Source: Nitrospira sp. KM1 (lineage in GTDB: Bacteria; Nitrospirota; Nitrospiria; Nitrospirales; Nitrospiraceae). Taken from it: a DNA stretch of 64,000 nt. The translations under genes were made by a program, and so were the position numbers. How positions within the stretch are numbered: position 1 is the stretch's first letter; every line of letters begins with the position of its first letter. The notes beneath the pieces were generated by a model that worked only from the letters and a program-made list of their open reading frames with translations, made no database searches and was not told the DNA's origin. Below are positions 1 to 64,000 of the stretch, piece by piece. Location of the stretch: contig NZ_AP022671.1 in NCBI RefSeq assembly GCF_011405515.1, positions 434,001 through 498,000 on the forward strand, read 5' to 3'.

Positions 1-78
1 CCTGTATTATATGAGTTAGTGCATCGCCGCTCGGCGGCGGACCAGGATTGACTATTTACTTACCGAAAGGGGATTCCC

Positions 79-873
79 GTGCGCGTCAAAGGACTCCGAG
101 AGCTCGCCGTATTCGTTTCTCTCGCGTCGCTGTTCAGTGTTGGGCAAACCTTTGCGTCCCAGGTGAACACGATTCCTGTTCAAATGCAGTACGACATGCC
201 TCCCAAGGGGGACGACGGGGCGGCTGTTACCGTTCCGCCCAATACGAATCCGCTCACTCCGGAAGAGATTCAGCGCGCAGAAGCTCTGCTGCCGCTCCTT
301 GAAGGGAAGCAGGAATTTTGGGCGATGGGAGAATTCGTCCATTTGGGAGAACACTCCGTACCCGTGCTCATCAAGGCGCTGTCCATGCCGAGCCCCCGCA
401 TTCGTTACAATGCCATCGAAACGATTTCGATGCTGAACGCACCCTCGGCGGTACCCGCGCTCGTGACGACGGCGAAAGAGGTGAATGAGATTCCGCGAGT
501 GCGCGAACATGCCCTGAGGGTGGCCATCCGGCTCGACCCCGCCAAGACGCCGGAGGCAATTCACGTGATGTCGAAGGATCCCAATTCGGCGATCCGCAAG
601 GCCGCGGCATTTCACTCCAGGTACGTACGGGACAAAGCCGTCGTTCCCACCCTTATCGAGATGATTCCCGATGAGGAACGATACGTGGCCATGTCGGCGG
701 TGCAATCGTTGTGGATCCTCACCCGACATGAAACGGAGTTCCATGATTGGGACATCTCGACCAAGGAAGACCGCCAGGCATGGGTGGCCGAGTGGACGGA
801 CTGGTGGAACACCCAGAAGGATTCGTTCGAGTTGCCCGAGCCGCGAAAGTCACGGCAGCAGCGCCAGGGCTAG
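79..873 (+). CDS. Exported HEAT-repeat protein
   Basis: The 264-residue product starts at a GTG preceded by a GAAAGGGG ribosome site. Residues 1-27 look like a Sec signal peptide (basic start, hydrophobic core, cleavage after a TFAS-type motif). The mature part has repeated helical units with Pro/Ala-rich turns, such as a segment near residues 95-180 reading LIKAL, RYNAIETI, AVPALV, RKAAAFH, which is the pattern of HEAT/PBS-lyase-like repeats. Such repeats are protein-binding scaffolds; no catalytic motif is visible. It most likely acts in the periplasm. No operon partner is evident, because peptide deformylase follows after a 95-bp gap. Confidence 0.7.
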   Translation: MRVKGLRELAVFVSLASLFSVGQTFASQVNTIPVQMQYDMPPKGDDGAAVTVPPNTNPLTPEEIQRAEALLPLLEGKQEFWAMGEFVHLGEHSVPVLIKALSMPSPRIRYNAIETISMLNAPSAVPALVTTAKEVNEIPRVREHALRVAIRLDPAKTPEAIHVMSKDPNSAIRKAAAFHSRYVRDKAVVPTLIEMIPDEERYVAMSAVQSLWILTRHETEFHDWDISTKEDRQAWVAEWTDWWNTQKDSFELPEPRKSRQQRQG

Positions 874-967
874 CCTCGTGCCTTGCAGCATGTAAAAAAT
901 CTGTGATATATCATGATGATAAATATGCGTACTTCAGTACAGTTTGAAAGGATATTTGGAACGAACC

Positions 968-1498
968 ATGGCTGTCCTTCCCATCGCCAAGCTCGGTAAT
1001 CCGATCCTCCGGCAACAAGCCACCCCGATCGATACCCGCGACATTCGGACCAAGGAATTTCAGCAGCTGATCGACGACATGTTCGAGACGATGCTGGACG
1101 AGCCAGGAATCGGCCTGGCGGCTCCGCAGATCTCGCGTTCCATCCAACTGGTCGTGATGGGCTGCGAGGGGGAGGGAGGATTTCCTCAGACGACCCTCAT
1201 CAATCCGAAGATCGTCTATTACGGCCCCCAGCAGGTTGAGAACTGGGAAGGGTGCCTGAGCGTCGACGGTCTGCGCGGCAAAGTCATCCGACCGTCCGTG
1301 ATCCGTGTGCAGGCGTTGAATCGGGACGGCCGTCCAGTCGATATCGAAGCCGACGCGTTGTACTCAGTCTGTATTCAGCATGAAATGGATCATCTCATCG
1401 GCAAATTGTTTGTCGACCGGATGACGGACATGTCCACTCTGACCCAGCTCCCTGAGTTCGAGAAGTATTGGCGAAAGGAACCGACCCCCGTCATTTAG
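968..1498 (+). CDS. def: Peptide deformylase
   Basis: The 176-residue product removes the N-formyl group from nascent proteins in the cytoplasm. All three family motifs are present: GIGLAAPQ from residue 47, EGCLS near residue 95 (the metal-binding Cys), and HEMDH from residue 138 (metal-binding His residues and catalytic Glu). The ATG at 968 was chosen over an in-frame TTG at 944, because homologues begin directly at the MAVLPI type of sequence. A purine-rich GAAAGGA lies upstream, although its spacing is long. The usual neighbour fmt is absent; an ABC exporter follows after 22 bp. Confidence 0.95.
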   Translation: MAVLPIAKLGNPILRQQATPIDTRDIRTKEFQQLIDDMFETMLDEPGIGLAAPQISRSIQLVVMGCEGEGGFPQTTLINPKIVYYGPQQVENWEGCLSVDGLRGKVIRPSVIRVQALNRDGRPVDIEADALYSVCIQHEMDHLIGKLFVDRMTDMSTLTQLPEFEKYWRKEPTPVI

Positions 1499-1520
1499 CC
1501 CCGCCTCACCGGAACGCTTT

Positions 1521-3245
1521 GTGAAAACGCTTCTTCGAGTGCTCCAATACTTGCGTCCGTACCGGCTTATGGTCGTCGGCACGTTTCTGTTTGCCAGCCT
1601 GACCACGGCCTTCGAACTGATTCCACCCTGGCTCATCAAAGTTGTCATCGACGACGTGATTCAAGGCGGCAAGATCCGATTGCTCACCTGGGTGTTCGTT
1701 GGATTGTGCGCCGCCTATGTCATGCGAAACATTTGCGGATCAATGCGGATCCGCCTGAACAACAGCCTCGAGCAGCAGGTGGTGCACGATCTGCACGTTC
1801 AAGTTTTTTCCACACTTCAGCGGCTCTCGATCAGCTTTTTCGAGAATCGCCCGACGGGCGAGATCATGTCGCGGGTCTTGAACGATACCGAGCATATGCA
1901 ACGCATTTTCGTCGATGGACTGGAAGAGATCATTACGGCCGGCCTGACACTGGTCGGCATCATGATTGCCCTGTTCTGGCTTAATTGGAAACTGGCACTC
2001 ATTGCTTTGCTGCCGATCCCGATCCTCGTGGTCGGAGCCGCCGCGTTTACCAAACGGATTCACGGACACTATCGGAATATCCGGAAGGGATCTGCGGAAC
2101 TGAACGCGCTGCTCCAGGACTGCCTGGCCGGTATCAGGGAAACGATGGGCTTCAACCGTCAGCCCTACGAAGAAAACCGGTTTGGAGCGAAAAGCGATCA
2201 ATGCCGTCGCGATACACTCAAAGCCATGTATCTTTGGTCATTCTATTCTCCGGGCATGATGCTGGTAGGGAGTCTCGGCGGGGCACTCGTGTTGTGGCAG
2301 GGTACGCAGGAGGTGCTGGCCCAGAGGCTCTCCGTCGGTGAGCTGGTCATGTTTATCTCCTATCTGGCATTGTTCTATGTCCCGATCAACCAGATCCATT
2401 CCGTCAACCACATGCTGCAACACGCATTGGCGGCAAGCGAGCGCGTATTCGAGATCATCGATATCGTGCCGGACGTCCGGGATCGTCCCGGTGCGATCGC
2501 GCCGGCCAACCGGCTCAGCGGCGACATCGCCTTCGATCATGTGCAATTTCATTATCGTGCCGATGCCCCGATCCTGACCGACGTGTCGATTCGAGTCCGT
2601 TCCGGGGAGCGCGTCGCGCTGGTCGGTCCGAGCGGCGCTGGGAAAAGCACCACGCTCAAGTTGCTCATGCGCTTCTACGATGTGACGGGAGGAGCCGTCA
2701 TGATCGACGGCCATGATGTACGAGATCTGCCGCTACGTTTCCTGCGGAGCCAGATCGGCCTTGTCCAGCAGGAGCCTTTTCTCTTCAACGGAACCGTACG
2801 GGAAAATATTCTGTACGGAGATTTATCCGCCGGGCAATCGGACGTAGAGGCGGCGGCCAAGGCCGCCCGCGCGCACGAGTTCATCCAGGCATTGCCGGAA
2901 GGCTACGACACGTGGATCGGAGAGCGTGGCGTCAAGCTGTCGGTCGGACAACGCCAGCGTATTTCGATCGCGAGGGTCCTGCTCAAAGACCCGCCGATCG
3001 TCATGTTCGACGAGGCCACCTCGAACATCGATACTGAAACGGAAGTCAAGATTCGGGAAGCACTGGATGAGTTGACCCGCGGCCGCACAACCGTCATTAT
3101 CGCCCACCGCCTCTCAACGATTCACGACGTGGACCGGATCATCGTCGTCAACCACGGACGGATCGTTGAAGACGGCACCCATGAGAGTCTCATGGCTCGG
3201 GGCGGAATCTATGCCGGCCTCTACGAAGCCCAGTTTCAGACATGA
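1521..3245 (+). CDS. msbA: ABC exporter, MsbA-like (fused membrane and ATPase domains)
   Basis: The 574-residue half-transporter has an N-terminal six-helix exporter domain (about residues 10-300) and a C-terminal ATPase. Walker A is GPSGAGKS, the signature is LSVGQRQR, Walker B is IVMFDEAT, and a switch His follows in IIAHRL. Homodimers of this class flip lipid A-core or other lipids across the inner membrane, but drug or peptide export cannot be excluded. The start is GTG. Its stop codon overlaps a possible ATG (ATGA), and a small Cys-containing protein follows directly, suggesting cotranscription. The symbol is by resemblance only. Confidence 0.85.
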   Translation: MKTLLRVLQYLRPYRLMVVGTFLFASLTTAFELIPPWLIKVVIDDVIQGGKIRLLTWVFVGLCAAYVMRNICGSMRIRLNNSLEQQVVHDLHVQVFSTLQRLSISFFENRPTGEIMSRVLNDTEHMQRIFVDGLEEIITAGLTLVGIMIALFWLNWKLALIALLPIPILVVGAAAFTKRIHGHYRNIRKGSAELNALLQDCLAGIRETMGFNRQPYEENRFGAKSDQCRRDTLKAMYLWSFYSPGMMLVGSLGGALVLWQGTQEVLAQRLSVGELVMFISYLALFYVPINQIHSVNHMLQHALAASERVFEIIDIVPDVRDRPGAIAPANRLSGDIAFDHVQFHYRADAPILTDVSIRVRSGERVALVGPSGAGKSTTLKLLMRFYDVTGGAVMIDGHDVRDLPLRFLRSQIGLVQQEPFLFNGTVRENILYGDLSAGQSDVEAAAKAARAHEFIQALPEGYDTWIGERGVKLSVGQRQRISIARVLLKDPPIVMFDEATSNIDTETEVKIREALDELTRGRTTVIIAHRLSTIHDVDRIIVVNHGRIVEDGTHESLMARGGIYAGLYEAQFQT

Positions 3246-3258
3246 GGATGAACGCGAC

Positions 3259-3453
3259 ATGGTCTTGATCTATGAGAGTGATCCCTTGGATAATGAGCAT
3301 GCTCGAGGAAAGTTTTACCATGTCTGCAAGGGCAGGGTGGAACGCACCGCCCTCGACATACCGCCGGCAGACCAACCTCATGAGTGTTCCGCGTGCGGGA
3401 TTGATCTGGAAGCTGAGGACTTTTTTGTGGCCATGCAAAAAGGATCGGTTTAA
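3259..3453 (+). CDS. Small Cys-containing protein, unknown function
   Basis: This 64-residue protein starts at an ATG with a GAGGA site about 9 bp upstream, inside the short gap after the ABC exporter. It has one clear CxxC (ECSACG) near the C-terminal half and another single Cys in HVCKGR, plus several His residues, so a partial zinc knuckle is possible. An in-frame upstream ATG at 3166 lies inside the exporter gene and is unlikely to be the start. No family was recognised. The next gene also encodes a small protein with CxxC pairs and begins 6 bp later. Confidence 0.6.
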   Translation: MVLIYESDPLDNEHARGKFYHVCKGRVERTALDIPPADQPHECSACGIDLEAEDFFVAMQKGSV

Positions 3454-3458
3454 GAACG

Positions 3459-3671
3459 ATGAGCGGCGGCAGCGCGGGGCGTAAAACGGTATCGGTAATG
3501 CGGGGGCTGATGATGCTCTGTGACAGCTGCCATAGCCAGGTGCTGCTCGAACAGCTCGTGGATCACAAGAATTTCGTCATGGATCACGAGGCGCTGTTCG
3601 ATACGATCTGCATGGGTTGCACGGACATCAATCGGCCGCTGATCGATGACATGCTGGGGAGCTCAGAGTAG
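3459..3671 (+). CDS. Small protein with two CxxC motifs, unknown function
   Basis: The 70-residue product holds CDSC and CMGC pairs about 30 residues apart, as expected for a small zinc ribbon or Fe-S site. An internal ATG at 3498 would shorten it to begin just before the first CxxC and remains a possible start. It lies 6 bp after another small Cys protein and likely shares its transcript with the upstream ABC exporter. Function is unknown. Confidence 0.55.
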   Translation: MSGGSAGRKTVSVMRGLMMLCDSCHSQVLLEQLVDHKNFVMDHEALFDTICMGCTDINRPLIDDMLGSSE

Positions 3672-3688
3672 CGGACGGCCCAGGCTGG

Positions 3689-4015
3689 TTATTTACAAGA
3701 CTTCCCGTCGAAATACATACAGGCCGATTCACCCGATTTCACCTTCCACGTCTTAATCAGCGGCGCTTGCCCGTCTCCTCTCATCTCCACGACGAAATCC
3801 ACGAGTCCGGATATCGGTAACTTCTCCAAATGCGGTTTTGCCGCCTCAGGAGCCTCGATGTAAAAGACCGATCCTAGCGTCGATATAAGAATGCGGGACG
3901 CATCCTTCTCGACCAGGATGACCGGGCTGTAAAAGCTCTTGTCTTCCGCATGGACGGGAAAAACACTGGACAACATGAAGAAGACAGCCAGCAATGCCGT
4001 AATGATATAGGACAT
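3689..4015 (-). CDS. Small exported protein, unknown function
   Basis: The 108-residue product begins with a clear Sec signal peptide (hydrophobic residues 3-20, cleavage after PVHA). The mature part is about 85 residues with two Cys near the C-terminus (CMYFDGKSC), which could form a disulfide. An AAGGAG site lies 8-9 bp before the ATG. It follows the JAMM peptidase gene on the same strand after about 95 bp but has no obvious link to sulfur transfer. No family was recognised. Confidence 0.65.
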   Translation of the reverse strand: MSYIITALLAVFFMLSSVFPVHAEDKSFYSPVILVEKDASRILISTLGSVFYIEAPEAAKPHLEKLPISGLVDFVVEMRGDGQAPLIKTWKVKSGESACMYFDGKSCK

Positions 4016-4109
4016 GACGATGACTCCTTCCTAGAGATGAACGGCCCATTATCGCACCCTTGATGAAAGGAAGGAAACTGAAAAACCGGCGGAGAGCAAC
4101 GGGGCCGGA

Positions 4110-4622
4110 TCACCCGGCAATGATGGATGCGAGGGACACGGAGCCTGCCCTGATCCAATACGCACGAATGTCCGGACGAGATTTTTCCATAAGGGATACC
4201 AAGAGGTATATCGGCAGTGTGAGGTTCAGTCGAGCCCAGTTGCCCTCCCAATCATTGGCGATCGTGATATCGGTAATGGATGGACGGGCGGGATCGTGGG
4301 GATGCGAATGATAGACGACCTGCAACGTCAGGCCGTTTTTCCGCATGTCCTTAACGGCTTGAAACATCTCCTGCGCATCCATAATGAACGCGACCTCCGC
4401 CCGTTCGGCAGGAGACAGCTTGGCCAGATGCCGGGTCTTGGCATCGTCGAAGGCTGCTGCATCGCTGGCGCCTTCAAGGCTGACGACGTTCTTGATTCGG
4501 TAGATGTGTGTCACGGTTTGGCCGTGACCGGCGAGAAAGCCGCAGCACTCATACGGATCGAGTTCTCTGGCATGAGCCACGAGTTCATCGAGAATGTGCT
4601 GTGGAATTGTCAGATCCGCCAC
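4110..4622 (-). CDS. JAMM/Mov34-family metallopeptidase (Mec-like)
   Basis: The 170-residue protein carries a full JAMM zinc site: Glu25 in PYECCGF, then His105 and His107 in HSHP, Ser115 and Asp118, matching E..HxHx7SxxD. In Mycobacterium, Mec cleaves cysteine from the CysO-cysteine adduct; in Wolinella a related enzyme (HcyD) trims the carrier HcyS. Here it is the last gene of an operon holding two ubiquitin-like carriers, two E1-like enzymes and PLP enzymes, so either role is possible. The start is GTG with AAAGG upstream. One of the two carriers has a residue after its Gly run, which favours a trimming role. Confidence 0.9.
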   Translation of the reverse strand: MADLTIPQHILDELVAHARELDPYECCGFLAGHGQTVTHIYRIKNVVSLEGASDAAAFDDAKTRHLAKLSPAERAEVAFIMDAQEMFQAVKDMRKNGLTLQVVYHSHPHDPARPSITDITIANDWEGNWARLNLTLPIYLLVSLMEKSRPDIRAYWIRAGSVSLASIIAG

Positions 4623-4713
4623 GATGCCTTTGAATTCGTTTCGCCCCGTGCACAGGATGGCGCCCGAGCCGGCGTGTACCTCTGCCGGCTGTTCACCATG
4701 TCAACCTGGTACA

Positions 4714-5517
4714 TCAAATGGTACAGGCGACCGTGTAGTCGCCTTTCAAGTCCTTGATGGTGGGATGAGGACCGCAGAGTCGGCACGCGGGATCTTTCGG
4801 CCGTCCGACTTTCCGGAATTTCATTTCCAGCGCGTCGTAGATGATCAGCCGATCGGCAATCGTTTCCCCAATTCCCAAAATTTCCTTGATCGCTTCCGAG
4901 GCCTGGAGAATGCCCATCGTTCCTGCCAGCACGCCAAGGACTCCGGCTTCCTGACAGTTGGGCACGAGACCGGCCGGAGGCGGTTCAGGATACAGGCAGC
5001 GATAGCAAGGGTACCCAGCATGGGGTTTGATCGTCGTCAGTTGGCCTTCGAATCTGAACATGCTGGCGGAGATCAACGTTTTCTTGGCGAAGAAACACGC
5101 GTCGTTGACCAGAAACCGGGTGGTGAAATTATCGGACCCATCGAGCACGATGTCAAAATCTCCGACCAAGGAAAGAATGTTGTCTGCATCGACCAACTGA
5201 TGATAGGCCCTCACTGTGACGTCGGGGTTGATGGCGTGTAGCGTTTTCCGGCCCGATTCGACCTTGGGCTGTCCCACCGTGGCGGTTGAGTGAAGAATCT
5301 GCCGCTGCAGATTGGAGAGATCCACGACGTCGTTATCGACCAAACCGATCGTCCCGATTCCCGCAGCAGCGAGATACAACGCTGCAGGAGAGCCGAGGCC
5401 GCCGGCCCCGATCAACAATACCTTCGCCTGGTTGAGCCTGAGTTGCCCCTTGCCGCCCACATCTTGAAGGATGATGTGCCTGCTGTACCGTTGTATTTGT
5501 TCGTCCGTCATTTCCAT
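4714..5517 (-). CDS. moeB: E1-like carrier-protein adenylyltransferase, copy 1 (MoeB/ThiF family)
   Basis: The 267-residue protein has the nucleotide-binding GAGGLGSPAALYLAAAG near residues 35-50, the DxDxVDLSNLQRQ region, a CYRC pair and a CRLCG pair that should hold zinc, as in MoeB and ThiF. It would adenylate the C-terminal Gly of a ThiS/MoaD-like carrier before sulfur transfer. There is no C-terminal rhodanese domain. It ends TVACTI with no extra domain. The ATG at 5517 was chosen over a TTG 9 bp upstream. A paralogue lies in the same operon; the nearest carrier is the MoaD/CysO-like protein. Confidence 0.9.
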   Translation of the reverse strand: MEMTDEQIQRYSRHIILQDVGGKGQLRLNQAKVLLIGAGGLGSPAALYLAAAGIGTIGLVDNDVVDLSNLQRQILHSTATVGQPKVESGRKTLHAINPDVTVRAYHQLVDADNILSLVGDFDIVLDGSDNFTTRFLVNDACFFAKKTLISASMFRFEGQLTTIKPHAGYPCYRCLYPEPPPAGLVPNCQEAGVLGVLAGTMGILQASEAIKEILGIGETIADRLIIYDALEMKFRKVGRPKDPACRLCGPHPTIKDLKGDYTVACTI

Positions 5518-5598
5518 CGTATTCAATCCAATCAGCTACCGTCCGGGCTGAGCCGGACCTATCTTGTTTCGTTCAGAGAAGGACCGAATACTGCCGCG

Positions 5599-5838
5599 TT
5601 ACTCCACAACGTTCAATTCAATCGGATCCACGACGACGCCTCGCTTCCGAAGACCGTCGATGGCACGCTCGATCTCGACCGTATCACCGGTCAGTTCGAG
5701 GTCCATCCACCCCGTGGTCTCTCTGACATCCGCGCGCCGGACGTTCGTCACGATCTTGTAGTCCTTGCCGAGCTCGTAAATCACCGGCTCTTTGATCTTA
5801 TCCTCCGGAAAGCGAATGTGAAAACGCATGTTGGGCAT
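5599..5838 (-). CDS. Stand-alone NIL-domain protein
   Basis: The 79-residue protein has the fold-typical pattern of a NIL domain: an RFHIRFP start strand, PVIYELGKDY, TGWMDLELTGD, then a helix (EIERAIDGLRKRGV) and a terminal strand. NIL domains occur at the C-terminus of MetN and in NIL-ferredoxins linked to homocysteine formation in methanogens and sulfate reducers. It has no Cys in this form. The ATG at 5838 follows the upstream carrier stop by 1 bp and has a GGGAGGG site. The setting suggests a role in methionine or cysteine supply, but this is inference. Confidence 0.8.
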   Translation of the reverse strand: MPNMRFHIRFPEDKIKEPVIYELGKDYKIVTNVRRADVRETTGWMDLELTGDTVEIERAIDGLRKRGVVVDPIELNVVE

Positions 5839-5839
5839 G

Positions 5840-6112
5840 TTACCCTCCCGCGATGGCGGGCACGATGGACACTTCATCCCCATCGCTGAGCGAAGTGTCT
5901 TTGCCCTTCAGGAAGCGAATGTCTTCCTCGTTGACATAGATGTTGACGAAACGCCGGAGTTCGCCGCTCTCATCGCATAAGCGGTCTTTGATCCCCGGAT
6001 GGGCTTGATTCAATGTATCGATCATCCCCGCGATCGTACCGGCTTGAGCCTCGACTTCCCCCTGTCCCTTCGTCAGAGGACGAAGCGGGGTCGGAATACG
6101 TACCTTAATCAT
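5840..6112 (-). CDS. MoaD/CysO-like sulfur carrier protein ending in Gly-Gly
   Basis: The 90-residue beta-grasp protein ends exactly in IAGG, the di-glycine tail that an E1-like enzyme adenylates and converts to a thiocarboxylate. Its form ([14 protein letters not shown] start, [24 protein letters not shown] end) resembles CysO of Mycobacterium. Its ATG overlaps the stop of the threonine-synthase-like gene (ATGA), pointing to coupled translation. Likely partners are the JAMM peptidase and one E1-like enzyme of the operon. A molybdopterin role is less likely, since no other moa gene is near. Confidence 0.9.
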
Positions 6113-7362
6113 GCGTCACCACCACCGTTTTTCCCCATCTTGAATGTTTTCTCGAATGCGACCAGGCTCGGTTGAATGCGAACCGGCCGGCCAACTGCAT
6201 CAATGACCGCTTCCTGCGTCTTCAGGCCGTTGCCCGTGATGTACGCCACCGTGACATCTGATTTCTTGATCGTGCCTTGCTTGACGAGCTTCTTCAACAC
6301 GCCGACGGTCACGCCTCCCGCCGTCTCGGCGAAAATCCCCTCCGTCTGCGCGAGCAGCTTGATCGCCTCGACCACTTCTTCATCGGACACCATATCCATC
6401 GCCCCCTGGCTCTCAGCAGTCGCCTTCAAAGCATAGTAGCCGTCGGCGGGGTTTCCAATCGCCAACGACTTGGCAATGGTCTTGGGTTTGACCGGCTTGA
6501 AAAAGTCGCGCCCGGCTTTGAACGCCGTGGAGATCGGGGAACAGCCTTCGGCTTGGGCGCCATTGATGCGCGTCCGTACCTCGTCAACCAATCCCAATGC
6601 CTTCATCTCATGCAAACCCTTCCAGATCTTCGTCAACAGCGAACCGGAGGCCATCGGAATGACGACCTGATCCGGCGTGCGCCAGCCCAACTGCTCGACC
6701 GTCTCGAAGGCAAGAGTTTTCGATCCTTCGGCGTAGTAGGGACGAATGTTGATGTTCACGAAAGCCCAGCCATGTTCCCCGGCGATTTCACTGCAGAGCC
6801 GGTTGACATCATCGTAATTTCCCTCGATCTCGACCACGTTCGGCTTGTAGATCAGATTGCCGAGAACCTTTGCCGCTTCGAGATCGCCGGGAATGAAGAC
6901 GTAGCACCGCATGCCGGCCGCAGAGGCATGGGCCGCGACCGAATTGGCCAGGTTGCCGGTCGACGCGCAGGCCACGGTTTCGAACCCCAGCTCGCGCGCA
7001 CGTGTCAACGCGACGGCGACGACGCGATCTTTGAACGACAGTGTCGGATGGTTGACCGTGTCGTTCTTGATATACAGCTCATCGAGCCCGAGATACGCCC
7101 CCAGATTCTTGGCACGGACGAGAGGCGTGAAACCGGCATGCGGGCCCAGAAAGCTCGGTCCTTCGACCGGAAGCAAATCGGCGTACCGCCACATGCTCCG
7201 TGGACCATTCTCGATCTTGCTCCGCGACACGGTTTTCTTGATCTCGTCGTAGTTGTATTTGACCTCGAGCGGGCCGAAACACATCTCGCAGACGTGAATC
7301 GCTTTCGTCGGATATTCTTTTCCGCACTCACGGCACACGAGCGCTTTCATCTTGGCCATCAT
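6109..7362 (-). CDS. thrC: Threonine synthase-like PLP enzyme
   Basis: The 417-residue protein begins with a zinc-ribbon-like CxxC..CxxC segment (CREC and CEMC) and continues with a fold-type II PLP core: LSFKDR holds the Schiff-base Lys, and CASTGN the phosphate-near loop. The family converts O-phosphohomoserine to threonine. In this operon, between two sulfur carriers, a thiol replacement on phosphohomoserine or phosphoserine is an alternative that sequence alone cannot decide. The C-terminus overlaps the carrier start. An ordinary housekeeping thrC remains the simplest reading, as the family is well conserved. Confidence 0.85.
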
Positions 7363-7386
7363 GACACCGCCTTCGAAAGTCTGTGG

Positions 7387-8199
7387 TTACGGTCGTACGG
7401 CACAGCCGGCAAACGGATCTCCGTCGTCGAATAGCTCGGTAATGGTCGGATGTTCACCGCACAAGGAACAGTTGGGATTGCGCTTTACGTTGATCTCTCT
7501 GAATTGAGTCTTCCTGGCGTCAAAGTCCAGCAGTCGATTAGTCAACAGTTGTCCGATTCCCAACACCAGTTTCAAGGCTTCTGTCGCCTGAATCGTCCCG
7601 ATGATCCCGGCCAGTACACCGATGACACCGGCTTCCTGGCAGGTGGCAACTAGTCCGGACGGTGGCGGTTTCTTGAACACGCAGCGGTAACAGGCTGATT
7701 TTTTCGGAATGATCGTCGTGATGCGGCCATCGAAACGGAGAATCCCGCCATGCACAAGCGGCTTATCTGCGAAATAACAGGCATCGTTGATCAGGAATTT
7801 CGCCGTAAAATTGTCTACTCCGTCGATCACGACATCATAGTCCTGGAATATCTTCAGTGCATTGCCGGCCGTCAGCCGTTCTTCATACATCGACACCGCT
7901 ACATCGGGATTCAGCGCCAGGATCTTTTCCTTTCCAGAAAGAACCTTGGGACGACCGACATCCGGCGTGTGGTGAAGAATTTGTCTCTGGAGGTTGGTCA
8001 AGTCCACGACATCGCTGTCGATCAAACCGATTCTTCCGACCCCGGCAGCGGCAAGATACAGCGCGGCCGGAGACCCGAGTCCTCCGGCTCCGACCAGGAG
8101 AATTTTTGCCTTGGCGATCTTCCTCTGACCCTTCCCACCAACTTCTGGCAAAAGAATGTGCCGGCTATACCGCGAGATTTGTTCTTCGGTGAATTCCAT
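7387..8199 (-). CDS. moeB: E1-like carrier-protein adenylyltransferase, copy 2 (MoeB/ThiF family)
   Basis: The 270-residue paralogue of the 4714-5517 product has the same layout: GAGGLGSPAALYLAAAG, SDVVDLTNLQRQ, CYRC and CSLCG zinc pairs. It differs mainly at the C-terminus, which ends GCAVRP. Its start lies 3 bp from the cysteine synthase stop, and the ThiS-like carrier is two genes upstream, so it may serve that carrier. No rhodanese domain is fused, so the sulfur donor must be another protein not in the window. Confidence 0.9.
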   Translation of the reverse strand: MEFTEEQISRYSRHILLPEVGGKGQRKIAKAKILLVGAGGLGSPAALYLAAAGVGRIGLIDSDVVDLTNLQRQILHHTPDVGRPKVLSGKEKILALNPDVAVSMYEERLTAGNALKIFQDYDVVIDGVDNFTAKFLINDACYFADKPLVHGGILRFDGRITTIIPKKSACYRCVFKKPPPSGLVATCQEAGVIGVLAGIIGTIQATEALKLVLGIGQLLTNRLLDFDARKTQFREINVKRNPNCSLCGEHPTITELFDDGDPFAGCAVRP

Positions 8200-8202
8200 G
8201 GT

Positions 8203-9132
8203 TCAGATATTGAAATATTTTTCGATGCTGATGTACCGCTCGCCCGTATCGCAGAGAATCGTCACGACATTCTTTCCCGGCCCGAGTTCATCCGCAATTT
8301 TTTGGGCGGCGAAGACGTTCGCCCCGGCCGAGATCCCGACCAGCAATCCTTCCCGTTTCGAGAGCTGTTTCGCGGTCTGGTACGCCTCATCATCCGTCAC
8401 GGTCATGACCCGGTCGAGAATCTTCTGGTTGAGCACCTTGGGAATAAACCCCGCGCCGATGCCCTGAATTTTATGCGGCCCGGGATTTCCGCCCGAAAGA
8501 ACCGGGGAACCTGCCGGCTCTACGGCGATCACTTTTATGTCTGGATTCTTCTCTTTAAAGACCTCTCCGCAGCCGGTGATCGTCCCGCCGGTTCCCACGG
8601 CAGCGACGAATGCATCGATCTTACCATTCAGCGCGTCCAAAATCTCCGGAGCCGTCGTCATGCGATGGGCGGCCGGATTGGCCGGATTCGAAAACTGATC
8701 GGGCATGAAGTATGACGGATTCTGTGCCAGCAAACTTTCCGCTTCCCGTATCGATCCTTTCATCCCTTCCCACGCCGGCGTCAATACGAGTTGTGCGCCG
8801 TATGACGACAACAGACTCGCCCGTTCCATGCTCATGCTCTCTGGCATGACGAGGATCAATTTATAGCCCCGGACGGCAGCCATCAGCGCAAGTCCGATAC
8901 CGGTATTGCCACTCGTCGGTTCGACGATCGTCCCTCCCGGTTTCAGTTTACCCTGGCGCTCTGCCTCATTGATCATGTTGAGGCAAATGCGATCTTTGAC
9001 ACTCCCACCGGGGTTGAAAAATTCCACTTTCCCGTAGATAGTGGCACTACCGGGCTTTGAAAGACGATTCAAGCGGATCAGCGGAGTGCGTCCGACAAGT
9101 TCGGTAATCTCTTTATGAAGCGCGGCGGTCAC
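8203..9132 (-). CDS. cysM: Cysteine synthase (O-acetylserine or O-phosphoserine sulfhydrylase)
   Basis: The 309-residue protein has the PLP Lys in GGSVKDR, the substrate loop TSGNTG, and the phosphate-binding GTGGTITG. It forms cysteine from an activated serine. In Mycobacterium, CysM takes sulfur from the CysO thiocarboxylate and uses O-phosphoserine; the carrier genes here suggest the same. The start is GTG and overlaps the carrier stop (GTGA); the G-rich end of the carrier gene doubles as its ribosome site. CysK and CysM cannot be separated firmly by eye. Confidence 0.9.
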   Translation of the reverse strand: MTAALHKEITELVGRTPLIRLNRLSKPGSATIYGKVEFFNPGGSVKDRICLNMINEAERQGKLKPGGTIVEPTSGNTGIGLALMAAVRGYKLILVMPESMSMERASLLSSYGAQLVLTPAWEGMKGSIREAESLLAQNPSYFMPDQFSNPANPAAHRMTTAPEILDALNGKIDAFVAAVGTGGTITGCGEVFKEKNPDIKVIAVEPAGSPVLSGGNPGPHKIQGIGAGFIPKVLNQKILDRVMTVTDDEAYQTAKQLSKREGLLVGISAGANVFAAQKIADELGPGKNVVTILCDTGERYISIEKYFNI

Positions 9133-9329
9133 CGTCCGCCCCCCATGTAAAACAGAAATTCCAATCGATCGCCTTCTTTGAGCTGAGTCGTGGACAAGTT
9201 GTCTCGATCAACCATAGCGTCGTTGATCTCCACAGCGACCATTTGCGGCTCGATCTGTTTGGACTTCAGGATGTCGAGGACAGTTCCCCCTGTAATCTCT
9301 TCAGCCTTTCCATTGATCTTGACCTGCAT
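9129..9329 (-). CDS. ThiS-like sulfur carrier with a C-terminal Gly-Gly-Gly-Arg
   Basis: The 66-residue beta-grasp protein resembles ThiS (MQVKINGKAEEI start, LKEGDRLEFLFYMGGG end) but does not stop at Gly-Gly: an Arg follows the Gly run. E1-like enzymes need a free terminal Gly, so the Arg must be removed or another mechanism used. The JAMM peptidase at the end of the operon is a candidate, as HcyD trims HcyS in Wolinella. It is the first gene of the operon, with AGGAG before the ATG. No thiazole genes are near, so a thiamine role is unlikely. Confidence 0.85.
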   Translation of the reverse strand: MQVKINGKAEEITGGTVLDILKSKQIEPQMVAVEINDAMVDRDNLSTTQLKEGDRLEFLFYMGGGR

Positions 9330-9369
9330 GAAATCTCCTAACTTGGCCCAGTATTTAAAGAATTTGGAC

Positions 9370-9399
9370 AGACTAACAAACCGTATTCAGAAATGTCAA
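9370..9399 (-). promoter_or_regulatory. Candidate sigma-70 promoter of the sulfur-transfer operon
   Basis: On the minus strand TTGACA (plus 9394-9399) is followed after 18 bp by TAGTCT (plus 9370-9375). The -35 is perfect and the -10 keeps only the key T, A and final T. It lies about 40 bp before the first carrier gene. Confidence 0.45.
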
Positions 9400-9479
9400 G
9401 GTTACGAACGGAGTCCCTGCTATCTTGACTTTGTCGGCATCGCCCATCCAGTATGCGTTCCCGCCGGAGGCTATGATCA

Positions 9480-9857
9480 ATGTGGAAACACAATTTCATG
9501 TTTCGCGCGACCGAGGCCGCTCCTCTCAAAGAGTCCGAGAATGAACTATTTCACGAAACGGATCCGGCTATGGACAGCGCGGGATTGCAATTAGAGAAGT
9601 TTTTATCTGTCTGGATTCAAGGCGACGGGGAGGACGAGATTCCTTCTGCCTATACCAGCCTTTATGTACGGACCGCCATGCTGGATTTTCACAAGAGAGT
9701 CGGATTCCTCCAGCCGCTGCAGGGACGTACCCATCAGATCAAACAACTACTGACCCCCGGCCAGAAGCACTTCCTCCGGGCCTGGCTATCCGAGCGGGCA
9801 CCTGCCGCCTGGGAATCTACGGACGATCATTTCAAGATGCTGTTCGAAATCGAATGA
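9480..9857 (+). CDS. Hypothetical protein, 125 residues
   Basis: The ATG at 9480 has GGAGG 9 bp upstream. The soluble product has an acidic N-terminal third and a helical C-terminal part (QIKQLLTPGQKHFLRAWLSER). No signal peptide, membrane segment or known motif was seen. Its stop lies 1 bp before the ATG of the PLD-like nuclease, so the two are probably cotranscribed. It is divergent from the sulfur operon. Confidence 0.6.
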   Translation: MWKHNFMFRATEAAPLKESENELFHETDPAMDSAGLQLEKFLSVWIQGDGEDEIPSAYTSLYVRTAMLDFHKRVGFLQPLQGRTHQIKQLLTPGQKHFLRAWLSERAPAAWESTDDHFKMLFEIE

Positions 9858-9858
9858 G

Positions 9859-10410
9859 ATGGTTGGCCGACGTCCGCCAATAATCAGGACTCTTGGACTT
9901 ATCCTTGCCCTCGCTCTGCCGCTTCAGACTTCCCCTGTCTGGGGAATATCTATCGAAGTCTATTACGCGCCGGAAGACCATCCGCTCGATCGAGTCATCG
10001 AACTCTACGGCCGGGCCAGGCAATACATCCATGTGGCAGTGTACGGTCTGACCTATCCGCCGGCAGTGCAAGCCCTGGTGACGGCCAAGAAGCGCGGCAT
10101 TGATGTGCGGATGATCACTGATCAGGAACGTTCCGAAGAACCGAAACAACGGAGCGCGTTGCGAACCCTCCGCCTGGCCGGAATACCGATCCGCGTCAAC
10201 CGCCACGACGGGTTGATGCACCTCAAACAGGTCGTCATCGACGATGACGTCACTGCGAACGGATCGATGAACCATACGACCAGCGGGAATCGGTATAATG
10301 ACGAACGACTCGATGTCGTGACCGACCGGCGAACAGCCGTCAAGGCACGGGAGAAATTTCTTGCGATGTGGAATGACACCGCCAGATATCGGCCGTGGAT
10401 CGAGGATTGA
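9859..10410 (+). CDS. Exported phospholipase D-family endonuclease-like protein (single HKD motif)
   Basis: The 183-residue protein has a signal peptide (about residues 1-28) and one HKD motif, HLKQVVIDD, followed by GSMNHTTSG and a conserved NDE, as in Nuc-type endonucleases that dimerise to form one active site. The family hydrolyses phosphodiester bonds; a periplasmic or secreted nuclease is the likeliest role. It follows the preceding gene almost without a gap and precedes an FAD monooxygenase gene by 3 bp. Confidence 0.85.
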   Translation: MVGRRPPIIRTLGLILALALPLQTSPVWGISIEVYYAPEDHPLDRVIELYGRARQYIHVAVYGLTYPPAVQALVTAKKRGIDVRMITDQERSEEPKQRSALRTLRLAGIPIRVNRHDGLMHLKQVVIDDDVTANGSMNHTTSGNRYNDERLDVVTDRRTAVKAREKFLAMWNDTARYRPWIED

Positions 10411-10413
10411 GGG

Positions 10414-11691
10414 ATGATCGGCGCAATTGAGACCGATGTGGCGGTCGTCGGAGCTGGGGGAGGCGGGGCGGTTCTGGCCCTCGCTTTGGCGCAAAAGGGT
10501 ATCCGCACGATTGTACTCGATCAGGTCCCCGGACCGCCGCAGGGTCTCCGTGGTGAAATCCTTCAGCCGAATGGTCAGCGCATACTTGACCGATTGGGAG
10601 TGCTGCACTCCCTCCCTGCCGATGCGACACGCACCGTCCGTCTGTTCAACTTTTGCCGGGCCGGCGGAAAGCGGCTTTGCACGATCGATTACGGCGACTT
10701 GCCGGAGCCTTATAATCGGGCTGTCGTCACCTTGCCCAACGTCGCGCACCATGCCATCGTGAAGGCCATCGAGCAGCAGCCGGCGGCTCGATGGCAATAT
10801 GCGACATCTTTCACGGGGTTGATCCGGGAGGGGCGGCGCATAATCGGATTGACCGCCAATGGTCCAGAAGGAGCGCACACCATCCGGGCACAGGTGGTCG
10901 TGGGCGCGGACGGAGCCTTTTCAAATGTGCGTGAGGCGATGGGAATATCGACAGACATCCACCTTTATCCTCAGGCCTATCTGATCGCTATCGTCGATGC
11001 ACCGAATCCGCTCAATGAATCGTTTTACTACGTCGGGCACCATCAGATTTTGGGGTTATTTCCTGCCACAGGCTCGAAAGCATACCTCTTTTATATGATT
11101 CGGAACGGATCGATGGATGCAATCAAACAGCGCGGAATCGCCCGGCTGCAGAAGGAGTGGACCGCCATCGCCCCCCAGTTCGAACCGCTCTTTGCGAACT
11201 TGCAGGACTGGAACCAGACCGCCTATATGCCCACCGGACGTGTGAGGACGCCCACGTGGGTCGCCGACGGAGCCGTTATCATTGGAGATGCGGCCCACGC
11301 CATGAATCCGCATGCGTCGCAGGGACGTATGCAGGCCATGGTGGACGCGATGACGCTTGCCGATCTTCTGCCCGCATGTCTCACGGATCATGACTGTACG
11401 GCCAACCGCTTGCGCGGATTCGAGACGGCAAGGCGGCCGCACGTGACGATGCTCCAGCACTTGGCCGATCAACAGGTGTTCTATTGGAATACCGGCAATC
11501 CCATCGTGGCGTTCTTGCGTGATCGGGTATTCCGCACGCTGGACCGCAATTCCAGGTTGCGGCATCAAGTCTTGTCCACCACGGCAGGATTGCGGACAAC
11601 GGCTCCGTTCAGTCTGCTCGACCGCGTCATCGCCGCCGGATTTCTGCCTGACGTTCGAGCAGGCCGCGCACCTCAACAACAGTATTCTTGA
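10414..11691 (+). CDS. FAD-dependent monooxygenase (UbiH/PHBH family)
   Basis: The 425-residue protein has all three marks of group A flavin monooxygenases: the N-terminal dinucleotide motif VGAGGGGAVLALALA, the DG motif VVGADGAFSNVR, and the GD motif VIIGDAAHAMNP. Such enzymes hydroxylate aromatic or quinone-precursor rings using NAD(P)H and O2. The substrate cannot be inferred; a ubiquinone-type, menaquinone-type or squalene-epoxidase-like reaction are options. It lies in a rightward run with a nuclease-like gene before and a nucleotidyltransferase-like gene after. Confidence 0.85.
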   Translation: MIGAIETDVAVVGAGGGGAVLALALAQKGIRTIVLDQVPGPPQGLRGEILQPNGQRILDRLGVLHSLPADATRTVRLFNFCRAGGKRLCTIDYGDLPEPYNRAVVTLPNVAHHAIVKAIEQQPAARWQYATSFTGLIREGRRIIGLTANGPEGAHTIRAQVVVGADGAFSNVREAMGISTDIHLYPQAYLIAIVDAPNPLNESFYYVGHHQILGLFPATGSKAYLFYMIRNGSMDAIKQRGIARLQKEWTAIAPQFEPLFANLQDWNQTAYMPTGRVRTPTWVADGAVIIGDAAHAMNPHASQGRMQAMVDAMTLADLLPACLTDHDCTANRLRGFETARRPHVTMLQHLADQQVFYWNTGNPIVAFLRDRVFRTLDRNSRLRHQVLSTTAGLRTTAPFSLLDRVIAAGFLPDVRAGRAPQQQYS

Positions 11692-11707
11692 CAGGAATGC
11701 ACCGGCC

Positions 11708-12448
11708 ATGAGGGAACGCATCATCGACGGCTTACCCGACGACTATCAACGCCTCCTGCAGAATTATGCGAAGGATGTGAAGTCAGCCTATGGCGAGCGC
11801 CTCGAGGGGCTGATCATTTATGGAAGCGCCGTGCGGGGAGAATTTCTTCCCGGACGCTCCAATCTGAACATGCTGTTGCTCTTCACCGGGTACGATGCCG
11901 CCTTGTTGAAGGCCTATGCTCCGATTCACAAACGCTGGAGCAAAGAGCAGGTCGTGGTCCCGTTGTTCCTGACCGAACAGGAACTGCTCCTCAGCTCGTC
12001 GATATTTCCGCTCGAGTTCCTTGAAATTCAGGAACATCATCGCGTGCTTGGCGGACGCGATCCCTTCGTCGGCTTTCACGTGCAAACGGGACGCCTCAAA
12101 GATCAGGTCGTGCAGGGCTTGACGGGCCATATCCTCCGTGTGCGCCAGCGCTTCGCCGAGGGCGGAGGCTCAAATGACGCCGTAACGATTCTGCTGCCGC
12201 TCTCGATCACGTCCACCATACCGCTTCTTCGCGGTCTCCAACGCATTGCAGGGAGAGCGGTCCTTTCACAGTCGGACGCGGTAATCGCGGATGTGGCGGC
12301 CTACCTGAAGATCGATCTGCAAGGGTTTCACGATGCGTTGATGCTCAAACGTGGTCAGATTACGCCCGGTCCCGGAGAAATTCCGAGGTTGTTCGATCGA
12401 TACTTGCAAGCCGCCGGATCGTTGGCCGAGGCCGTGGCGACCTGGTAG
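11708..12448 (+). CDS. Nucleotidyltransferase-fold protein with altered active site
   Basis: The 246-residue protein has the start of a minimal nucleotidyltransferase motif, YGSAVRGEF, but the DxD that binds metal is replaced by Asn-Leu-Asn (SNLNML). Catalysis by the usual mechanism is therefore doubtful, and a binding role is more likely. The rest is helical with no clear second domain. The ATG at 11708 follows an AGGA site; longer in-frame starts lie in the preceding gene. It precedes a TPM-domain gene by 8 bp. Confidence 0.65.
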   Translation: MRERIIDGLPDDYQRLLQNYAKDVKSAYGERLEGLIIYGSAVRGEFLPGRSNLNMLLLFTGYDAALLKAYAPIHKRWSKEQVVVPLFLTEQELLLSSSIFPLEFLEIQEHHRVLGGRDPFVGFHVQTGRLKDQVVQGLTGHILRVRQRFAEGGGSNDAVTILLPLSITSTIPLLRGLQRIAGRAVLSQSDAVIADVAAYLKIDLQGFHDALMLKRGQITPGPGEIPRLFDRYLQAAGSLAEAVATW

Positions 12449-12456
12449 GACAATCC

Positions 12457-13179
12457 ATGCCCCGACTCTTTGTTCTGTTGTCATTACTGCTCCTGACCGC
12501 CACGGTGGCGCAGGCGGTGCCTTATGATCGCCCGAAGATCAAGCTCCCAGATCCGCTGGGGTATGTGAGCGACCATGCGAAGATTCTGGAAGACGATTGG
12601 AAGGCCCGCATCCGGTCCGTGAACCAGGATCTGGAACGCAAGACCGGAGTGGAAATGATCGTCGTCACGGTGCCCACAATCAAACCGTTCGGCTCCGCAA
12701 ATGACTATGCCACTGCAATCTACGAAAAGTGGGGCATCGGCTCCACCCAGCAGGAACACGGGATCTTGATCTTGGTCGCCGTCGAAGAGCGGCAGGCCGC
12801 GATGACGCTCGGTCGTCAAATGCTCCCGATCGTGACACCGGCGGTCATGAACCAAGTGGGGAGCGAATATCTCTATCCGTCCATTGAACGCGGGCATTTC
12901 GGGGAGGGTCTGTACCGAACCGTGGTCGCATTGGCCTCCGTCTCGCAAGACGTTCGCGTTGGATCGCTCTCAAAAAATCACTTCAGGAACGTTGGATTCT
13001 GGATCACACTGTTCACGAGTATCGGAGCGATATCGTTTCTCTGGTGGATCAGCCGGCCGGATTTGCGTCATCCGTATGGACGAATCCGAAAGAGTGAATA
13101 TTGGGGGACCGGACAGGGCGGGTTCGGTGGAAACTGGGGAGGATTCGGAGGAGGAACGAGCGGAGAGGGCTACCGGTAA
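12457..13179 (+). CDS. TPM-domain (TLP18.3/Psb32/MOLO-1) exported membrane protein
   Basis: The 240-residue protein has a signal peptide (cleavage after AQA near residue 20), a TPM domain (about 25-165; DPLGYVSDHAKIL start, GVEMIVVTVPT, EHGILILVAVEERQ), one membrane helix near 175-197, and a Gly/Phe-rich tail (GGFGGNWGGFGGG). TPM proteins are anchored outside the cytoplasm; some have phosphatase activity. The Gly-rich tail is usual for the family. The role here is unknown. Confidence 0.8.
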   Translation: MPRLFVLLSLLLLTATVAQAVPYDRPKIKLPDPLGYVSDHAKILEDDWKARIRSVNQDLERKTGVEMIVVTVPTIKPFGSANDYATAIYEKWGIGSTQQEHGILILVAVEERQAAMTLGRQMLPIVTPAVMNQVGSEYLYPSIERGHFGEGLYRTVVALASVSQDVRVGSLSKNHFRNVGFWITLFTSIGAISFLWWISRPDLRHPYGRIRKSEYWGTGQGGFGGNWGGFGGGTSGEGYR

Positions 13180-13310
13180 CCGTTCATACTGGAGATCGCG
13201 TCACATATTCGTATTGCCATGTCATGCCGCAGCCGGATTCCTTCCCAGCCATCGTCGTGCCGGTAACACACAGACCAAATTCCTGAGATGACGGGCCTCA
13301 CGCCGGCGCA

Positions 13311-13335
13311 CCACGACGCGACAACCGCGTCGTGG
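13311..13335. terminator. Perfect 10-bp hairpin between convergent genes
   Basis: CCACGACGCG, a 5-base loop ACAAC and CGCGTCGTGG form a perfect stem. It lies between the convergent TPM and DUF3386 genes and could end transcription from both sides, but no T-run follows on either strand. Confidence 0.5.
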
Positions 13336-13382
13336 GTCCAGGCAAAGCGTTTCAGATCCTACATCAGGCGTCCGAGTCACCT

Positions 13383-14057
13383 CTACAGAAGCTTGTGATT
13401 GGTGAATGTCAGGTTCTTCACCGTCACCTGTCCGTTTTCAAAACTGATGATCCGTCTGGTCGCCGGCAGATCTGAAGACCCGACACGCACATGGGAGTCC
13501 GTGAAACTTTCGACGTTGTTCAGCTTTCCGTCTGTCGGCGAATAGTAGTACACGGTATATTTCGTCGTGAGATTCTTCCGGTCCTGCGTCACGGCACTCT
13601 CTTCCACGTTGATGGTAAAGGCAAACGGGTTCATCCCCGGATGAGCCATTTTGCGGTTGATTTGAGTAATACGGTCGTCCTTGAGGCGGTAGAAGGAATG
13701 CGACCCATGGATGTGTAATTTGATACCGAGGGGATGGCCGTCATCTTCCATGGTCAATGCATATTTCCCGTCCGACTCCTCGAAGCTTCTCGGTCCTCGG
13801 TGCACGGCCATCATGCCCAGTTGCTCCTGCGCCCATTTCTGAACGTCGCCGTCGGAAAGTTGCACCGACACTTCACGGGGTCCCTTGACGATGATCGGCC
13901 CGGTGATGGTTTTTCCATTCAGGTTAACCGTGAGATCGGCGGTAAAGCCCTTGAAATCAGGTTGCCATCTGGCCGTGTTGTCAAACGCGCGGCGCAAGGC
14001 TTCGCGGGCACGGGGATCATCTGTCGCCGTGGACGTTTCCTTCTGATGAGTTTCCAT
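13383..14057 (-). CDS. DUF3386-like protein
   Basis: The 224-residue soluble protein matches the pattern of DUF3386, known mainly from cyanobacteria and plastids: an N-terminal AREALRRAFDNTARWQPDFKGF segment, then a beta-rich body. No catalytic motif is visible and function is unknown. A GGGAGG site precedes the ATG, and a promoter with a perfect -10 lies upstream. Family assignment is from memory of the N-terminal pattern. Confidence 0.65.
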   Translation of the reverse strand: METHQKETSTATDDPRAREALRRAFDNTARWQPDFKGFTADLTVNLNGKTITGPIIVKGPREVSVQLSDGDVQKWAQEQLGMMAVHRGPRSFEESDGKYALTMEDDGHPLGIKLHIHGSHSFYRLKDDRITQINRKMAHPGMNPFAFTINVEESAVTQDRKNLTTKYTVYYYSPTDGKLNNVESFTDSHVRVGSSDLPATRRIISFENGQVTVKNLTFTNHKLL

Positions 14058-14096
14058 GATTTAGCCTCCCAATGTGACACATGATAAGTATTGTGC

Positions 14097-14126
14097 ATTA
14101 TAACGATGGACGGGATCACAGCTCAA
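14097..14126 (-). promoter_or_regulatory. Candidate sigma-70 promoter of the DUF3386-like gene
   Basis: On the minus strand TTGAGC (plus 14121-14126) and TATAAT (plus 14097-14102) are separated by 18 bp. The -10 is perfect, and the start codon lies about 40 bp downstream. Confidence 0.55.
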
Positions 14127-14161
14127 CGGAGCGGCATCATAGCAGGCTTACAACCGGCATG

Positions 14162-14189
14162 TTGAAAATTTTTCCAACTCTGCTATAGT
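14162..14189 (+). promoter_or_regulatory. Candidate sigma-70 promoter of the basic small protein
   Basis: TTGAAA (14162-14167) and TATAGT (14184-14189) are separated by 16 bp, upstream of the gene starting at 14261. An inverted repeat follows directly. Confidence 0.5.
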
Positions 14190-14191
14190 TC

Positions 14192-14208
14192 ACCGGTTTT
14201 TAACCGGT
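14192..14208. promoter_or_regulatory. Inverted repeat at the predicted transcription start
   Basis: ACCGGTT-TTT-AACCGGT is a perfect 7-bp inverted repeat starting 3 bp after the predicted -10. It could be an operator or a 5' leader hairpin of the gene at 14261. Confidence 0.4.
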
Positions 14209-14260
14209 CGGAAGCAATGAAACATCCGGTCTGATCGGCCACCCTGATGAGGAGTCGGAG

Positions 14261-14611
14261 ATGGAGCGACGCGCAGCGTCACATACGGAAGAAGAAGAAA
14301 TGAATCAGCGCCGCCGGTTGTTGAATGCGGCCAAAAAGGGCGACCAAAAAGCGGTGGCCAAACTCTTCGAACTGTATCAAGTGCGGGTGTACAACAATGA
14401 TATGGTCAGCAAGCTGAATCGAGCGGCAAGCACGCACAAGCTCCAGGCTAAATTGGCTCAGAACAAGTTGGCCCAAGGAAAACAGTCCAGAGGTTCGACG
14501 GCGAAGCATGCCTCAATCAAACCGAGCCGGACCCCTGTGCAGGCTTCTCACGCAGTCAAGAACAAGAACGGAGGTGATCGAAAGCACGCACCTAAGAAAC
14601 ACAAAAAGTGA
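14261..14611 (+). CDS. Very basic small protein, unknown function
   Basis: The 116-residue protein has a helical N-terminal half (LLNAAKKGDQKAVAKLFELYQVRVY) and a Lys/Gln/Ser-rich, likely disordered tail ending HAPKKHKK. The charge suggests nucleic-acid binding, and the N-terminal helices resemble a short ankyrin or sigma-like helical pair, but neither is firm. A GGAG site lies before the ATG. It stands alone with its own promoter and an inverted repeat. Confidence 0.6.
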   Translation: MERRAASHTEEEEMNQRRRLLNAAKKGDQKAVAKLFELYQVRVYNNDMVSKLNRAASTHKLQAKLAQNKLAQGKQSRGSTAKHASIKPSRTPVQASHAVKNKNGGDRKHAPKKHKK

Positions 14612-14620
14612 CGATCCTGC

Positions 14621-14917
14621 TTATTGAACAGCGACCCGCAGTCCTCCTCCTCCGAGCTTACCCGCGATTTCCTCCGCCTGCTTTACCCCTCCGGTAAAGA
14701 CCACCGCCTCTCCATCATGGTCGATCTTCCAAGCAAGTTCGAATGCCTTGGACGGATTCATACCTGGAATACAGGCGCAGAATAAGGCGATGACCTGCTG
14801 GTAGGTGTGACAGTCGCAATTGTAGACGATGACCCGGGCATCCAGCCCGTCTCCAGCGCCGGTGGAAGGAACTTCTGTTTCGACTGGGACGGCGACGGGT
14901 GATGGAGATTCAGCCAT
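14621..14917 (-). CDS. ClpS-like protein
   Basis: The 98-residue protein has an unstructured N-terminal 25 residues and then the ClpS pattern: ARVIVYNCDCHTYQQVIALF, a helix with AFELAWKIDHDG, then VVFTGGVKQAEEIAGKL. ClpS delivers N-degron substrates to ClpAP. The usual NDD in the first loop is here N-C-D, and the His of the second motif is kept. No clpA is adjacent. It may be a divergent paralogue with altered binding. Confidence 0.65.
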   Translation of the reverse strand: MAESPSPVAVPVETEVPSTGAGDGLDARVIVYNCDCHTYQQVIALFCACIPGMNPSKAFELAWKIDHDGEAVVFTGGVKQAEEIAGKLGGGGLRVAVQ

Positions 14918-14951
14918 TGAACGAAATCTTAACAGAGTTCGGATACGGTGG

Positions 14952-15590
14952 TTAATATCCTACGCGGGTGAGCAGATGATTGGGAACCCGGATTCCTTCG
15001 CGACAGCATGAGCGTTCAAACAGGGCATAGTGGGCCGAGGAGTCGGTAGCCACTTGCAGTCCGTGCATAAGAGCGAGTCGGTATGTATACACCAGTGCGG
15101 CTGACGTTTTCACTAATGCGAGACCATAGTCCCACCGACCCTCTCCGATAATATTCGCCGCCTGTCCCGAGCCTGCACGGATTTCCCGCACGGAGAATGG
15201 ATGTGCTTGGATCCCGCCCTGGATCATCGATGCCGGCGGAGCCTCCAGCGAGAGTCCTCGTTGAAACCTCCTGTCGGCAGACAGTGCGGCATGAAACCAT
15301 GTCCGCCACACAGGGTCGGAGAGATCGCGATCCACGGCGCTCTCAACCTCCGGCGACAATGCGCCACTGACATCATATCCTTGCACAATCCTTCCAGCTG
15401 CAACCAACTCTGGTAGGTGGTCACCCATCCGGTCCTCGAAGGCCGTGAGTCCGGCCAGGGGAGTCAGCTTCAACGCCATGAAATCTCTGAAGTGGACGCT
15501 CTGAAACCGTATCAGCAACCGATCAAGCGTGTCCTGATGACACAGATGAAACGGATAAAAGAGGACGTGCGGTCCTTCCGTCGCTTTCAT
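14952..15590 (-). CDS. Hypothetical protein, 212 residues
   Basis: The soluble protein has no recognised family. It starts with [15 protein letters not shown] and contains many His, Arg and Gly residues, with four Cys (CH near residue 17 and the CC of RSCCRE near the end). The ATG at 15590 was preferred to a TTG 6 bp upstream. It is divergent from the Ca2+/H+ antiporter, whose start is 35 bp away, so their promoters must overlap. The function cannot be inferred. Confidence 0.55.
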
Positions 15591-15625
15591 CGACAAAGCT
15601 CATGCCTCATGCTAACTTTCCGACG

Positions 15626-16687
15626 ATGACGACTATTTGGACCTCGTGGCTCGATCTCCTGCTCGTTTTCGTCCCCGCAACTATTGTTCTTGAAGTGCTT
15701 CATGCAGACCCCCTGCTGATCTTCGCTTCCGCTTCTCTGGCAATTATTCCTCTCGCAGGCATGCTGGGACGGGCAACTGAGCATCTTTCGGCCCATGTCG
15801 GGGCGGGCATCGGGGGGCTGCTCAATGCTTCACTCGGGAACGCGGCGGAATTGATTATTGCACTGGCAGCCTTGCGCGAAGGACTCCATGACGTCGTAAA
15901 AGCCTCCCTGACAGGCTCGATCCTCGGCAATATTCTGCTGGTTCTCGGCGCATCCATGATCGCAGGGGGCATGAAATTCGAACGCCAGAAGTTCAATCAA
16001 ACGGCTGCCGGAATGGGAGCCAGTCTGCTCCTGCTTGCCGCGGTTGGATTGATTATTCCAGCGCTCTTCCATGTCACCGCATCGGATCGGGGAGCGGCAG
16101 TTGAGCGAGAAGTAAGTCTTGAAATTTCAATCGTGCTATTCATGATTTATATCTTAAACCTCATCTTTTCCTTAAAGACTCATCGACACGTCTTTGCCGG
16201 TGATACCCATCTGGATGAGGCAGCATGGAGCCGTAAGCTTGCCATTTCCGTGCTGACGTGTGTCACGATCCTGATCGCGGTCATGAGCGAGATTTTAGTC
16301 GGGGTGTTGGAGCCGGCGGCCGAGCGCCTCGGCATGACGCAGGTGTTTGTCGGAGTGATTCTGGTCGCGCTTGTCGGCAATGCGGCGGAGCATTCGACCG
16401 CTGTAATGGTGGCCATGAAAAACAAGATGGATCTGGCGTTAGGAATCGCCGTGGGCTCCAGCCTCCAAATTGCCCTGTTGATTGCCCCGATTCTGGTGTT
16501 CGCCAGCTACCTTTTCGGGAGCCCGCTGGATCTGATTTTCACGCCATTCGAAGTGGCCGCGATCACGGTTTCGGTGCTCATTGTGGGGTTCGTGTCCATG
16601 GACGGTGAGTCGCATTGGATGGAAGGCGTCATGTTGGTCGGAGTCTATACGATGCTTGCGATCGCGTTCTATTTTCTGCCGGCCTGA
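15626..16687 (+). CDS. cax: Ca2+/H+ antiporter (CaCA family, CAX type)
   Basis: The 353-residue membrane protein has about 11 hydrophobic segments and the two alpha repeats of the family: [16 protein letters not shown] in the first half and [13 protein letters not shown] in the second, each with the cation-binding Glu. It exchanges Ca2+ for H+ across the inner membrane. The ATG at 15626 was preferred to one 24 bp upstream, since hydrophobic sequence begins soon after. It stands alone. Confidence 0.92.
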
Positions 16688-16733
16688 CCATCAGGCTCGG
16701 GTTCTTATGCAGGGCGCTTCCGAAACCTGCTCC

Positions 16734-16946
16734 TCAAAACGTATCCATATCTATTACTTCGGTGGCGTCCCACAAGTTTTTCTTTTCAGCGTCCGCCAGC
16801 GCCTTGAACCGATCTTCCTCAGTCTCCTCACCGAACGTGTCGTTCTTCTTCTGATGATTCGGGGCCGTTTCATCCCCGGACCCAGAATCCAATCTATCCG
16901 GCTGACCTCGACGGCGCTTTTTTGCAGGGTCCATGTTAACCGGCAT
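16734..16946 (-). CDS. Small charged protein, unknown function
   Basis: This 70-residue hydrophilic protein is rich in Asp, Glu, Lys and Arg with no hydrophobic core, so it is probably largely disordered. A GGAGG lies 4 bp before the ATG. No family was recognised; it lies downstream of, and antisense to the end of, no other gene. Confidence 0.45.
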   Translation of the reverse strand: MPVNMDPAKKRRRGQPDRLDSGSGDETAPNHQKKNDTFGEETEEDRFKALADAEKKNLWDATEVIDMDTF

Positions 16947-17037
16947 GCATCCTCCATTGTGTGAACCCAGTGTCCTCTCAGGGGAGCCCTAAAGTCAACG
17001 GAGCGAATCAGGCTGTATGTTCGGGGCGCTCCGGCAT

Positions 17038-18171
17038 CTAATACAACATCTCGGCTATGCCATCGGCTTGGAGCCTTCCAAATCTGGTGAGTCTTGTGCC
17101 GAGAGGAGTATCTTCGAGCAGGCGTCGATCGTACAGCTCACGCATCACATGCGCGTAGCCGTAATTAGAGACATGCCTGTAAAGACCTTCCGTTGCCACC
17201 CCGCGGAGCAGGCGCAGTCCAAATATCACACGGTCTCGATGCTGCTCTTCAAGAGATAACCGGCACTCCTCTTCAATTGGAAGAACACCGTCGCGAAGAA
17301 CCTGACCGTATTTGCCAAGATCGGCAACATTGCCGAATCTCACGCCGTCGACCAACGATTGCGCGCTGGGGCCCAAGCCCAAATAGTCGCCACCCGTCCA
17401 ATAAAGAAGGTTGTGCCGGCAAGCAAAATCAGGCCGAGCATAATTGGAAATTTCATATCGCTCGAAACCATGGTCTTCCAGAATCGATTGGGCGAGTTCT
17501 TCCATGGCAATTTGAAGCGGTTCGTCGGCGACCTTGGCGAGGTTCATACGAACCTGGCGGGCCAAAGGAGTTCCTGCCTCGATCGTCAATGCATAGCAAG
17601 ACAAGTGACTCGCGCCAGTATCTAAGCAGCCCCTGAGACTACTCCGCCAACTTTCGACAGTTTGTCCCGGCAGACCGAACATCAGATCGAGATTCACGTT
17701 CATGATGCCGGCTTTGTAGGCATGGATGACGGCTCGAACCGTTTGGGATTCGTCACCGGGTCGGCCGACTGCCCGTAACTCATCGTTCTCCATGGACTCG
17801 GCACCGAAACTGACTCTGGTGACGCCCGCGTCAGCAAGACCCAGAAGATAGTCGCGGGTGACCGTTCCAGGATGCGCTTCCACGGTGATCTCGCACATCG
17901 GTTCAAGGATGAATCGTTTGCGCACTTCTTCCAGGATCGCGGTCAGTTGCCCACATGAAAGCACTGTCGGCGTGCCTCCGCCCACATACACGGATTGAAG
18001 GATCCGGCCCCCGAGGCGCTCTCCATCCGCATGGATCGCCATTTCCTTTTTCAGCGCATTGAGGAAGGCCGCTGCGGCCTGTTCCCGATGAATCTCGAGG
18101 TAAAATGCGCAGAAGTCGCACCGTTGGCGACAAAATGGAATGTGAATGTACAGACCGACCGGATGGATCAT
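17038..18171 (-). CDS. hemW: HemW-like radical SAM protein
   Basis: The 377-residue protein starts with LYIHIPFC, followed by the CxxxCxxC cluster motif (CRQRCDFC) that binds a 4Fe-4S cluster, then GGGTPTVL, as in HemW. HemW is a heme-binding protein that helps heme insertion and is often misnamed coproporphyrinogen oxidase; true HemN needs extra N-terminal residues. The C-terminal winged-helix part is present (LSLEEQHRDRVIFGLRLL). Its ATG overlaps the stop of the small gene at 18168 (ATGA). Confidence 0.9.
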   Translation of the reverse strand: MIHPVGLYIHIPFCRQRCDFCAFYLEIHREQAAAAFLNALKKEMAIHADGERLGGRILQSVYVGGGTPTVLSCGQLTAILEEVRKRFILEPMCEITVEAHPGTVTRDYLLGLADAGVTRVSFGAESMENDELRAVGRPGDESQTVRAVIHAYKAGIMNVNLDLMFGLPGQTVESWRSSLRGCLDTGASHLSCYALTIEAGTPLARQVRMNLAKVADEPLQIAMEELAQSILEDHGFERYEISNYARPDFACRHNLLYWTGGDYLGLGPSAQSLVDGVRFGNVADLGKYGQVLRDGVLPIEEECRLSLEEQHRDRVIFGLRLLRGVATEGLYRHVSNYGYAHVMRELYDRRLLEDTPLGTRLTRFGRLQADGIAEMLY

Positions 18172-18440
18172 GTCAGGATGTTGAATGGTTGTGGCTCTCC
18201 GTAATCCCGCGCCAGAACGATCTCCACCTCGTCAGCAGGAGACGCTCCGCGATTTCGGATCCTCGATTTCCACGACGGATGCCGGCGGAGGGACTCAAAT
18301 ATCAGCTTCATGAGTTCAGGCTTGATTCGCGCTTCCCATTCCTGAAGCCAAACAAGATTGTCCACGTCACCCTCATAATCATCCGGGAAGGAGGCTTCGA
18401 GAGTAAACCTCATGAGAAATGTTTTTTCTTCCTGATACAT
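18168..18440 (-). CDS. Hypothetical protein, 90 residues, upstream of hemW
   Basis: The product contains a region rich in acidic and aromatic residues (PDDYEGDVDNLVWLQEWEARIKP). The ATG at 18440 has GGAG 7 bp upstream; a longer form from 18470 lacks one. It overlaps hemW by 4 bp, so the two are probably translated together. No family was recognised. Confidence 0.55.
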   Translation of the reverse strand: MYQEEKTFLMRFTLEASFPDDYEGDVDNLVWLQEWEARIKPELMKLIFESLRRHPSWKSRIRNRGASPADEVEIVLARDYGEPQPFNILT

Positions 18441-18509
18441 TATGGTACTCCAGAGGATTGCGAAGCCCAAAGCCCGCTTTTATAATACGCTCACGAAAGG
18501 AGTTCACCC

Positions 18510-18734
18510 ATGCCCATATTCGAATATGTGTGTCGCGAATGCAATCACCGGTTTGAGTTGCTTGTCCAGACCTCAACCAACGCCGCGTGTCCGCAATGTC
18601 AAACGACCAGTCTCGACAAGCAGTTCTCTGCATTTGGCGTCGGCGCAACCGGAAGCTGGACCCCTGCGGGCGGTTCCGGCGCTTGTGGCAGTTGCGGGGA
18701 TCCTCGAGGCCCGGGATCCTGTTCAAGGAATTGA
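18510..18734 (+). CDS. FmdB-family zinc-ribbon protein
   Basis: The 74-residue protein begins MPIFEYVCREC and has CPQC after 20 residues, the zinc ribbon of FmdB-type regulatory proteins. The C-terminal part is Gly/Ser/Cys-rich with CGSC. An AAGGAG site lies 7-8 bp before the ATG. Its stop overlaps the next gene's possible TTG start. Confidence 0.85.
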   Translation: MPIFEYVCRECNHRFELLVQTSTNAACPQCQTTSLDKQFSAFGVGATGSWTPAGGSGACGSCGDPRGPGSCSRN

Positions 18735-18736
18735 CC

Positions 18737-19054
18737 GTGGATGCCGAGGAGCAGGTTATTCAACGAGCCATCTCGATGATCGCCCAGTCCGATCCAATTG
18801 TGAAATTGCTCCAGCAGGTCCGTCAAGGCAAGATGAAACCCACCGATGCGGGATTAAAAGCCATCACGGAATCCTGGTTGTCCACATACAAGAAGGTCAT
18901 TCAGGAGCAACCCCTCACCGGAACGGCCCTGAAGCGGATCGATCCCACACCCCGGCTCGACCTCATTATCCAGGCGGGCATCATATCAGGCGATCATCCG
19001 GCCGTGAGCGCGCTGCAGGAAAGTTTCCGGCAGGTTTCCAAACTCCCAAGTTAG
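18737..19054 (+). CDS. Hypothetical protein, 105 residues
   Basis: GTG at 18737 has AAGGA 6-7 bp upstream and was chosen; a TTG at 18731 overlaps the FmdB stop and is an alternative. The product is helical (EEQVIQRAISMIAQSDPIVKLLQQV) with no known motif. It is probably in an operon with the FmdB-like protein and the exported protein that follows after 8 bp. Confidence 0.5.
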   Translation: MDAEEQVIQRAISMIAQSDPIVKLLQQVRQGKMKPTDAGLKAITESWLSTYKKVIQEQPLTGTALKRIDPTPRLDLIIQAGIISGDHPAVSALQESFRQVSKLPS

Positions 19055-19062
19055 CCTTCATC

Positions 19063-19725
19063 ATGCGACGCTTGTGCTGGATTGTCGGCCCGCTCGTGCT
19101 GCTGATGGCGCACTCACAAAGCTGGGCCCAGGATCTGGTCACCACAGGACCGCTCCACGGCTCTTCTTCTGAAAAAGTCGGAACTGTTTTCCCGTCTGGA
19201 ACGCACATGCTCCTCGATGCGTTGTCGATCGAGGAATTTCTCAAGGAACTTGATGAGAGCCCGCCGGATTGGCCAGCCGTGTATGGCCACGGGCATCATG
19301 ACCCGGGACATGACGACCGCTTGTTCGACTTGAATCGGAAACGAGACGCGAAGCGGGAAGGTCGAGCGGTCCTCTCATGGCACATCGCCTTCGCCTGGCT
19401 TGGCGAACTGTCGAACTTCGATGACAGGTTGAGACAATACGCGGTCTCCCTGGGACCGAAGTTCGTTTCGACGGCATGGGGCGTCGTTCGCTTCAAACCC
19501 GAGGACGTGCCCGCAAACTTACGCGTCACGCTTTCGACTTCGGATCAGGAACGTTTGCGCGTGAAACAGGAGAATGGATCTCCTTTTGAGATCGAAGTCA
19601 TTATGTCCGGACGTCTCGTTCCGGATGAATCGATCGTCTACGATTTTTCCCACGAGGAAGAGGGGGGAGGCCTCATCATGCCGGTGGTGCGAATCGAGCA
19701 GATTGCGTATTTCTCCATCCAATAA
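19063..19725 (+). CDS. Exported protein with a His/Asp-rich stretch
   Basis: The 220-residue product has a signal peptide (hydrophobic residues 5-16, cleavage after SWAQ) and a short GHGHHDPGHDD stretch near residues 75-85 that could bind metal ions. The rest is beta-rich. The same frame is open far upstream, but the signal peptide and the position after the previous stop support the ATG at 19063. No family was recognised. Confidence 0.6.
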   Translation: MRRLCWIVGPLVLLMAHSQSWAQDLVTTGPLHGSSSEKVGTVFPSGTHMLLDALSIEEFLKELDESPPDWPAVYGHGHHDPGHDDRLFDLNRKRDAKREGRAVLSWHIAFAWLGELSNFDDRLRQYAVSLGPKFVSTAWGVVRFKPEDVPANLRVTLSTSDQERLRVKQENGSPFEIEVIMSGRLVPDESIVYDFSHEEEGGGLIMPVVRIEQIAYFSIQ

Positions 19726-19947
19726 ATCCAATCCGATACGTACATCTACGATCGGACCACTCCTTCACGGCTCATACCATATCCGAACGCTCTCCGTGCA
19801 AAATTCTACAATGACTTCCGCCGGCGAAATTATGTCGCTGGTGGCGATCAAAAAGTATCTGGTCTTCAAGATCTTATGAACCCAGCCTGTTATTTTATCC
19901 GTTTATGAGAAGGCATATGACTTGCTGTTTTGCCGCCGCCGGGACGC

Positions 19948-22155
19948 ATGAGATCAGACTTCATACCATTATCAGGCCTCGTGAGTCGCCTCATTGTACT
20001 CAGCGTGACATTTTGTCTCGCTGTTCAATTGACGGGTATGCCCGGGACAGAGACACACCTCGCTTGGGCCGACGACGATGTCGGCCGGCATAGCCTCCTC
20101 AAGTCGCTCGACAATTCGGGCAATCCCGTTACTCTTCGAGGCGCCATGGGAAGCGTTGCACATGAACAGCGACAAATCGTCAAACAACGCGAGACAAAAT
20201 CTCGGCGATTGATGAAGAGGCGTTCGCAGAGTTCCACCGGAAGTACGACTCGGAGTATTCCACCCTCTGACCGCGCTTCTTCGCTGCCTGTCCGTGAACC
20301 TGGTGCCCCTTTATTAACAAAGGAGTCTTCAAGCGCCTCACAAGCCTCTGCGCTCGAAGGATCAATCGGCAGTTCTCTGCGATCGATGGCTGGTGTGGCC
20401 GTCGTAGCCCCGACAATTCCTCTCTCTTCATCGTTGCCGAGCCTCGCAAACTCTGCGGGAACCACCGCCTCCAATGCGGCAGCGGCCACAGGAACAGGAA
20501 CTACAAGCGGACATCCTCGCGGGCGATCCTTTCGGAGCCTGATGCAACAAGTTCCTGCGATATCACAGCTGATCACAGGTGCCCCCCTCATTCCTGAAGA
20601 TCCCATTGCTGCGCTGCCTCCCCCGCTCGCCGCACCGCAGGGTGGCCTTCCCGACCTTCCGGCGAATTGGTTCGCGTATCATGTATTGAATCGTCTGGCC
20701 TATGGGGGAACTCCCAACCAACTGAACATGGCAGCCTCGTTGAAAACCGCAGTGGAAGCTCATGCGTGGTCTACCGCATTCATGAAAGAGCAGTTGGAAT
20801 TGGACCCCACGAAACCCTGGCCCACGAATCTGCACGACACAGGAGCCTTGCCTGCGCCTATAGCGATTCAAGACGTCCTCACCGATGCGCTGATTGCAGC
20901 AGACAAAGGGGATTGGATGCAGGAGGTGAGCGACTCCTCAATTCTCACACCGAGCTTCATTCAACTTCAGGATCTCGACCTTCTCAGGAAAATACACAGC
21001 CGCCGCCAATTGAAAGAGAAGATGACCTATTTCTGGGACAATCATTTCAACACCAACTATCGCTCGCATGCTAAGGGGCAGTACGAGTTGCAGGAAAATG
21101 AAGCCTTCCGCAGACATGCATTCGGCAAGTTCCTGGATCTGCTGCTCGCAAGCGGCAAAAGTCCCGCCATGATGATCTACCTCAATACCGACGTGAACGT
21201 GAAGGAAAATCCGAACGAAAACTATGCCCGCGAAGTGCTGGAACTCCACACGCTCGGTGTCACGACGCAAGGTACTCCGAACGGTTACACCCAAGCCGAC
21301 ATCGTCGAAGCCGCGAAAACCTTCACCGGATGGACCAACACCGCCGACCTTCGCGGAGGCTTTCGTTTCGTGTCGAACCGTCATAGCCCAGGAACGAAAA
21401 CGGTCTTGGGTCAGACCATTTCATTCAGCGGCAGTGGTCCCGGCGAAGGGGAACACGTTTTGACCCTGGCCGCACGCCATCCATCCACCGCCCGCCACCT
21501 GGCCCGAAAACTGTGCGAATATTTCGTCAGCGATTTCCCCTCGGCCGCACTGATCAACGAAACTGCTTCGGTATTCACCGACTCTGGAGGCGACATCAAG
21601 AAAGTTCTCATCTCAATTCTCACCTCGCAGGACTTTTCGAATGCCGTCAATTATCGAGCGCAGATAAAGACTCCATTGGAGTATCTCGTCGGGCTATACC
21701 GGAATCTTGGGGTATGGTCTTCCCGTGACCCATTCAGGGCACGGCTAGTCTCCATCGGTCAGTCCATATATGAATTCGCACCGCCGACGGGATTCAAGGA
21801 GACGGCCATCGAATGGCTCAATACGAACGTGCTGTTTCACGAAACCAGTATGGCCTATGAAACAACCATGGCCGGCTTCGGCTCCGTCATCAAATACGGT
21901 TCGGCCAGCAGCAATGGATCGATTCGAGCGTGGATGGAAGAACTCGAGCTGACGACTGAACCTCAGATCTTGGGATTTCTCACGAACTTGGCAGTGGACC
22001 GCGTCGTCACGTCGACAGAGTACCACCTCTACCTGAGCACCCTGCGGATCGGATTGGGGAGCAACGAGTTCAATATCAAGAGCACGAGCCGCGAAGACGC
22101 GTTGGATCGGACAATGGCCACCATATTAACCAACCCACGTTATCTCTATCAGTGA
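19948..22155 (+). CDS. DUF1800 exported protein
   Basis: The 735-residue protein has a signal-type hydrophobic stretch near residues 12-32, a low-complexity Ser/Ala/Thr region to about 200, and then a DUF1800 domain with characteristic segments: LNRLAYGGTPNQL, MTYFWDNHFN, NENYAREVLELHTLGV and ARKLCEYFVS. DUF1800 genes nearly always precede a DUF1501 gene, as here (25 bp). Function is unknown; a periplasmic or outer-surface role in polymer or surface assembly has been suggested by context only. The start has a weak ribosome site. Confidence 0.85.
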   Translation: MRSDFIPLSGLVSRLIVLSVTFCLAVQLTGMPGTETHLAWADDDVGRHSLLKSLDNSGNPVTLRGAMGSVAHEQRQIVKQRETKSRRLMKRRSQSSTGSTTRSIPPSDRASSLPVREPGAPLLTKESSSASQASALEGSIGSSLRSMAGVAVVAPTIPLSSSLPSLANSAGTTASNAAAATGTGTTSGHPRGRSFRSLMQQVPAISQLITGAPLIPEDPIAALPPPLAAPQGGLPDLPANWFAYHVLNRLAYGGTPNQLNMAASLKTAVEAHAWSTAFMKEQLELDPTKPWPTNLHDTGALPAPIAIQDVLTDALIAADKGDWMQEVSDSSILTPSFIQLQDLDLLRKIHSRRQLKEKMTYFWDNHFNTNYRSHAKGQYELQENEAFRRHAFGKFLDLLLASGKSPAMMIYLNTDVNVKENPNENYAREVLELHTLGVTTQGTPNGYTQADIVEAAKTFTGWTNTADLRGGFRFVSNRHSPGTKTVLGQTISFSGSGPGEGEHVLTLAARHPSTARHLARKLCEYFVSDFPSAALINETASVFTDSGGDIKKVLISILTSQDFSNAVNYRAQIKTPLEYLVGLYRNLGVWSSRDPFRARLVSIGQSIYEFAPPTGFKETAIEWLNTNVLFHETSMAYETTMAGFGSVIKYGSASSNGSIRAWMEELELTTEPQILGFLTNLAVDRVVTSTEYHLYLSTLRIGLGSNEFNIKSTSREDALDRTMATILTNPRYLYQ

Positions 22156-22180
22156 AAGAGACCCAAGGAGAGATCTTGCG

Positions 22181-23578
22181 ATGGCGTTTCACTTAAAAAG
22201 AGATTTGCCCGAACCTTTGCCGGTCTCTGTCGATGAACCGGAACCCTCGTGCAGTTGCTGTGGAGAATCGCTGGCTCTGCTCTCACGCAGAACATTCTTG
22301 CGCCGTGTCGCAGGATCGGCCGGCGCCGCGATGCTCCTCAATCTATTCCCCGGCGCATTTTTCTTCGGCGACACCGCACGCGCGGCAAGCAATTCGGGCA
22401 AGACTTTGGTCGTGGTATTCCTACGCGGCGGCAACGATGGACTCAACACGATTGTGCCCTACAGCGATCCGGAATATTACACCATGCGGCCGCTTGCGAC
22501 GAATGGAGGCATAGGGATTCTGCCGCCAGGGTCCGGGAACGGTTCAGGATTGGACCTTCCCGGAACGGGTTTTGCCATGCACCCTTCCATCCAGCCTTTA
22601 TTGAACCTCTACACAAATGGGACATTGGCAATTGTGACTCGGGCGGGATATCTGGGCTCCACCCAGTCGCATTTTACCGATCAGGATACGATCGAACGGG
22701 GAGTGTATTCTCTACAGGACGGGTGGTTGAATCGTTATCTTCGCGCTGTAGCCGCAGCCGGTCCGTCCAACCTTCGGGCAGCGAGCTTCGGGAGTCAGGT
22801 GGCCGGATCGATGCGAGGGCAGCTCCTAGTCCCTGCCATTTACAACCTTCGCAGTCTCAGTTTTGCCAGGCTCAATGCGGCGAAAGCCTCTCTTCAGACC
22901 AATCTACGTGCCATGTACGGTCAAGATCCCGCTCTCACATCGACCAACCCGTTCAGGACGCTCGTTCACCAGTTGGGGCCTGACATGCTGAATCGCATTG
23001 GAGAGTTGGAGGCGATAGGAGCGGTGAGCCCGCAAAACGGCGCCATCTATCCGAACACCGGCTTTGGAAGCCAGATGAAGGACCTTGCTCATATTATTCG
23101 ATCCGGGCTGGGTTTGGAAGTCGCAACCATCGACATTGGAGGTTGGGACACCCATGAAGATCAAGGCGGAGGAGGCACATTTGCTTTGAACCAGGGAGCT
23201 CGGCTTGCGGACTTGTCAGGCAGTATCCGTGCCTTCTACGATGACCTTGGCCCGCTGATGAACAAGGTTGTGATCGTGACCTGCACCGAATTCGGGAGAA
23301 CAGTCCGACAGAATGCCAGTAAAGGAACCGACCATGCCAAGGCCACCGTGTGGTTCCTGCTTGGCGGATCAGTGAAAGGCGGCCTCTACCATGGAGCCGC
23401 GGGGTGGCCGGCCGCGCTCACTCCTGCAAATCTCGATCAGGGCCGCTACATCGCAGCTACGGTGGAATTTCGCGATATTTTCTCGGATATTTTGACGAAT
23501 CATTTCGGCGCCAGTTCATCGGAGCTTACGGCCGTGCTTCCCGGTCACGTTCATACACCGGTGGGACTGTTCGCCTGA
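22181..23578 (+). CDS. DUF1501 Tat-exported protein
   Basis: The 465-residue protein has a twin-Arg signal (SRRTFLRRVAG, about residues 35-45, then a hydrophobic run) and a DUF1501 body: VVVFLRGGNDGLNT, IDIGGWDTHEDQ, and TEFGRT, all typical of this alkaline-phosphatase-like/sulfatase-like family. Tat export suggests folding with a metal in the cytoplasm. It pairs with the DUF1800 gene. A formylglycine-generating-type gene faces it, but the protein has no clear sulfatase C/SxPxR site, so activation is not implied. Confidence 0.85.
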   Translation: MAFHLKRDLPEPLPVSVDEPEPSCSCCGESLALLSRRTFLRRVAGSAGAAMLLNLFPGAFFFGDTARAASNSGKTLVVVFLRGGNDGLNTIVPYSDPEYYTMRPLATNGGIGILPPGSGNGSGLDLPGTGFAMHPSIQPLLNLYTNGTLAIVTRAGYLGSTQSHFTDQDTIERGVYSLQDGWLNRYLRAVAAAGPSNLRAASFGSQVAGSMRGQLLVPAIYNLRSLSFARLNAAKASLQTNLRAMYGQDPALTSTNPFRTLVHQLGPDMLNRIGELEAIGAVSPQNGAIYPNTGFGSQMKDLAHIIRSGLGLEVATIDIGGWDTHEDQGGGGTFALNQGARLADLSGSIRAFYDDLGPLMNKVVIVTCTEFGRTVRQNASKGTDHAKATVWFLLGGSVKGGLYHGAAGWPAALTPANLDQGRYIAATVEFRDIFSDILTNHFGASSSELTAVLPGHVHTPVGLFA

Positions 23579-24469
23579 TCAATAGGAGTCCTTCGCGCAC
23601 CGGAAACCCGTCCCGCTCGGCCGGCTGTCCATGGTTCCCCAATCGCGATCGGCCGCGCGAAGACTTACGGCTGGTTTGAGCCAAGAGCCGCCTCGCATAG
23701 ACTTAATCGCCCCTCGATCGGGACCGCCAGGATTTGTCAATGGAGCGGATCGATAGTAGTTGGGATCGTACCAGTCCTGAACCCACTCAGCGACGTTGCC
23801 TGCCATGTCGTATATTCCATACGGACTTACGGCAGAGGGAAAACTTCCGACCGGCATGGTCAGGACCTCACCGTTTATGCCTCGGCCTTTGGCGATGGCG
23901 GCGCCTTCACCCTTCATCCAAAAAGCATCCCAGTCGGCGCCGCTGTCAAACTGCACTGTGCGACCGGCCCAATAGCTGGCGCTGTTTCCCATTTGGATGT
24001 CCCAATCATTTCCCCAGGGATACCGTTGCCCTTCCACACCGCGCGCGGCCTTTTCCCATTCGGCTTCTGTGGGAAGGCGTTTACCAATCCAATGACAATA
24101 GGTGTCGGCGTCGGTCCAACTGACATTGAAGACCGGATGACGTTCGACTCCCTCTATTGGAATTCCATCTTTCCAGACCGTCGAAGCCGGTGTGTTGTTT
24201 TCGGGCATCCGATGGCCCGTGGCGCGGACGAAGGCCAGATAGTCTTGATTCGTAGTCTCGTATTGATCGATGAAAAATGCTCCGATGTACACACGCCTCT
24301 GGGGATGCTCGTCCGGCAACCCGTCCTGGCCCGCAGGAGAACCCATGAAGAATTCTCCGGCCGGAACGAGCGCCATACCTTCGGGGACCACTGCGCCGAG
24401 GAGAACGCCAACCCACACGTACAGGCAGAGGAGGGGACAAAGATAGAGCCCCCGGCGCAAGTTAGACAT
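23579..24469 (-). CDS. SUMF1/FGE-domain exported protein
   Basis: The 296-residue protein has a signal-like hydrophobic start (residues 8-27) and a formylglycine-generating-enzyme fold: VPAGEFFMGS near the start, PVFNVSWTDADTYCHWIG, RLPTEAEWEKAARG, and the end RGGSWLKPAVSLRAADRD. Only one Cys (TYCHW) and a terminal CAKD are seen, so true FGE activity, which needs two active-site Cys, is uncertain. Many members are non-catalytic. It overlaps the diiron gene upstream by 8 bp. Confidence 0.85.
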   Translation of the reverse strand: MSNLRRGLYLCPLLCLYVWVGVLLGAVVPEGMALVPAGEFFMGSPAGQDGLPDEHPQRRVYIGAFFIDQYETTNQDYLAFVRATGHRMPENNTPASTVWKDGIPIEGVERHPVFNVSWTDADTYCHWIGKRLPTEAEWEKAARGVEGQRYPWGNDWDIQMGNSASYWAGRTVQFDSGADWDAFWMKGEGAAIAKGRGINGEVLTMPVGSFPSAVSPYGIYDMAGNVAEWVQDWYDPNYYRSAPLTNPGGPDRGAIKSMRGGSWLKPAVSLRAADRDWGTMDSRPSGTGFRCAKDSY

Positions 24470-25223
24470 TGGCTGAGTTTTTCTCGATCCCGCAGGCCTT
24501 CGCGACGGCATCCCGGTATTGAAGCCACAGATCGAGACATGTGCGCAGACAAGACAGCACGGCGCGTTGTTGCGACTGTGTCTTCGCATAATTCACAACC
24601 ATATCGTAGGCATCATGCCGGTGCCCGGCCTCAACCATTTGATGTGCACGAATCAGATCCATCGCTGTCGATGCCACTCCATGATACTTGACCAAAGGAT
24701 GCTGCCGGATGACAGATTCAATCTGTCTCGCCGTCTTGGGCCGGGAAGCTTCCAACAGTTCCTTGCGATCTTTTACGCTTCCTTCTACAAACACCGTCAT
24801 GGTGGCCGCTCCCACGACCCAATCACGATCCATCACGGACCGGTCGAGCCAGTTTCGATACCGGAGGGCGGCGGGCAGCAATGTAATACTCTCGAAATCA
24901 GCGGCGGTAAACCGGAGCCCTTTCATCATGGTCAGAAACAAATCAGGGTGCGAGCGCCCCAAAGACAAACCTCCCGTATCCTCTTCATAGATGTTCTCCG
25001 CGAGCATCCGCCTCACGGGAGAGGGAGGGTTCTGGCCATGGACCCGCGCGAGGAGCACTGGAAAATCTCTTACGTAGACTTCATATTCCTGTTGGAAATG
25101 TCGCTTCAGTTGATGACGCGCGACGGAACCGTTTGCAAACGACGGCCACGCCCAATGATGCTTCCGATCCATGATCGACAACAGTTGCTCCATGAATCGT
25201 GCCCTGTCCCTCTGTGTGTTCAT
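24462..25223 (-). CDS. CADD-like heme-oxygenase-fold diiron protein
   Basis: The 253-residue protein has six likely metal ligands: Glu in NIYEED, His in GRSHPDL, Glu in VFVEGS, and the HxxxExxH set (HQMVEAGH). A Lys (SVKDRKE) lies where CADD has its own. Chlamydial CADD uses a dimetal centre and a self-sacrificed Tyr to supply p-aminobenzoate. It overlaps an FGE-like gene. Alternatives in this fold include PqqC/TenA-type and other HDO enzymes. The ATG at 25223 was chosen over 25241. Confidence 0.7.
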   Translation of the reverse strand: MNTQRDRARFMEQLLSIMDRKHHWAWPSFANGSVARHQLKRHFQQEYEVYVRDFPVLLARVHGQNPPSPVRRMLAENIYEEDTGGLSLGRSHPDLFLTMMKGLRFTAADFESITLLPAALRYRNWLDRSVMDRDWVVGAATMTVFVEGSVKDRKELLEASRPKTARQIESVIRQHPLVKYHGVASTAMDLIRAHQMVEAGHRHDAYDMVVNYAKTQSQQRAVLSCLRTCLDLWLQYRDAVAKACGIEKNSANV

Positions 25224-25273
25224 GCCGGTTGCCTTCCTCATCCGCCTCTCGTTACAATCGGCGAAACTCTGCG

Positions 25274-25558
25274 ATGAAACAAATCACCGTACAGAATCCC
25301 GATGAAATTTTGAATCTCCTGTCAGAGGTGACTCTCCGTGGGTCAGGCTTTGTATCGGAATGTCTGCTCGACTACGTGTTGGATGAAGGATTTACCGAAC
25401 CCATCTATCTCAATGCCAGCGGGGAGGATCCCGACGCCTTCTTCAAAGGGCAATCACCTGCCTGGGCCATTTACCAGATACGTGAATGGAAGCGCGTGTT
25501 AACGATCTCCGGTGGTCCAGGGAAGCAACGTCGCGTCCAAATTACGGAAACTCCCTGA
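25274..25558 (+). CDS. Hypothetical protein, 94 residues
   Basis: This small soluble protein (MKQITVQNPDEILNLL start) has no recognised family. Its ATG is 50 bp from the divergent diiron gene, so it needs a promoter in that gap. It lacks a signal peptide or membrane segment. Confidence 0.5.
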   Translation: MKQITVQNPDEILNLLSEVTLRGSGFVSECLLDYVLDEGFTEPIYLNASGEDPDAFFKGQSPAWAIYQIREWKRVLTISGGPGKQRRVQITETP

Positions 25559-25637
25559 GCCAGTGTATGAAGGATCTGCTGGAAAATCAACGAATCTGCG
25601 CTTCCATTGCCACTGAGATCACTCTGGAGCATACGCA

Positions 25638-25886
25638 ATGAACCATGTTCTCCTCACGAACGCCTACGACGTTTGCGAATTGATCATGCTGCAGAGTCTG
25701 TTGGAGGGAAGCGGCATCGAGTACACCGTACGTCATGCCAACGTCGGAAGTTTGTATCCAGGCATCACTGCCCTCACTCCCCAGGTATTTGTCGGTGCAA
25801 AGGATGTAGAACGGGCGGAGCGTTTGCTGGGCAGACTACGGCTTGCTGTAAGAGATGTTTCTGAGGAGCTCCCGGACAGTTGTTAG
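25638..25886 (+). CDS. DUF2007-like protein
   Basis: The 82-residue protein resembles DUF2007 (putative signal transducing proteins): VLLTNAYDVCELIMLQSLLEGSGIEY, then VFVGAKDVERAERLLGRL. The family has no known catalytic role. Its stop overlaps the stop of the convergent gene at 25883. Confidence 0.7.
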   Translation: MNHVLLTNAYDVCELIMLQSLLEGSGIEYTVRHANVGSLYPGITALTPQVFVGAKDVERAERLLGRLRLAVRDVSEELPDSC

Positions 25887-26308
25887 GTCTGCGGTTTTGG
25901 GAGGTGAGGATTTGAGGGAGCTTGAGTCGGCAGCCGTTCTCCCGGTCCTTGAAACCATCCGCCGATGAGCGTGCCTTCTTCAAAATATAGATAGCGGTGT
26001 TTCACGATCGCCGCATTCTCCCAATCTTCGAAGATCCACTCTTCACGACGAATACCATCCTTGGTGAATGATGTATTGATTGTCTGAGGGCCTCCCCAAG
26101 ACTGGAGGACCTGTTCTTTCGTCATCCCGACCATGACACGGTGCTCGGAAATGTGTTGTTGAAAGTCCGGATCCTTCAACTTCATTGCAAGCGGCCAGAA
26201 CACCATGAGGACAAGGAACAGACCGAGGCCGGTATAGACGAGAACGCGGAACGGCTTCTGTCGGATCAACTCGACTGGCTCCTGCTGTTCACCGGAAGCT
26301 GTGCTCAT
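25883..26308 (-). CDS. BamE/SmpA-like anchored protein
   Basis: The 141-residue protein has one membrane helix (about residues 22-44) and a periplasmic BamE/SmpA-like segment: VMVGMTKEQVLQSWGGPQ, then a strand-rich WIFEDWENA part. SmpA folds usually sit in outer-membrane assembly complexes as lipoproteins, but this one has an N-terminal helix and no lipobox. The stop overlaps the DUF2007 gene end to end, so the two are convergent. Confidence 0.6.
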   Translation of the reverse strand: MSTASGEQQEPVELIRQKPFRVLVYTGLGLFLVLMVFWPLAMKLKDPDFQQHISEHRVMVGMTKEQVLQSWGGPQTINTSFTKDGIRREEWIFEDWENAAIVKHRYLYFEEGTLIGGWFQGPGERLPTQAPSNPHLPKPQT

Positions 26309-26441
26309 GAGAAATCCCTGTGCTCTCCTTGTCCGCTAAGGGGACACGCATGCTAACAACCATCGACCCTTAGCGTCAATATGAACCGGTTCAATATCCA
26401 TTTTGAATCAATAGGATAGAACGTGTCGCTATACTAGTATC

Positions 26442-27002
26442 ATGGGTTTGCGCGCGAGGCCTTCTATAAGAATTCTGCAGTGGGCTTTCTTGGTCGGTCT
26501 CCTCGCCTTTCCCTGTTGGATTTCTCAAACGGACTTATCGGCACGACCGCTCTATTCATACGTCGATGACAAAGGAATGCCTGTCGTCACAGACAACCCT
26601 GAAGGCATTCCCGCGCAGTATCGATCCTCGGCCGGCGTGATCGGGGATGATGGTCAGCCGGACCGGCAGGACAAATCCCGCTCTGGCACTCAGGGATTTT
26701 TCGGGCGGCTGCTGACCGCAGTTGGCGGCATGTTTGGCGGTAAAACTTCCGACAGTGGCATGTCGGCAGACCAATCAAACATCCTGACCTATGCCGGCCT
26801 CCTCGCCGGACTCTGCCTTGTCGGCATGAACCTGAGTCGAAGCCAGGCCTTCCGGTTTCTGTCACTCTGGTGTCTCATCATGATAGGAATTGCGACGCCG
26901 GTCCTCCTGTATATTTCCGATGACGGCGCAGGGGACATCATGAAGCGCAAGGCCGCGCAGGTTGAGCGACAGCACCGCGAACGGTTAACGACGATCCCCT
27001 GA
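26442..27002 (+). CDS. DUF4124-like exported membrane protein
   Basis: The 186-residue protein begins with a hydrophobic signal segment (about 8-25), then LYSYVDDKGMPVVTDNPEGIP, the pattern of DUF4124. Two further hydrophobic segments lie near residues 110-125 and 135-155. Function is unknown. Confidence 0.65.
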   Translation: MGLRARPSIRILQWAFLVGLLAFPCWISQTDLSARPLYSYVDDKGMPVVTDNPEGIPAQYRSSAGVIGDDGQPDRQDKSRSGTQGFFGRLLTAVGGMFGGKTSDSGMSADQSNILTYAGLLAGLCLVGMNLSRSQAFRFLSLWCLIMIGIATPVLLYISDDGAGDIMKRKAAQVERQHRERLTTIP

Positions 27003-27033
27003 CGATTCTCGCCCTCTACAGAACTTCGTCCCG

Positions 27034-27827
27034 CTATTCTTCATATTTTGGAAGAGGAATATGCTTACTTGCCGGCTGGCGGGGAGCCACGGCCTGCTGA
27101 GAAAATTCCTTCGAAAACGGATTCATGATCGGGTCGTGCGTGTGTCGTTGCCGCCGAGTCACGAGGTCAATGCTCTGGGCACTGAATTCGAGACGATCCA
27201 CGGTTGCTTTCATGGTCAGCGGATCCGGCAATCCTTGCAAAGAAAACAATTGATAGGCCAGCGTCCATTCCAGAGCTTCCTTTCCGGCCTCCTTGATAAT
27301 GAACCGTGCCTGCGACGACGGTCGTCCCTTGAATAGTAATATCCAGATATTGGACCGAAATGATGGGGACGACGGATCATCGGAGGGTCGAAACTCAGGC
27401 ACAAGAGCCGGCACCTGCGCGATAGGAACCGGAGGAGAGAACTCAATGTCGACCAGACGGACAAACAGCGGACGATTTTCGCTTTCATCTTTGGGATCAG
27501 CAAGAAAACTGAATGAGTATCGGACGTCCACGCCGTCGCGCTTGAAGGTATAGACATCTTCGCCGCTCTCAGGAGACACCAGCTTCCTAAAATATTTTTC
27601 CCAATCAGCAATCGCATAGTAGGTGAAGACGCGCGTGCCGATTTGCGATCCCGCACGGCCTGGGGCAGGCCGAGCTTCTCGTGAAGCTCCGCCTGAGTCA
27701 GCCCTAGAAAACCGTCCTCAAAGTAGGGAGCGGCCGCCGAAGCGACGGTGGGCACGCAGAGAACCAACAAGGCTGTGAGCAGCCACTGGCGCGGTAGACA
27801 TGACAAAGGTAGGACGTGCGGGAGCAA
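27034..27827 (-). pseudogene. Frameshifted exported protein gene
   Basis: The N-terminal part, from a TTG at 27827 with GGAG 7 bp upstream, has a signal peptide and a GLTQAELHEKLGLPQAV segment like SmpA/BamE-type repeats. It then runs off frame. The C-terminal 180 residues, in a different frame, continue from RVFTYYAIADWEKYF. Restoring one base near plus 27644 gives the run QAVRDRQIGTRVFTYYA. So one base has been lost, either a real mutation or a sequencing error. It is convergent with the DUF4124 gene and divergent from metH. Confidence 0.7.
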
Positions 27828-27978
27828 AGGCTCTTCTCCACTGAAACAGCATCGTATCGACGGTCTGCTCGCGAAGTCAAGGCGACCTTTGACGGATTGG
27901 TTGCCGCTCGACCGACTTATCAGTATGATGAGTTTCACTTTCAGCGGATGACCATTCGCCAAAGGTATAATCGCTCGT

Positions 27979-30900
27979 ATGAATCTCCACACACTTCTCG
28001 AACAACGGATTGCGATTCTCGACGGTGCCATGGGCACCATGATTCAGCAACGGAAGCTGGACGAAGCGGCATTCCGCGGTGATCGATTCAAGGACTGGCC
28101 GAAGGACTTGAAAGGTCACAATGACCTGCTGAACCTGACTCAACCGACTGTCATCGAGGATATTCATCGACAGTACTTTGAGGCCGGCGCCGACATCGTG
28201 GAGACCAACACCTTCAACTCCCAGTCAATTTCCTTGGCCGATTATCAGATGGAAGCGTTGGCCTACGAGCTTTCGAAAGCCGGAGCCGAATGCGCCAAGC
28301 GAGCCAGGGTCTACGTTCAGGCCGCCGACCCCAGCCGATATTGCTTTGTTGCCGGCGCGATCGGACCCACGACCAAAACGTCATCGATCTCCACTGATGT
28401 CAACCATCCCGGCGCCCGCAGCGTGACGTACGACGATCTGGTCAAGGCCTATAGCGAGCAGGTCCGTGGATTGCTGGATGGCGGGGTCGATCTGCTGCTC
28501 GTGGAAACCATTTTCGACACACTGAACGCAAAAGCCGCCTTTTTTGCCATTCAGCAGGTCTTCGACACGGTCGGACGGCGTGTTCCGATCATGGCGTCCG
28601 TCACATTCATACAGGCCGGAAGCAATCGGGGGGTGACGGGACAGACCGTCGAGGCGTTTTGGAACTCGATCTCGCATGTCCCGCTCCTCAGCGTAGGAAT
28701 GAACTGCGCGCTCGGGCCGGCAGAAATGCGTCCCCTCATTCAGGAGCTGTCGCAGATTGCGCCCGTCTATCTCAGTGCACATCCCAACGCCGGTTTGCCC
28801 AATCCGCTGTTGCCGACTGGTTTTCCAGAAACACCGGAGACACTTGCGCCGCAACTCCGGGAATGGGCACAGAACGGCTGGCTCAACATCGTGGGCGGGT
28901 GCTGCGGGACGACTCCTGCCCACATCAAATTGATCGCTCAATCGGTGCGAGATATCGACCCGAGAAAGATTCCTCCGGTCGAGCCATACACGCGCTTAAG
29001 CGGCCTTGAAGCTGTCACTATCCGCCCGGAGTCCAATTTCGTCAATATCGGTGAACGCACCAATGTAACCGGCTCTCCGGCCTTCGCCAAGTTGATCCTC
29101 GCGAATGATTACGAAACCGCGCTGTCCGTCGCCCGTCAGCAAGTGGAAGGGGGCGCGCAAATCATCGACATCAACATGGATGAAGGGATGTTGGATTCAA
29201 AGGCCGCCATGGAAACCTTTCTCCGTCTTGTCGCGGCGGAACCCGATATCTCGCGCGTCCCGATCATGGTGGACAGTTCCAAATGGGAGGTACTTGAGAC
29301 GGGCCTGAGAAACATTCAGGGTAAAGCGGTCGTCAACAGCATCAGCCTGAAAGAAGGGGAGACAAAGTTTATCGAGCAGGCGACGCTCGTCAAGCGGTTC
29401 GGCGCCGCGGTGGTCGTCATGGCCTTCGATGAGCGCGGGCAAGCCGACACCTTGGAACGGAAGAAAGAGATTTGCGCAAGATCCTACGAAGTCCTGACGA
29501 AGCAGGTCGGTCTTCCTCCGGAAGATATCATCTTTGATCCGAACATTCTGACCGTCGCGACCGGCATCGAGGAACATAACGGGTACGCCGTCAATTTCAT
29601 CGAAGCGACACGGTGGATCAAGGCCAATCTTCCCAGGGCCAAAGTGAGCGGCGGCATCAGCAATATCTCCTTTTCCTTCCGGGGAAACAATGTCGTGCGC
29701 GAAGCCATGCATGCGGCGTTTCTCTATCATGCCGTCGGGGCCGGACTTGACATGGGCATCGTCAATGCGGGGCAGCTTGCGGTCTATGAGGAAGTTCCCA
29801 AGGATCTCCTTGAACTCGTCGAGGACGTTCTATTGAACCGCCGGCCGGATGCCACCGAACGGCTGGTCAACTTTGCCGAAACGGTCAAACAAAAGGGCAA
29901 AGCGGCGGTCAAAGACGATGAATGGAGGAAGGGTACGGTCGAGGAGCGTCTCTCGCACGCGCTCGTCAAAGGCATCACCGATTACATTGAGGGCGACACC
30001 GAAGAAGCACGGCAGAAATACCCCAAGCCGCTGTCGGTCATCGAGGGACCACTGATGGCGGGCATGAACGTGGTGGGAGATTTGTTCGGAGCCGGAAAAA
30101 TGTTCCTCCCTCAAGTGGTCAAGAGCGCGCGGGTGATGAAGAAGGCGGTCGCCTATCTGATGCCGTTTATGGAAGAGGAAAAGCGCGCATTGGGCAACTA
30201 TCAGTCACAGGGCAGGGTGCTCCTGGCAACCGTCAAAGGCGATGTCCACGATATCGGCAAGAACATCGTCGGAGTCGTGCTTGCGTGCAACAATTATGAG
30301 GTGATCGATCTCGGGGTCATGGTTCCGTGCGAGAAGATTCTGGCTACGGCCAAGGACCGGAAGGCGGACATCGTGGGGTTGAGCGGACTCATCACCCCAT
30401 CGCTCGACGAAATGGTACACGTCGCAAAAGAAATGACGCGTGAAGGGTTTTCGGTTCCGCTTCTGATCGGAGGAGCCACCACCAGCAAGGCCCACACGGC
30501 AGTCAAGATCGCCCCCTCTTATGAACCGTCCGTCGTCCACGTGCTGGACGCGTCTCGAGCGGTGGGAGTCGTAGGAAATCTTCTGAACCCCGATAACAAG
30601 CCCACGTTTGTCCACCAAATCCGGGACGATTACAAACGGATCCGTCAAGTGCACATGGACCGCACCGTCAAGACGCTATTGCCGCTTGCAAAAGCCCGGA
30701 GTCATGCCTTGGTGACGGACTGGGCCGGCGCAGACATTCCCGTCCCGCAACACCTGGGGAGACAGGTCATTGCCGATCAATCGCTGACAGACCTCGTTCC
30801 GTTTATCGATTGGTCGCCGTTCTTTCATACCTGGGAATTAAGAGGCAAGTATCCGGCAATCTTCGATGACGCCGTCGTCGGAACCAAAGCCAAAGAATTA

Positions 30901-31659
30901 TTCGAGGATGCCGAGCGGTTGCTCAACCAAATCGTTAAGGACAGCCTGCTGAAAGCGAATGCCGTGTACGGATTGTTTGCCGCCTCCGCGGTGGGCGACG
31001 ACATCACACTGTACAGCGACGAGACCAGGACTCATATACTGACGGTCTTTCATACTCTCCGGCAGCAATCGGAGAAACCGCAGGATCAAGCCAATCTCGC
31101 CCTCGCAGATTATGTCGCTCCTGAGGTGACGGGGAGAAAGGATCATATAGGAGCCTTTGCCGTCACCGCCGGAATCGGACTGGACGAGCTTTGCCGACAA
31201 TTCGACCGAGACCATGACGATTATAATTCCATCATGGCGAAGGCGCTTGCCGACCGGCTGGCCGAGGCCTTCGCTGAATATTTACACAAGCGGGTGCGTG
31301 AGGAATGGGGCTACGGAAAAGCCGAACGGCTGACGCACGAGGATCTGATCAAGGAAGAATATCGAGGAATCAGGCCGGCTCCGGGCTATCCCGCGTGTCC
31401 CGACCATACCGAAAAGCGACAGCTCTTCGATCTGCTCGACGTGGAAGGCCAGACAGGTATCACCCTCACCGAAAGTTTCGCCATGCTTCCCGGAGCGTCG
31501 GTCAGCGGCCTGTATTTTGCCCATCCGCAGGCGCGATACTTCGCTGTGGGAAAAATCGGGAAAGATCAAGTCGAGGACTATGCAGGGCGAAAAGGAATGC
31601 CGGTCAATGACGTGGAACGCTGGCTCGCTCCTAACCTGAATTACGATCCGGACTCATAG
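27979..31659 (+). CDS. metH: Cobalamin-dependent methionine synthase
   Basis: The 1226-residue enzyme methylates homocysteine using methyl-THF. Modules in order: homocysteine domain (about 1-330; zinc Cys243, Cys308, Cys309 in [10 protein letters not shown]), folate domain (about 345-620), B12 cap and binding domain (DVHDIG, His757 as lower ligand), and the C-terminal reactivation domain ([12 protein letters not shown], about 1130). All expected modules are present, so it is likely functional. A TATAAT is only 7 bp before the ATG, so the transcript could be leaderless. No B12 riboswitch was seen in the short upstream gap. Confidence 0.97.
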
Positions 31660-31727
31660 CGCCGGATCCGATTCCAGTCGGACTCTTCTCTCCGGTAGAA
31701 ATTGACAATGGAACGGAGACTGGCCGG

Positions 31728-32237
31728 TCAGGAGACCTCCGCCAACACCGTGTGGCGGGCCGATTTGCCGATGGCCGAGTTCAATGACGACTTGACCGAG
31801 CGATAGCGTTCCTCCGCCCACCGATTGAATTCCTCAGAATCCGCAAAAACCAGCTCCCAAGCTTTGACGGCATCGAACAGCAGCAGCTGGTGCGGTTGAT
31901 TGACTCCCGCAAAGTACACCACCAAGACAGCAGACTTGCCGGTCAGGCTGATGTCGGTAAAGACATGCAGGATCGCGCCGTGGGGCAGGTTGACATCGCG
32001 AGAGGCCGCCTCGACGATCGGTTGATACATCCGATGAAGGAACTGCGAGGTCACTTCGAAGGCATTGCAGGTCCCAAGAAGTCTGGGATTGGGATTTTCT
32101 CCGAACAGATTCTCGGTCAGGTACGTCGCGGCCTCCCACGTCGGCATCACGCCCGATGTCACGAGTGCCTCGCAGAGGTAGGCAATCCAGTTTCTTGTGA
32201 TTCCGGATTTTTTCGCGGACGCACTCTTTTTGGGCAT
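31728..32237 (-). CDS. Hypothetical protein, 169 residues
   Basis: The protein has a basic Ser/Lys-rich start (MPKKSASAKKSG) and then a soluble fold (NWIAYLCEALVTSGVMP, HGAILHVFTDISLTG). No motif was recognised. The ATG at 32237 was chosen over an upstream start because an AAAGGA precedes it. It lies between metH and an HD-GYP regulator. Confidence 0.5.
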   Translation of the reverse strand: MPKKSASAKKSGITRNWIAYLCEALVTSGVMPTWEAATYLTENLFGENPNPRLLGTCNAFEVTSQFLHRMYQPIVEAASRDVNLPHGAILHVFTDISLTGKSAVLVVYFAGVNQPHQLLLFDAVKAWELVFADSEEFNRWAEERYRSVKSSLNSAIGKSARHTVLAEVS

Positions 32238-32368
32238 CTTGCAAATCCTTTCTAACGTTCGATCGGGCACGAAGGCTCGGCCGGGTACTGTTTCGAAGGA
32301 GCAATCTGACGCGTTGAAAAAAGTATATCGGGGAGGGAAAAACCGGTCAACGAAATGGAGAAAACGAT

Positions 32369-33511
32369 CTACACATCTCTGACAAATCCCAACGGAGATT
32401 TGTCCGCATACTCTTCGTAGACGCGCTTGATGTCGGAAATCGATGCCAAGAATACATCGAGGAGTTCAGGGTCGAAGTGTTCCCCGCGGTGCTTGATCAT
32501 CAAATCCACCGCATGATCGAAGGAAAAAGCGGGCTTATACACACGCGCCGTGGTCAACGCGTCGAAGGCATCGGCGATGGCGACAATCCTGCCTTCTATG
32601 GGAATCTCTTCGCCCTTTAACCCACGAGGGTATCCGCTCCCGTCCCAGCGCTCATGGTGCGTCAAGGCGATCGTCGCCGCAACCTTGAGGAGCTCGGCAT
32701 CCGATCCCGAAAGAATGCGGTAGCCAATCTCGACATGCTGAGCCATGACATTGAGCTCTTCCTGAGTAAACTTACCCGGTTTCAGCAGCACGTGGTCGGG
32801 TGTTCCAATTTTTCCGATATCGTGCATGGGACTGGCGGTACGGATAAGTTCGCACCGTTCACTCGACAAACCATACCGCCTCGCCAACAGTTCGGAATAC
32901 CTGCTCATCCGGTGAATATGCTGCGCGGTCGAACCGTCCCGATATTCCGCCGCAATCGCCAATCGCTGAATGGTTTCTTCGCGGGAAAGCCGCAATTCCT
33001 TTTCACTGCGTTCCAGCCATTCGAGCGCCTGTTGAAGCGCCATGGTCCTGGTTCTCACGATGTCTTCGAGATTGTCCCGATGCAGTTTGTTTTCGATTTC
33101 CAGTTTTCTTCGCCGCAGGGCGTTGGTGACATTGATCAGCACCTCGTTCGACTCAAAGGGTTTCACGACGTATCCGAACGCCCCCATATCGATTGCGGCA
33201 TTGGCCAAGACCGCGCTGTCGAGACCCGTGACCATAATCGCAGCGGTGTGTGGGAACTGCGTCAGGATATTGCGGACCAGGTCCATACCGGACTCGCCCG
33301 GCATATTGACGTCGCATAGAACGAGCGCGAACGGCATATCGGCCATCTTTTGTCTGGCTTCTTTCGCATCCAGCGCGAGCACGACTTCATATCCGTGCGA
33401 CTGCAGCATATACCCCAAAAGACGCCGGATCGGCTCTTCGTCGTCCACGACGAGGACGCGCTTGAGATCCATGAGAGCCTGATGGTTCGTCTTATCGAGG
33501 AGCAGCGTCAT
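32369..33511 (-). CDS. Response regulator with HD-GYP domain (c-di-GMP phosphodiesterase type)
   Basis: The 380-residue protein has an N-terminal receiver (phospho-acceptor Asp67 in LVLCDVNMPGESG), a coiled coil (about 135-175), and an HD-GYP domain with MHDIGKIG (His230, Asp231) and HHERWDGSGYP (285-295). The HHExxDGxGYP motif supports c-di-GMP hydrolysis, as in RpfG. No adjacent sensor kinase gene exists. The start could instead be the internal ATG at 33472. Confidence 0.9.
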   Translation of the reverse strand: MTLLLDKTNHQALMDLKRVLVVDDEEPIRRLLGYMLQSHGYEVVLALDAKEARQKMADMPFALVLCDVNMPGESGMDLVRNILTQFPHTAAIMVTGLDSAVLANAAIDMGAFGYVVKPFESNEVLINVTNALRRRKLEIENKLHRDNLEDIVRTRTMALQQALEWLERSEKELRLSREETIQRLAIAAEYRDGSTAQHIHRMSRYSELLARRYGLSSERCELIRTASPMHDIGKIGTPDHVLLKPGKFTQEELNVMAQHVEIGYRILSGSDAELLKVAATIALTHHERWDGSGYPRGLKGEEIPIEGRIVAIADAFDALTTARVYKPAFSFDHAVDLMIKHRGEHFDPELLDVFLASISDIKRVYEEYADKSPLGFVRDV

Positions 33512-33917
33512 GAGTACACCGTCGTGTGCCTACAGAACATCACGCGATCGAATGGTCGAATGGCACTGACATCCGTTTCGGCAGACGTCCTTAGAACTGT
33601 AAATCGCCATCCATTTTTACGCTACAAATTAGTGAAATCCGTCCGGCGGGTCCTTTGATTTTTGGACCACATTTGATCTCCTCAGCGACACGGACCGCAG
33701 CATTCTTTCTCGATGCCAGCCCAGGCTGCCGCCGTGCCATGACATTCCCTAAGGAGAATACCATTTTGTCCGACACGTTTGCTGCCTAGTTCCAACAGTA
33801 TTGTGCAACCGGGGTCAGGGATACACTCTCGATTGCATGATCGAGCCCGTATCCCGTTCATTGCGGTTTGAGATTCTGTTCTCTATAATGCCGACTCCCC
33901 AACGACTGGAGAAAAAT
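33512..33917. other. Gene-free gap between HD-GYP regulator and rph
   Basis: About 400 bp. It carries a strong rph promoter (33861-33889). A 61-residue frame on the minus strand (33591-33776) lacks a ribosome site and is not supported. An AAGGAG at about 33751 is followed only by a 7-codon frame. Nothing else was seen. Confidence 0.5.
33861..33889 (+). promoter_or_regulatory. Sigma-70-type promoter of rph
   Basis: TTGCGG (33861-33866) and a perfect TATAAT (33884-33889) are separated by 17 bp. The rph start at 33918 follows with a short leader carrying a GGAG site. Confidence 0.65.
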
Positions 33918-34661
33918 ATGAGCAATGGCGCAGGGTTGGTCCGACTCGATGGACGGCGGAAAGATCAGCTCAGACCGGTGAAGGTGTCCCGCAGCTTCAT
34001 CAAGCATGCGGAAGGATCCGTTCTCATCGAGATGGGCGATACGAAGGTTATTTGCACCGCTTCGGTGGAGGAAAAGGTTCCTCCCTTCCTGAAGGGGAAG
34101 GGAACCGGATGGGTGACCGCTGAATATTCGATGCTCCCACGGTCTACACACGAGCGATCGCCCCGTGAATCCGTCAAGGGGAAACAAGGCGGCCGCACAC
34201 TGGAAATTCAGCGGCTGGTTGGCCGCTCACTTCGCGCCGTGACGGATATGACCCAGTTGGGCGAGCGCTCGATCTGGATCGACTGCGACGTCATTCAAGC
34301 GGATGGAGGAACCCGCACAGCATCCATTACCGGTGCGTTCATTGCCCTGGCCGACGCTCTGGCGACCCTCAAGACAAGGGGATTGATCAAGAAGCGTCCA
34401 TTGACCGATTATCTGGCGGCCATCAGCGTCGGGAAAGTCGGGGGGGAGATCCTCGTGGATTTGGCGTATAGCGAAGACTCGACGGCTGAAGTCGACATGA
34501 ATCTCGTCATGACCGGCAAGGGACAGTTCGTGGAGATCCAGGGAACCGCCGAGCGCACACCGTTTGCCAAACAGGACATGGACGGCTTTCTTTCTCATGG
34601 TTGGTCTGCCATTCAGACCTTGACGGCACTACAAAAGGACATCATCGGACCGTTGGATTGA
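33918..34661 (+). CDS. rph: Ribonuclease PH
   Basis: The 247-residue phosphorolytic 3'-5' exonuclease trims tRNA 3' ends. Conserved segments include [13 protein letters not shown] near the start, a central phosphate-binding [16 protein letters not shown], and [17 protein letters not shown]. The ATG at 33918 has GGAG upstream; earlier in-frame starts are not needed. It precedes the rdgB gene by 2 bp, a common pair. Length is normal. Confidence 0.95.
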
Positions 34662-34663
34662 CC

Positions 34664-35290
34664 ATGACTCGAGAATTGGTACTGGCTACGCGCAATCGGC
34701 ATAAGCGCGACGAATTGATGGCGCTGCTGACCGGGCTGGACGTCAGGGTGCGCACGTTGGATGAATTCCCACAGGTCCACGATGTGATCGAGGATGGAGC
34801 AACCTGTGAGGAGAATGCCATCAAGAAGGCACGCGAAGTATCGGCGGCAACAGGTGTGACCGCGGTAGCAGACGACACGGGCCTTGAAGTGGACGCCCTC
34901 GGAGGGAAGCCCGGAGTGTTTGCGGCTCGATATGCTGGTGAAGACGTGACGTATGAGGACAATTGGCGTAAACTTCTAAACGAGTTGTCGGGCGTGCCGC
35001 GGAGCCAACGGACCGCACGGTTTATCACGGTTGCAGCGATCGTTACGCCGGCACATGATATTTATGTCGCGCATGGAACACTCGCAGGGTATATTACCGA
35101 AACGCCTCAAGGCACGGAGGGATTCGGCTACGACCCTGTATTCTATGTTCCACAGTTCGGGAAAACGCTGGCAGAATTATCCGGTCTGGAGAAAAACCGC
35201 ATCAGCCATCGGGCACAAGCCTTTGTGCACGTGCGAGGATGGCTTGAAGAAACCGCTCGCTCACCAGCGGGCATGCAGTCCGATCGCTGA
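34664..35290 (+). CDS. rdgB: XTP/dITP pyrophosphatase (HAM1 family)
   Basis: The 208-residue protein hydrolyses non-canonical purine triphosphates. It begins LVLATRNRHKRDEL (the TxNxxK motif in the start strand), has GATCEENAIKKA and ADDTGLEVDAL, and ends with TEGFGYDPVF and LSGLEKNRISHR. It is likely cotranscribed with rph; the start codon is 3 bp after its stop. It is followed by the tRNA-Pro gene after 8 bp. Confidence 0.95.
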   Translation: MTRELVLATRNRHKRDELMALLTGLDVRVRTLDEFPQVHDVIEDGATCEENAIKKAREVSAATGVTAVADDTGLEVDALGGKPGVFAARYAGEDVTYEDNWRKLLNELSGVPRSQRTARFITVAAIVTPAHDIYVAHGTLAGYITETPQGTEGFGYDPVFYVPQFGKTLAELSGLEKNRISHRAQAFVHVRGWLEETARSPAGMQSDR

Positions 35291-35298
35291 CTTCACGT

Positions 35299-35376
<78 letters not shown>

Positions 35377-35398
35377 CAATTCTTCATCTCCACAGTTC

Positions 35399-37660
35399 TC
35401 ATTCGACTTGAATCGTTACTGTCGCCGCGGCCCAATCGGACCGCTGGTTGGCAGGCATTCCTTGCATCAACGGCATTGGAGGGGCCGAGGCAGGATCGAG
35501 CGAGGACGGTGTCGAGCCTGCTAGGGATGACGGGGAGGCAGCCTGCACCTCCGGCTGACCATCCATCTTCTGGCCAGGCACGTGAGAGGTAGGATCGTAG
35601 ACAGTCAAAAATCCACGCGTGGCGGTATTTTCAAGTTCGCGACGAATCGATGCAATCCCTTCATCGATCGCTCGCGCAGTAATCTTCTTTCCATTGTTTT
35701 TAGCCTGAGGTGTTTGGAGATCCTTGATCTTCTGGCGGATCATCGTTGCCGTTTCCAAATCCGTACTGCTGAACACCCGCACTGTATCGGTCCCTTTTGG
35801 AGGACTATAGTCCCAATAGAACCCCGCTTTGTTATTGGCAGAGAGCGAATCCGGAATCAGGACCCTTTCATTCGCCCGAATCCGTCCATCAGGATGAAAC
35901 TCAGTTCTCGCGTGTGCGTTTGGAAACAGGACGTTTACGCTTCCCTCAGAATCGACATCCACAATCGTCACATACGCGTCGGCATTCACGGTCACTTGCA
36001 GCTGGAGACTGTTCTCCGCAGTTCGCGGCGCACCGTTTGTTCGAATTTTGTATTTGGCCGGCTGCGTGTCGGCGGCGACGACAACGATTCCGCGCGTTCC
36101 AGCTTTCGGGACCGGTTGGGGATTCTCACTGGCGACCCGCATATCGACTTTCAACTGTGAGGACGGATTGTCGAGGGTCAACAGCTCCGAAGCGGTGGTG
36201 GACCTGGAAACAACCAAGGCGACACCCGCACCCCAGTCGTCTCCGCTCCCCCCGAACGACCCCACGAGGCCGAGCCCATCCGCCGTTAACAATTTGACCG
36301 AGTCTCCTTCCACCCCTACCAGATAGCGCGCCGACTGATTTGGACCGACTAGATCCACATTGGGTATGTTCTTCGCGAGCGTGTGTTCGATCTGCCTTCG
36401 TTGTCGCTCCGGCATTTCAAGGATCCGTATCGGAACTCTGCCGCCGGGCGGAGAAGGCGGCAGCAATGGAACAGCTCGAGAACGATCAGGAATAGCCTTG
36501 GACGGAGAGCGCACCTTTGCATAGGCATGCTGCCCGGCTACCTTGATCACAGATGCCACAGCGAGAGCGCCGCCGGGCGCAAAGCCGGAATCGCCGGGAG
36601 GATAGATCGACCAAACGGATCCGGGAGCGGCACCTAGAAGCAGCCCGTTCAACAGTGTCACGGTGCCCTGATCCCCCGGTTGGACCTCAAGCCAGACGAG
36701 CCTGGGAACGCTTGTGGAATGTGTTTCCTGGTGTAGGTCGTTCGCCGTTCCGAGCAATGGCTGTTCAAGCAGATTCACGGGAGCTTCCAGTTGCGGCTCA
36801 GGCATCGATATGCGGCCAAAGTGCGTCTGGATCCTTTGTAGTTCCGTTTCGACGATGCGGAACACAGCGCGGGGGGACGCCCCGGCAGGAGAGGAGGTGA
36901 GGCTTCTGGACAGTGCGTAAGAGAAAAAGCCGTGATACCGGCCGTTCACCGGACCGTCGAGCGCTTCTTGATGGGACGCCGCGCCTGCCATGAGGACATA
37001 TTGAGCCGCCAATGGACGGACTGCTCCTCTGGTCTGGATCTCCGGGTTCCCCGCTCGTTTGTACAAGGCGGTACGCATGTCTTGAGGCACCGACCTCGTG
37101 CGGATGTCGAGAGAGCGAGTGGCAGTTCCTGAATGACAGGAGTCCAGGACGACAAATGCGTGTGGTGTCGTCAATCGGCTCAGAAGCGCTTCCAACTCGT
37201 CGTCGGTAATATCAGGAACCGATCCGGTGCGGCCATCTTGCGGCACCAATGTTTCATCCAGCCTATCGTCGGGTTCGTCGCCATTGAGATCTTCAACCTG
37301 TGAGCCATGCCCCGAATAATGGATATACACGATGTCGTCGGGTCCTGTGTCGTCCACCAACCGCGAGAGGGCAGCCAGCATACCCTCTCTGGTTGCCTGT
37401 TCGTCCGTCAGGGTACGGATGTTCACCTCAGGAAATCCCCATCGCGTCATGAGGACTTGCTTCATCGTTTCGACGTCGTTTAAGGAACCTTGAAGTTTCG
37501 GAACGGCCCGATAGTTATTGATTCCAATGAGCAGCGCCCGCTTGTTACCACTTTTGCCCTGGGCCGGCATGGCCAGCAAATCGATGCGACTGCCAGCCAC
37601 GACACTACTGACGAGCACAAGCACACACATGACGACCTTCCAGGGACGGAGCGTACTCAT
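35399..37660 (-). CDS. Exported caspase-like (peptidase C14) protein with C-terminal DUF4384
   Basis: The 753-residue protein has a signal peptide (about 1-31), a caspase domain (about 38-310) with the catalytic dyad His118 in YSGHG and Cys175 in DSCHSG, a linker, and a DUF4384-like segment near 570-660 (YVTIVDVDSEGSVNVLFPN). Bacterial caspase-like proteases cut after basic residues. It is the third gene of an operon after an ECF sigma factor and its anti-sigma factor, so expression should follow that switch. Its substrate is unknown; self-processing or an envelope-stress role is possible. Confidence 0.9.
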   Translation of the reverse strand: MSTLRPWKVVMCVLVLVSSVVAGSRIDLLAMPAQGKSGNKRALLIGINNYRAVPKLQGSLNDVETMKQVLMTRWGFPEVNIRTLTDEQATREGMLAALSRLVDDTGPDDIVYIHYSGHGSQVEDLNGDEPDDRLDETLVPQDGRTGSVPDITDDELEALLSRLTTPHAFVVLDSCHSGTATRSLDIRTRSVPQDMRTALYKRAGNPEIQTRGAVRPLAAQYVLMAGAASHQEALDGPVNGRYHGFFSYALSRSLTSSPAGASPRAVFRIVETELQRIQTHFGRISMPEPQLEAPVNLLEQPLLGTANDLHQETHSTSVPRLVWLEVQPGDQGTVTLLNGLLLGAAPGSVWSIYPPGDSGFAPGGALAVASVIKVAGQHAYAKVRSPSKAIPDRSRAVPLLPPSPPGGRVPIRILEMPERQRRQIEHTLAKNIPNVDLVGPNQSARYLVGVEGDSVKLLTADGLGLVGSFGGSGDDWGAGVALVVSRSTTASELLTLDNPSSQLKVDMRVASENPQPVPKAGTRGIVVVAADTQPAKYKIRTNGAPRTAENSLQLQVTVNADAYVTIVDVDSEGSVNVLFPNAHARTEFHPDGRIRANERVLIPDSLSANNKAGFYWDYSPPKGTDTVRVFSSTDLETATMIRQKIKDLQTPQAKNNGKKITARAIDEGIASIRRELENTATRGFLTVYDPTSHVPGQKMDGQPEVQAASPSSLAGSTPSSLDPASAPPMPLMQGMPANQRSDWAAATVTIQVE

Positions 37661-37731
37661 CTGGCAGCCTTTCTCGTTGTGGGGCCCATACACAAGAGTC
37701 GAAGATCAGTCGACGCAATCCACGGTCACGT

Positions 37732-38397
37732 TCAGCGTATCAAGAGATCAGCCGAGCGAACCACTTCCTGCTTCCTTCGCAGGACCTCCAGCTTTTGGCG
37801 TGATGCCGATTGGTCGGTCGCGGGCATTTCGATCGTGTATATTCCCTCCGCCGAGGGACCCCCGACGATCCTGCCGCGCACGCCGTCGAGCACCGAACGG
37901 ATTTGCTCGTCCGTCGCATGCGGATGGAAGCTGACGGCGACACTGACGGTCGGACTGCCGACCGACCGGGGCAAGACACGATCCTGCACTGTTGGAACAC
38001 TCATCACCCACGCCAGAATCCCTGCTTGCACAAGTATCACAGCGGCGCTGACGGTCGGCATCCATCGAACATTGAGCATGGACCGAATCCACGCGTCGAG
38101 GATTTCCAGGGACGAACGGCGAGTTCCTTTGACAATGCCCGGTGGAGAGTCCGCCGCAAGGCGTTGGAGCACGGATTGCTCCAACGAAGCAGAGGGAAGA
38201 GGAGCTGTGGAATAGGCGTCATCGAGCAGGCGTTTCATCTTCCGCAACTCCTCTAACTCTGTACGGCAGTCCACACAATGCTCGAGATGGCGCGAAAGCT
38301 CGTTCCGTTCCTGATCGGCAAGCGTATTGTTCGCGTACCAAGGAAGTAACGCGACTTCGGGATGAACTTCGGCCGGAAATGTTTCGGGATCGCTCAT
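37732..38397 (-). CDS. Anti-sigma factor with zinc finger and one membrane helix
   Basis: The 221-residue protein has an N-terminal zinc-binding HxxxCxxC (HLEHCVDC near residue 31), as in ZAS-type anti-sigma factors, a membrane helix near residues 112-132, and a periplasmic C-terminal part of about 90 residues. It would hold the upstream ECF sigma factor until a signal releases it. Its start overlaps the sigma gene stop by 4 bp. The third gene of the operon is the caspase-like protease. Confidence 0.9.
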   Translation of the reverse strand: MSDPETFPAEVHPEVALLPWYANNTLADQERNELSRHLEHCVDCRTELEELRKMKRLLDDAYSTAPLPSASLEQSVLQRLAADSPPGIVKGTRRSSLEILDAWIRSMLNVRWMPTVSAAVILVQAGILAWVMSVPTVQDRVLPRSVGSPTVSVAVSFHPHATDEQIRSVLDGVRGRIVGGPSAEGIYTIEMPATDQSASRQKLEVLRRKQEVVRSADLLIR

Positions 38398-38984
38398 GGG
38401 GTCGGTTCAGTATGTTCCAGTCGTTCAAGTTGCCGCTTCAGTTGTTGCTTGGCGTAAAAGACACGAGTCTTGACGGTGTTCACGGGGATCGACAACAAGC
38501 GGGAAATATCCTCGTAGGGAAGTTCCTCATAAAATGTCAGGCGCAGGACCTCCCGATGTTCAGCGGACAAAGACGCCAGGGCGCGTTGAGTCAACTCGCA
38601 CATCTCCTGACGTTGAGTGCATTCGAGCGGATTATCGCCGGGAGCCGGGAGTTCCATCGCCCCATCAAGATCCACTTCACGTCCCTGGCGCTTTGTTCGT
38701 CTCATTGCATCGAGTGCTTTATGCCGAGCGATGCCGAAAATCCAGGTCGACAACCTGGAGGAACCGCTATACGTGGACGCGCTGCGCCAGACGGCTATCA
38801 TGGTGTCGCCGACAATTTCCTCCGCCAGCACGGAATCACCGACTAAGCTCCTGACATATTGAAAGACGCGTTTTTCATACGTGCGGTAGAGACGTGCGAA
38901 TGCCGGCTCGTCACCGGTTGCCACCGCACTCATGAGATCATGCTCATCCAAGGCATCATGGGGGTGGGTCGGATTCATGAACAT
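38394..38984 (-). CDS. ECF RNA polymerase sigma factor
   Basis: The 196-residue protein has region 2 (FARLYRTYEKRVFQYVRSLVGD, EEIVGDTMIAVWRSASTY) and region 4 (LSAEHREVLRLTFYEELPYEDISRLLSIPVNTVKTRVFYAKQQL). It is followed by an overlapping anti-sigma gene and a caspase-like gene. The divergent DUF4384 protein may also be a target, but its predicted promoter is sigma-70-like. Autoregulation is common in the family; no clear ECF promoter was found by eye. Confidence 0.95.
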   Translation of the reverse strand: MFMNPTHPHDALDEHDLMSAVATGDEPAFARLYRTYEKRVFQYVRSLVGDSVLAEEIVGDTMIAVWRSASTYSGSSRLSTWIFGIARHKALDAMRRTKRQGREVDLDGAMELPAPGDNPLECTQRQEMCELTQRALASLSAEHREVLRLTFYEELPYEDISRLLSIPVNTVKTRVFYAKQQLKRQLERLEHTEPTP

Positions 38985-39072
38985 ACGGGTTCACGGTCGT
39001 TGCGGGAGTTGAAAGCGCTGTTGCTCTAGCACATTTGGTCATCCCCCTCAATAGGATGGATGGACGGATTGA

Positions 39073-39101
39073 TTGACCGCCCCACAGCGGCAGACTACAA
39101 T
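39073..39101 (+). promoter_or_regulatory. Sigma-70-type promoter of the DUF4384 protein
   Basis: TTGACC (39073-39078) and TACAAT (39096-39101) are separated by exactly 17 bp, about 55 bp before the GTG at 39155. It points away from the sigma factor operon. Confidence 0.6.
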
Positions 39102-39154
39102 GCGCTGAACCTTTTTCCGGTCCAAGCGACGTACTGGACACGTAAGGAGTCTCT

Positions 39155-40834
39155 GTGAGACACAGCCCCGGAATGGATGCCTCACACGGAGGCACGCGTG
39201 CTCTGAGCTTCGTATTGGTGAGCACCCTCCTGTTCGGCTCCTGTGCGGCAGCACCGTTCCTGCTGCCGATCGCCTTCGAGTTTGCGAGAAATCTCTTCCA
39301 AACCGGTCTGCAAAATTACGGGTCCAAGCATCGGGATAATCTTAGCAACTTGGTGAACCGCCTGGCGAATCCTTATATCCAGGGTCTCCCGCCGATGGCC
39401 GTCGCTCCAGGTTATCCCGGGCAACCCGTCCCTGGACAAGCGGGAGTTCCTATTCAACCGGCTTATCAAGCCCAGCCGGGGACACTCGCGCAATTCCCGC
39501 CAGGTACACAGGTGTTTTCTCCCCAAACTGCTCCCATCGATCCCAATAACCCTTCCACCAACCCGGTCACCGTCTATCCGGGAAATACCGCACCTCAAGG
39601 ATATGCTCCCCAGGCAAATCCCTACGGGCAGGTCTCGGGATATATGCCTCAACCGGGTTCCAGTCCATATGATCCGAACAATCCTTACGGCACCGCCTCC
39701 ACAGCCTATCCAGGCACATCAACGTATCCCGGAACCGTGCCCCCAGGCAGTTCGTACGCGCAACAGGGGATGACTCCTTACGGGTCGACCGCTCCATACG
39801 GAACAATTCAGCAGATGCCGTACGGCGGACAACCTCCAAATCCTTACGGAACTCCTGGCACGGCTCCCACGATGCCTCCCTATGGGTCAACTTCTTATGC
39901 CAATCCCTATCAACAGGTGCCACCGAATCCGTACGGATCGCAAAGTCCTTACGCGGGTTCGGGCTACCCTCCGCAGCAAATGCAGCCTGGGTACGATCCG
40001 AACGTGTCTTACGGCGGAGGCGGAGCCCCTGTGCAAAGTTACGGTCAGCCACAGCCAGGGTATGGGCAGCAGCCCCAAATGAACTATAGCCAGCCACAAG
40101 GAGCGTATGGTGCCGCGCCTTCCTACGGCGGCCAACCGCCGGTTCAACAACAATACGGAGGAGGCGTTGCTCCCGGCCAGCCCTACATGGCACAGCCCTA
40201 CGGTAGTCAACAGTACGCACCGCCCATTTACTCCAGATCGGTCGATACCGACCTCGTGGCAGTGGATGTCGCGTTGATCCGTCAAAACCTGACCGCGCAC
40301 GGAAAGGAAATCGTTTTGATGAATGACGGCGACGTGCTGCGTGACGGCGGCGCCAATGCTCAGGCTGGAGACCGGTTCAAACTGGTGATTCGGACGAATT
40401 GCGACTGCTACCTCTATATCATGTCGATTGACGGATCCGGATGGGCGGAAGCCGTGTATCCTCGAAACGGTCTGTCGACGGTCAATCCAGTGAAGAAGGA
40501 TCTGGAGTATGCCTTCCCGGACGGACCCTACTGGTTCAGCCTCGATCAGGTGAAAGGCATCGAAACATTTTTTGTGGTTGCCTCGCTCAATCGACGCACC
40601 GATCTGGAGGAGAGTTTTGCTCAGATTGCGAGTGAAACCCGTCCATCCGGCACGATCGTGGCAAAAGTTGAAGAACCGCCCGTGATTCCTCGCGGTGTCG
40701 GATCGGCGACTCCCCGCGGCATCATCACCGTAAAGGACGAGAGCGGAGACAGCGCGAAGCTGACTCCGTTGTCGTACGCTGCAAGCCAGACGGGACAGGA
40801 TGTGACCGTCACGCGCTGGTTCAAACACGAGTAG
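39155..40834 (+). CDS. Tyr/Pro/Gln-rich DUF4384 exported protein, possible lipoprotein
   Basis: The 559-residue protein starts at a GTG with AAGGAG 5 bp upstream. It has a signal segment ending in a weak lipobox (LFGSC near residue 30), a long low-complexity stretch (about 75-355) of Pro-Tyr-Gly, Gln and Asn units, and a DUF4384 domain near 365-490 (DRFKLVIRTNCDCYLYIMSIDGSGW). DUF4384 is also in the caspase-like protein encoded by the divergent operon. The repeat part is probably disordered and could bridge envelope layers. Function is unknown. Confidence 0.8.
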   Translation: MRHSPGMDASHGGTRALSFVLVSTLLFGSCAAAPFLLPIAFEFARNLFQTGLQNYGSKHRDNLSNLVNRLANPYIQGLPPMAVAPGYPGQPVPGQAGVPIQPAYQAQPGTLAQFPPGTQVFSPQTAPIDPNNPSTNPVTVYPGNTAPQGYAPQANPYGQVSGYMPQPGSSPYDPNNPYGTASTAYPGTSTYPGTVPPGSSYAQQGMTPYGSTAPYGTIQQMPYGGQPPNPYGTPGTAPTMPPYGSTSYANPYQQVPPNPYGSQSPYAGSGYPPQQMQPGYDPNVSYGGGGAPVQSYGQPQPGYGQQPQMNYSQPQGAYGAAPSYGGQPPVQQQYGGGVAPGQPYMAQPYGSQQYAPPIYSRSVDTDLVAVDVALIRQNLTAHGKEIVLMNDGDVLRDGGANAQAGDRFKLVIRTNCDCYLYIMSIDGSGWAEAVYPRNGLSTVNPVKKDLEYAFPDGPYWFSLDQVKGIETFFVVASLNRRTDLEESFAQIASETRPSGTIVAKVEEPPVIPRGVGSATPRGIITVKDESGDSAKLTPLSYAASQTGQDVTVTRWFKHE

Positions 40835-40846
40835 GGGACGTATGCG

Positions 40847-41728
40847 ATGAGGTTGCAAAATGCACTCTGTGTGTTGATCACAGGCATCGTGGTGGGTATG
40901 TGGTCAGCAACCACCGTTTCGGCCCAGGTCTTTCCACCACGTCCGACGCAGCCTCCAACGCCGCCGGTTCAACAATCCCCGGCGGCCATCGTACCGCAGC
41001 AGGGAAACCAGCCGCCGTCGATCACGAAGACCATTCCGTTCATCGCCGTTCTCGGCGACCCGACAAAATCTTTCATTCAGCTCGCCAATATGTCGAGCCC
41101 GTTCGATACGAATTTCATGCTGGGACGCGGGCTCACCGGGCGGATTCAATTGGAGAAATATTCCTATCAATCCGGCAACGGACAGAAGTCGTTCGTTCAT
41201 GTGACCGGCGTGTCCAATCCACCGCTCGTGAGCAGCGAGGGTAATGAGCTGAGACTGCAGTTCTACTTTCCCATCATCCAGTTCAAGACGTACTACAAGG
41301 ACTACTCGGGCGAGGGAGACAGTGCTCTTGCCGATCTCGTCGCTGAAAAAACGATGGTCGATGTCTTCATTTCACCCACGATCGATCAACGACGGCTTCC
41401 CACCTATCACTCGGTACGTGTGGCCGTGACCGGCATGGTCAAGGAACCGGAGAAATGCACCTATTTCTTCGACATGATCTTTCCCGTCAACATTTGTAAG
41501 ATCGCGGCCGATTATTTCAAACAGATCCAGCCCGCGCTCGAGAACGGGATGCGCGAGATCCTCCTTCAGCCGCAGACGCGAATGCAATTCGAACAGCAGG
41601 TTTTTCAGTTCGTCAGGGCCGATCTGTTGTCAAAGGCCGGTATCAATCCGGTCAGTCCTGTTCAGATCGAGATCGTCCAATCCAGCCTCCAGGGGACCGA
41701 CTACCTGGTGACCTACATGCCGCGTTGA
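40847..41728 (+). CDS. Exported protein, unknown function, downstream of the DUF4384 protein
   Basis: The 293-residue product has a signal peptide (cleavage after VSAQ near 27), a Pro/Gln-rich linker to about 58, and a globular part with two Cys (KCTYFFDMIFPVNICK). No family was recognised. It starts 12 bp after the DUF4384 gene stop, so the two probably form an operon. It may act with that protein in the envelope. Confidence 0.7.
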   Translation: MRLQNALCVLITGIVVGMWSATTVSAQVFPPRPTQPPTPPVQQSPAAIVPQQGNQPPSITKTIPFIAVLGDPTKSFIQLANMSSPFDTNFMLGRGLTGRIQLEKYSYQSGNGQKSFVHVTGVSNPPLVSSEGNELRLQFYFPIIQFKTYYKDYSGEGDSALADLVAEKTMVDVFISPTIDQRRLPTYHSVRVAVTGMVKEPEKCTYFFDMIFPVNICKIAADYFKQIQPALENGMREILLQPQTRMQFEQQVFQFVRADLLSKAGINPVSPVQIEIVQSSLQGTDYLVTYMPR

Positions 41729-41756
41729 TACGCATGGCACTGCCACCTCCTGCGGG

Positions 41757-41829
41757 CCCCCCCCACAGGCACCCGACTCGGTGATTCACTACATAAAGCA
41801 ATGTATGCTCTACCACTTGAGCGGGGGCT
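41757..41829 (-). other. tRNA-like element (possible degenerate tRNA)
   Basis: On the minus strand a D-arm-like GCTC-AAGTGGTA-GAGC (plus 41807-41822) is followed by a 5-bp anticodon-like stem TACAT/ATGTA with a 6-base loop (41790-41805), a 4-bp stem CACC/GGTG (41770-41783), and a C-run that can pair with the G-run at 41823-41827. The anticodon loop is one base short and the T-loop does not match. It lies between convergent genes and may act as a terminator. Confidence 0.35.
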
Positions 41830-41833
41830 GCGG

Positions 41834-42655
41834 CTATCGGGACGAGGAAGTATTCGCAGGTTGGTAGGGGATTCCGTCCAAGACTTCGATCTGGAAAGAG
41901 GCCGTCTGACCCTCGAGGTTTGTCACAGAAAGGGTTTTCATTCCCTTCTTCGTAATCGGATTCGTGAATACTTGCACTTGAATGCATGAAGGGACTACGC
42001 AGGACGGCAGGGACGAAGGAACGATGTCCTCGACGAGAATATCGGTTGACCGCACACTGAAAACCTTGACGGAGGATAGATTGAGGCCTTTGATTTCAAG
42101 AACGGACCTGGCGGAAGCATCAGGCTTGGCATTCTTGGCTGTGTTTGCCGTACCGGGCTTGGGAAGTTGGAACGGTTGAAATACTCTGCTGTCGTAGGCC
42201 GGGCGTTTGACGAACGAGAAAGATTGAATGATGGGAGCCGGACCAGGTAGTTGGGATGAGTGACCGGTTTGTCGTCTGGCGAATTTCGCCTGGACGTTCC
42301 GTGGTCCATCCATTTTGACTCTGCAGATGTCCGTACCCCCGCAATCGCCACTCCAGCCGGCAAATGAAGAATCCGGAGACGGTTGGGCAGTCAAGACAAT
42401 CGTCCAACCTTGTGGAATCTCGGTAAGGCATCCCGGAGGGCAGACCATGCCAGGAGGAGCTGTTACCGAACCTGAACCTTCACCCGAAGTAGCCACCTTC
42501 AACTGCTGAGTTTGATGTAAATCGCGTGAAGACACGGACTGTGAAGAACCGGCCGACAATTCCTGGAGAGAGGCTTCCTCCAGAGCCAGGGCAGAGAGAA
42601 TCGTCATGACGAGACCGCAAGGGATTCGCCTGTCCCCCATCCATCCAGATCTCAT
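41834..42655 (-). CDS. Exported protein with an InlB-type repeat domain
   Basis: The 273-residue protein has an N-terminal hydrophobic stretch (about 11-25) and a single divergent bacterial repeat (SGEGSGSVTAPPGMVCPPGC near 55-75, then FAGWSGDCGGTDICRVKMDG), with two Cys pairs likely to form disulfides. Its C-terminal half is beta-rich with a further Cys pair (SCVVPSC). Such repeats are found in surface proteins. An AAGGAG site lies 5 bp before the ATG. Function is unknown. Confidence 0.7.
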   Translation of the reverse strand: MRSGWMGDRRIPCGLVMTILSALALEEASLQELSAGSSQSVSSRDLHQTQQLKVATSGEGSGSVTAPPGMVCPPGCLTEIPQGWTIVLTAQPSPDSSFAGWSGDCGGTDICRVKMDGPRNVQAKFARRQTGHSSQLPGPAPIIQSFSFVKRPAYDSRVFQPFQLPKPGTANTAKNAKPDASARSVLEIKGLNLSSVKVFSVRSTDILVEDIVPSSLPSCVVPSCIQVQVFTNPITKKGMKTLSVTNLEGQTASFQIEVLDGIPYQPANTSSSR

Positions 42656-42719
42656 AGGATCTCCTTCATCACATCATGCGACTGGCTTGATTCTCAGACT
42701 TACGAAGACGGAAGACTGA

Positions 42720-45194
42720 TCAGGATCGTGGTGCACAGGCCTCGATCTGTTTTCGGATTTCATTATACAGTTCCTCAACGGCAGCTTCCTTTGTCAAAAG
42801 CACGGAGGCACCCATGTTTTTCATGGCCTCCTCGTCACTGTCACCGACCTTGACGGACAATCCGATCACAATGACGTGCGGATATCGATTCTTGATCGCC
42901 GAAGTCGCTTCGATGCCGTTCATCCTCGGCATATTGATGTCCATCAACACGATGGCCGGCAGTTCCCGCTCCACGACCATCAGCGCTTCCTCACCGTTGG
43001 ATGCTTCGCCCACCACTATGATATCGGCATAGGACTCCAGTACGCTTCGGATTCCCTGGCGCATCATAGGATGGTCATCCACAATCACCACTCGAATGGT
43101 ATTTTGGAGGTTCGAAAAAGCAGAATCCACTCCGGACTTCCCCCCCTGTGCCCGTACTTGCGGTTCTCCTGACACGTTGGCGGGCCCCCTTATCGGCTTC
43201 TGGCCAGGATCCTTCAATGACATGACTTCACGCATGATCTTTTCGCGCTCGGATACTTGGTTCGGCTGCTCCGATTTGATTGAAAGCGGCAGCGTCAACG
43301 TAGCCTTCGTCCCCCGTCCTGGGACGGATTCCAGGTCAAAATTACCGCCGATCGACAGCATGCGTTCGCGTGTACTGAACAATCCAAACCCATGACCCGC
43401 TTCGTTCTTGACTTCCTCGGCCGGATTCAGGCGGCTGGCATCGAAGCCGACTCCACAGTCCGCGACATGAACGAGCAACGCACCGGCGACCTGCTCGATA
43501 AGCACGCGAGCCTCCGTCACCTTGGCGTGTTTCACACAGTTGAAGAGAAGTTCACGCACACATTGAAACAGGAGTAATTCATGATCTTCCGGAAGACGCG
43601 GATTGTCGACTTTCACATCGACGGTCACCTGGAGGCCGCGTTGCTCCATCTCCTTGGCCAACCAATCCAACGCAGTTCTCAGTCCGAATTCCTGGAGGAC
43701 CGGAGGGCTCAACTGGGACAGCAACGTGCGCGTGTAGGCAATGGATTTGTCGATCGAATCTTGGAGGTCGGCCACGATCTTGCTCAACACTGCGTTCATC
43801 GGTTGATGTTTCGCCTGGCTGAGTTTGATTCGACTCAGGGCAAGCAGCTGCCCGAGATTGTCGTGCAGCTCTCCCGCCAGCCGTTTGCGCTCCTTTTGTT
43901 CGGCGAGGTTCAGTTCACTGGCGAGCGCTCTGAGTTGAGCATGCGACTGCAAGAGTTCTTGCGTGCGTTCATCAACGAGGTGCTCCAAATTTCCGGCAAA
44001 TGCGCGCAGCTTTGCCTCGCTCTCGCACAGAGCCTGTTCGTGGCGTTTGTGTTGAGAGATATCGATCGTAACCGCAACGATGTTTTCGAGCTGTCCTTTC
44101 CCATCACGAACCGCCGCTACGTTATTATTGACCCATACTAACGTACCGTCGCTCCGCACATACCGCTTCTCAATGACGAAGTCTGGTCCTCCCTCGATCA
44201 GCTTCGTGAACTGTTCGACATTGCCCGGCAAATCATCCGGGTGGGTAATATCCTGCATCCGCATGCCAAGCAATTCTGACGCCGTGTACCCAACGATGTC
44301 ACAGAAGCGTTTGTTTGAGAAAATGAATTTTCCGGAGAGATCAACCAGCGTGACGCCCGCGGTCGCCTGACTGACGATCGCCCGGAACCGGGCTTCACTG
44401 ACCTCAAGATCCCTTTGCTGGTGCTTGCGAGAGGTAATATCCTGAGCGGTTCCTACAAAACCCGCTGCGTAGCCTACGTCATCAAACCATGCTTGACCTC
44501 GGACGGATATCCATCGTTCGACCCCGTCGTTGATCCCTATCACACGAAATTCCGATGACAGGATGCCGTCGCTTGCCGGGGCGATGGACCGTGCCAGTTG
44601 CCCTTCCAGCTGGACGCGGTCTCCAGCATGCACTGAACTCAGGAACATCTCATGATTCACCGGGACATCAGGAGAAATGCCCCACATGCGTTTGAAGCGA
44701 ACATCGCACTCGAGCCTGCCGGTAGCCGGATCCCATGTGTACGCGGCGAGGGCGGCAATATCGAATGCAGCCTGCAGACGCTGCTCTTGCCGGTAGAGCC
44801 GCAAGAGTGCCCTGACCATGGCCAGCATTTCGTCGGGATCGGCTGGCTCAATCAGATAGGCATCGCCGCCTTCTTCGAGACCGGCAACTTTGTCTTCACT
44901 GCGGACAGCCAACGCGGATGTGAGCAGCACCATGATCGACGACGTCATTGAATCCGCTTTTAACGAACGACAGATTTCCAATCCGTTGGTATCGGGAAGC
45001 TTGACATCGATGAGTGCCAGCTGCGGTTTAACCTCGCGTGCGAGACGAATCGCATCGGCGCCGGTCGATCCTTCAATCACCCGATAGCCGGCAGAACGGA
45101 GAAGTCGGCTCTTGAGATACCGGTTCGGCTCGCTGTCATCGATGAGGATGATCGTATGGGCGGCATTCTGGGAGTGCTGCGTGGTCGGTTTCAT
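42720..45194 (-). CDS. Hybrid histidine kinase with N- and C-terminal receivers
   Basis: The 824-residue protein has an N-terminal receiver (Asp in ALIDVKLPD), two PAS domains (about 125-370), a coiled coil, and a HisKA_3 kinase (His in LAGELHDNLGQLL) with an ATPase (FNCVKHA, DCGVGFD, GHGFGLFSTRERM). A NarL-type receiver (VLMDINMPRMNG) ends it but lacks a DNA-binding domain. Start at 45194 has AGGTGA 6 bp upstream. It lies 4 bp after the other hybrid kinase at the end of the stressosome cluster, suggesting a phosphorelay. Confidence 0.9.
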   Translation of the reverse strand: MKPTTQHSQNAAHTIILIDDSEPNRYLKSRLLRSAGYRVIEGSTGADAIRLAREVKPQLALIDVKLPDTNGLEICRSLKADSMTSSIMVLLTSALAVRSEDKVAGLEEGGDAYLIEPADPDEMLAMVRALLRLYRQEQRLQAAFDIAALAAYTWDPATGRLECDVRFKRMWGISPDVPVNHEMFLSSVHAGDRVQLEGQLARSIAPASDGILSSEFRVIGINDGVERWISVRGQAWFDDVGYAAGFVGTAQDITSRKHQQRDLEVSEARFRAIVSQATAGVTLVDLSGKFIFSNKRFCDIVGYTASELLGMRMQDITHPDDLPGNVEQFTKLIEGGPDFVIEKRYVRSDGTLVWVNNNVAAVRDGKGQLENIVAVTIDISQHKRHEQALCESEAKLRAFAGNLEHLVDERTQELLQSHAQLRALASELNLAEQKERKRLAGELHDNLGQLLALSRIKLSQAKHQPMNAVLSKIVADLQDSIDKSIAYTRTLLSQLSPPVLQEFGLRTALDWLAKEMEQRGLQVTVDVKVDNPRLPEDHELLLFQCVRELLFNCVKHAKVTEARVLIEQVAGALLVHVADCGVGFDASRLNPAEEVKNEAGHGFGLFSTRERMLSIGGNFDLESVPGRGTKATLTLPLSIKSEQPNQVSEREKIMREVMSLKDPGQKPIRGPANVSGEPQVRAQGGKSGVDSAFSNLQNTIRVVIVDDHPMMRQGIRSVLESYADIIVVGEASNGEEALMVVERELPAIVLMDINMPRMNGIEATSAIKNRYPHVIVIGLSVKVGDSDEEAMKNMGASVLLTKEAAVEELYNEIRKQIEACAPRS

Positions 45195-45198
45195 CTGT

Positions 45199-47391
45199 TC
45201 ACCTATCCATCGATCGGTTATGCGACCCGTGAGGCAGGGGACCAATTTCGCACCCAGCGGCCTGAATGGCCCGTTTCCAGCTTTGAGGAGATAGGTCGCT
45301 TTTTTCCAAGATGACCCGGGCATGGCTCAACGCTGCCCGGCGTTCCGGGGTCAGGACTTGGGAAGACATCACGATGACAGGAATCATTCGCGTCTCCAAA
45401 TCATCGTGCAAATGCTTGAGCACCTGGAAGCCGTCCATGCGGGGCATGTTGAGGTCGAGAACAATCACGGACGGTGAAATTTGTTTCGCAAGGAGCAGAC
45501 CTTCTTCCCCCCCGGGGGCTTCGATGACCGAAAACCCTGTCTCACGAGCCAGTTTGCCGAACAGATATCTGTCGGCTTCATGGTCGTCGATCAACAGGAC
45601 AACCTGACACTCCGGTTGACCATCACTCTTGGAAGCGCGCGATGCACGCTCCAAGCGTTCCAGCAGCCACGAGGCAGCCATCGGCTTCACACAATAATCG
45701 TTCGCACCCAAGGCGATGGCTTTCTGCGGATCATCGATTGCGGAAACGACAAATATAGGGATGCCCTTCGTCGCATCGTCGCCCTTGAGCTCAGCCAGCC
45801 ATTGCCAGGCTGTGTCGTCCGGCAGCACGATATCCAACACGATGGCAACAATCGAGTGACGACGCAGAAGCTCACGGCCCTGGCGGATACTAGCTGCCGG
45901 GATCGGTTGAAATGGAGTACGCCGAAGGTACTTTTCATAGACAAGCCGCGTCTCCGGTTCATCTTCGACGACCAACACCGGCAGACGGGTCTCATCCGGT
46001 TGTACCAGAGGCAGGTCAGAAACGTAGTTTACTCCGCCCTTGGCGGCGTACAAGACCGGAATCACAGCGGAGAACGTCGAACCGGACCCCAACCGGCTGG
46101 AGACGCTCACTGACCCGCCGAGCAACTCGGACAATTTTCGGCATAGAGGAAGACCTAACCCGGTACCCTTGACGCGCCGCTGGATCGGGTGATCGATCTG
46201 AGAAAACTCTTGAAAAATCCGCTCCTGATCCTCCTCCGCGATCCCGATCCCCGTGTCCGCCACACAAAACACGACGGATTTCCCATCGTCGGTGGCCCTG
46301 GCGGTGATCCGCACCTCGCCGCGTTCGGTGAACTTGATCGCGTTCGAGATGAAGTTACGGACGATCTGGGACACCTTGCCTTCGTCGGTGCTCAGAACCG
46401 GCAACCCAGCGGGCTCGTCGAAGATAAGACTTACGGTATTGGATACGAGGAGGGGACGCAGCATGCCGCGGAGGGCGCTGAAGAGATTTCCGACCTCAAA
46501 TTCAGACGGTCGAACCTCGATTTTTCCGGCTTCGATCTTCGCGAGATCGAGCAGATCGTTTACCAAATCCAGCAGATCGCCCCCGCTCTTTCGAATATAG
46601 CCGACCTGCTTGGCCTGTTCGGTGTTCAAATCACCATCGGCACGGTCGATCAGGAGCTGAGAGAGGGCAATGATCGCATTCAGCGGCGTTCGAAACTCAT
46701 GACTCATGTTCGAAAGAAACCGCGACTTCATTTCGTCGGCCCGGCGCAGGTGGTCGGCCTTTTCATCCAATTCGGCATACAAGGCCACCACGCCACGATT
46801 CGTATCTTCCAATTCTCCGTTCAGTCGTAACAGCTCTTGTTGCCGTTCATGCAACTCTTCCAACGCACGGACCAGTTCCTGATTCTGTTGGCGTACTTCT
46901 TCAATCGGGTTTTGAGGATCGACGGATCCGATCTGCCGGGTTAACCGTTCCAAGTCATGTTGGCCAAAGATGCTCTTTCGTTTATAGAGGAGCTTTTTCA
47001 ACCAAACCGTCGCTTCCTGCTGACCATTCACGCGCATTTCACACTGGTCCATCAATCGGCGCGCCGAGACCATTGCGGTGTCCCATTGAGCGGGAAACAC
47101 CGACAAGTTCGCGGAGTTCCCCGGTGTTGAATGCTTCGTGCCGCCCTCTCGGGACTTGCCAATACTGACCAACAGCACTTGAGGGATGCTGACTCCTTCC
47201 AGAAAAAATTCGACATGGGATGGAGTGCGCCGGTTGACAAACATTCTCGCCACTTCGGAAATGGCAGTGGAGATCCTTGTTTGATCCTGTCCGTCAAACA
47301 GTAGGGCTCGAGCAACCTGCCTGGCACGCTGCCGTGCGGTCACCACGTCGTCCTCGTAATTAATCTCGACCGAGCTTATGCGATAGGCCAT
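45199..47391 (-). CDS. Hybrid histidine kinase with RsbT-like N-terminus and two receivers
   Basis: The 730-residue protein starts with a degenerate RsbT-like ATPase segment (TRISTAISEVARMFVNRR, about 35-60), a coiled coil (about 165-225), a HisKA kinase (His in FLSNMSHEFRTP), an ATPase (DTGIGI, GTGLGLPLC), and two receivers (VLDIVLPDD, VLDLNMPRMDG). An RsbT-like part fused to a kinase would allow direct contact with the stressosome. It overlaps the preceding phosphatase gene by 16 bp. No output domain is present. Confidence 0.9.
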   Translation of the reverse strand: MAYRISSVEINYEDDVVTARQRARQVARALLFDGQDQTRISTAISEVARMFVNRRTPSHVEFFLEGVSIPQVLLVSIGKSREGGTKHSTPGNSANLSVFPAQWDTAMVSARRLMDQCEMRVNGQQEATVWLKKLLYKRKSIFGQHDLERLTRQIGSVDPQNPIEEVRQQNQELVRALEELHERQQELLRLNGELEDTNRGVVALYAELDEKADHLRRADEMKSRFLSNMSHEFRTPLNAIIALSQLLIDRADGDLNTEQAKQVGYIRKSGGDLLDLVNDLLDLAKIEAGKIEVRPSEFEVGNLFSALRGMLRPLLVSNTVSLIFDEPAGLPVLSTDEGKVSQIVRNFISNAIKFTERGEVRITARATDDGKSVVFCVADTGIGIAEEDQERIFQEFSQIDHPIQRRVKGTGLGLPLCRKLSELLGGSVSVSSRLGSGSTFSAVIPVLYAAKGGVNYVSDLPLVQPDETRLPVLVVEDEPETRLVYEKYLRRTPFQPIPAASIRQGRELLRRHSIVAIVLDIVLPDDTAWQWLAELKGDDATKGIPIFVVSAIDDPQKAIALGANDYCVKPMAASWLLERLERASRASKSDGQPECQVVLLIDDHEADRYLFGKLARETGFSVIEAPGGEEGLLLAKQISPSVIVLDLNMPRMDGFQVLKHLHDDLETRMIPVIVMSSQVLTPERRAALSHARVILEKSDLSPQSWKRAIQAAGCEIGPLPHGSHNRSMDR

Positions 47392-48455
47392 TGTTTGAAT
47401 TGGTCTTTATCGGTGACCGGTTGGGTCAGGTCATGACGCCGGATGGGTTCCCCCGCCTTGACCACAACCATCGTGGCATCATCCCGACCTCTCGCATGAT
47501 CCCTGTACAGGACCGCTGCCACCAGGCTGGCGTCTCGCGAGGACAGCCCTGGATAGGCAAGCAGATCCCATTGATTGCCGATGCCGTCCGAGTGCAGCAG
47601 AAATATGCCGTCCGTGGGCCATGGATACGAAAACTCTACGACTTTTTGATATTGATGTCCGACAATCCCGGTCAAGGACACGAGGTGTCGCTGTCGACTT
47701 CCGTCCAGAATCATGCCGGCGATATTTCCGATTCCAGCAAATCGGACCACCTTCGCTTTTTCGTCCATTACGGCAACGGCGAGCGCAGCCCCACGAGTCG
47801 TTCTCGATGCCTGATGCGCCATTTCGACCAGTTCGACAGGAGTTTTCCTGCCCTGTGCGGTCCGCACGGCTTCAATGATTGGTCGGGCAGCCTCGGCCGC
47901 AACGAGGCCGTGCCCAAGACCGTCCACGACGGCACAGAGCCATCCATCTGTAAAATGCCTGACAATCCAGTCATCACCGCACAGCGTTTCTCCCTGTTTC
48001 GCCTGATGAACCACCCCAACAGAGACGGCTCCTTGCGCCGGCGGCCGAGCGTTCTTCGACGAGACACGAGCCACAATGGCCGTTCCCTTCCCCGGCTGCG
48101 AATAAATGTCGAACGTCCCGGCGGACCTCATCACAGAGCCAAGACCCGTCCCTGAACTCCCTGCCGTCGAAAATCCATCAGTCAGGGATTTCGTCACATC
48201 GCGCATGCCCGGCCCTCTGTCGAGCGACAAGACTTCGACGCCGCGCCCCCCTTGCTCTCCCACGTCTCTCAGCAACAGTTCGCCGTTCTGCGCATGTTTC
48301 ACAAGATTGGTCCCCAGCTCTGTAACAAGCAGCGCAATGTTTCCGATCTCCGATTCGTCCAAGCCGGCTTTCTTCGCAAGCTCGATCGCCATCCTCCGCG
48401 CAGCGGACGGCTGACTTTGTTCGGTGATGGGCAGGCGAATCTGCGTCATTTCCAT
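47376..48455 (-). CDS. Fusion of an RsbW/RsbT-like ATPase and a SpoIIE-type phosphatase
   Basis: The 359-residue protein has an N-terminal HATPase (LLVTELGTNLVKHAQNG, DRGPGM, SSGTGLGSV; about 1-135) and a C-terminal PP2C/SpoIIE phosphatase (about 140-340) with AVVDGLGHG and GRDDATMVVV metal-binding Asp. RsbX or RsbU functions are covered by the C-terminal part, and the N-terminal part may bind the stressosome. It overlaps rsbT by 10 bp, so translation is probably coupled. It would reset or pass the signal. Confidence 0.9.
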   Translation of the reverse strand: MEMTQIRLPITEQSQPSAARRMAIELAKKAGLDESEIGNIALLVTELGTNLVKHAQNGELLLRDVGEQGGRGVEVLSLDRGPGMRDVTKSLTDGFSTAGSSGTGLGSVMRSAGTFDIYSQPGKGTAIVARVSSKNARPPAQGAVSVGVVHQAKQGETLCGDDWIVRHFTDGWLCAVVDGLGHGLVAAEAARPIIEAVRTAQGRKTPVELVEMAHQASRTTRGAALAVAVMDEKAKVVRFAGIGNIAGMILDGSRQRHLVSLTGIVGHQYQKVVEFSYPWPTDGIFLLHSDGIGNQWDLLAYPGLSSRDASLVAAVLYRDHARGRDDATMVVVKAGEPIRRHDLTQPVTDKDQFKQWPIA

Positions 48456-48850
48456 CTCGTGATGGTCACGGTTGTACCCTCTCCGACCGAAGAGCTAATC
48501 GTGAATTCATTGACCAGACGTCTCGCCCCGCCAAGCCCCAAACCCAATCCTCCACCAGAGGTGTACCCATCTTTCATGGCAAGATCGATGTCGGCGATGC
48601 CAGGACCGCGATCGGTAAACGTCACGCGCACGCCCCGGCGCGCGCCCTCGTGAATGGCCTCCAAACGCATCTCTCCTCCACCGCCATAGATCAGCGTGTT
48701 TCTGGCAATCTCGCTGGCGGCCGTTACCAGCTTGGTTTGGTCGACGAGGGAGAGTCCCTGAGCCACGGCACAGTCCCGGACCAATTGGCGTGCTTTGATA
48801 ATGGCATCGGTTGATCGCAAATCGATCAGTTCATCGCGCAGGACGACCAT
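48446..48850 (-). CDS. rsbT: RsbT serine/threonine kinase
   Basis: The 134-residue protein has the HATPase motifs SEIARNTLIYG, DRGPGI and GLGLGLGGARRL. In the Bacillus stressosome RsbT phosphorylates RsbS and RsbR and then leaves to activate a partner. Here it lies directly after rsbS (20-bp overlap) and before a phosphatase fusion gene. Confidence 0.93.
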   Translation of the reverse strand: MVVLRDELIDLRSTDAIIKARQLVRDCAVAQGLSLVDQTKLVTAASEIARNTLIYGGGGEMRLEAIHEGARRGVRVTFTDRGPGIADIDLAMKDGYTSGGGLGLGLGGARRLVNEFTISSSVGEGTTVTITRWK

Positions 48851-49214
48851 CGAATCCCTTCTTGCCTGCGTTCTTCAACAGTTCCATTCCTGCATTCACA
48901 TTTAGCGCCGTTCGGACGCCGGACAACGTCATGCCCAGTTCGACCAAGGTAATGGCGACGGCAGGACGCATTCCCACAACGACCGTCTCCGCATCGAGAA
49001 TACGCGACATCGCAGCGATGTTGGCAATCATACGGCCGATGAACGAATCGACCATGTCCACCGCCGAGATGTCGAGCAGGACACCGCAGGCTCTCAGTTT
49101 CACGATCTGATCCGTGAGTTCCTCCTGCAGAGTCATGGCCAACCGATCATGCATGTCCACCTGGATGCTGACCAGCAGGTGATCTCCCATTTTCAAAATC
49201 GGGATTCGTTCCAT
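48831..49214 (-). CDS. rsbS: RsbS STAS-domain protein
   Basis: The 127-residue single STAS-domain protein has LLDISAVDMVDSFIGRM, with the conserved Ser that RsbT phosphorylates, and PAVAITLVELGM. It would form stressosome shells with RsbR. The ATG at 49214 has a GAGGG site; a TTG 24 bp upstream is less likely. It overlaps rsbT. Confidence 0.92.
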   Translation of the reverse strand: MERIPILKMGDHLLVSIQVDMHDRLAMTLQEELTDQIVKLRACGVLLDISAVDMVDSFIGRMIANIAAMSRILDAETVVVGMRPAVAITLVELGMTLSGVRTALNVNAGMELLKNAGKKGFDGRPAR

Positions 49215-49283
49215 TCTGGATCCCTCGTCTTGACTCAATTCAATGCAGGTCTGACATCATCAGAGATGCTGGTCATGTCGAAA

Positions 49284-50141
49284 TCATGCCGTCTCGTTAG
49301 ATTTGACGACCCTTGCGCCCAATTGCTGAAGAGCAACCTGGAAAGCGCCTGCCAATGTCGCTTTAGTCACGATGTCATTCAAGTTGACTCCTAAGTGGAC
49401 GATGGTCTGAGCGATCTGCGGCCGGATTCCACTGATGATACAGTCGGCACCCATCAGGCGGGCGGCGGAAACGGTTTTCATCAGATGCTGGGCCACCAGA
49501 GTATCGACGGTTGGCACACCGGTAATATCGATCACCGCGATTTTTGCCCCCGTCTCGACGATGCGTTGGAGCAGTGTTTCCATAACAACCTGTGTACGCC
49601 CACTATCCAATGTTCCGATCAATGGCAGAGCCAAGATATTGTCCCAGAGCTGTACCACCGGCGTTGATAATTCCATCATTTCCTGTTGCTGCCTAAGAAT
49701 GATGGACTCCCGGCTTTGTTGATACGCCTCAGTTGTGTACAGACCAAGTTTGTCCAGTAAGACAGTCAAGTCCCAGAGCAGGCTCGCTAAAGCCTTGGCA
49801 TCGTGCTGATGCTGCCTTTGGATGAGATCGAAGAGCGGCTGCTTGAGAGAAAACACAAAGATCGCGGTTTCGGAAGGACTAAATCCTCGCGCAGCCCGCG
49901 ATTTAGATATCTCCTCCAAAAGATCTTTGACCGGTTTCCAGGACGGGGAGTCGCTGTCTTTGCCCGCCGCGATCGCCGTCAGAAATAGCTCGAGAAACTG
50001 TTTCGATTGAGTTGTTAGTTCTTCCTCTCCAAGCAGGTCACGGCGTAAGGTGAGAGCGGACAACTGATATGCCAACCAATCTTTTAGGATCAGCTCTTGC
50101 CGGTTGCGCAGTTCCCCGGCCAACTCACTCGTCTGCGGCAT
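49284..50141 (-). CDS. rsbR: RsbR stressosome protein
   Basis: The 285-residue protein has an N-terminal helical sensor domain (about 1-150) of RsbRD type with no recognised heme ligand and a C-terminal STAS domain (about 165-280) with LPLIGTLDSGRTQVV and VIDITGVPTVDTLVAQHL (phosphorylatable Thr residues). AAGGAGG lies 4 bp before the ATG, a strong site. It is first in the module, ahead of rsbS and rsbT. Confidence 0.93.
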   Translation of the reverse strand: MPQTSELAGELRNRQELILKDWLAYQLSALTLRRDLLGEEELTTQSKQFLELFLTAIAAGKDSDSPSWKPVKDLLEEISKSRAARGFSPSETAIFVFSLKQPLFDLIQRQHQHDAKALASLLWDLTVLLDKLGLYTTEAYQQSRESIILRQQQEMMELSTPVVQLWDNILALPLIGTLDSGRTQVVMETLLQRIVETGAKIAVIDITGVPTVDTLVAQHLMKTVSAARLMGADCIISGIRPQIAQTIVHLGVNLNDIVTKATLAGAFQVALQQLGARVVKSNETA

Positions 50142-50616
50142 GATGCCTCCTTCACGATAATGCTGGTTGTAATAGTTTGTAAAAACAGGCAGTGCAGAAA
50201 TCTCTGAGTGCGTATCAAGACATGGACCAAGATGGCCGTTCATCCTTATCTCTAACGGGTCGGGGTAGTGTAAAGGGCCGTGCTTTTCGCATCATAACGG
50301 CAACCGCCGCCTAGAAATATAACCTGCACACAATTGTTACGCCATACCCAAAAGCCGTAGTTATGCGATACCGAAGGAATGATTTATCGTGCCGCAACTC
50401 GTGATATAGATCGTGATCGTAACCAACCCCAAGTTAATTATAGAGGCATTGATCGGTCGGCGGGGCGACAGGGGAGGGAGCTAATAAAGAAGCATCCGAG
50501 CACTCTCTACCGTGCATGGGATCATCCCATACCGGCGGCTCTGTATAAGCACGCAATCTCACATAGATCGTTTGATCCAGCAGATCCGAACATTGTCAAT
50601 TTGATAAAGGAATCAG
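50142..50616. other. Gene-free gap upstream of the stressosome operon
   Basis: About 475 bp, probably holding the rsbR promoter. A 107-residue frame at 50379-50702 has AAGGA abutting its ATG and overlaps the acyl-CoA dehydrogenase end, so it is not supported. Nothing else was seen. Confidence 0.45.
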
Positions 50617-52566
50617 TCAGTGCGAGACGTGTCGCTTTCTTCTCTCCGCGACACCGACGGCAGGTTCTTCTGGGGCCTTATAGTCGCGAAGGGTCCGCTT
50701 GATGATTCCCTCCGAGAGCATAGGATAGGTGCCTCTCAGTGCGTTCGTGCCAACCGCTGTGACTTGTGCATCTTCATTGGAGATCAGCATGGATATTTGT
50801 TCTTTCACTTGAACTTTCGTATCGCGGAACACTTCGTCTGCCAAGTCCCATACCCCCGTCTGACCGATCCTTCTTTCTTCCGCTTGCGCGGCGAGGGCTG
50901 TCGCTGCGATCACGAAAAGACCTTCACCAATGTTTTCGATGCGGTTTTGCCGTCCTTGGTCATCTCGAAGCGCTTCACGATGCCAGACCATGGCGTAGAA
51001 TGTCGCCCGAGCGAGTTGCCGGCTTGCACGCTCCACGAAACGCAGTTTATGACGGACCTTGGGACGCCGGAACTCAGGATGCGGCGGCAGTGGTTTTGGG
51101 ATCCATTGTTTCATGTACCAGGGAACGTAGATTCCGAGCAGACGTCCTACCGCCATGACCCAGCGCAGGCCAGTCATGTGATCCTCGAAATACTTCTGGG
51201 CATGCTCGAGATGCATGTTCAGAGCCTCGCGAGCCACGAATGGTCGCAAGATATCCGTTGCGCCTTCTCCGATCCGATACATTTCGGCGTCTCTCACCAG
51301 TTGTTCGATGCCGAATGCAGGCTCGCCACGCATCCGCTTGGAATCGGCCGTTTCATATCCCATCCCCCCGAACAGGGTTTGAGCATCTTTCAGAAACCGG
51401 ATCGCGCTCTCTGAGCAAAACATTTTCGCGATGGCCGCTTCCGTTCTGATATCAAAGGTATGTTGGTCCGCCATGCGCCAGACGGACGAGGCGAGCGCCT
51501 CCATCGCGAACAAGCTCGAAGCCATGCGGCCAAGGCGGATGCGCTGGGTCTGGCGCTCGGCGAGAGGCTTCTGGAAGGTGAGGCGGGTATTCGCCCGATC
51601 CAGCGTCGGTTGCCATGCCTGCTTCGCCATGCCCAGACAAATGGCCGGGATGCTGATTGCGCGGCCGATGTTGAGAATGGTCAGGGCGTATTTGAGCCCC
51701 CAGCCTACCTCGCCGATGAGATCACCGACCGGGACGGGAACATCGGCAAACGTCAGGTAGGCATTCTCGATCCCCCGACACCCCTCAAACTGGCAACGTT
51801 GCCTGATCCGAATTCCCGGAGCGTCCATGTCGAGCACGAACGCCGTGTGAACAGACTGGTCCGCTCCCTTGCCTTCCGGAACGGGAATCCACAGCATATG
51901 TCCGCCGCGCCGTTCCCGCTTCGCCGGCACCCGCGCAATCAGTGTCACGTAGCGAGCGATGGAGCCGTTTGTACACCAAAGTTTTCCGCCGTTGACGACA
52001 AACGTCTCGCCGTCGGCATCCAATACCGCTTCAGTCACAATATTGGCCGCGTCCGACCCGGTCATGGATTCGGTGAGAGCGAACGCGGACAGAGCATGCC
52101 ATGCCACGATAGGCAAGTACTTCTTCCTTTGCTGATCGCTGCCGAACAGCAGGAGCGGCATGGCAATGCCGATCGATTGCGGCACCGCGACGGTCAGCGA
52201 TAAAATGTTGCTCCAACTGGCAATCAGCATGAGCGCGCGGCCGTAATTCGTGCATGAGAATCCCAGACCTCCGTACTCCTGGGGAATCTTCATGGCAAAG
52301 GCGCCGAGTGCGAACAGTCCCTTGATCACGGAATCCGGAATCTTCGCCGTGCGCTCAATCTCATCGGGATCGACCTGCGTAGTCAGGAAGGTCTGCAGCC
52401 GAGGTCGAAACATGTCCCAGGCCGTTTTCTCTTCTGGAGATTCATCTGGAGCGAGGAGTAGTGAAAAATCTGGGCGGCCTGAAAAAAGGCCCGTCATGAA
52501 GCTGCGCCCGGCAAGACGTTCGCGAGCCTCTTCAATCTTCTCGAGCCCTTGAAACAGCCCGGCCAT
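50617..52566 (-). CDS. Acyl-CoA dehydrogenase, large (VLCAD-like)
   Basis: The 649-residue protein is longer than the usual 380-residue enzyme. Its core (about 60-440) has ALTESMTGSDA and the catalytic Glu region MYRIGEGATDI, with a C-terminal extension as in VLCAD and ACAD9-type enzymes. The extra part carries basic and aromatic residues (WYMKQWIPKPLPPHPEF), which may touch the membrane. It oxidises acyl-CoA esters with FAD. It is last in the leftward operon after the tryptophanase gene (9 bp apart). Confidence 0.92.
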   Translation of the reverse strand: MAGLFQGLEKIEEARERLAGRSFMTGLFSGRPDFSLLLAPDESPEEKTAWDMFRPRLQTFLTTQVDPDEIERTAKIPDSVIKGLFALGAFAMKIPQEYGGLGFSCTNYGRALMLIASWSNILSLTVAVPQSIGIAMPLLLFGSDQQRKKYLPIVAWHALSAFALTESMTGSDAANIVTEAVLDADGETFVVNGGKLWCTNGSIARYVTLIARVPAKRERRGGHMLWIPVPEGKGADQSVHTAFVLDMDAPGIRIRQRCQFEGCRGIENAYLTFADVPVPVGDLIGEVGWGLKYALTILNIGRAISIPAICLGMAKQAWQPTLDRANTRLTFQKPLAERQTQRIRLGRMASSLFAMEALASSVWRMADQHTFDIRTEAAIAKMFCSESAIRFLKDAQTLFGGMGYETADSKRMRGEPAFGIEQLVRDAEMYRIGEGATDILRPFVAREALNMHLEHAQKYFEDHMTGLRWVMAVGRLLGIYVPWYMKQWIPKPLPPHPEFRRPKVRHKLRFVERASRQLARATFYAMVWHREALRDDQGRQNRIENIGEGLFVIAATALAAQAEERRIGQTGVWDLADEVFRDTKVQVKEQISMLISNEDAQVTAVGTNALRGTYPMLSEGIIKRTLRDYKAPEEPAVGVAERRKRHVSH

Positions 52567-52575
52567 GCCATCTCC

Positions 52576-53823
52576 TCACGATGCCGCCCGCTGCACGCAA
52601 GACGTATCCTGCACCTCTTGGAATCGGGCCGTAAAATGCCGCAGCGTCGGCGCCTCATACGTCATCGTCAGACCGTGAATGTTCTCCCGCCGGCGATAGG
52701 TCTCGATGATAGATTCCGCCACATAAGTAATTTGCGTGTTCGTATAGACTCGGCGCGGAATCGCCAATCGGACCATCTCAAGTTCCGGATGAACGGTACG
52801 GCCCGTGGCCACGTCCTTTTTCCCGAACATCGCAGTGCCGATTTCGACGCCCCGAACTCCGTATTCTCGATACAGAACGACAGCGAGCGATTGAGCGGGG
52901 AATTCGTCCTGTGGAATGTGAGGCAGAAATTCCTTCGCATTCAGGTAGATCGCATGTCCCCCGACCGGTTTGAGGATCGGTACGCCGGCCTCATCAAGCA
53001 ACCCGCCCAGGCACCGGACTTGACCAACTCGAAAAGTGAGATAGTCTTCGTCGAGAACTTCACGCAGTACTTGAGATATGGCTTCTAAGTCACGGCCAGC
53101 CAAGCCGCCGTATGTGGGAAATCCTTCGACGAGAATGAGCATGTTCGTAATGTCCTGCGCCCACTGGTTGTCATTGAGACTCAGAAATCCGCCGATATTC
53201 ACGAGACCGTCCTTTTTTGCCGACATCGTACAGCCATCGCCGTAACTGAACAGCTCTTGAGCGATCTCGACCAATGTCTTGCCTGCGTACCCCGACTCTC
53301 TCTCTTTGATGAAAAAACAGTTCTCGGCGAAGCGGCAAGCATCGAAGAAGAGTGGAATATGATAGCGGTTCAGCAGCACCCTGGTCCGACGAATGTTGTC
53401 CATCGACACAGGCTGTCCGCCACCGCTGTTATTCGTAATCGTCACCAGCACCAGCGGAACCTGCTCTCGGCCCGCATGATTGATCATCTCTTCCAAGCGC
53501 ACCAGATCCATATTGCCCTTGAAAGGGGACCCGTCGTGTGGGTCATAGGCTTCCTTCACCACCGCGTCAGGCGCGTGAGCCCGCTGGTGCTCAATGTTCG
53601 CACGCGTGGTGTCGAAGTGAATATTGCTGGGCACGCACATGCCGTGCCGATCACTCATCGCGGAGGTGCCGCTGTCGGTCAACAGATCGATGTACACGCT
53701 CTCGGCCGGAATCCGGAACAGGTTGTAGCCGGCTTCCCGCAGTAAGCGATCCCGCTCTGCGCGGGGTGTCCGCCGGATCGACTCAACGACCTTAATTTTG
53801 AAAGGTTCCGACGGGAACTTCAT
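52576..53823 (-). CDS. tnaA: Tryptophanase-family PLP enzyme with an internal deletion
   Basis: The 415-residue protein is about 40-50 residues shorter than tryptophanase or tyrosine phenol-lyase. It matches well at both ends (PSEPFKIKVVESI; RHFTARFQEV), keeps the PLP Lys (SAKKDGLVNIGG), the DACR site, and VEIG like E. coli tryptophanase rather than the TPL Arg. After TSAMSDRH, however, it jumps to CVPSNIHF, so the segment with the catalytic Tyr and the QGRG phosphate loop is missing. It is thus doubtful as an active enzyme. The start overlaps the HTH gene (ATGA). Confidence 0.8.
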   Translation of the reverse strand: MKFPSEPFKIKVVESIRRTPRAERDRLLREAGYNLFRIPAESVYIDLLTDSGTSAMSDRHGMCVPSNIHFDTTRANIEHQRAHAPDAVVKEAYDPHDGSPFKGNMDLVRLEEMINHAGREQVPLVLVTITNNSGGGQPVSMDNIRRTRVLLNRYHIPLFFDACRFAENCFFIKERESGYAGKTLVEIAQELFSYGDGCTMSAKKDGLVNIGGFLSLNDNQWAQDITNMLILVEGFPTYGGLAGRDLEAISQVLREVLDEDYLTFRVGQVRCLGGLLDEAGVPILKPVGGHAIYLNAKEFLPHIPQDEFPAQSLAVVLYREYGVRGVEIGTAMFGKKDVATGRTVHPELEMVRLAIPRRVYTNTQITYVAESIIETYRRRENIHGLTMTYEAPTLRHFTARFQEVQDTSCVQRAAS

Positions 53824-54782
53824 GTGAATGATCGCTTGAACCGTCCCAGTTCTGTTGCAAAAGCTCTCGGCCCTGAGTATTCGAAGACGTATCGCGTCAT
53901 GTCGAACAAGGGGGCCGGATCAAGATCGCGCAGCAGTTCCGGTTTCCATGTGATCTCCAATTGATTGATCATCGTAATCGGTGTAGGGGGACCGACCACA
54001 CCCAATTCCACCTGTCCATAGGATTGTGAAAAGATGAGAATCTCCCGGTCAAATATGGCTGCATTCAGGTCCCGCGCCGCACCTTGGCGTTTGTAATCGT
54101 CCTCAAAACGGGAAAACGCCGGCGATCGCTCCAACTCCTCGCGAAAGGCGTAGAAAATGTTGATTCCGGCCCGCTGCTGGTCGTCCATGACTTGGGCGGC
54201 GTCCGCGACCATGGTTTCCTGCCGCATTTGCTCACGCGTGAGAACCAACAGCCGGCGAATGCTCACTCCACGTGTGGCTGCCGCTTGGTTGGCGAGAAGG
54301 TAATTCGGATACAGGGCTTCCCCCTTCTTCCAGATGTTCCACCGTTCCATGATGGCATCGATCGAACGTTCGGCCGTCTGAACGAGCCGCACGGCCTCGG
54401 CGTTTGCCTCAGCGCCTTCATATGTCAGCGTTTGGGTCTCGAGCTGGCGCAATTCGCGTCCGATGGCCTCTACCTTTTTCGGAATGTATTTAGGATGTTT
54501 CGGAACGTGGAGCATGACGTCGACGGCCGTCAGCGCCAGGGTCCAATATTGTTTGGCTGACGTCGGCGCCTTGTCTTTCTGGGCGATCAGCAGCAACTCT
54601 ACGGGGTTCTTGTCGAGCAGCTTTGCGATCTTGATGCAGAGCTCCGGCTTTGGAACTTTCAGCCCCCGGCGAATGAGATTGGCATCGGGCTGTGCAATTC
54701 CCAGTTTCTCTGCAAGCGCGTAATCGCTCCCGAGGTCATATCGTTGCTTAATCGCTTCAAGGTAGGCAGCCATCTCCGACAT
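53820..54782 (-). CDS. HTH-domain protein, possible regulator of the aromatic operons
   Basis: The 320-residue protein starts with a Cro/XRE-like helix-turn-helix (YALAEKLGIAQPDANLIRRGL, about residues 20-42), followed by a helical domain of about 260 residues without known match. It could bind the inverted repeats in the divergent control region. It sits between the HDO-type gene and the tryptophanase gene, overlapping the latter by 4 bp. Whether it activates or represses is unknown. Confidence 0.7.
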   Translation of the reverse strand: MSEMAAYLEAIKQRYDLGSDYALAEKLGIAQPDANLIRRGLKVPKPELCIKIAKLLDKNPVELLLIAQKDKAPTSAKQYWTLALTAVDVMLHVPKHPKYIPKKVEAIGRELRQLETQTLTYEGAEANAEAVRLVQTAERSIDAIMERWNIWKKGEALYPNYLLANQAAATRGVSIRRLLVLTREQMRQETMVADAAQVMDDQQRAGINIFYAFREELERSPAFSRFEDDYKRQGAARDLNAAIFDREILIFSQSYGQVELGVVGPPTPITMINQLEITWKPELLRDLDPAPLFDMTRYVFEYSGPRAFATELGRFKRSFT

Positions 54783-54812
54783 GGACAGTTTCTCCCGTAA
54801 CGGCCGCCCCAG

Positions 54813-55550
54813 TCATGCGGCATGGTAGTGGTGCATGTCATGCGATCGATGATGGCTCGGAGGCTCGCGCCGGTCCAAGCCGATCCAGAATCCGTGAAGG
54901 TAATCTAGGACGGCAATAATTCCACATCGAAAATCTTGTCTGTCTCCACCGGACATACCATCAGAATTCATGCTCTCGGCAGCCTCCATCGCATGTTCCA
55001 TAGCCGCCTCATGGCTGGATTCAAGCTCACGGTGAAACGTGAAGTAGGTGATGTCCAGTTGGGGAAAGCGGGAGACTTTCACATGCATGAGACCAGGTAT
55101 CAAGTGGTCCCACATCGTAATGGCCATATTCTCCAAACCGAACGAAGCTCCCAGCGCTTTGGCATGATTTCCGTCTCGATACAACTGCTCCATCCCCTCA
55201 ATGTACGCTCGCGTTGAAGGAAGCATGCCTCGTGTCATGGCATTGTGGATGTCGATCCCCATCGATCGTAGAAAATCCCGGTAGAGCAGCTCGTGGCGGT
55301 GCCGGCTGTGACCATCACCTAACTCGGAATAGAGAACTTTGGTGAGCTCGTCGGCAATCTGTTCGTCCTCAGTATTGACCAATTGAGCGACCAAAATTTG
55401 CGGGAAGAACCGTGCAAAGTTATAGAACTCCACTGCGAACTCACAAAATTCATCTTCGGCGAGATTACCCGCCTGAAAACGGTCGAGGTACGAATTGTTG
55501 ATGGCCCCGTGCCCGAGCACGAGTTGCCTCATCTCTTGATGGAAGGTCAT
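54813..55550 (-). CDS. Heme-oxygenase-fold diiron protein (HDO type)
   Basis: The 245-residue protein has likely ligands Glu in LYSELGDGHS, His in that segment, Glu in FGLENM, and the HxxxExxH set HRELESSH. A His-rich tail (SHHRSHDMHHYHAA) follows. Fold members include iron-containing oxidases such as BesC and UndA. Substrate unknown; the operon with a tryptophanase and an HTH protein hints at amino-acid metabolism. GGAGGG lies 4 bp before the ATG at 55550, whereas the upstream GTG is not favoured. Confidence 0.7.
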   Translation of the reverse strand: MTFHQEMRQLVLGHGAINNSYLDRFQAGNLAEDEFCEFAVEFYNFARFFPQILVAQLVNTEDEQIADELTKVLYSELGDGHSRHRHELLYRDFLRSMGIDIHNAMTRGMLPSTRAYIEGMEQLYRDGNHAKALGASFGLENMAITMWDHLIPGLMHVKVSRFPQLDITYFTFHRELESSHEAAMEHAMEAAESMNSDGMSGGDRQDFRCGIIAVLDYLHGFWIGLDRREPPSHHRSHDMHHYHAA

Positions 55551-55608
55551 AGGTCCCTCCACACATCAGGCTGTTGGAGATTGACGCATCACAATCACCG
55601 GTGATTCG

Positions 55609-55637
55609 ATGATATATCTTTTATATTGCCATGGCAA
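55609..55637 (-). promoter_or_regulatory. Leftward promoter of the HDO-HTH-tryptophanase operon
   Basis: On the minus strand TTGCCA (plus 55632-55637) and TATCAT (plus 55609-55614) are separated by 17 bp. The -35 lies inside the 18-bp palindrome at 55623-55640. Confidence 0.55.
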
Positions 55638-55640
55638 TAT
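55623..55640. promoter_or_regulatory. Perfect 18-bp palindrome, candidate operator
   Basis: ATATTGCCATGGCAATAT reads the same on both strands. It covers the -35 of the leftward promoter and lies in the divergent gap, so a dimeric regulator bound here would block that promoter. Confidence 0.6.
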
Positions 55641-55712
55641 CATAAATATGACAATTTGAATGCATGGGAATTATCCCCAGGATATGTTTTTTACGCTGAT
55701 TTTTATGGCCTC

Positions 55713-55741
55713 TTGTCTAGGATGTCATGTGATAGTAATAT
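55713..55741 (+). promoter_or_regulatory. Rightward promoter of the catabolic operon
   Basis: TTGTCT (55713-55718) and TAATAT (55736-55741) are separated by 17 bp, about 97 bp before the gene at 55838. The -10 lies in the inverted repeat at 55730-55748. Confidence 0.45.
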
Positions 55742-55748
55742 TCTATCA
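55730..55748. promoter_or_regulatory. Inverted repeat TGATAG-N7-CTATCA, candidate operator
   Basis: Two 6-bp arms around a 7-base AT centre cover the predicted -10 of the rightward promoter. It differs in sequence from the 18-bp palindrome, so a second regulator or a looser site is possible. Confidence 0.45.
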
Positions 55749-55837
55749 GTTGATATATTTATTGATGTACAATGAACTACCGTGAACAGAATTCTAGAGG
55801 CGCGCAGGGAGGCAATTCGTAGCGAGGAGGCGTCGCC

Positions 55838-56410
55838 ATGAATCATCCAACAGGCATTGATCACATCACCCTCTGCGTGGAGAACCTGGACGCGGCAGAG
55901 TTTCTCTTCACCAAAATTCTCGGCTTCGAAACGATTTGGTCTGCTCGGGACGTCGGCACTGAACGCTCATCCATGGATACGGTGGTCGTTCAGTGCGGTG
56001 CGGCTCGAATCGCGCTTATGCAAGGTCATGACAAGGCCATGAAGTCTCAGATCAGCGACTTTATTGAACGGCACGGTCAAGGCGTGCAGCACTTTGCGCT
56101 CGAGGTGGATGACATTGAAGCGGTATGCCGTGCATGGGAATCCCATGGTGTGAAATTCAGCGGACCCGTTAAGGAAGGACGAGATGGCTTTGGACCACTG
56201 AAACAGCGGTTCACCTATCCATTGTTTCCGAGCGGCGGCTTGTTCATTGAGTTGACTCAGCGAGAGCATGGGCAAGAACGCTCGAAGACATTTGTCAGAA
56301 GCACGGTGGAATCTTTGTATAAAGATCTTGAAAGGGACCAGGCTTCCGGCGTGGATCAGACGATCATCGATTACGATTCATCATCGACACCCTCGACGAC
56401 GCACCACTGA
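55838..56410 (+). CDS. Single-VOC-domain HPPD-like dioxygenase
   Basis: The 190-residue protein has one VOC fold with His9, His85 and Glu138 in place for a 2-His-1-Glu iron site (IDHITL, VQHFAL, FIELTQ). Hydroxyphenylpyruvate dioxygenase normally has two VOC domains and about 350-380 residues. It heads an operon with homogentisate dioxygenase and fumarylacetoacetase, so formation of homogentisate is the likely step. A GAGG site precedes the ATG. Alternatively it is another VOC oxygenase. Confidence 0.75.
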   Translation: MNHPTGIDHITLCVENLDAAEFLFTKILGFETIWSARDVGTERSSMDTVVVQCGAARIALMQGHDKAMKSQISDFIERHGQGVQHFALEVDDIEAVCRAWESHGVKFSGPVKEGRDGFGPLKQRFTYPLFPSGGLFIELTQREHGQERSKTFVRSTVESLYKDLERDQASGVDQTIIDYDSSSTPSTTHH

Positions 56411-56453
56411 GAAAGGCTTCGTGAGCGACGCCTGACACGTGGAGACATCGTCC

Positions 56454-57542
56454 ATGTATCTCAACAGGAAAGGTAAAGTCCCCAATCAGGCGCACGTCGG
56501 CATTCCAGATGGACTCTGCGAAGAAGAACATGGACGGGACGGCTTCGCCGGACCTGTTTCTCACCTTTACCGGACCCACTCTCCGACCGGTTGGACTAAG
56601 ATAGAGGGCTCGTTGAAGCCACAAGCCTTTGCCTGTTTCCGCTTTCCCATCTCGGAACCATTCCTCATGATGCAGAGTCAGGACGTGAGTTTGTATTGTT
56701 TGTATCGCTTGGATACGTTTCCGTATTTCGTCCGCAACGCGGACGGCGACGAAGTCTATTTTATTCACCAGGGCACGGGGAGATTCGAAACGGACTATGG
56801 GATCCTGACCTATGAACCGGGCGATTACGTCACCCTCCCCAGAGGGACGACTTATCGTATTCATGTCGATGCCGGACCCGCCGCGTTTCTTCTCATTGAA
56901 ACCACCGATCCTATTACGGTACCGGATCGCGGCCCTCTCGGACAGCACGCGCTCTTTGATAAGGGTGTGCTCGTCGCGCCGGAGCTCGGAACCCTTGACC
57001 CATCGGAATCACCCGGGCAGGAATGGCATGTCCATATCAAACGCCAGGGAAGATGGACGAAGGTCACCTATCCCTTTTACCCCATGGACGTGGTCGGCTG
57101 GAAAGGCGACTTGTGGGCTGCCAAGTTGAACGTGCGTGATTTCAGACCCGTCACGAGTCCCCGTTACCATCTCCCTCCGAGCGTCCATGTCACGTTTCGA
57201 GCCGGGGACTGTCTGATTTCCACGTTTGCCCCCCGACCGCTTGAGACCGATCCCGAAGCGCTGCGTGTTCCCTTCTATCACCGGAATATGGACTACGACG
57301 AGGTGCTCTTTTACCACCATGGGGAATTTTTCAGCCGGGCCGGAATTCAGCCCGGCATGCTGACCTTGCATCCGCAAGGCATCCATCATGGCCCTCAACC
57401 CCAGGCCATTCAGGCCAGCAATGATAAAACGCACACAACCGAGGTTGCGGTCATGGTGGAGTCCAGGAAACCCTTCACCGTCACGCCGGAAATGGAAGCC
57501 GTGGAGATCACCGATTACGCGCTCAGTTGGAGTCGCCGATGA
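56454..57542 (+). CDS. hmgA: Homogentisate 1,2-dioxygenase
   Basis: The 362-residue enzyme opens the homogentisate ring to maleylacetoacetate. Iron ligands are recognisable: Glu in YDEVLFYHHGEF and His in HPQGIHHGP, as in the human enzyme. It is shorter than the usual 430 residues, mainly by loops. The ATG at 56454 has a GGAG upstream. The next gene overlaps its stop (ATGA). No maleylacetoacetate isomerase gene was seen in the window. Confidence 0.9.
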   Translation: MYLNRKGKVPNQAHVGIPDGLCEEEHGRDGFAGPVSHLYRTHSPTGWTKIEGSLKPQAFACFRFPISEPFLMMQSQDVSLYCLYRLDTFPYFVRNADGDEVYFIHQGTGRFETDYGILTYEPGDYVTLPRGTTYRIHVDAGPAAFLLIETTDPITVPDRGPLGQHALFDKGVLVAPELGTLDPSESPGQEWHVHIKRQGRWTKVTYPFYPMDVVGWKGDLWAAKLNVRDFRPVTSPRYHLPPSVHVTFRAGDCLISTFAPRPLETDPEALRVPFYHRNMDYDEVLFYHHGEFFSRAGIQPGMLTLHPQGIHHGPQPQAIQASNDKTHTTEVAVMVESRKPFTVTPEMEAVEITDYALSWSRR

Positions 57543-58537
57543 GACTCGTGAGTTTTTTGGTCACCACCACTATCGGCGTCCATACGAGAGTAGGGACGCT
57601 CTATGGCGACAGCGTCGTGGATCTCAACATGAGTTATGCCCGCTGGTTGGCAGATCAGGGCGAGGCACAGCCCTATCGCTTGGCAAACGCCCAGGTTCCC
57701 GCAACCATGTTGGAATTCCTCGAAGGAGGACATTCCACGATGGCAGCGGCGCGGCGGGCGTTCGAGTATGTCATCGGTCGCGGAGCTTCCGCCGGCGGTC
57801 CGAGGGGTGAGACAATTGTCTATGCCGTCGCCGATATCCACTTTGCCGCGCCGCTTCCCAACCCTCCCGCACTGCGTGATTTCATCGCGTTTGAAAAACA
57901 CATCGGCGCGACGTCAAAGAAGCGAGGCCAGCCGATTCCTCCGGAATGGTACAAATTTCCGGTCTACTACAAGGGAAACCACCGGACGATCATCGGGCCC
58001 GACCAACCGCTCCAATGGCCGCTCGAGACGACAAAGCTGGATTATGAATTGGAGCTTGCCTGTATCATCGGGCGCGGGGGGCAAGACATTCCCGAGCGAG
58101 AGGCTCACAACTATATTGCCGGCTATACGATCATGAACGACTTCAGCGCCCGGGATATTCAATTCCAGGAAATGGCCTGCCGGCTTGGACCGGCGAAGGG
58201 CAAAGACTTCGCCACCGCATTGGGACCGTGCTTGGTGACTCCCGATGAAATTGCGGACCTTCGTGCATTGACGATGATTGCCAGAGTGAATGGAGAAGAA
58301 TGGTCGCGGGGGCAATTCGGGACCATTCATTGGTCATTCCCGCAAATGATTGCGCATGTCTCCCGCGGCGAAATGATTTACCCGGGAGACGTGTTCGGTT
58401 CCGGAACCGTTGGGGGGGGATGCGGCCTCGAGTTGGATCGTTACCTGAAGCCGGGAGACGTGGTGGAACTGGACATTCAACCGATTGGCATTCTCAGAAC
58501 GCAAATTATCCTAGCGACCGGGCGGAAGACCGCATGA
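57539..58537 (+). CDS. fahA: Fumarylacetoacetase-family hydrolase
   Basis: The 332-residue protein has metal-binding residues in LRDFIAFEKH, LDYELELACI (ELE) and NDFSARDIQFQE, with GSGTVGGGCG near the end. It would yield fumarate and acetoacetate, fitting the preceding hmgA gene. Other members of this family hydrolyse or decarboxylate related oxoacids. Start and stop overlap both neighbours by 4 bp, so the operon is tightly coupled. Confidence 0.9.
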   Translation: MRLVSFLVTTTIGVHTRVGTLYGDSVVDLNMSYARWLADQGEAQPYRLANAQVPATMLEFLEGGHSTMAAARRAFEYVIGRGASAGGPRGETIVYAVADIHFAAPLPNPPALRDFIAFEKHIGATSKKRGQPIPPEWYKFPVYYKGNHRTIIGPDQPLQWPLETTKLDYELELACIIGRGGQDIPEREAHNYIAGYTIMNDFSARDIQFQEMACRLGPAKGKDFATALGPCLVTPDEIADLRALTMIARVNGEEWSRGQFGTIHWSFPQMIAHVSRGEMIYPGDVFGSGTVGGGCGLELDRYLKPGDVVELDIQPIGILRTQIILATGRKTA

Positions 58538-59277
58538 CGACTACAACGATTCTATCCGACCTGGTGACACGGCACCGTGATCTCTACGGCACGCCTTCAA
58601 TCGACCAACGGTTAGAAACGATCATCCGTGCGGGGTCACATACCAGTCTGACGGAATGTGACATCTTGCATATTCTTCGAACCTCCAGGTCGGTGTTCTT
58701 CGACACGCACGTCGAGGTCGTGTCGGGCCATCATACAGCCACGTATCTTCGGTTCGAATCCATCAGCCGCTATCCGGAGTTTGTGTCGCTTGTGACTCGT
58801 GATATGGCCGACTGGATCGGAAGGACATTCCAGCATGAGCCCTTGACCGGTCTGATCGCCACGAGTTCCGCCGCAAGCCTGCTGGCCACCGGCACCGCCA
58901 AGCAGTGCCATCGCATGACGACATGTCGAGTCGCCTTGACTCCCTATAATGGTGAAACGGGAAAAATTGGAACCGATATCGCGATCGGCACGATTCAATC
59001 GGGCGAACGGTTCATCGCGCTGAATGACGTCACCACGCGCGGCAATTGCGTAAGCAAGCTCGGCAAAATCGTCACGGACAATGGGGGGGTCCTCGCCGGC
59101 ATGATGGTCTTCGCCCGACGGGACAGCGGACAGTTTCCTTTGATGAACGAGCTGACCGCCCGACATCCATTCTACTATTCCACTGACCTCGACATGCCAC
59201 AATGGGAAGCGAGTCACTGTCCTCTATGCCGAATGCGCAAACCACTGCTGTCTTGGAGGGACGTCCCGGAAGTCTGA
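58534..59277 (+). CDS. Phosphoribosyltransferase-like protein (PyrE type)
   Basis: The 247-residue protein has the PRPP-binding motif FIALNDVTTRGNCVSKL, as in orotate phosphoribosyltransferase, and a C-terminal CPLCRMRKP zinc-type pair. Its place inside a catabolic operon, overlapping the preceding stop (ATGA), is odd for a pyrimidine gene. It may be a regulator or nucleotide enzyme of other function. Confidence 0.7.
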   Translation: MTTTTILSDLVTRHRDLYGTPSIDQRLETIIRAGSHTSLTECDILHILRTSRSVFFDTHVEVVSGHHTATYLRFESISRYPEFVSLVTRDMADWIGRTFQHEPLTGLIATSSAASLLATGTAKQCHRMTTCRVALTPYNGETGKIGTDIAIGTIQSGERFIALNDVTTRGNCVSKLGKIVTDNGGVLAGMMVFARRDSGQFPLMNELTARHPFYYSTDLDMPQWEASHCPLCRMRKPLLSWRDVPEV

Positions 59278-59305
59278 GCGACCTACGCGCTTGTTGGAGG
59301 TTGTC

Positions 59306-60304
59306 ATGGATGTTGCCGTTGACGTCACGGAGATCAAACGAGCCGATTTGTTGCAAATGTATTACTACCTCCGGCTCACCAGGGGATTGGAGGATCGCAT
59401 CACCGCGCTCTATCGCCAAGGACGCATTGTCGGCGGCTGCTATACCAGTCATGGGATGGAAGCCATTGCGGTGGGCTATGCCTCCGCGCTCGAGCGTGAC
59501 GACGTCATCGCCCCCTTCCACCGTGACATGGGAGCGTTCTTGATCCGCGGCATCACTCCCGGCGAAGTGCTCGCTCAATACCTTGGGAAGCGGACCGGCC
59601 CGACCAAGGGTAAAGATGGCAACGTTCACATGGGGGACATCAAACGGGGAATCATCGGATTTGTCAGTCATCTGGCCGACAATCTGCCGGTCGCGACGGG
59701 TGTGGCCCTGGCGTTCAAGATCCGAGGGGAACATCGCGTCGTCTTTGCCGGCACGGGTGACGGAGGGACCAGCCGCGGGGACTTCCACGAAGCGATGAAC
59801 TTTGCCGCGGTGCGCATGCTCCCTGTCGTGTTGTTCTGTACCAACAACCAATATGCCTATTCCACTCCACTGCGACTGCAAATGGCGATTCCGGATGTCG
59901 TCGATCGAGCAAAGGCATATGGGATGCCGGGGGAAATCGTCGACGGCAATGATGTCGCGGCGGTCTATCTGGCGGCAACGCGTGCGGTGGCCAGAGCGCG
60001 TGCCGGCCTGGGGCCTGCGTTTCTCGAATTCAAGACGATGCGCATGCACGGCCATTCGGAACACGACCCCGCCAAATATGTTCCGCGCGAACTATTGGAA
60101 GAATGGAAGAAGAGAGATCCCATTTTGAAAGCGGAACATCTGCTCACTCAGCTTGGATACGGAGATATCACGCTGTTCCAGGAGATCACAGAGCGCGCCA
60201 ACAAGGAGGTCGAAGCCGGTGTGGAATTTGCCGAGCAAAGTCCGCTGCCCGAAGGCCCTGAAGTCTTGGAAGGTGTGTTTGCGGACAGCGCTGACGACCA
60301 CTAA
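59306..60304 (+). CDS. 2-Oxoacid dehydrogenase E1 alpha subunit
   Basis: The 332-residue thiamine-diphosphate subunit has GDGGTSRGDFHEAMNFA...CTNNQ, the ThDP/Mg motif. It forms the decarboxylase with E1beta. The substrate (pyruvate, branched-chain oxoacid or acetoin) cannot be told by eye. GGAGG lies 5 bp before the ATG at 59306. It is followed by E1beta and E2. Confidence 0.93.
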   Translation: MDVAVDVTEIKRADLLQMYYYLRLTRGLEDRITALYRQGRIVGGCYTSHGMEAIAVGYASALERDDVIAPFHRDMGAFLIRGITPGEVLAQYLGKRTGPTKGKDGNVHMGDIKRGIIGFVSHLADNLPVATGVALAFKIRGEHRVVFAGTGDGGTSRGDFHEAMNFAAVRMLPVVLFCTNNQYAYSTPLRLQMAIPDVVDRAKAYGMPGEIVDGNDVAAVYLAATRAVARARAGLGPAFLEFKTMRMHGHSEHDPAKYVPRELLEEWKKRDPILKAEHLLTQLGYGDITLFQEITERANKEVEAGVEFAEQSPLPEGPEVLEGVFADSADDH

Positions 60305-60330
60305 GACCTTTCTGCGATGAGGGAGCATCT

Positions 60331-61323
60331 ATGACGACAACACCGGCCGCGGGCGAGGTGACCTATCTTGAGGCGATTTCGCAAGCCCTGGACGAAGAAA
60401 TGGCGCGCGACGAGCGGGTGTTCCTGATGGGGGAAGACATCGGCGCGTACGGCGGTGCGTTCAGGATCACTGAAGGGTTGCTCGAGAAATACGGCGAGTG
60501 GAGGGTTCTCGATACGCCATTGGCCGAATCGGGCTTTGTGGGCGCGGCGATCGGGGCCGCCATGATGGGAATGCGTCCCGTCGTCGAGATGCAGTTTGCG
60601 GATTTTATCTCTTGCGCGTTCGACCAGATCACGGAAGTGGCGGCCAAGAATCATTACCGGTGGGGAGCAGCAGTGCCTCTGGTCATCCGCGCGCCGTTCG
60701 GCGGCGGAATCCACGGCGGACCTTTTCATTCGGAATGTCCTGAAGGGTGGTTCTTCCATTCGCCGGGACTCAAACTGGTGGCTCCCTCCACCCCATACGA
60801 CGCCAAGGGGCTTCTCAAGGCTGCGATTCGCGATCCCAACCCCGTTCTCTACTTCGAGCACAAGTTTCTCTATCGCCGGGCCAAAGGGACATTGCCCGAG
60901 GAGGACTATGTCGTTCCGATCGGAAAGGCCGACGTCAAGCTGGTCGGCCGGGATATCTCGGTCATCACTTATGGAGCGATGGTGCATCTCGCGCTGGAAG
61001 CGGCTCAAGTCTTGGCGAACGACGGGATTGCCCTTGAGGTGATCGATCTTCGTACACTGATTCCGCTGGACACGGACACCATCTTCGAATCGGTCGGTAA
61101 AACCAGCAAAGCCATCATTCTGCATGAAGACAACAAGACCGGCGGTGTTGGCGCTGAGATCGCCGCGTTGCTGGCCGAGCAATGTTTCGACCAGCTGGAC
61201 GGGCCGATCATGCGGATCGCCGCACCCGACACACCGGTGCCGTTCAGCACCCCATTGGAAGAATTCTTTCTGCCGAAGACCGGCGATATCGTCGCGGCAG
61301 CCCGAAAGCTGAAAGAGTATTGA
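60331..61323 (+). CDS. 2-Oxoacid dehydrogenase E1 beta subunit
   Basis: The 330-residue subunit has the typical GEDIGAYGGAFRITEGL and VVEMQFADF segments, and a C-terminal transketolase-like domain (VITYGAMVHLALEAA). It pairs with E1alpha encoded 26 bp upstream. A GGGAGCATCT site is present before the ATG. Confidence 0.94.
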   Translation: MTTTPAAGEVTYLEAISQALDEEMARDERVFLMGEDIGAYGGAFRITEGLLEKYGEWRVLDTPLAESGFVGAAIGAAMMGMRPVVEMQFADFISCAFDQITEVAAKNHYRWGAAVPLVIRAPFGGGIHGGPFHSECPEGWFFHSPGLKLVAPSTPYDAKGLLKAAIRDPNPVLYFEHKFLYRRAKGTLPEEDYVVPIGKADVKLVGRDISVITYGAMVHLALEAAQVLANDGIALEVIDLRTLIPLDTDTIFESVGKTSKAIILHEDNKTGGVGAEIAALLAEQCFDQLDGPIMRIAAPDTPVPFSTPLEEFFLPKTGDIVAAARKLKEY

Positions 61324-61415
61324 CGGGCTTACGAGTGCGCAGTGAGGACTGAGATGGGCGAGTGCTCCGGTTCGACAAGCTTGGATTCTCGGCACTCATC
61401 ACTCGGATGTGAAGC

Positions 61416-62549
61416 ATGGTGACGGACATCATCATGCCCCAACTTGGAGAAAGTATCGCCGAGGGAACAGTGGTGAAATGGCTTGTCTCTGTCGGCGGAA
61501 CCATTCAAAAGGATGAATCGCTCCTGGAAGTGGAAACCGAGAAAGTGGACTTGGAAATTCCTTCCCCCGTCGCCGGTCAACTGAGCGAGATCATCGTCCA
61601 AGAAGGTCATACGGTTCCGGTTGGAACCTTGCTGGCGCGCATGGAGAGCGCGCCTTCCATGGAGGTGATCAACAGGGTCGGCGGCGTGGTTGTGCGTCCG
61701 ATGGAAGAATGCTCGGCGGGGCAAGAGCATCATTCTCCGGCTGTGCGCCAACTGGCGAGGGAACAAGAGATTGATCTGTCCCAGGTGAAGGGGACCGGGA
61801 CGGGGGGACGAATATCCAAAAAAGATGTGCTCGACTTTATCGCCCGTGGGGAGGCGCACCCAAAGCCCGATAAAGAGCCGACGATGGGGGAAGAAATTGT
61901 GGCCATCACACAGATGCGCAGAACCATCGCTGACCGAATGGTCAAGAGCAGGCACACCTCAGCACATGTCAGCACTTTTTCTGAAGCGGATTTCTCGAAC
62001 GCCGCCAAATTTCGAGAAGGCCGTAACCTCACCTATCTGCCGTTTGTCGTTCGCGCCGTGACCAGAGCCATTCGTGATGTTCCAATTGTGAATTCGACCT
62101 GGGAAGAACAGGGGATTGTGATCAAAAAGGATCTGCATATCGGAATTGCGACCGCGCTGGAAGATGGGCTGCTGGTCCCGGTGGTGCGCCATGCCGATCG
62201 CAAAGGCCTGACACAGTTGGCGAAGGAAATCACGGACCTGGCGGAGCGGGCCAGAACAAAGAAATTGAATCCGGACGAGGTTCGCGGCGGAACATTCACG
62301 ATTACCAACCATGGCGGATTCGGCAGTTTGTTCAGTACGCCCATCATTCATCAGCCTCAGATTGCGATCTTGGGCGTCGGGGCGATCCAGAAACGGCCCG
62401 TGATCATGAACGATGCCATTGCCATCCGGCCGATGGGCTATCTGAGCCTGTCGTTCGACCACCGGGTCATCGATGGGGCAACGGCGGATCAGTTCATGAT
62501 GAAGGTGAAACATTATCTCGAGGACAGTCATTGGGAGCAGATCCTGTGA
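61416..62549 (+). CDS. 2-Oxoacid dehydrogenase E2 (dihydrolipoyl acyltransferase)
   Basis: The 377-residue protein has one lipoyl domain (Lys in VETEKVDLEI near residue 45), an E3-binding domain (SPAVRQLAREQEIDLSQVKGTG, about 108-140), and the catalytic domain with SLSFDHRVIDG near the end. No E3 gene was seen in the window. It is 92 bp after E1beta and overlaps the thiolase start (GTGA). Confidence 0.93.
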   Translation: MVTDIIMPQLGESIAEGTVVKWLVSVGGTIQKDESLLEVETEKVDLEIPSPVAGQLSEIIVQEGHTVPVGTLLARMESAPSMEVINRVGGVVVRPMEECSAGQEHHSPAVRQLAREQEIDLSQVKGTGTGGRISKKDVLDFIARGEAHPKPDKEPTMGEEIVAITQMRRTIADRMVKSRHTSAHVSTFSEADFSNAAKFREGRNLTYLPFVVRAVTRAIRDVPIVNSTWEEQGIVIKKDLHIGIATALEDGLLVPVVRHADRKGLTQLAKEITDLAERARTKKLNPDEVRGGTFTITNHGGFGSLFSTPIIHQPQIAILGVGAIQKRPVIMNDAIAIRPMGYLSLSFDHRVIDGATADQFMMKVKHYLEDSHWEQIL

Positions 62550-63733
62550 ATCACAGACTGAAACCCGTCATTGTGAGTGCTGTACGAACGCCGATCGGAA
62601 GCTTCAGTGGTGCATTCAGTTCAATCCCCGCGACTCAACTAGGCAGTTGCTCCATCGCCGGAGCGCTGAAATGCGTTCAAATCCCGCCGGAGCGAGTGGA
62701 CGCCGTGTATATGGGCTGCGTGCTCGGCGCTGGACTAGGTCAGGCTCCTGCGCGACAGGCCTCGATCGGAGCTGGAATCCCTCATGCGGTCGGTGCCGTG
62801 ACGGTCAACAAGGTCTGCGGGTCAAGCCTTCAGACCGCGATCATGGCGGCTCAAGCCATTATGCTCGGTGAAGCGCAAATCGTCGTGGCCGGCGGGATGG
62901 AGAACATGACACGCGCGCCGTATCTCTTGGACAAAGCGCGGCAGGGGTATCGGCTGGGACACGGCGAAGTGATGGATAGTCTCATCAAAGACGGTCTGTG
63001 GGATGTCTATAACGATTTCCACATGGGGGACTGCGGGGAATTGTGTGCGTCCAAATACCAGCTCACCCGGCAGGAGGTCGATGACTTTGCCTTGGAGAGC
63101 TATCGGCGAACGCGCGATGCCATGGCCGCCGGGACCTTCAGGCAGGAACTTGTGCCGGTCATCGTGCAGCAACGAAAAGGACCGGCCGTGACCGTTTCCG
63201 AGGATGAGGAGCCGAACCGGGTCGATCTCAGAAAACTGCGCGATCTCAAGCCGGTCTTTCAAGAAAACGGAGTCCTGACCGTGGGCAATTCTCCTTCCTG
63301 CAATGACGGCGCCGCGGCGTTGGTGATCATGTCCGAAGAGGAGGCAGCGCGCCTTGGATTGACTCCGCTGGCGCGGATTGTCGGGTATGCCGGAGCAGCA
63401 TTGGCACCAGAGTGGTTTACGATCGCACCTGTCGAGGCGATCGGGCGGGTTTTGAGGGCTACGAGGCTGTCAATCGCGGACATCGACCTGTTCGAAATCA
63501 ATGAAGCGTTTTCCTCCGTGTCGCTCGCGATCAATCGGGAACTGCGGCTTGACGCCAAGAAGGTGAACATCAACGGCGGGGCAGTGGCGCTTGGGCACCC
63601 GATTGGGGCCACAGGCGCGCGCATCCTGACGACGCTGCTCCATGCGATGGCAGCACGCGGAGTCAGGCGCGGATTGGCCGGTCTCTGTATCGGCGGCGGA
63701 GAAGCGCTGGCGATGATCGTCGAACGGGACTAG
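62546..63733 (+). CDS. Acetyl-CoA acetyltransferase (thiolase)
   Basis: The 395-residue protein has the acyl Cys in VNKVCGSSLQ, His in GHPIGATGA, and a terminal CIGGGEA Cys. It could cleave acetoacetyl-CoA from the fumarylacetoacetase step once activated, or act in other beta-oxidation. The GTG at 62546 has GGGAG upstream and overlaps the E2 stop. Confidence 0.92.
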   Translation: MNHRLKPVIVSAVRTPIGSFSGAFSSIPATQLGSCSIAGALKCVQIPPERVDAVYMGCVLGAGLGQAPARQASIGAGIPHAVGAVTVNKVCGSSLQTAIMAAQAIMLGEAQIVVAGGMENMTRAPYLLDKARQGYRLGHGEVMDSLIKDGLWDVYNDFHMGDCGELCASKYQLTRQEVDDFALESYRRTRDAMAAGTFRQELVPVIVQQRKGPAVTVSEDEEPNRVDLRKLRDLKPVFQENGVLTVGNSPSCNDGAAALVIMSEEEAARLGLTPLARIVGYAGAALAPEWFTIAPVEAIGRVLRATRLSIADIDLFEINEAFSSVSLAINRELRLDAKKVNINGGAVALGHPIGATGARILTTLLHAMAARGVRRGLAGLCIGGGEALAMIVERD

Positions 63734-63770
63734 TTCGCACCCACGTCGCGTGGTTGCTGGGTGAACAGAG

Positions 63771-64000
63771 ATGAAACTCGGTGACATTCGGACGATTGGC
63801 GTAGTCGGAGCCGGTCAAATGGGCCGGGGCATCAGCCACGTGTGCGCCAGAGCCGGCTATCATGTTCTGTTGGTCGACGTCGCCGATCCCCCCTTGACGG
63901 AGGCGCTCACCACGATACGCGGCGGGCTTGAGCGTGCCGTCGAACGCGGGAACCTCACTCCGCACCAAGCGGGCGAAGCGCTGGCACTCATTCATCCCGT
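63771..64000 (+). CDS. 3-Hydroxyacyl-CoA dehydrogenase, N-terminal part (cut by window end)
   Basis: The visible 76 codons begin MKLGDIRTIGVVGAGQMGRGISHVC, a Rossmann NAD-binding motif GxGxMGxGI of this family. It follows the thiolase by 37 bp and probably belongs to the same operon. The rest lies outside the window. Confidence 0.85.
   Translation, partial: MKLGDIRTIGVVGAGQMGRGISHVCARAGYHVLLVDVADPPLTEALTTIRGGLERAVERGNLTPHQAGEALALIHP

Follow-up and report, generated by a model that had tools for sequence, protein, structure and literature searches.

Analysis of a 64,000-nucleotide stretch of the Nitrospira sp. KM1 genome (hereafter the window) revealed a module composed of an ECF sigma factor, a membrane zinc-finger anti-sigma factor, an exported C14 caspase with DUF4384 and a DUF4384 lipoprotein, which is conserved, in two mirror-image arrangements, across approximately 30 loci of the Nitrospirales. 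A recurring ECF-type motif, TGAACC-N16/17-GACNNAC, occurs at three fixed places within it (P1, P2 and P3), and the linker of the caspase-associated anti-sigma factors carries an arginine, Arg144. We posit that these genes may form a self-contained envelope switch, in which the sigma factor drives the caspase and DUF4384 genes and the caspase cuts the anti-sigma factor. We give this combined statement close to, but short of, even credence, because its core stands without the cleavage step: control of the caspase and DUF4384 genes by the sigma factor is likely, and cleavage of the anti-sigma factor by the caspase, taken by itself, is rather doubtful.

A sigma/anti-sigma/caspase module conserved in Nitrospirales

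The sigma factor contains only sigma regions 2 and 4, and is adjoined by a zinc-finger anti-sigma factor with a transmembrane (TM) helix, assigned from an AF2 model together with the sequence, and an extracytoplasmic domain, which places it among ECF sigma factors. A preliminary description of this DNA had presented the sigma, anti-sigma and caspase genes as an operon of three neighbouring genes with overlaps; open reading frames and Pfam domains confirm the adjacency and show all three to be real, but the overlap applies to the sigma and anti-sigma genes only, which share 4 bp (ATGA), and a gap of 71 bp likely precedes the caspase gene. The three-gene set had also overlooked two members of the module, the divergent DUF4384 lipoprotein and the downstream p293, for which no Pfam family was found among the listed matches (E up to 1). 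A tRNA-Pro gene (35299-35375, + strand) is convergent with the caspase gene and ends 24 bp from its stop (35399).

Features of the module in the window (positions are those of the 64,000-nucleotide stretch)
Feature	Position	Strand	Remarks
ECF sigma factor, coding sequence	38394..38978 (ORF listed to 38984)	-	Sigma70_r2 and r4; conserved ATG position
Anti-sigma factor	37732..38397	-	cytoplasmic zf-HC2, one predicted TM helix, periplasmic beta-alpha-beta-beta-alpha-beta domain
Anti-sigma folded periplasmic domain (residues 150-218)	37744..37950	-	ferredoxin-like; AF2, VIA-align
Invariant Arg144 codon	37966..37968	-	variable periplasmic linker; candidate caspase cleavage site
Exported caspase-like protease (predicted)	35399..37660 (ORF listed to 37693)	-	Peptidase_C14 and DUF4384
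Caspase C14 domain	about 36800-37543	-	
Caspase DUF4384 domain	about 35762-36013	-	
Caspase His118 codon	37307-37309	-	
Caspase Cys175 codon	37136-37138	-	
Divergent DUF4384 lipoprotein-like protein	39155..40834	+	lipobox-like ...LLFGSC; DUF4384 1.7e-11; conserved divergent neighbour
p293	40847..41728	+	exported protein without Pfam family, downstream of the DUF4384 gene
P1	39106..39134	+	TGAACCTT-N14-GACGTAC, ECF-type promoter motif directed at the divergent DUF4384 operon
P2	37705..37734	-	degenerate TGAACG-N17-GACTGAT facing the caspase; begins with the anti-sigma stop codon TGA
P3	38964..38993	-	TGAACC-N17-GACCCAC across the start codon of sigma; codons 3-5 form its second half
Sigma70-like block (CTATTGAGGGG...TGCTAGAGCA)	39022..39056	-	upstream of sigma/anti-sigma; visible conservation across the family's loci

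Conservation was assessed within the Nitrospirota by searching 295 genomes of the phylum with the caspase, and further loci came from searching contigs and from a profile of the anti-sigma factor run across the order. The caspase search returned 12 long matches (the window's own included) besides many partial ones. Matches on plasmids cover part of the protein only. A sigma/anti-sigma pair adjoins every full-length caspase ortholog with sufficient flanking sequence, and across the approximately 30 loci read the association of the three genes is kept wherever the contig is long enough. Gene order differs between families: in that of the window, sigma, anti-sigma and caspase genes follow one another and the DUF4384 and p293 genes are divergent, while in a sister family the caspase is the divergent gene and DUF4384 genes come after the anti-sigma gene. 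A distant locus, L046 (NPIRA02), combines a divergent caspase that lacks DUF4384 with a CHAT/TPR gene (3566-6106, - strand) right after the anti-sigma gene. The chromosome holds six C14 loci, and the regions retrieved around the other five contain no match to the module's sigma factor.

The caspase is a predicted exported metacaspase-like protease

The caspase scores well above the curated Pfam cut-off for Peptidase_C14 (1.4e-25; 90.8 bits versus 21.4), carries DUF4384 (9.3e-16), and matches metacaspases by phmmer, down to E 1.7e-23. Both catalytic residues named in the preliminary description hold up: His118 lies in YSGHGSQ and Cys175 in DSCHSG, and an alignment shows them invariant in 17/17 orthologs. 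The signal peptide that it had reported also agrees with the same alignment, in which the N-termini look signal-peptide-like when judged by eye, and the protein is presumably active and exported. Residues are numbered on the 753-aa protein from ATG 37660. This is most likely the start, 71 bp past the anti-sigma stop, and is preferred because a Shine-Dalgarno-like AAAGG lies upstream, the position fits the ortholog starts and it reproduces the residue numbers given earlier; translation probably does not begin at the listed GTG (37693).

C14B proteases, the metacaspase family, cut after basic residues, and DUF4384 is already known in caspase-homolog proteins (PMC6426788). From this family property the caspase is predicted to cut after Arg or Lys. 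An AF2 model of the full protein built with 17 sequences was too poor for a fold search (pLDDT 56).

A repeated motif faces the caspase and DUF4384 genes

Reading the regions upstream of sigma side by side revealed that the form TGAACCTT-N14/15-GACNKAC (P1) faces the divergent gene, regardless of its identity, in almost all loci; it is present in 24/25 loci, the remaining one having no clear P1. P2 lies where the anti-sigma gene ends, its TGA usually serving as the stop codon, and faces the gene that follows; a relaxed match finds it in 21 of the 25 loci, with no P2 match in the other four. The caspase and DUF4384 genes are interchangeable at these two positions, such that the motif faces the caspase at P2 in Nitrospira and at P1 in the sister family. 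These counts, like those for P3 below, include several loci outside the training set of the scoring matrix.

In the window, P1 scores 23.6 bits with a matrix trained without the window, by far the best match in the 64 kb, and its exact pattern is expected 0.05 times by chance. P2 scores only 8.6 bits there, a level reached about a dozen times in 64 kb; it is degenerate and counts through its position only. More broadly, the motif matches 79 times in 881 kb of strand, versus 1-5 times in codon-block shuffles. The strict motif was found in all eight genomes of the family with the module (1-5 each) and in none of the nine without it, against 0-1 for a reversed-pattern control; the comparison is uninformative in three genomes of the sister family. 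We infer from this distribution that the repeated motif is the promoter of the module's sigma factor.

Control of the caspase by the sigma factor, as first proposed, is supported, though on other grounds than simple operon logic: across the order the motif precedes the caspase and the gene association is kept. Since P2 is such a weak match in the window, expression of the caspase there may depend on read-through from the sigma and anti-sigma genes. Neither a sigma-independent caspase promoter nor a lack of conserved association was found. The weakness of the window's P2, and a conserved sigma70-like block upstream of sigma that we infer from sequence to be a promoter, would also agree with the caspase being a passenger that merely lies downstream of the pair and is read from that block. 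We consider this the least probable of the readings weighed here, as the association persists across two families and two layouts and most relatives have the motif at the caspase.

Further motif sites lie before exported-looking proteins

The wider regulon was sought by pattern matching. Many of the extra motif sites lie no more than about 70 nt from genes whose products look exported, with signal peptides judged by eye, which together with the signal peptides of the module fits an envelope role. In relatives, the ORFs downstream of such sites include a DsbA-like thioredoxin; the DsbA-like homolog in this genome has no motif in the 300 bases before its gene. Here a relaxed pattern matched seven times. 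P1 and P3 account for two of these matches, and a third (contig positions 172682-172711, - strand) precedes by 35 nt the gene for an exported-looking protein of 149 aa, which may also belong to the regulon; the remaining matches look like chance. Elsewhere, the members of a family of small exported-looking proteins ending in CPIPPIP...QEPHP each start 13-43 nt after a motif (L077, L078, L084 and L087). Close copies on opposite strands occur near other genes at L053 (1247(-)/1303(+)), L054 (1227(-)/1287(+)) and L052 (1993(-)/2027(+)), and one of the pair at L053 faces a second, shorter caspase.

A role in regulated cell death, with the caspase as an executioner freed by envelope stress that kills the cell or its neighbours, would draw on the caspase fold and on the reported links of prokaryotic caspases to cell death and possible fratricide (PMC3501461). 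The signal peptide, however, places this caspase outside the cytoplasm, the locus shows no accompanying toxin, pore or immunity protein, a defence-library search with the caspase matched only the generic caspase domain, and the other motif-linked genes look like envelope proteins. We therefore regard this role as very improbable.

P3 spans the sigma start codon

All 25 loci carry P3, always equally far from the sigma start. Across the 24 that have an ATG there, codon 3 always ends in G and codon 5 in AC, while the third base of codon 4 varies, as does the residue encoded by codon 5 (His, Asn, Asp or Tyr). Background usage in these genes is about one third G at four-fold sites and C in less than half of His/Asn/Tyr/Asp codons. 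Wobble bases thus stay fixed despite a varying residue, which points to constraint on P3 at the DNA level. Nearly all loci have no Shine-Dalgarno sequence before the sigma ATG, and no conserved in-frame start was found downstream of it. We also considered P3 as an ordinary autoregulatory promoter. This fits two loci, L137 and L138, where a P3-like copy sits upstream of the sigma start in the usual promoter position, but in the other 25 transcription would begin inside the sigma gene, and the idea was set aside. Because transcription started from P3 would miss the sigma start, P3 may instead be a brake or the source of a sigma-less transcript.

An invariant arginine in the linker of caspase-associated anti-sigma factors

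The AF2 model of the anti-sigma factor consists of cytoplasmic helices, a TM helix at residues 113-133, a low-confidence linker (pLDDT below 50 at residues 134-146) and a confident domain at residues 150-218 (mostly above 90). Within the variable linker, Arg144 is invariant in 28/28 caspase-linked anti-sigma factors; the next residue is Ser, Gly or Ala in every case, and the one after it Ile, Val or Leu. The arginine is missing from 9/9 paralogs with no caspase found in their neighbourhood, a contrast that represents few independent events, as eight of these controls belong to a single group whose linker is shorter, and an internal stop interrupts the gene of the ninth. The eight (L146, L147 and L149-L154) are paralogous sigma/anti-sigma pairs that have no linker arginine and no nearby caspase. 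The invariant arginine suggests that the caspase may cut the anti-sigma factor and so turn the switch on; it could instead serve folding or another protease.

The cytoplasmic part of the anti-sigma factor matches RsiW, ChrR and RslA chains, and zf-HC2 is the sole Pfam family found in all 15 anti-sigma factors, the periplasmic domain having none. Foldseek with the anti-sigma model gave no match below 0.001. VIA-align matched the periplasmic domain to several ferredoxin-like folds at Z of about 8. The subtilisin propeptide (I9; 2z58_B) is among them (Z 8.0, 2.1 A over 62 residues), but it is tied with NapD, Lrp/AsnC and ACT domains, which leaves a protease-inhibitor reading of the domain level with these other ferredoxin-like folds.

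The caspase and DUF4384 proteins might be effectors only, that is, outputs of an envelope-stress regulon in which the caspase processes or breaks down proteins of the surface and periplasm and a DegS-like enzyme acts as site-1 protease. The motif upstream of both genes and the many extra sites before exported-looking proteins agree with this, and DegS-type site-1 proteolysis is the standard arrangement (PMC10028731). We treat it as a serious but tentative possibility, as it leaves unexplained an invariant arginine in a variable linker that is confined to caspase-linked anti-sigma factors.

A self-amplifying envelope switch would account for that residue. In such a switch, the single-pass anti-sigma factor would hold the ECF sigma factor at the membrane. 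The caspase would act in the periplasm or at the surface, predicted to be the same compartment as the anti-sigma linker, and its likeliest key substrate would be the anti-sigma factor. Upon a presumed trigger, a cut at Arg144, between the membrane and the folded domain, would serve as site-1 cleavage in regulated intramembrane proteolysis, after which the customary later cuts in the membrane and cytoplasm would release the sigma factor. Once the anti-sigma factor is destroyed, sigma-RNA polymerase would use the motif copies of the locus, P1 for the DUF4384 lipoprotein operon and P2 for the exported caspase (the two genes being swapped in the sister family), and these promoters would amplify the response. 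In its strictest form, with the caspase as dedicated site-1 protease of its own anti-sigma factor, freed sigma yielding more caspase and P3 as a built-in brake, we judge the model unlikely.

Relation to known systems

Calling the arrangement non-standard, as the preliminary description had done, goes too far, since a 2012 paper (PMC3501461) described sigma-70/metacaspase operons in Myxococcus, Anaeromyxobacter, Haliangium, Sorangium, Ralstonia and Fibrobacter. These likewise place a sigma factor and a metacaspase in one predicted operon; the published description, by which we set them apart, includes no anti-sigma factor, DUF4384, promoter motif or export. In the CRISPR setting, Csx29 cleaves the sigma inhibitor Csx30, and the locus holds three CASP-sigma motifs (PMC10028731). 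The CASP system thus resembles the module in having a caspase-like protease beside an ECF sigma factor and its inhibitor, and sigma motifs in its own locus, but Csx29 is a TPR-CHAT protein, whereas the caspase described here is C14 and predicted to be exported, and its anti-sigma factor is a membrane protein. Nor does the locus show the CASP signature of a CHAT protease with Cas7-11 and Csx30: the scanned neighbours in the window are not Cas proteins, and no CRISPR genes were noticed around the module loci.

RseA/RsiW-type anti-sigma factors with sigmaE/sigmaW, activated by regulated proteolysis, share with the module an ECF sigma factor, a single-pass anti-sigma factor with a cytoplasmic zinc-finger/helical domain and a presumed periplasmic site-1 cut; they differ in that the candidate site-1 protease here is a caspase of the same unit and the periplasmic domain is ferredoxin-like. 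ECF54 sigma factors also have caspase-like genes nearby (CHAT, subtilase or carboxypeptidase neighbours, with proteolytic control proposed; PMC8999054) but are discussed as working without an anti-sigma factor. Literature searches returned nothing beyond one unrelated match for DUF4384 with sigma factors, and nothing for 'PCaspase'. Relative to searches within the Nitrospirota, the joining of an exported caspase to a membrane anti-sigma factor, the recurrence of one motif before interchangeable genes and the arginine of the linker appear to be new.

For most bacterial caspases, substrates and functions are unknown. Here a candidate substrate, one residue in it (Arg144) and defined promoters can be named, and the function of a non-CRISPR bacterial caspase therefore becomes directly testable. 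If the proposed switch is correct, it would be a second case beside Csx29/Csx30 of a caspase-like protease controlling transcription by cutting a sigma inhibitor, in this instance outside the cytoplasm, and a self-amplifying periplasmic caspase switch outside CRISPR. Among solved structures, the N-terminus of a 991-aa CHAT protein (PDB 8rot_B) matches the anti-sigma zinc-finger region (E 0.0057), and this protein may represent the fusion of an anti-sigma-like domain with a caspase-like protease.
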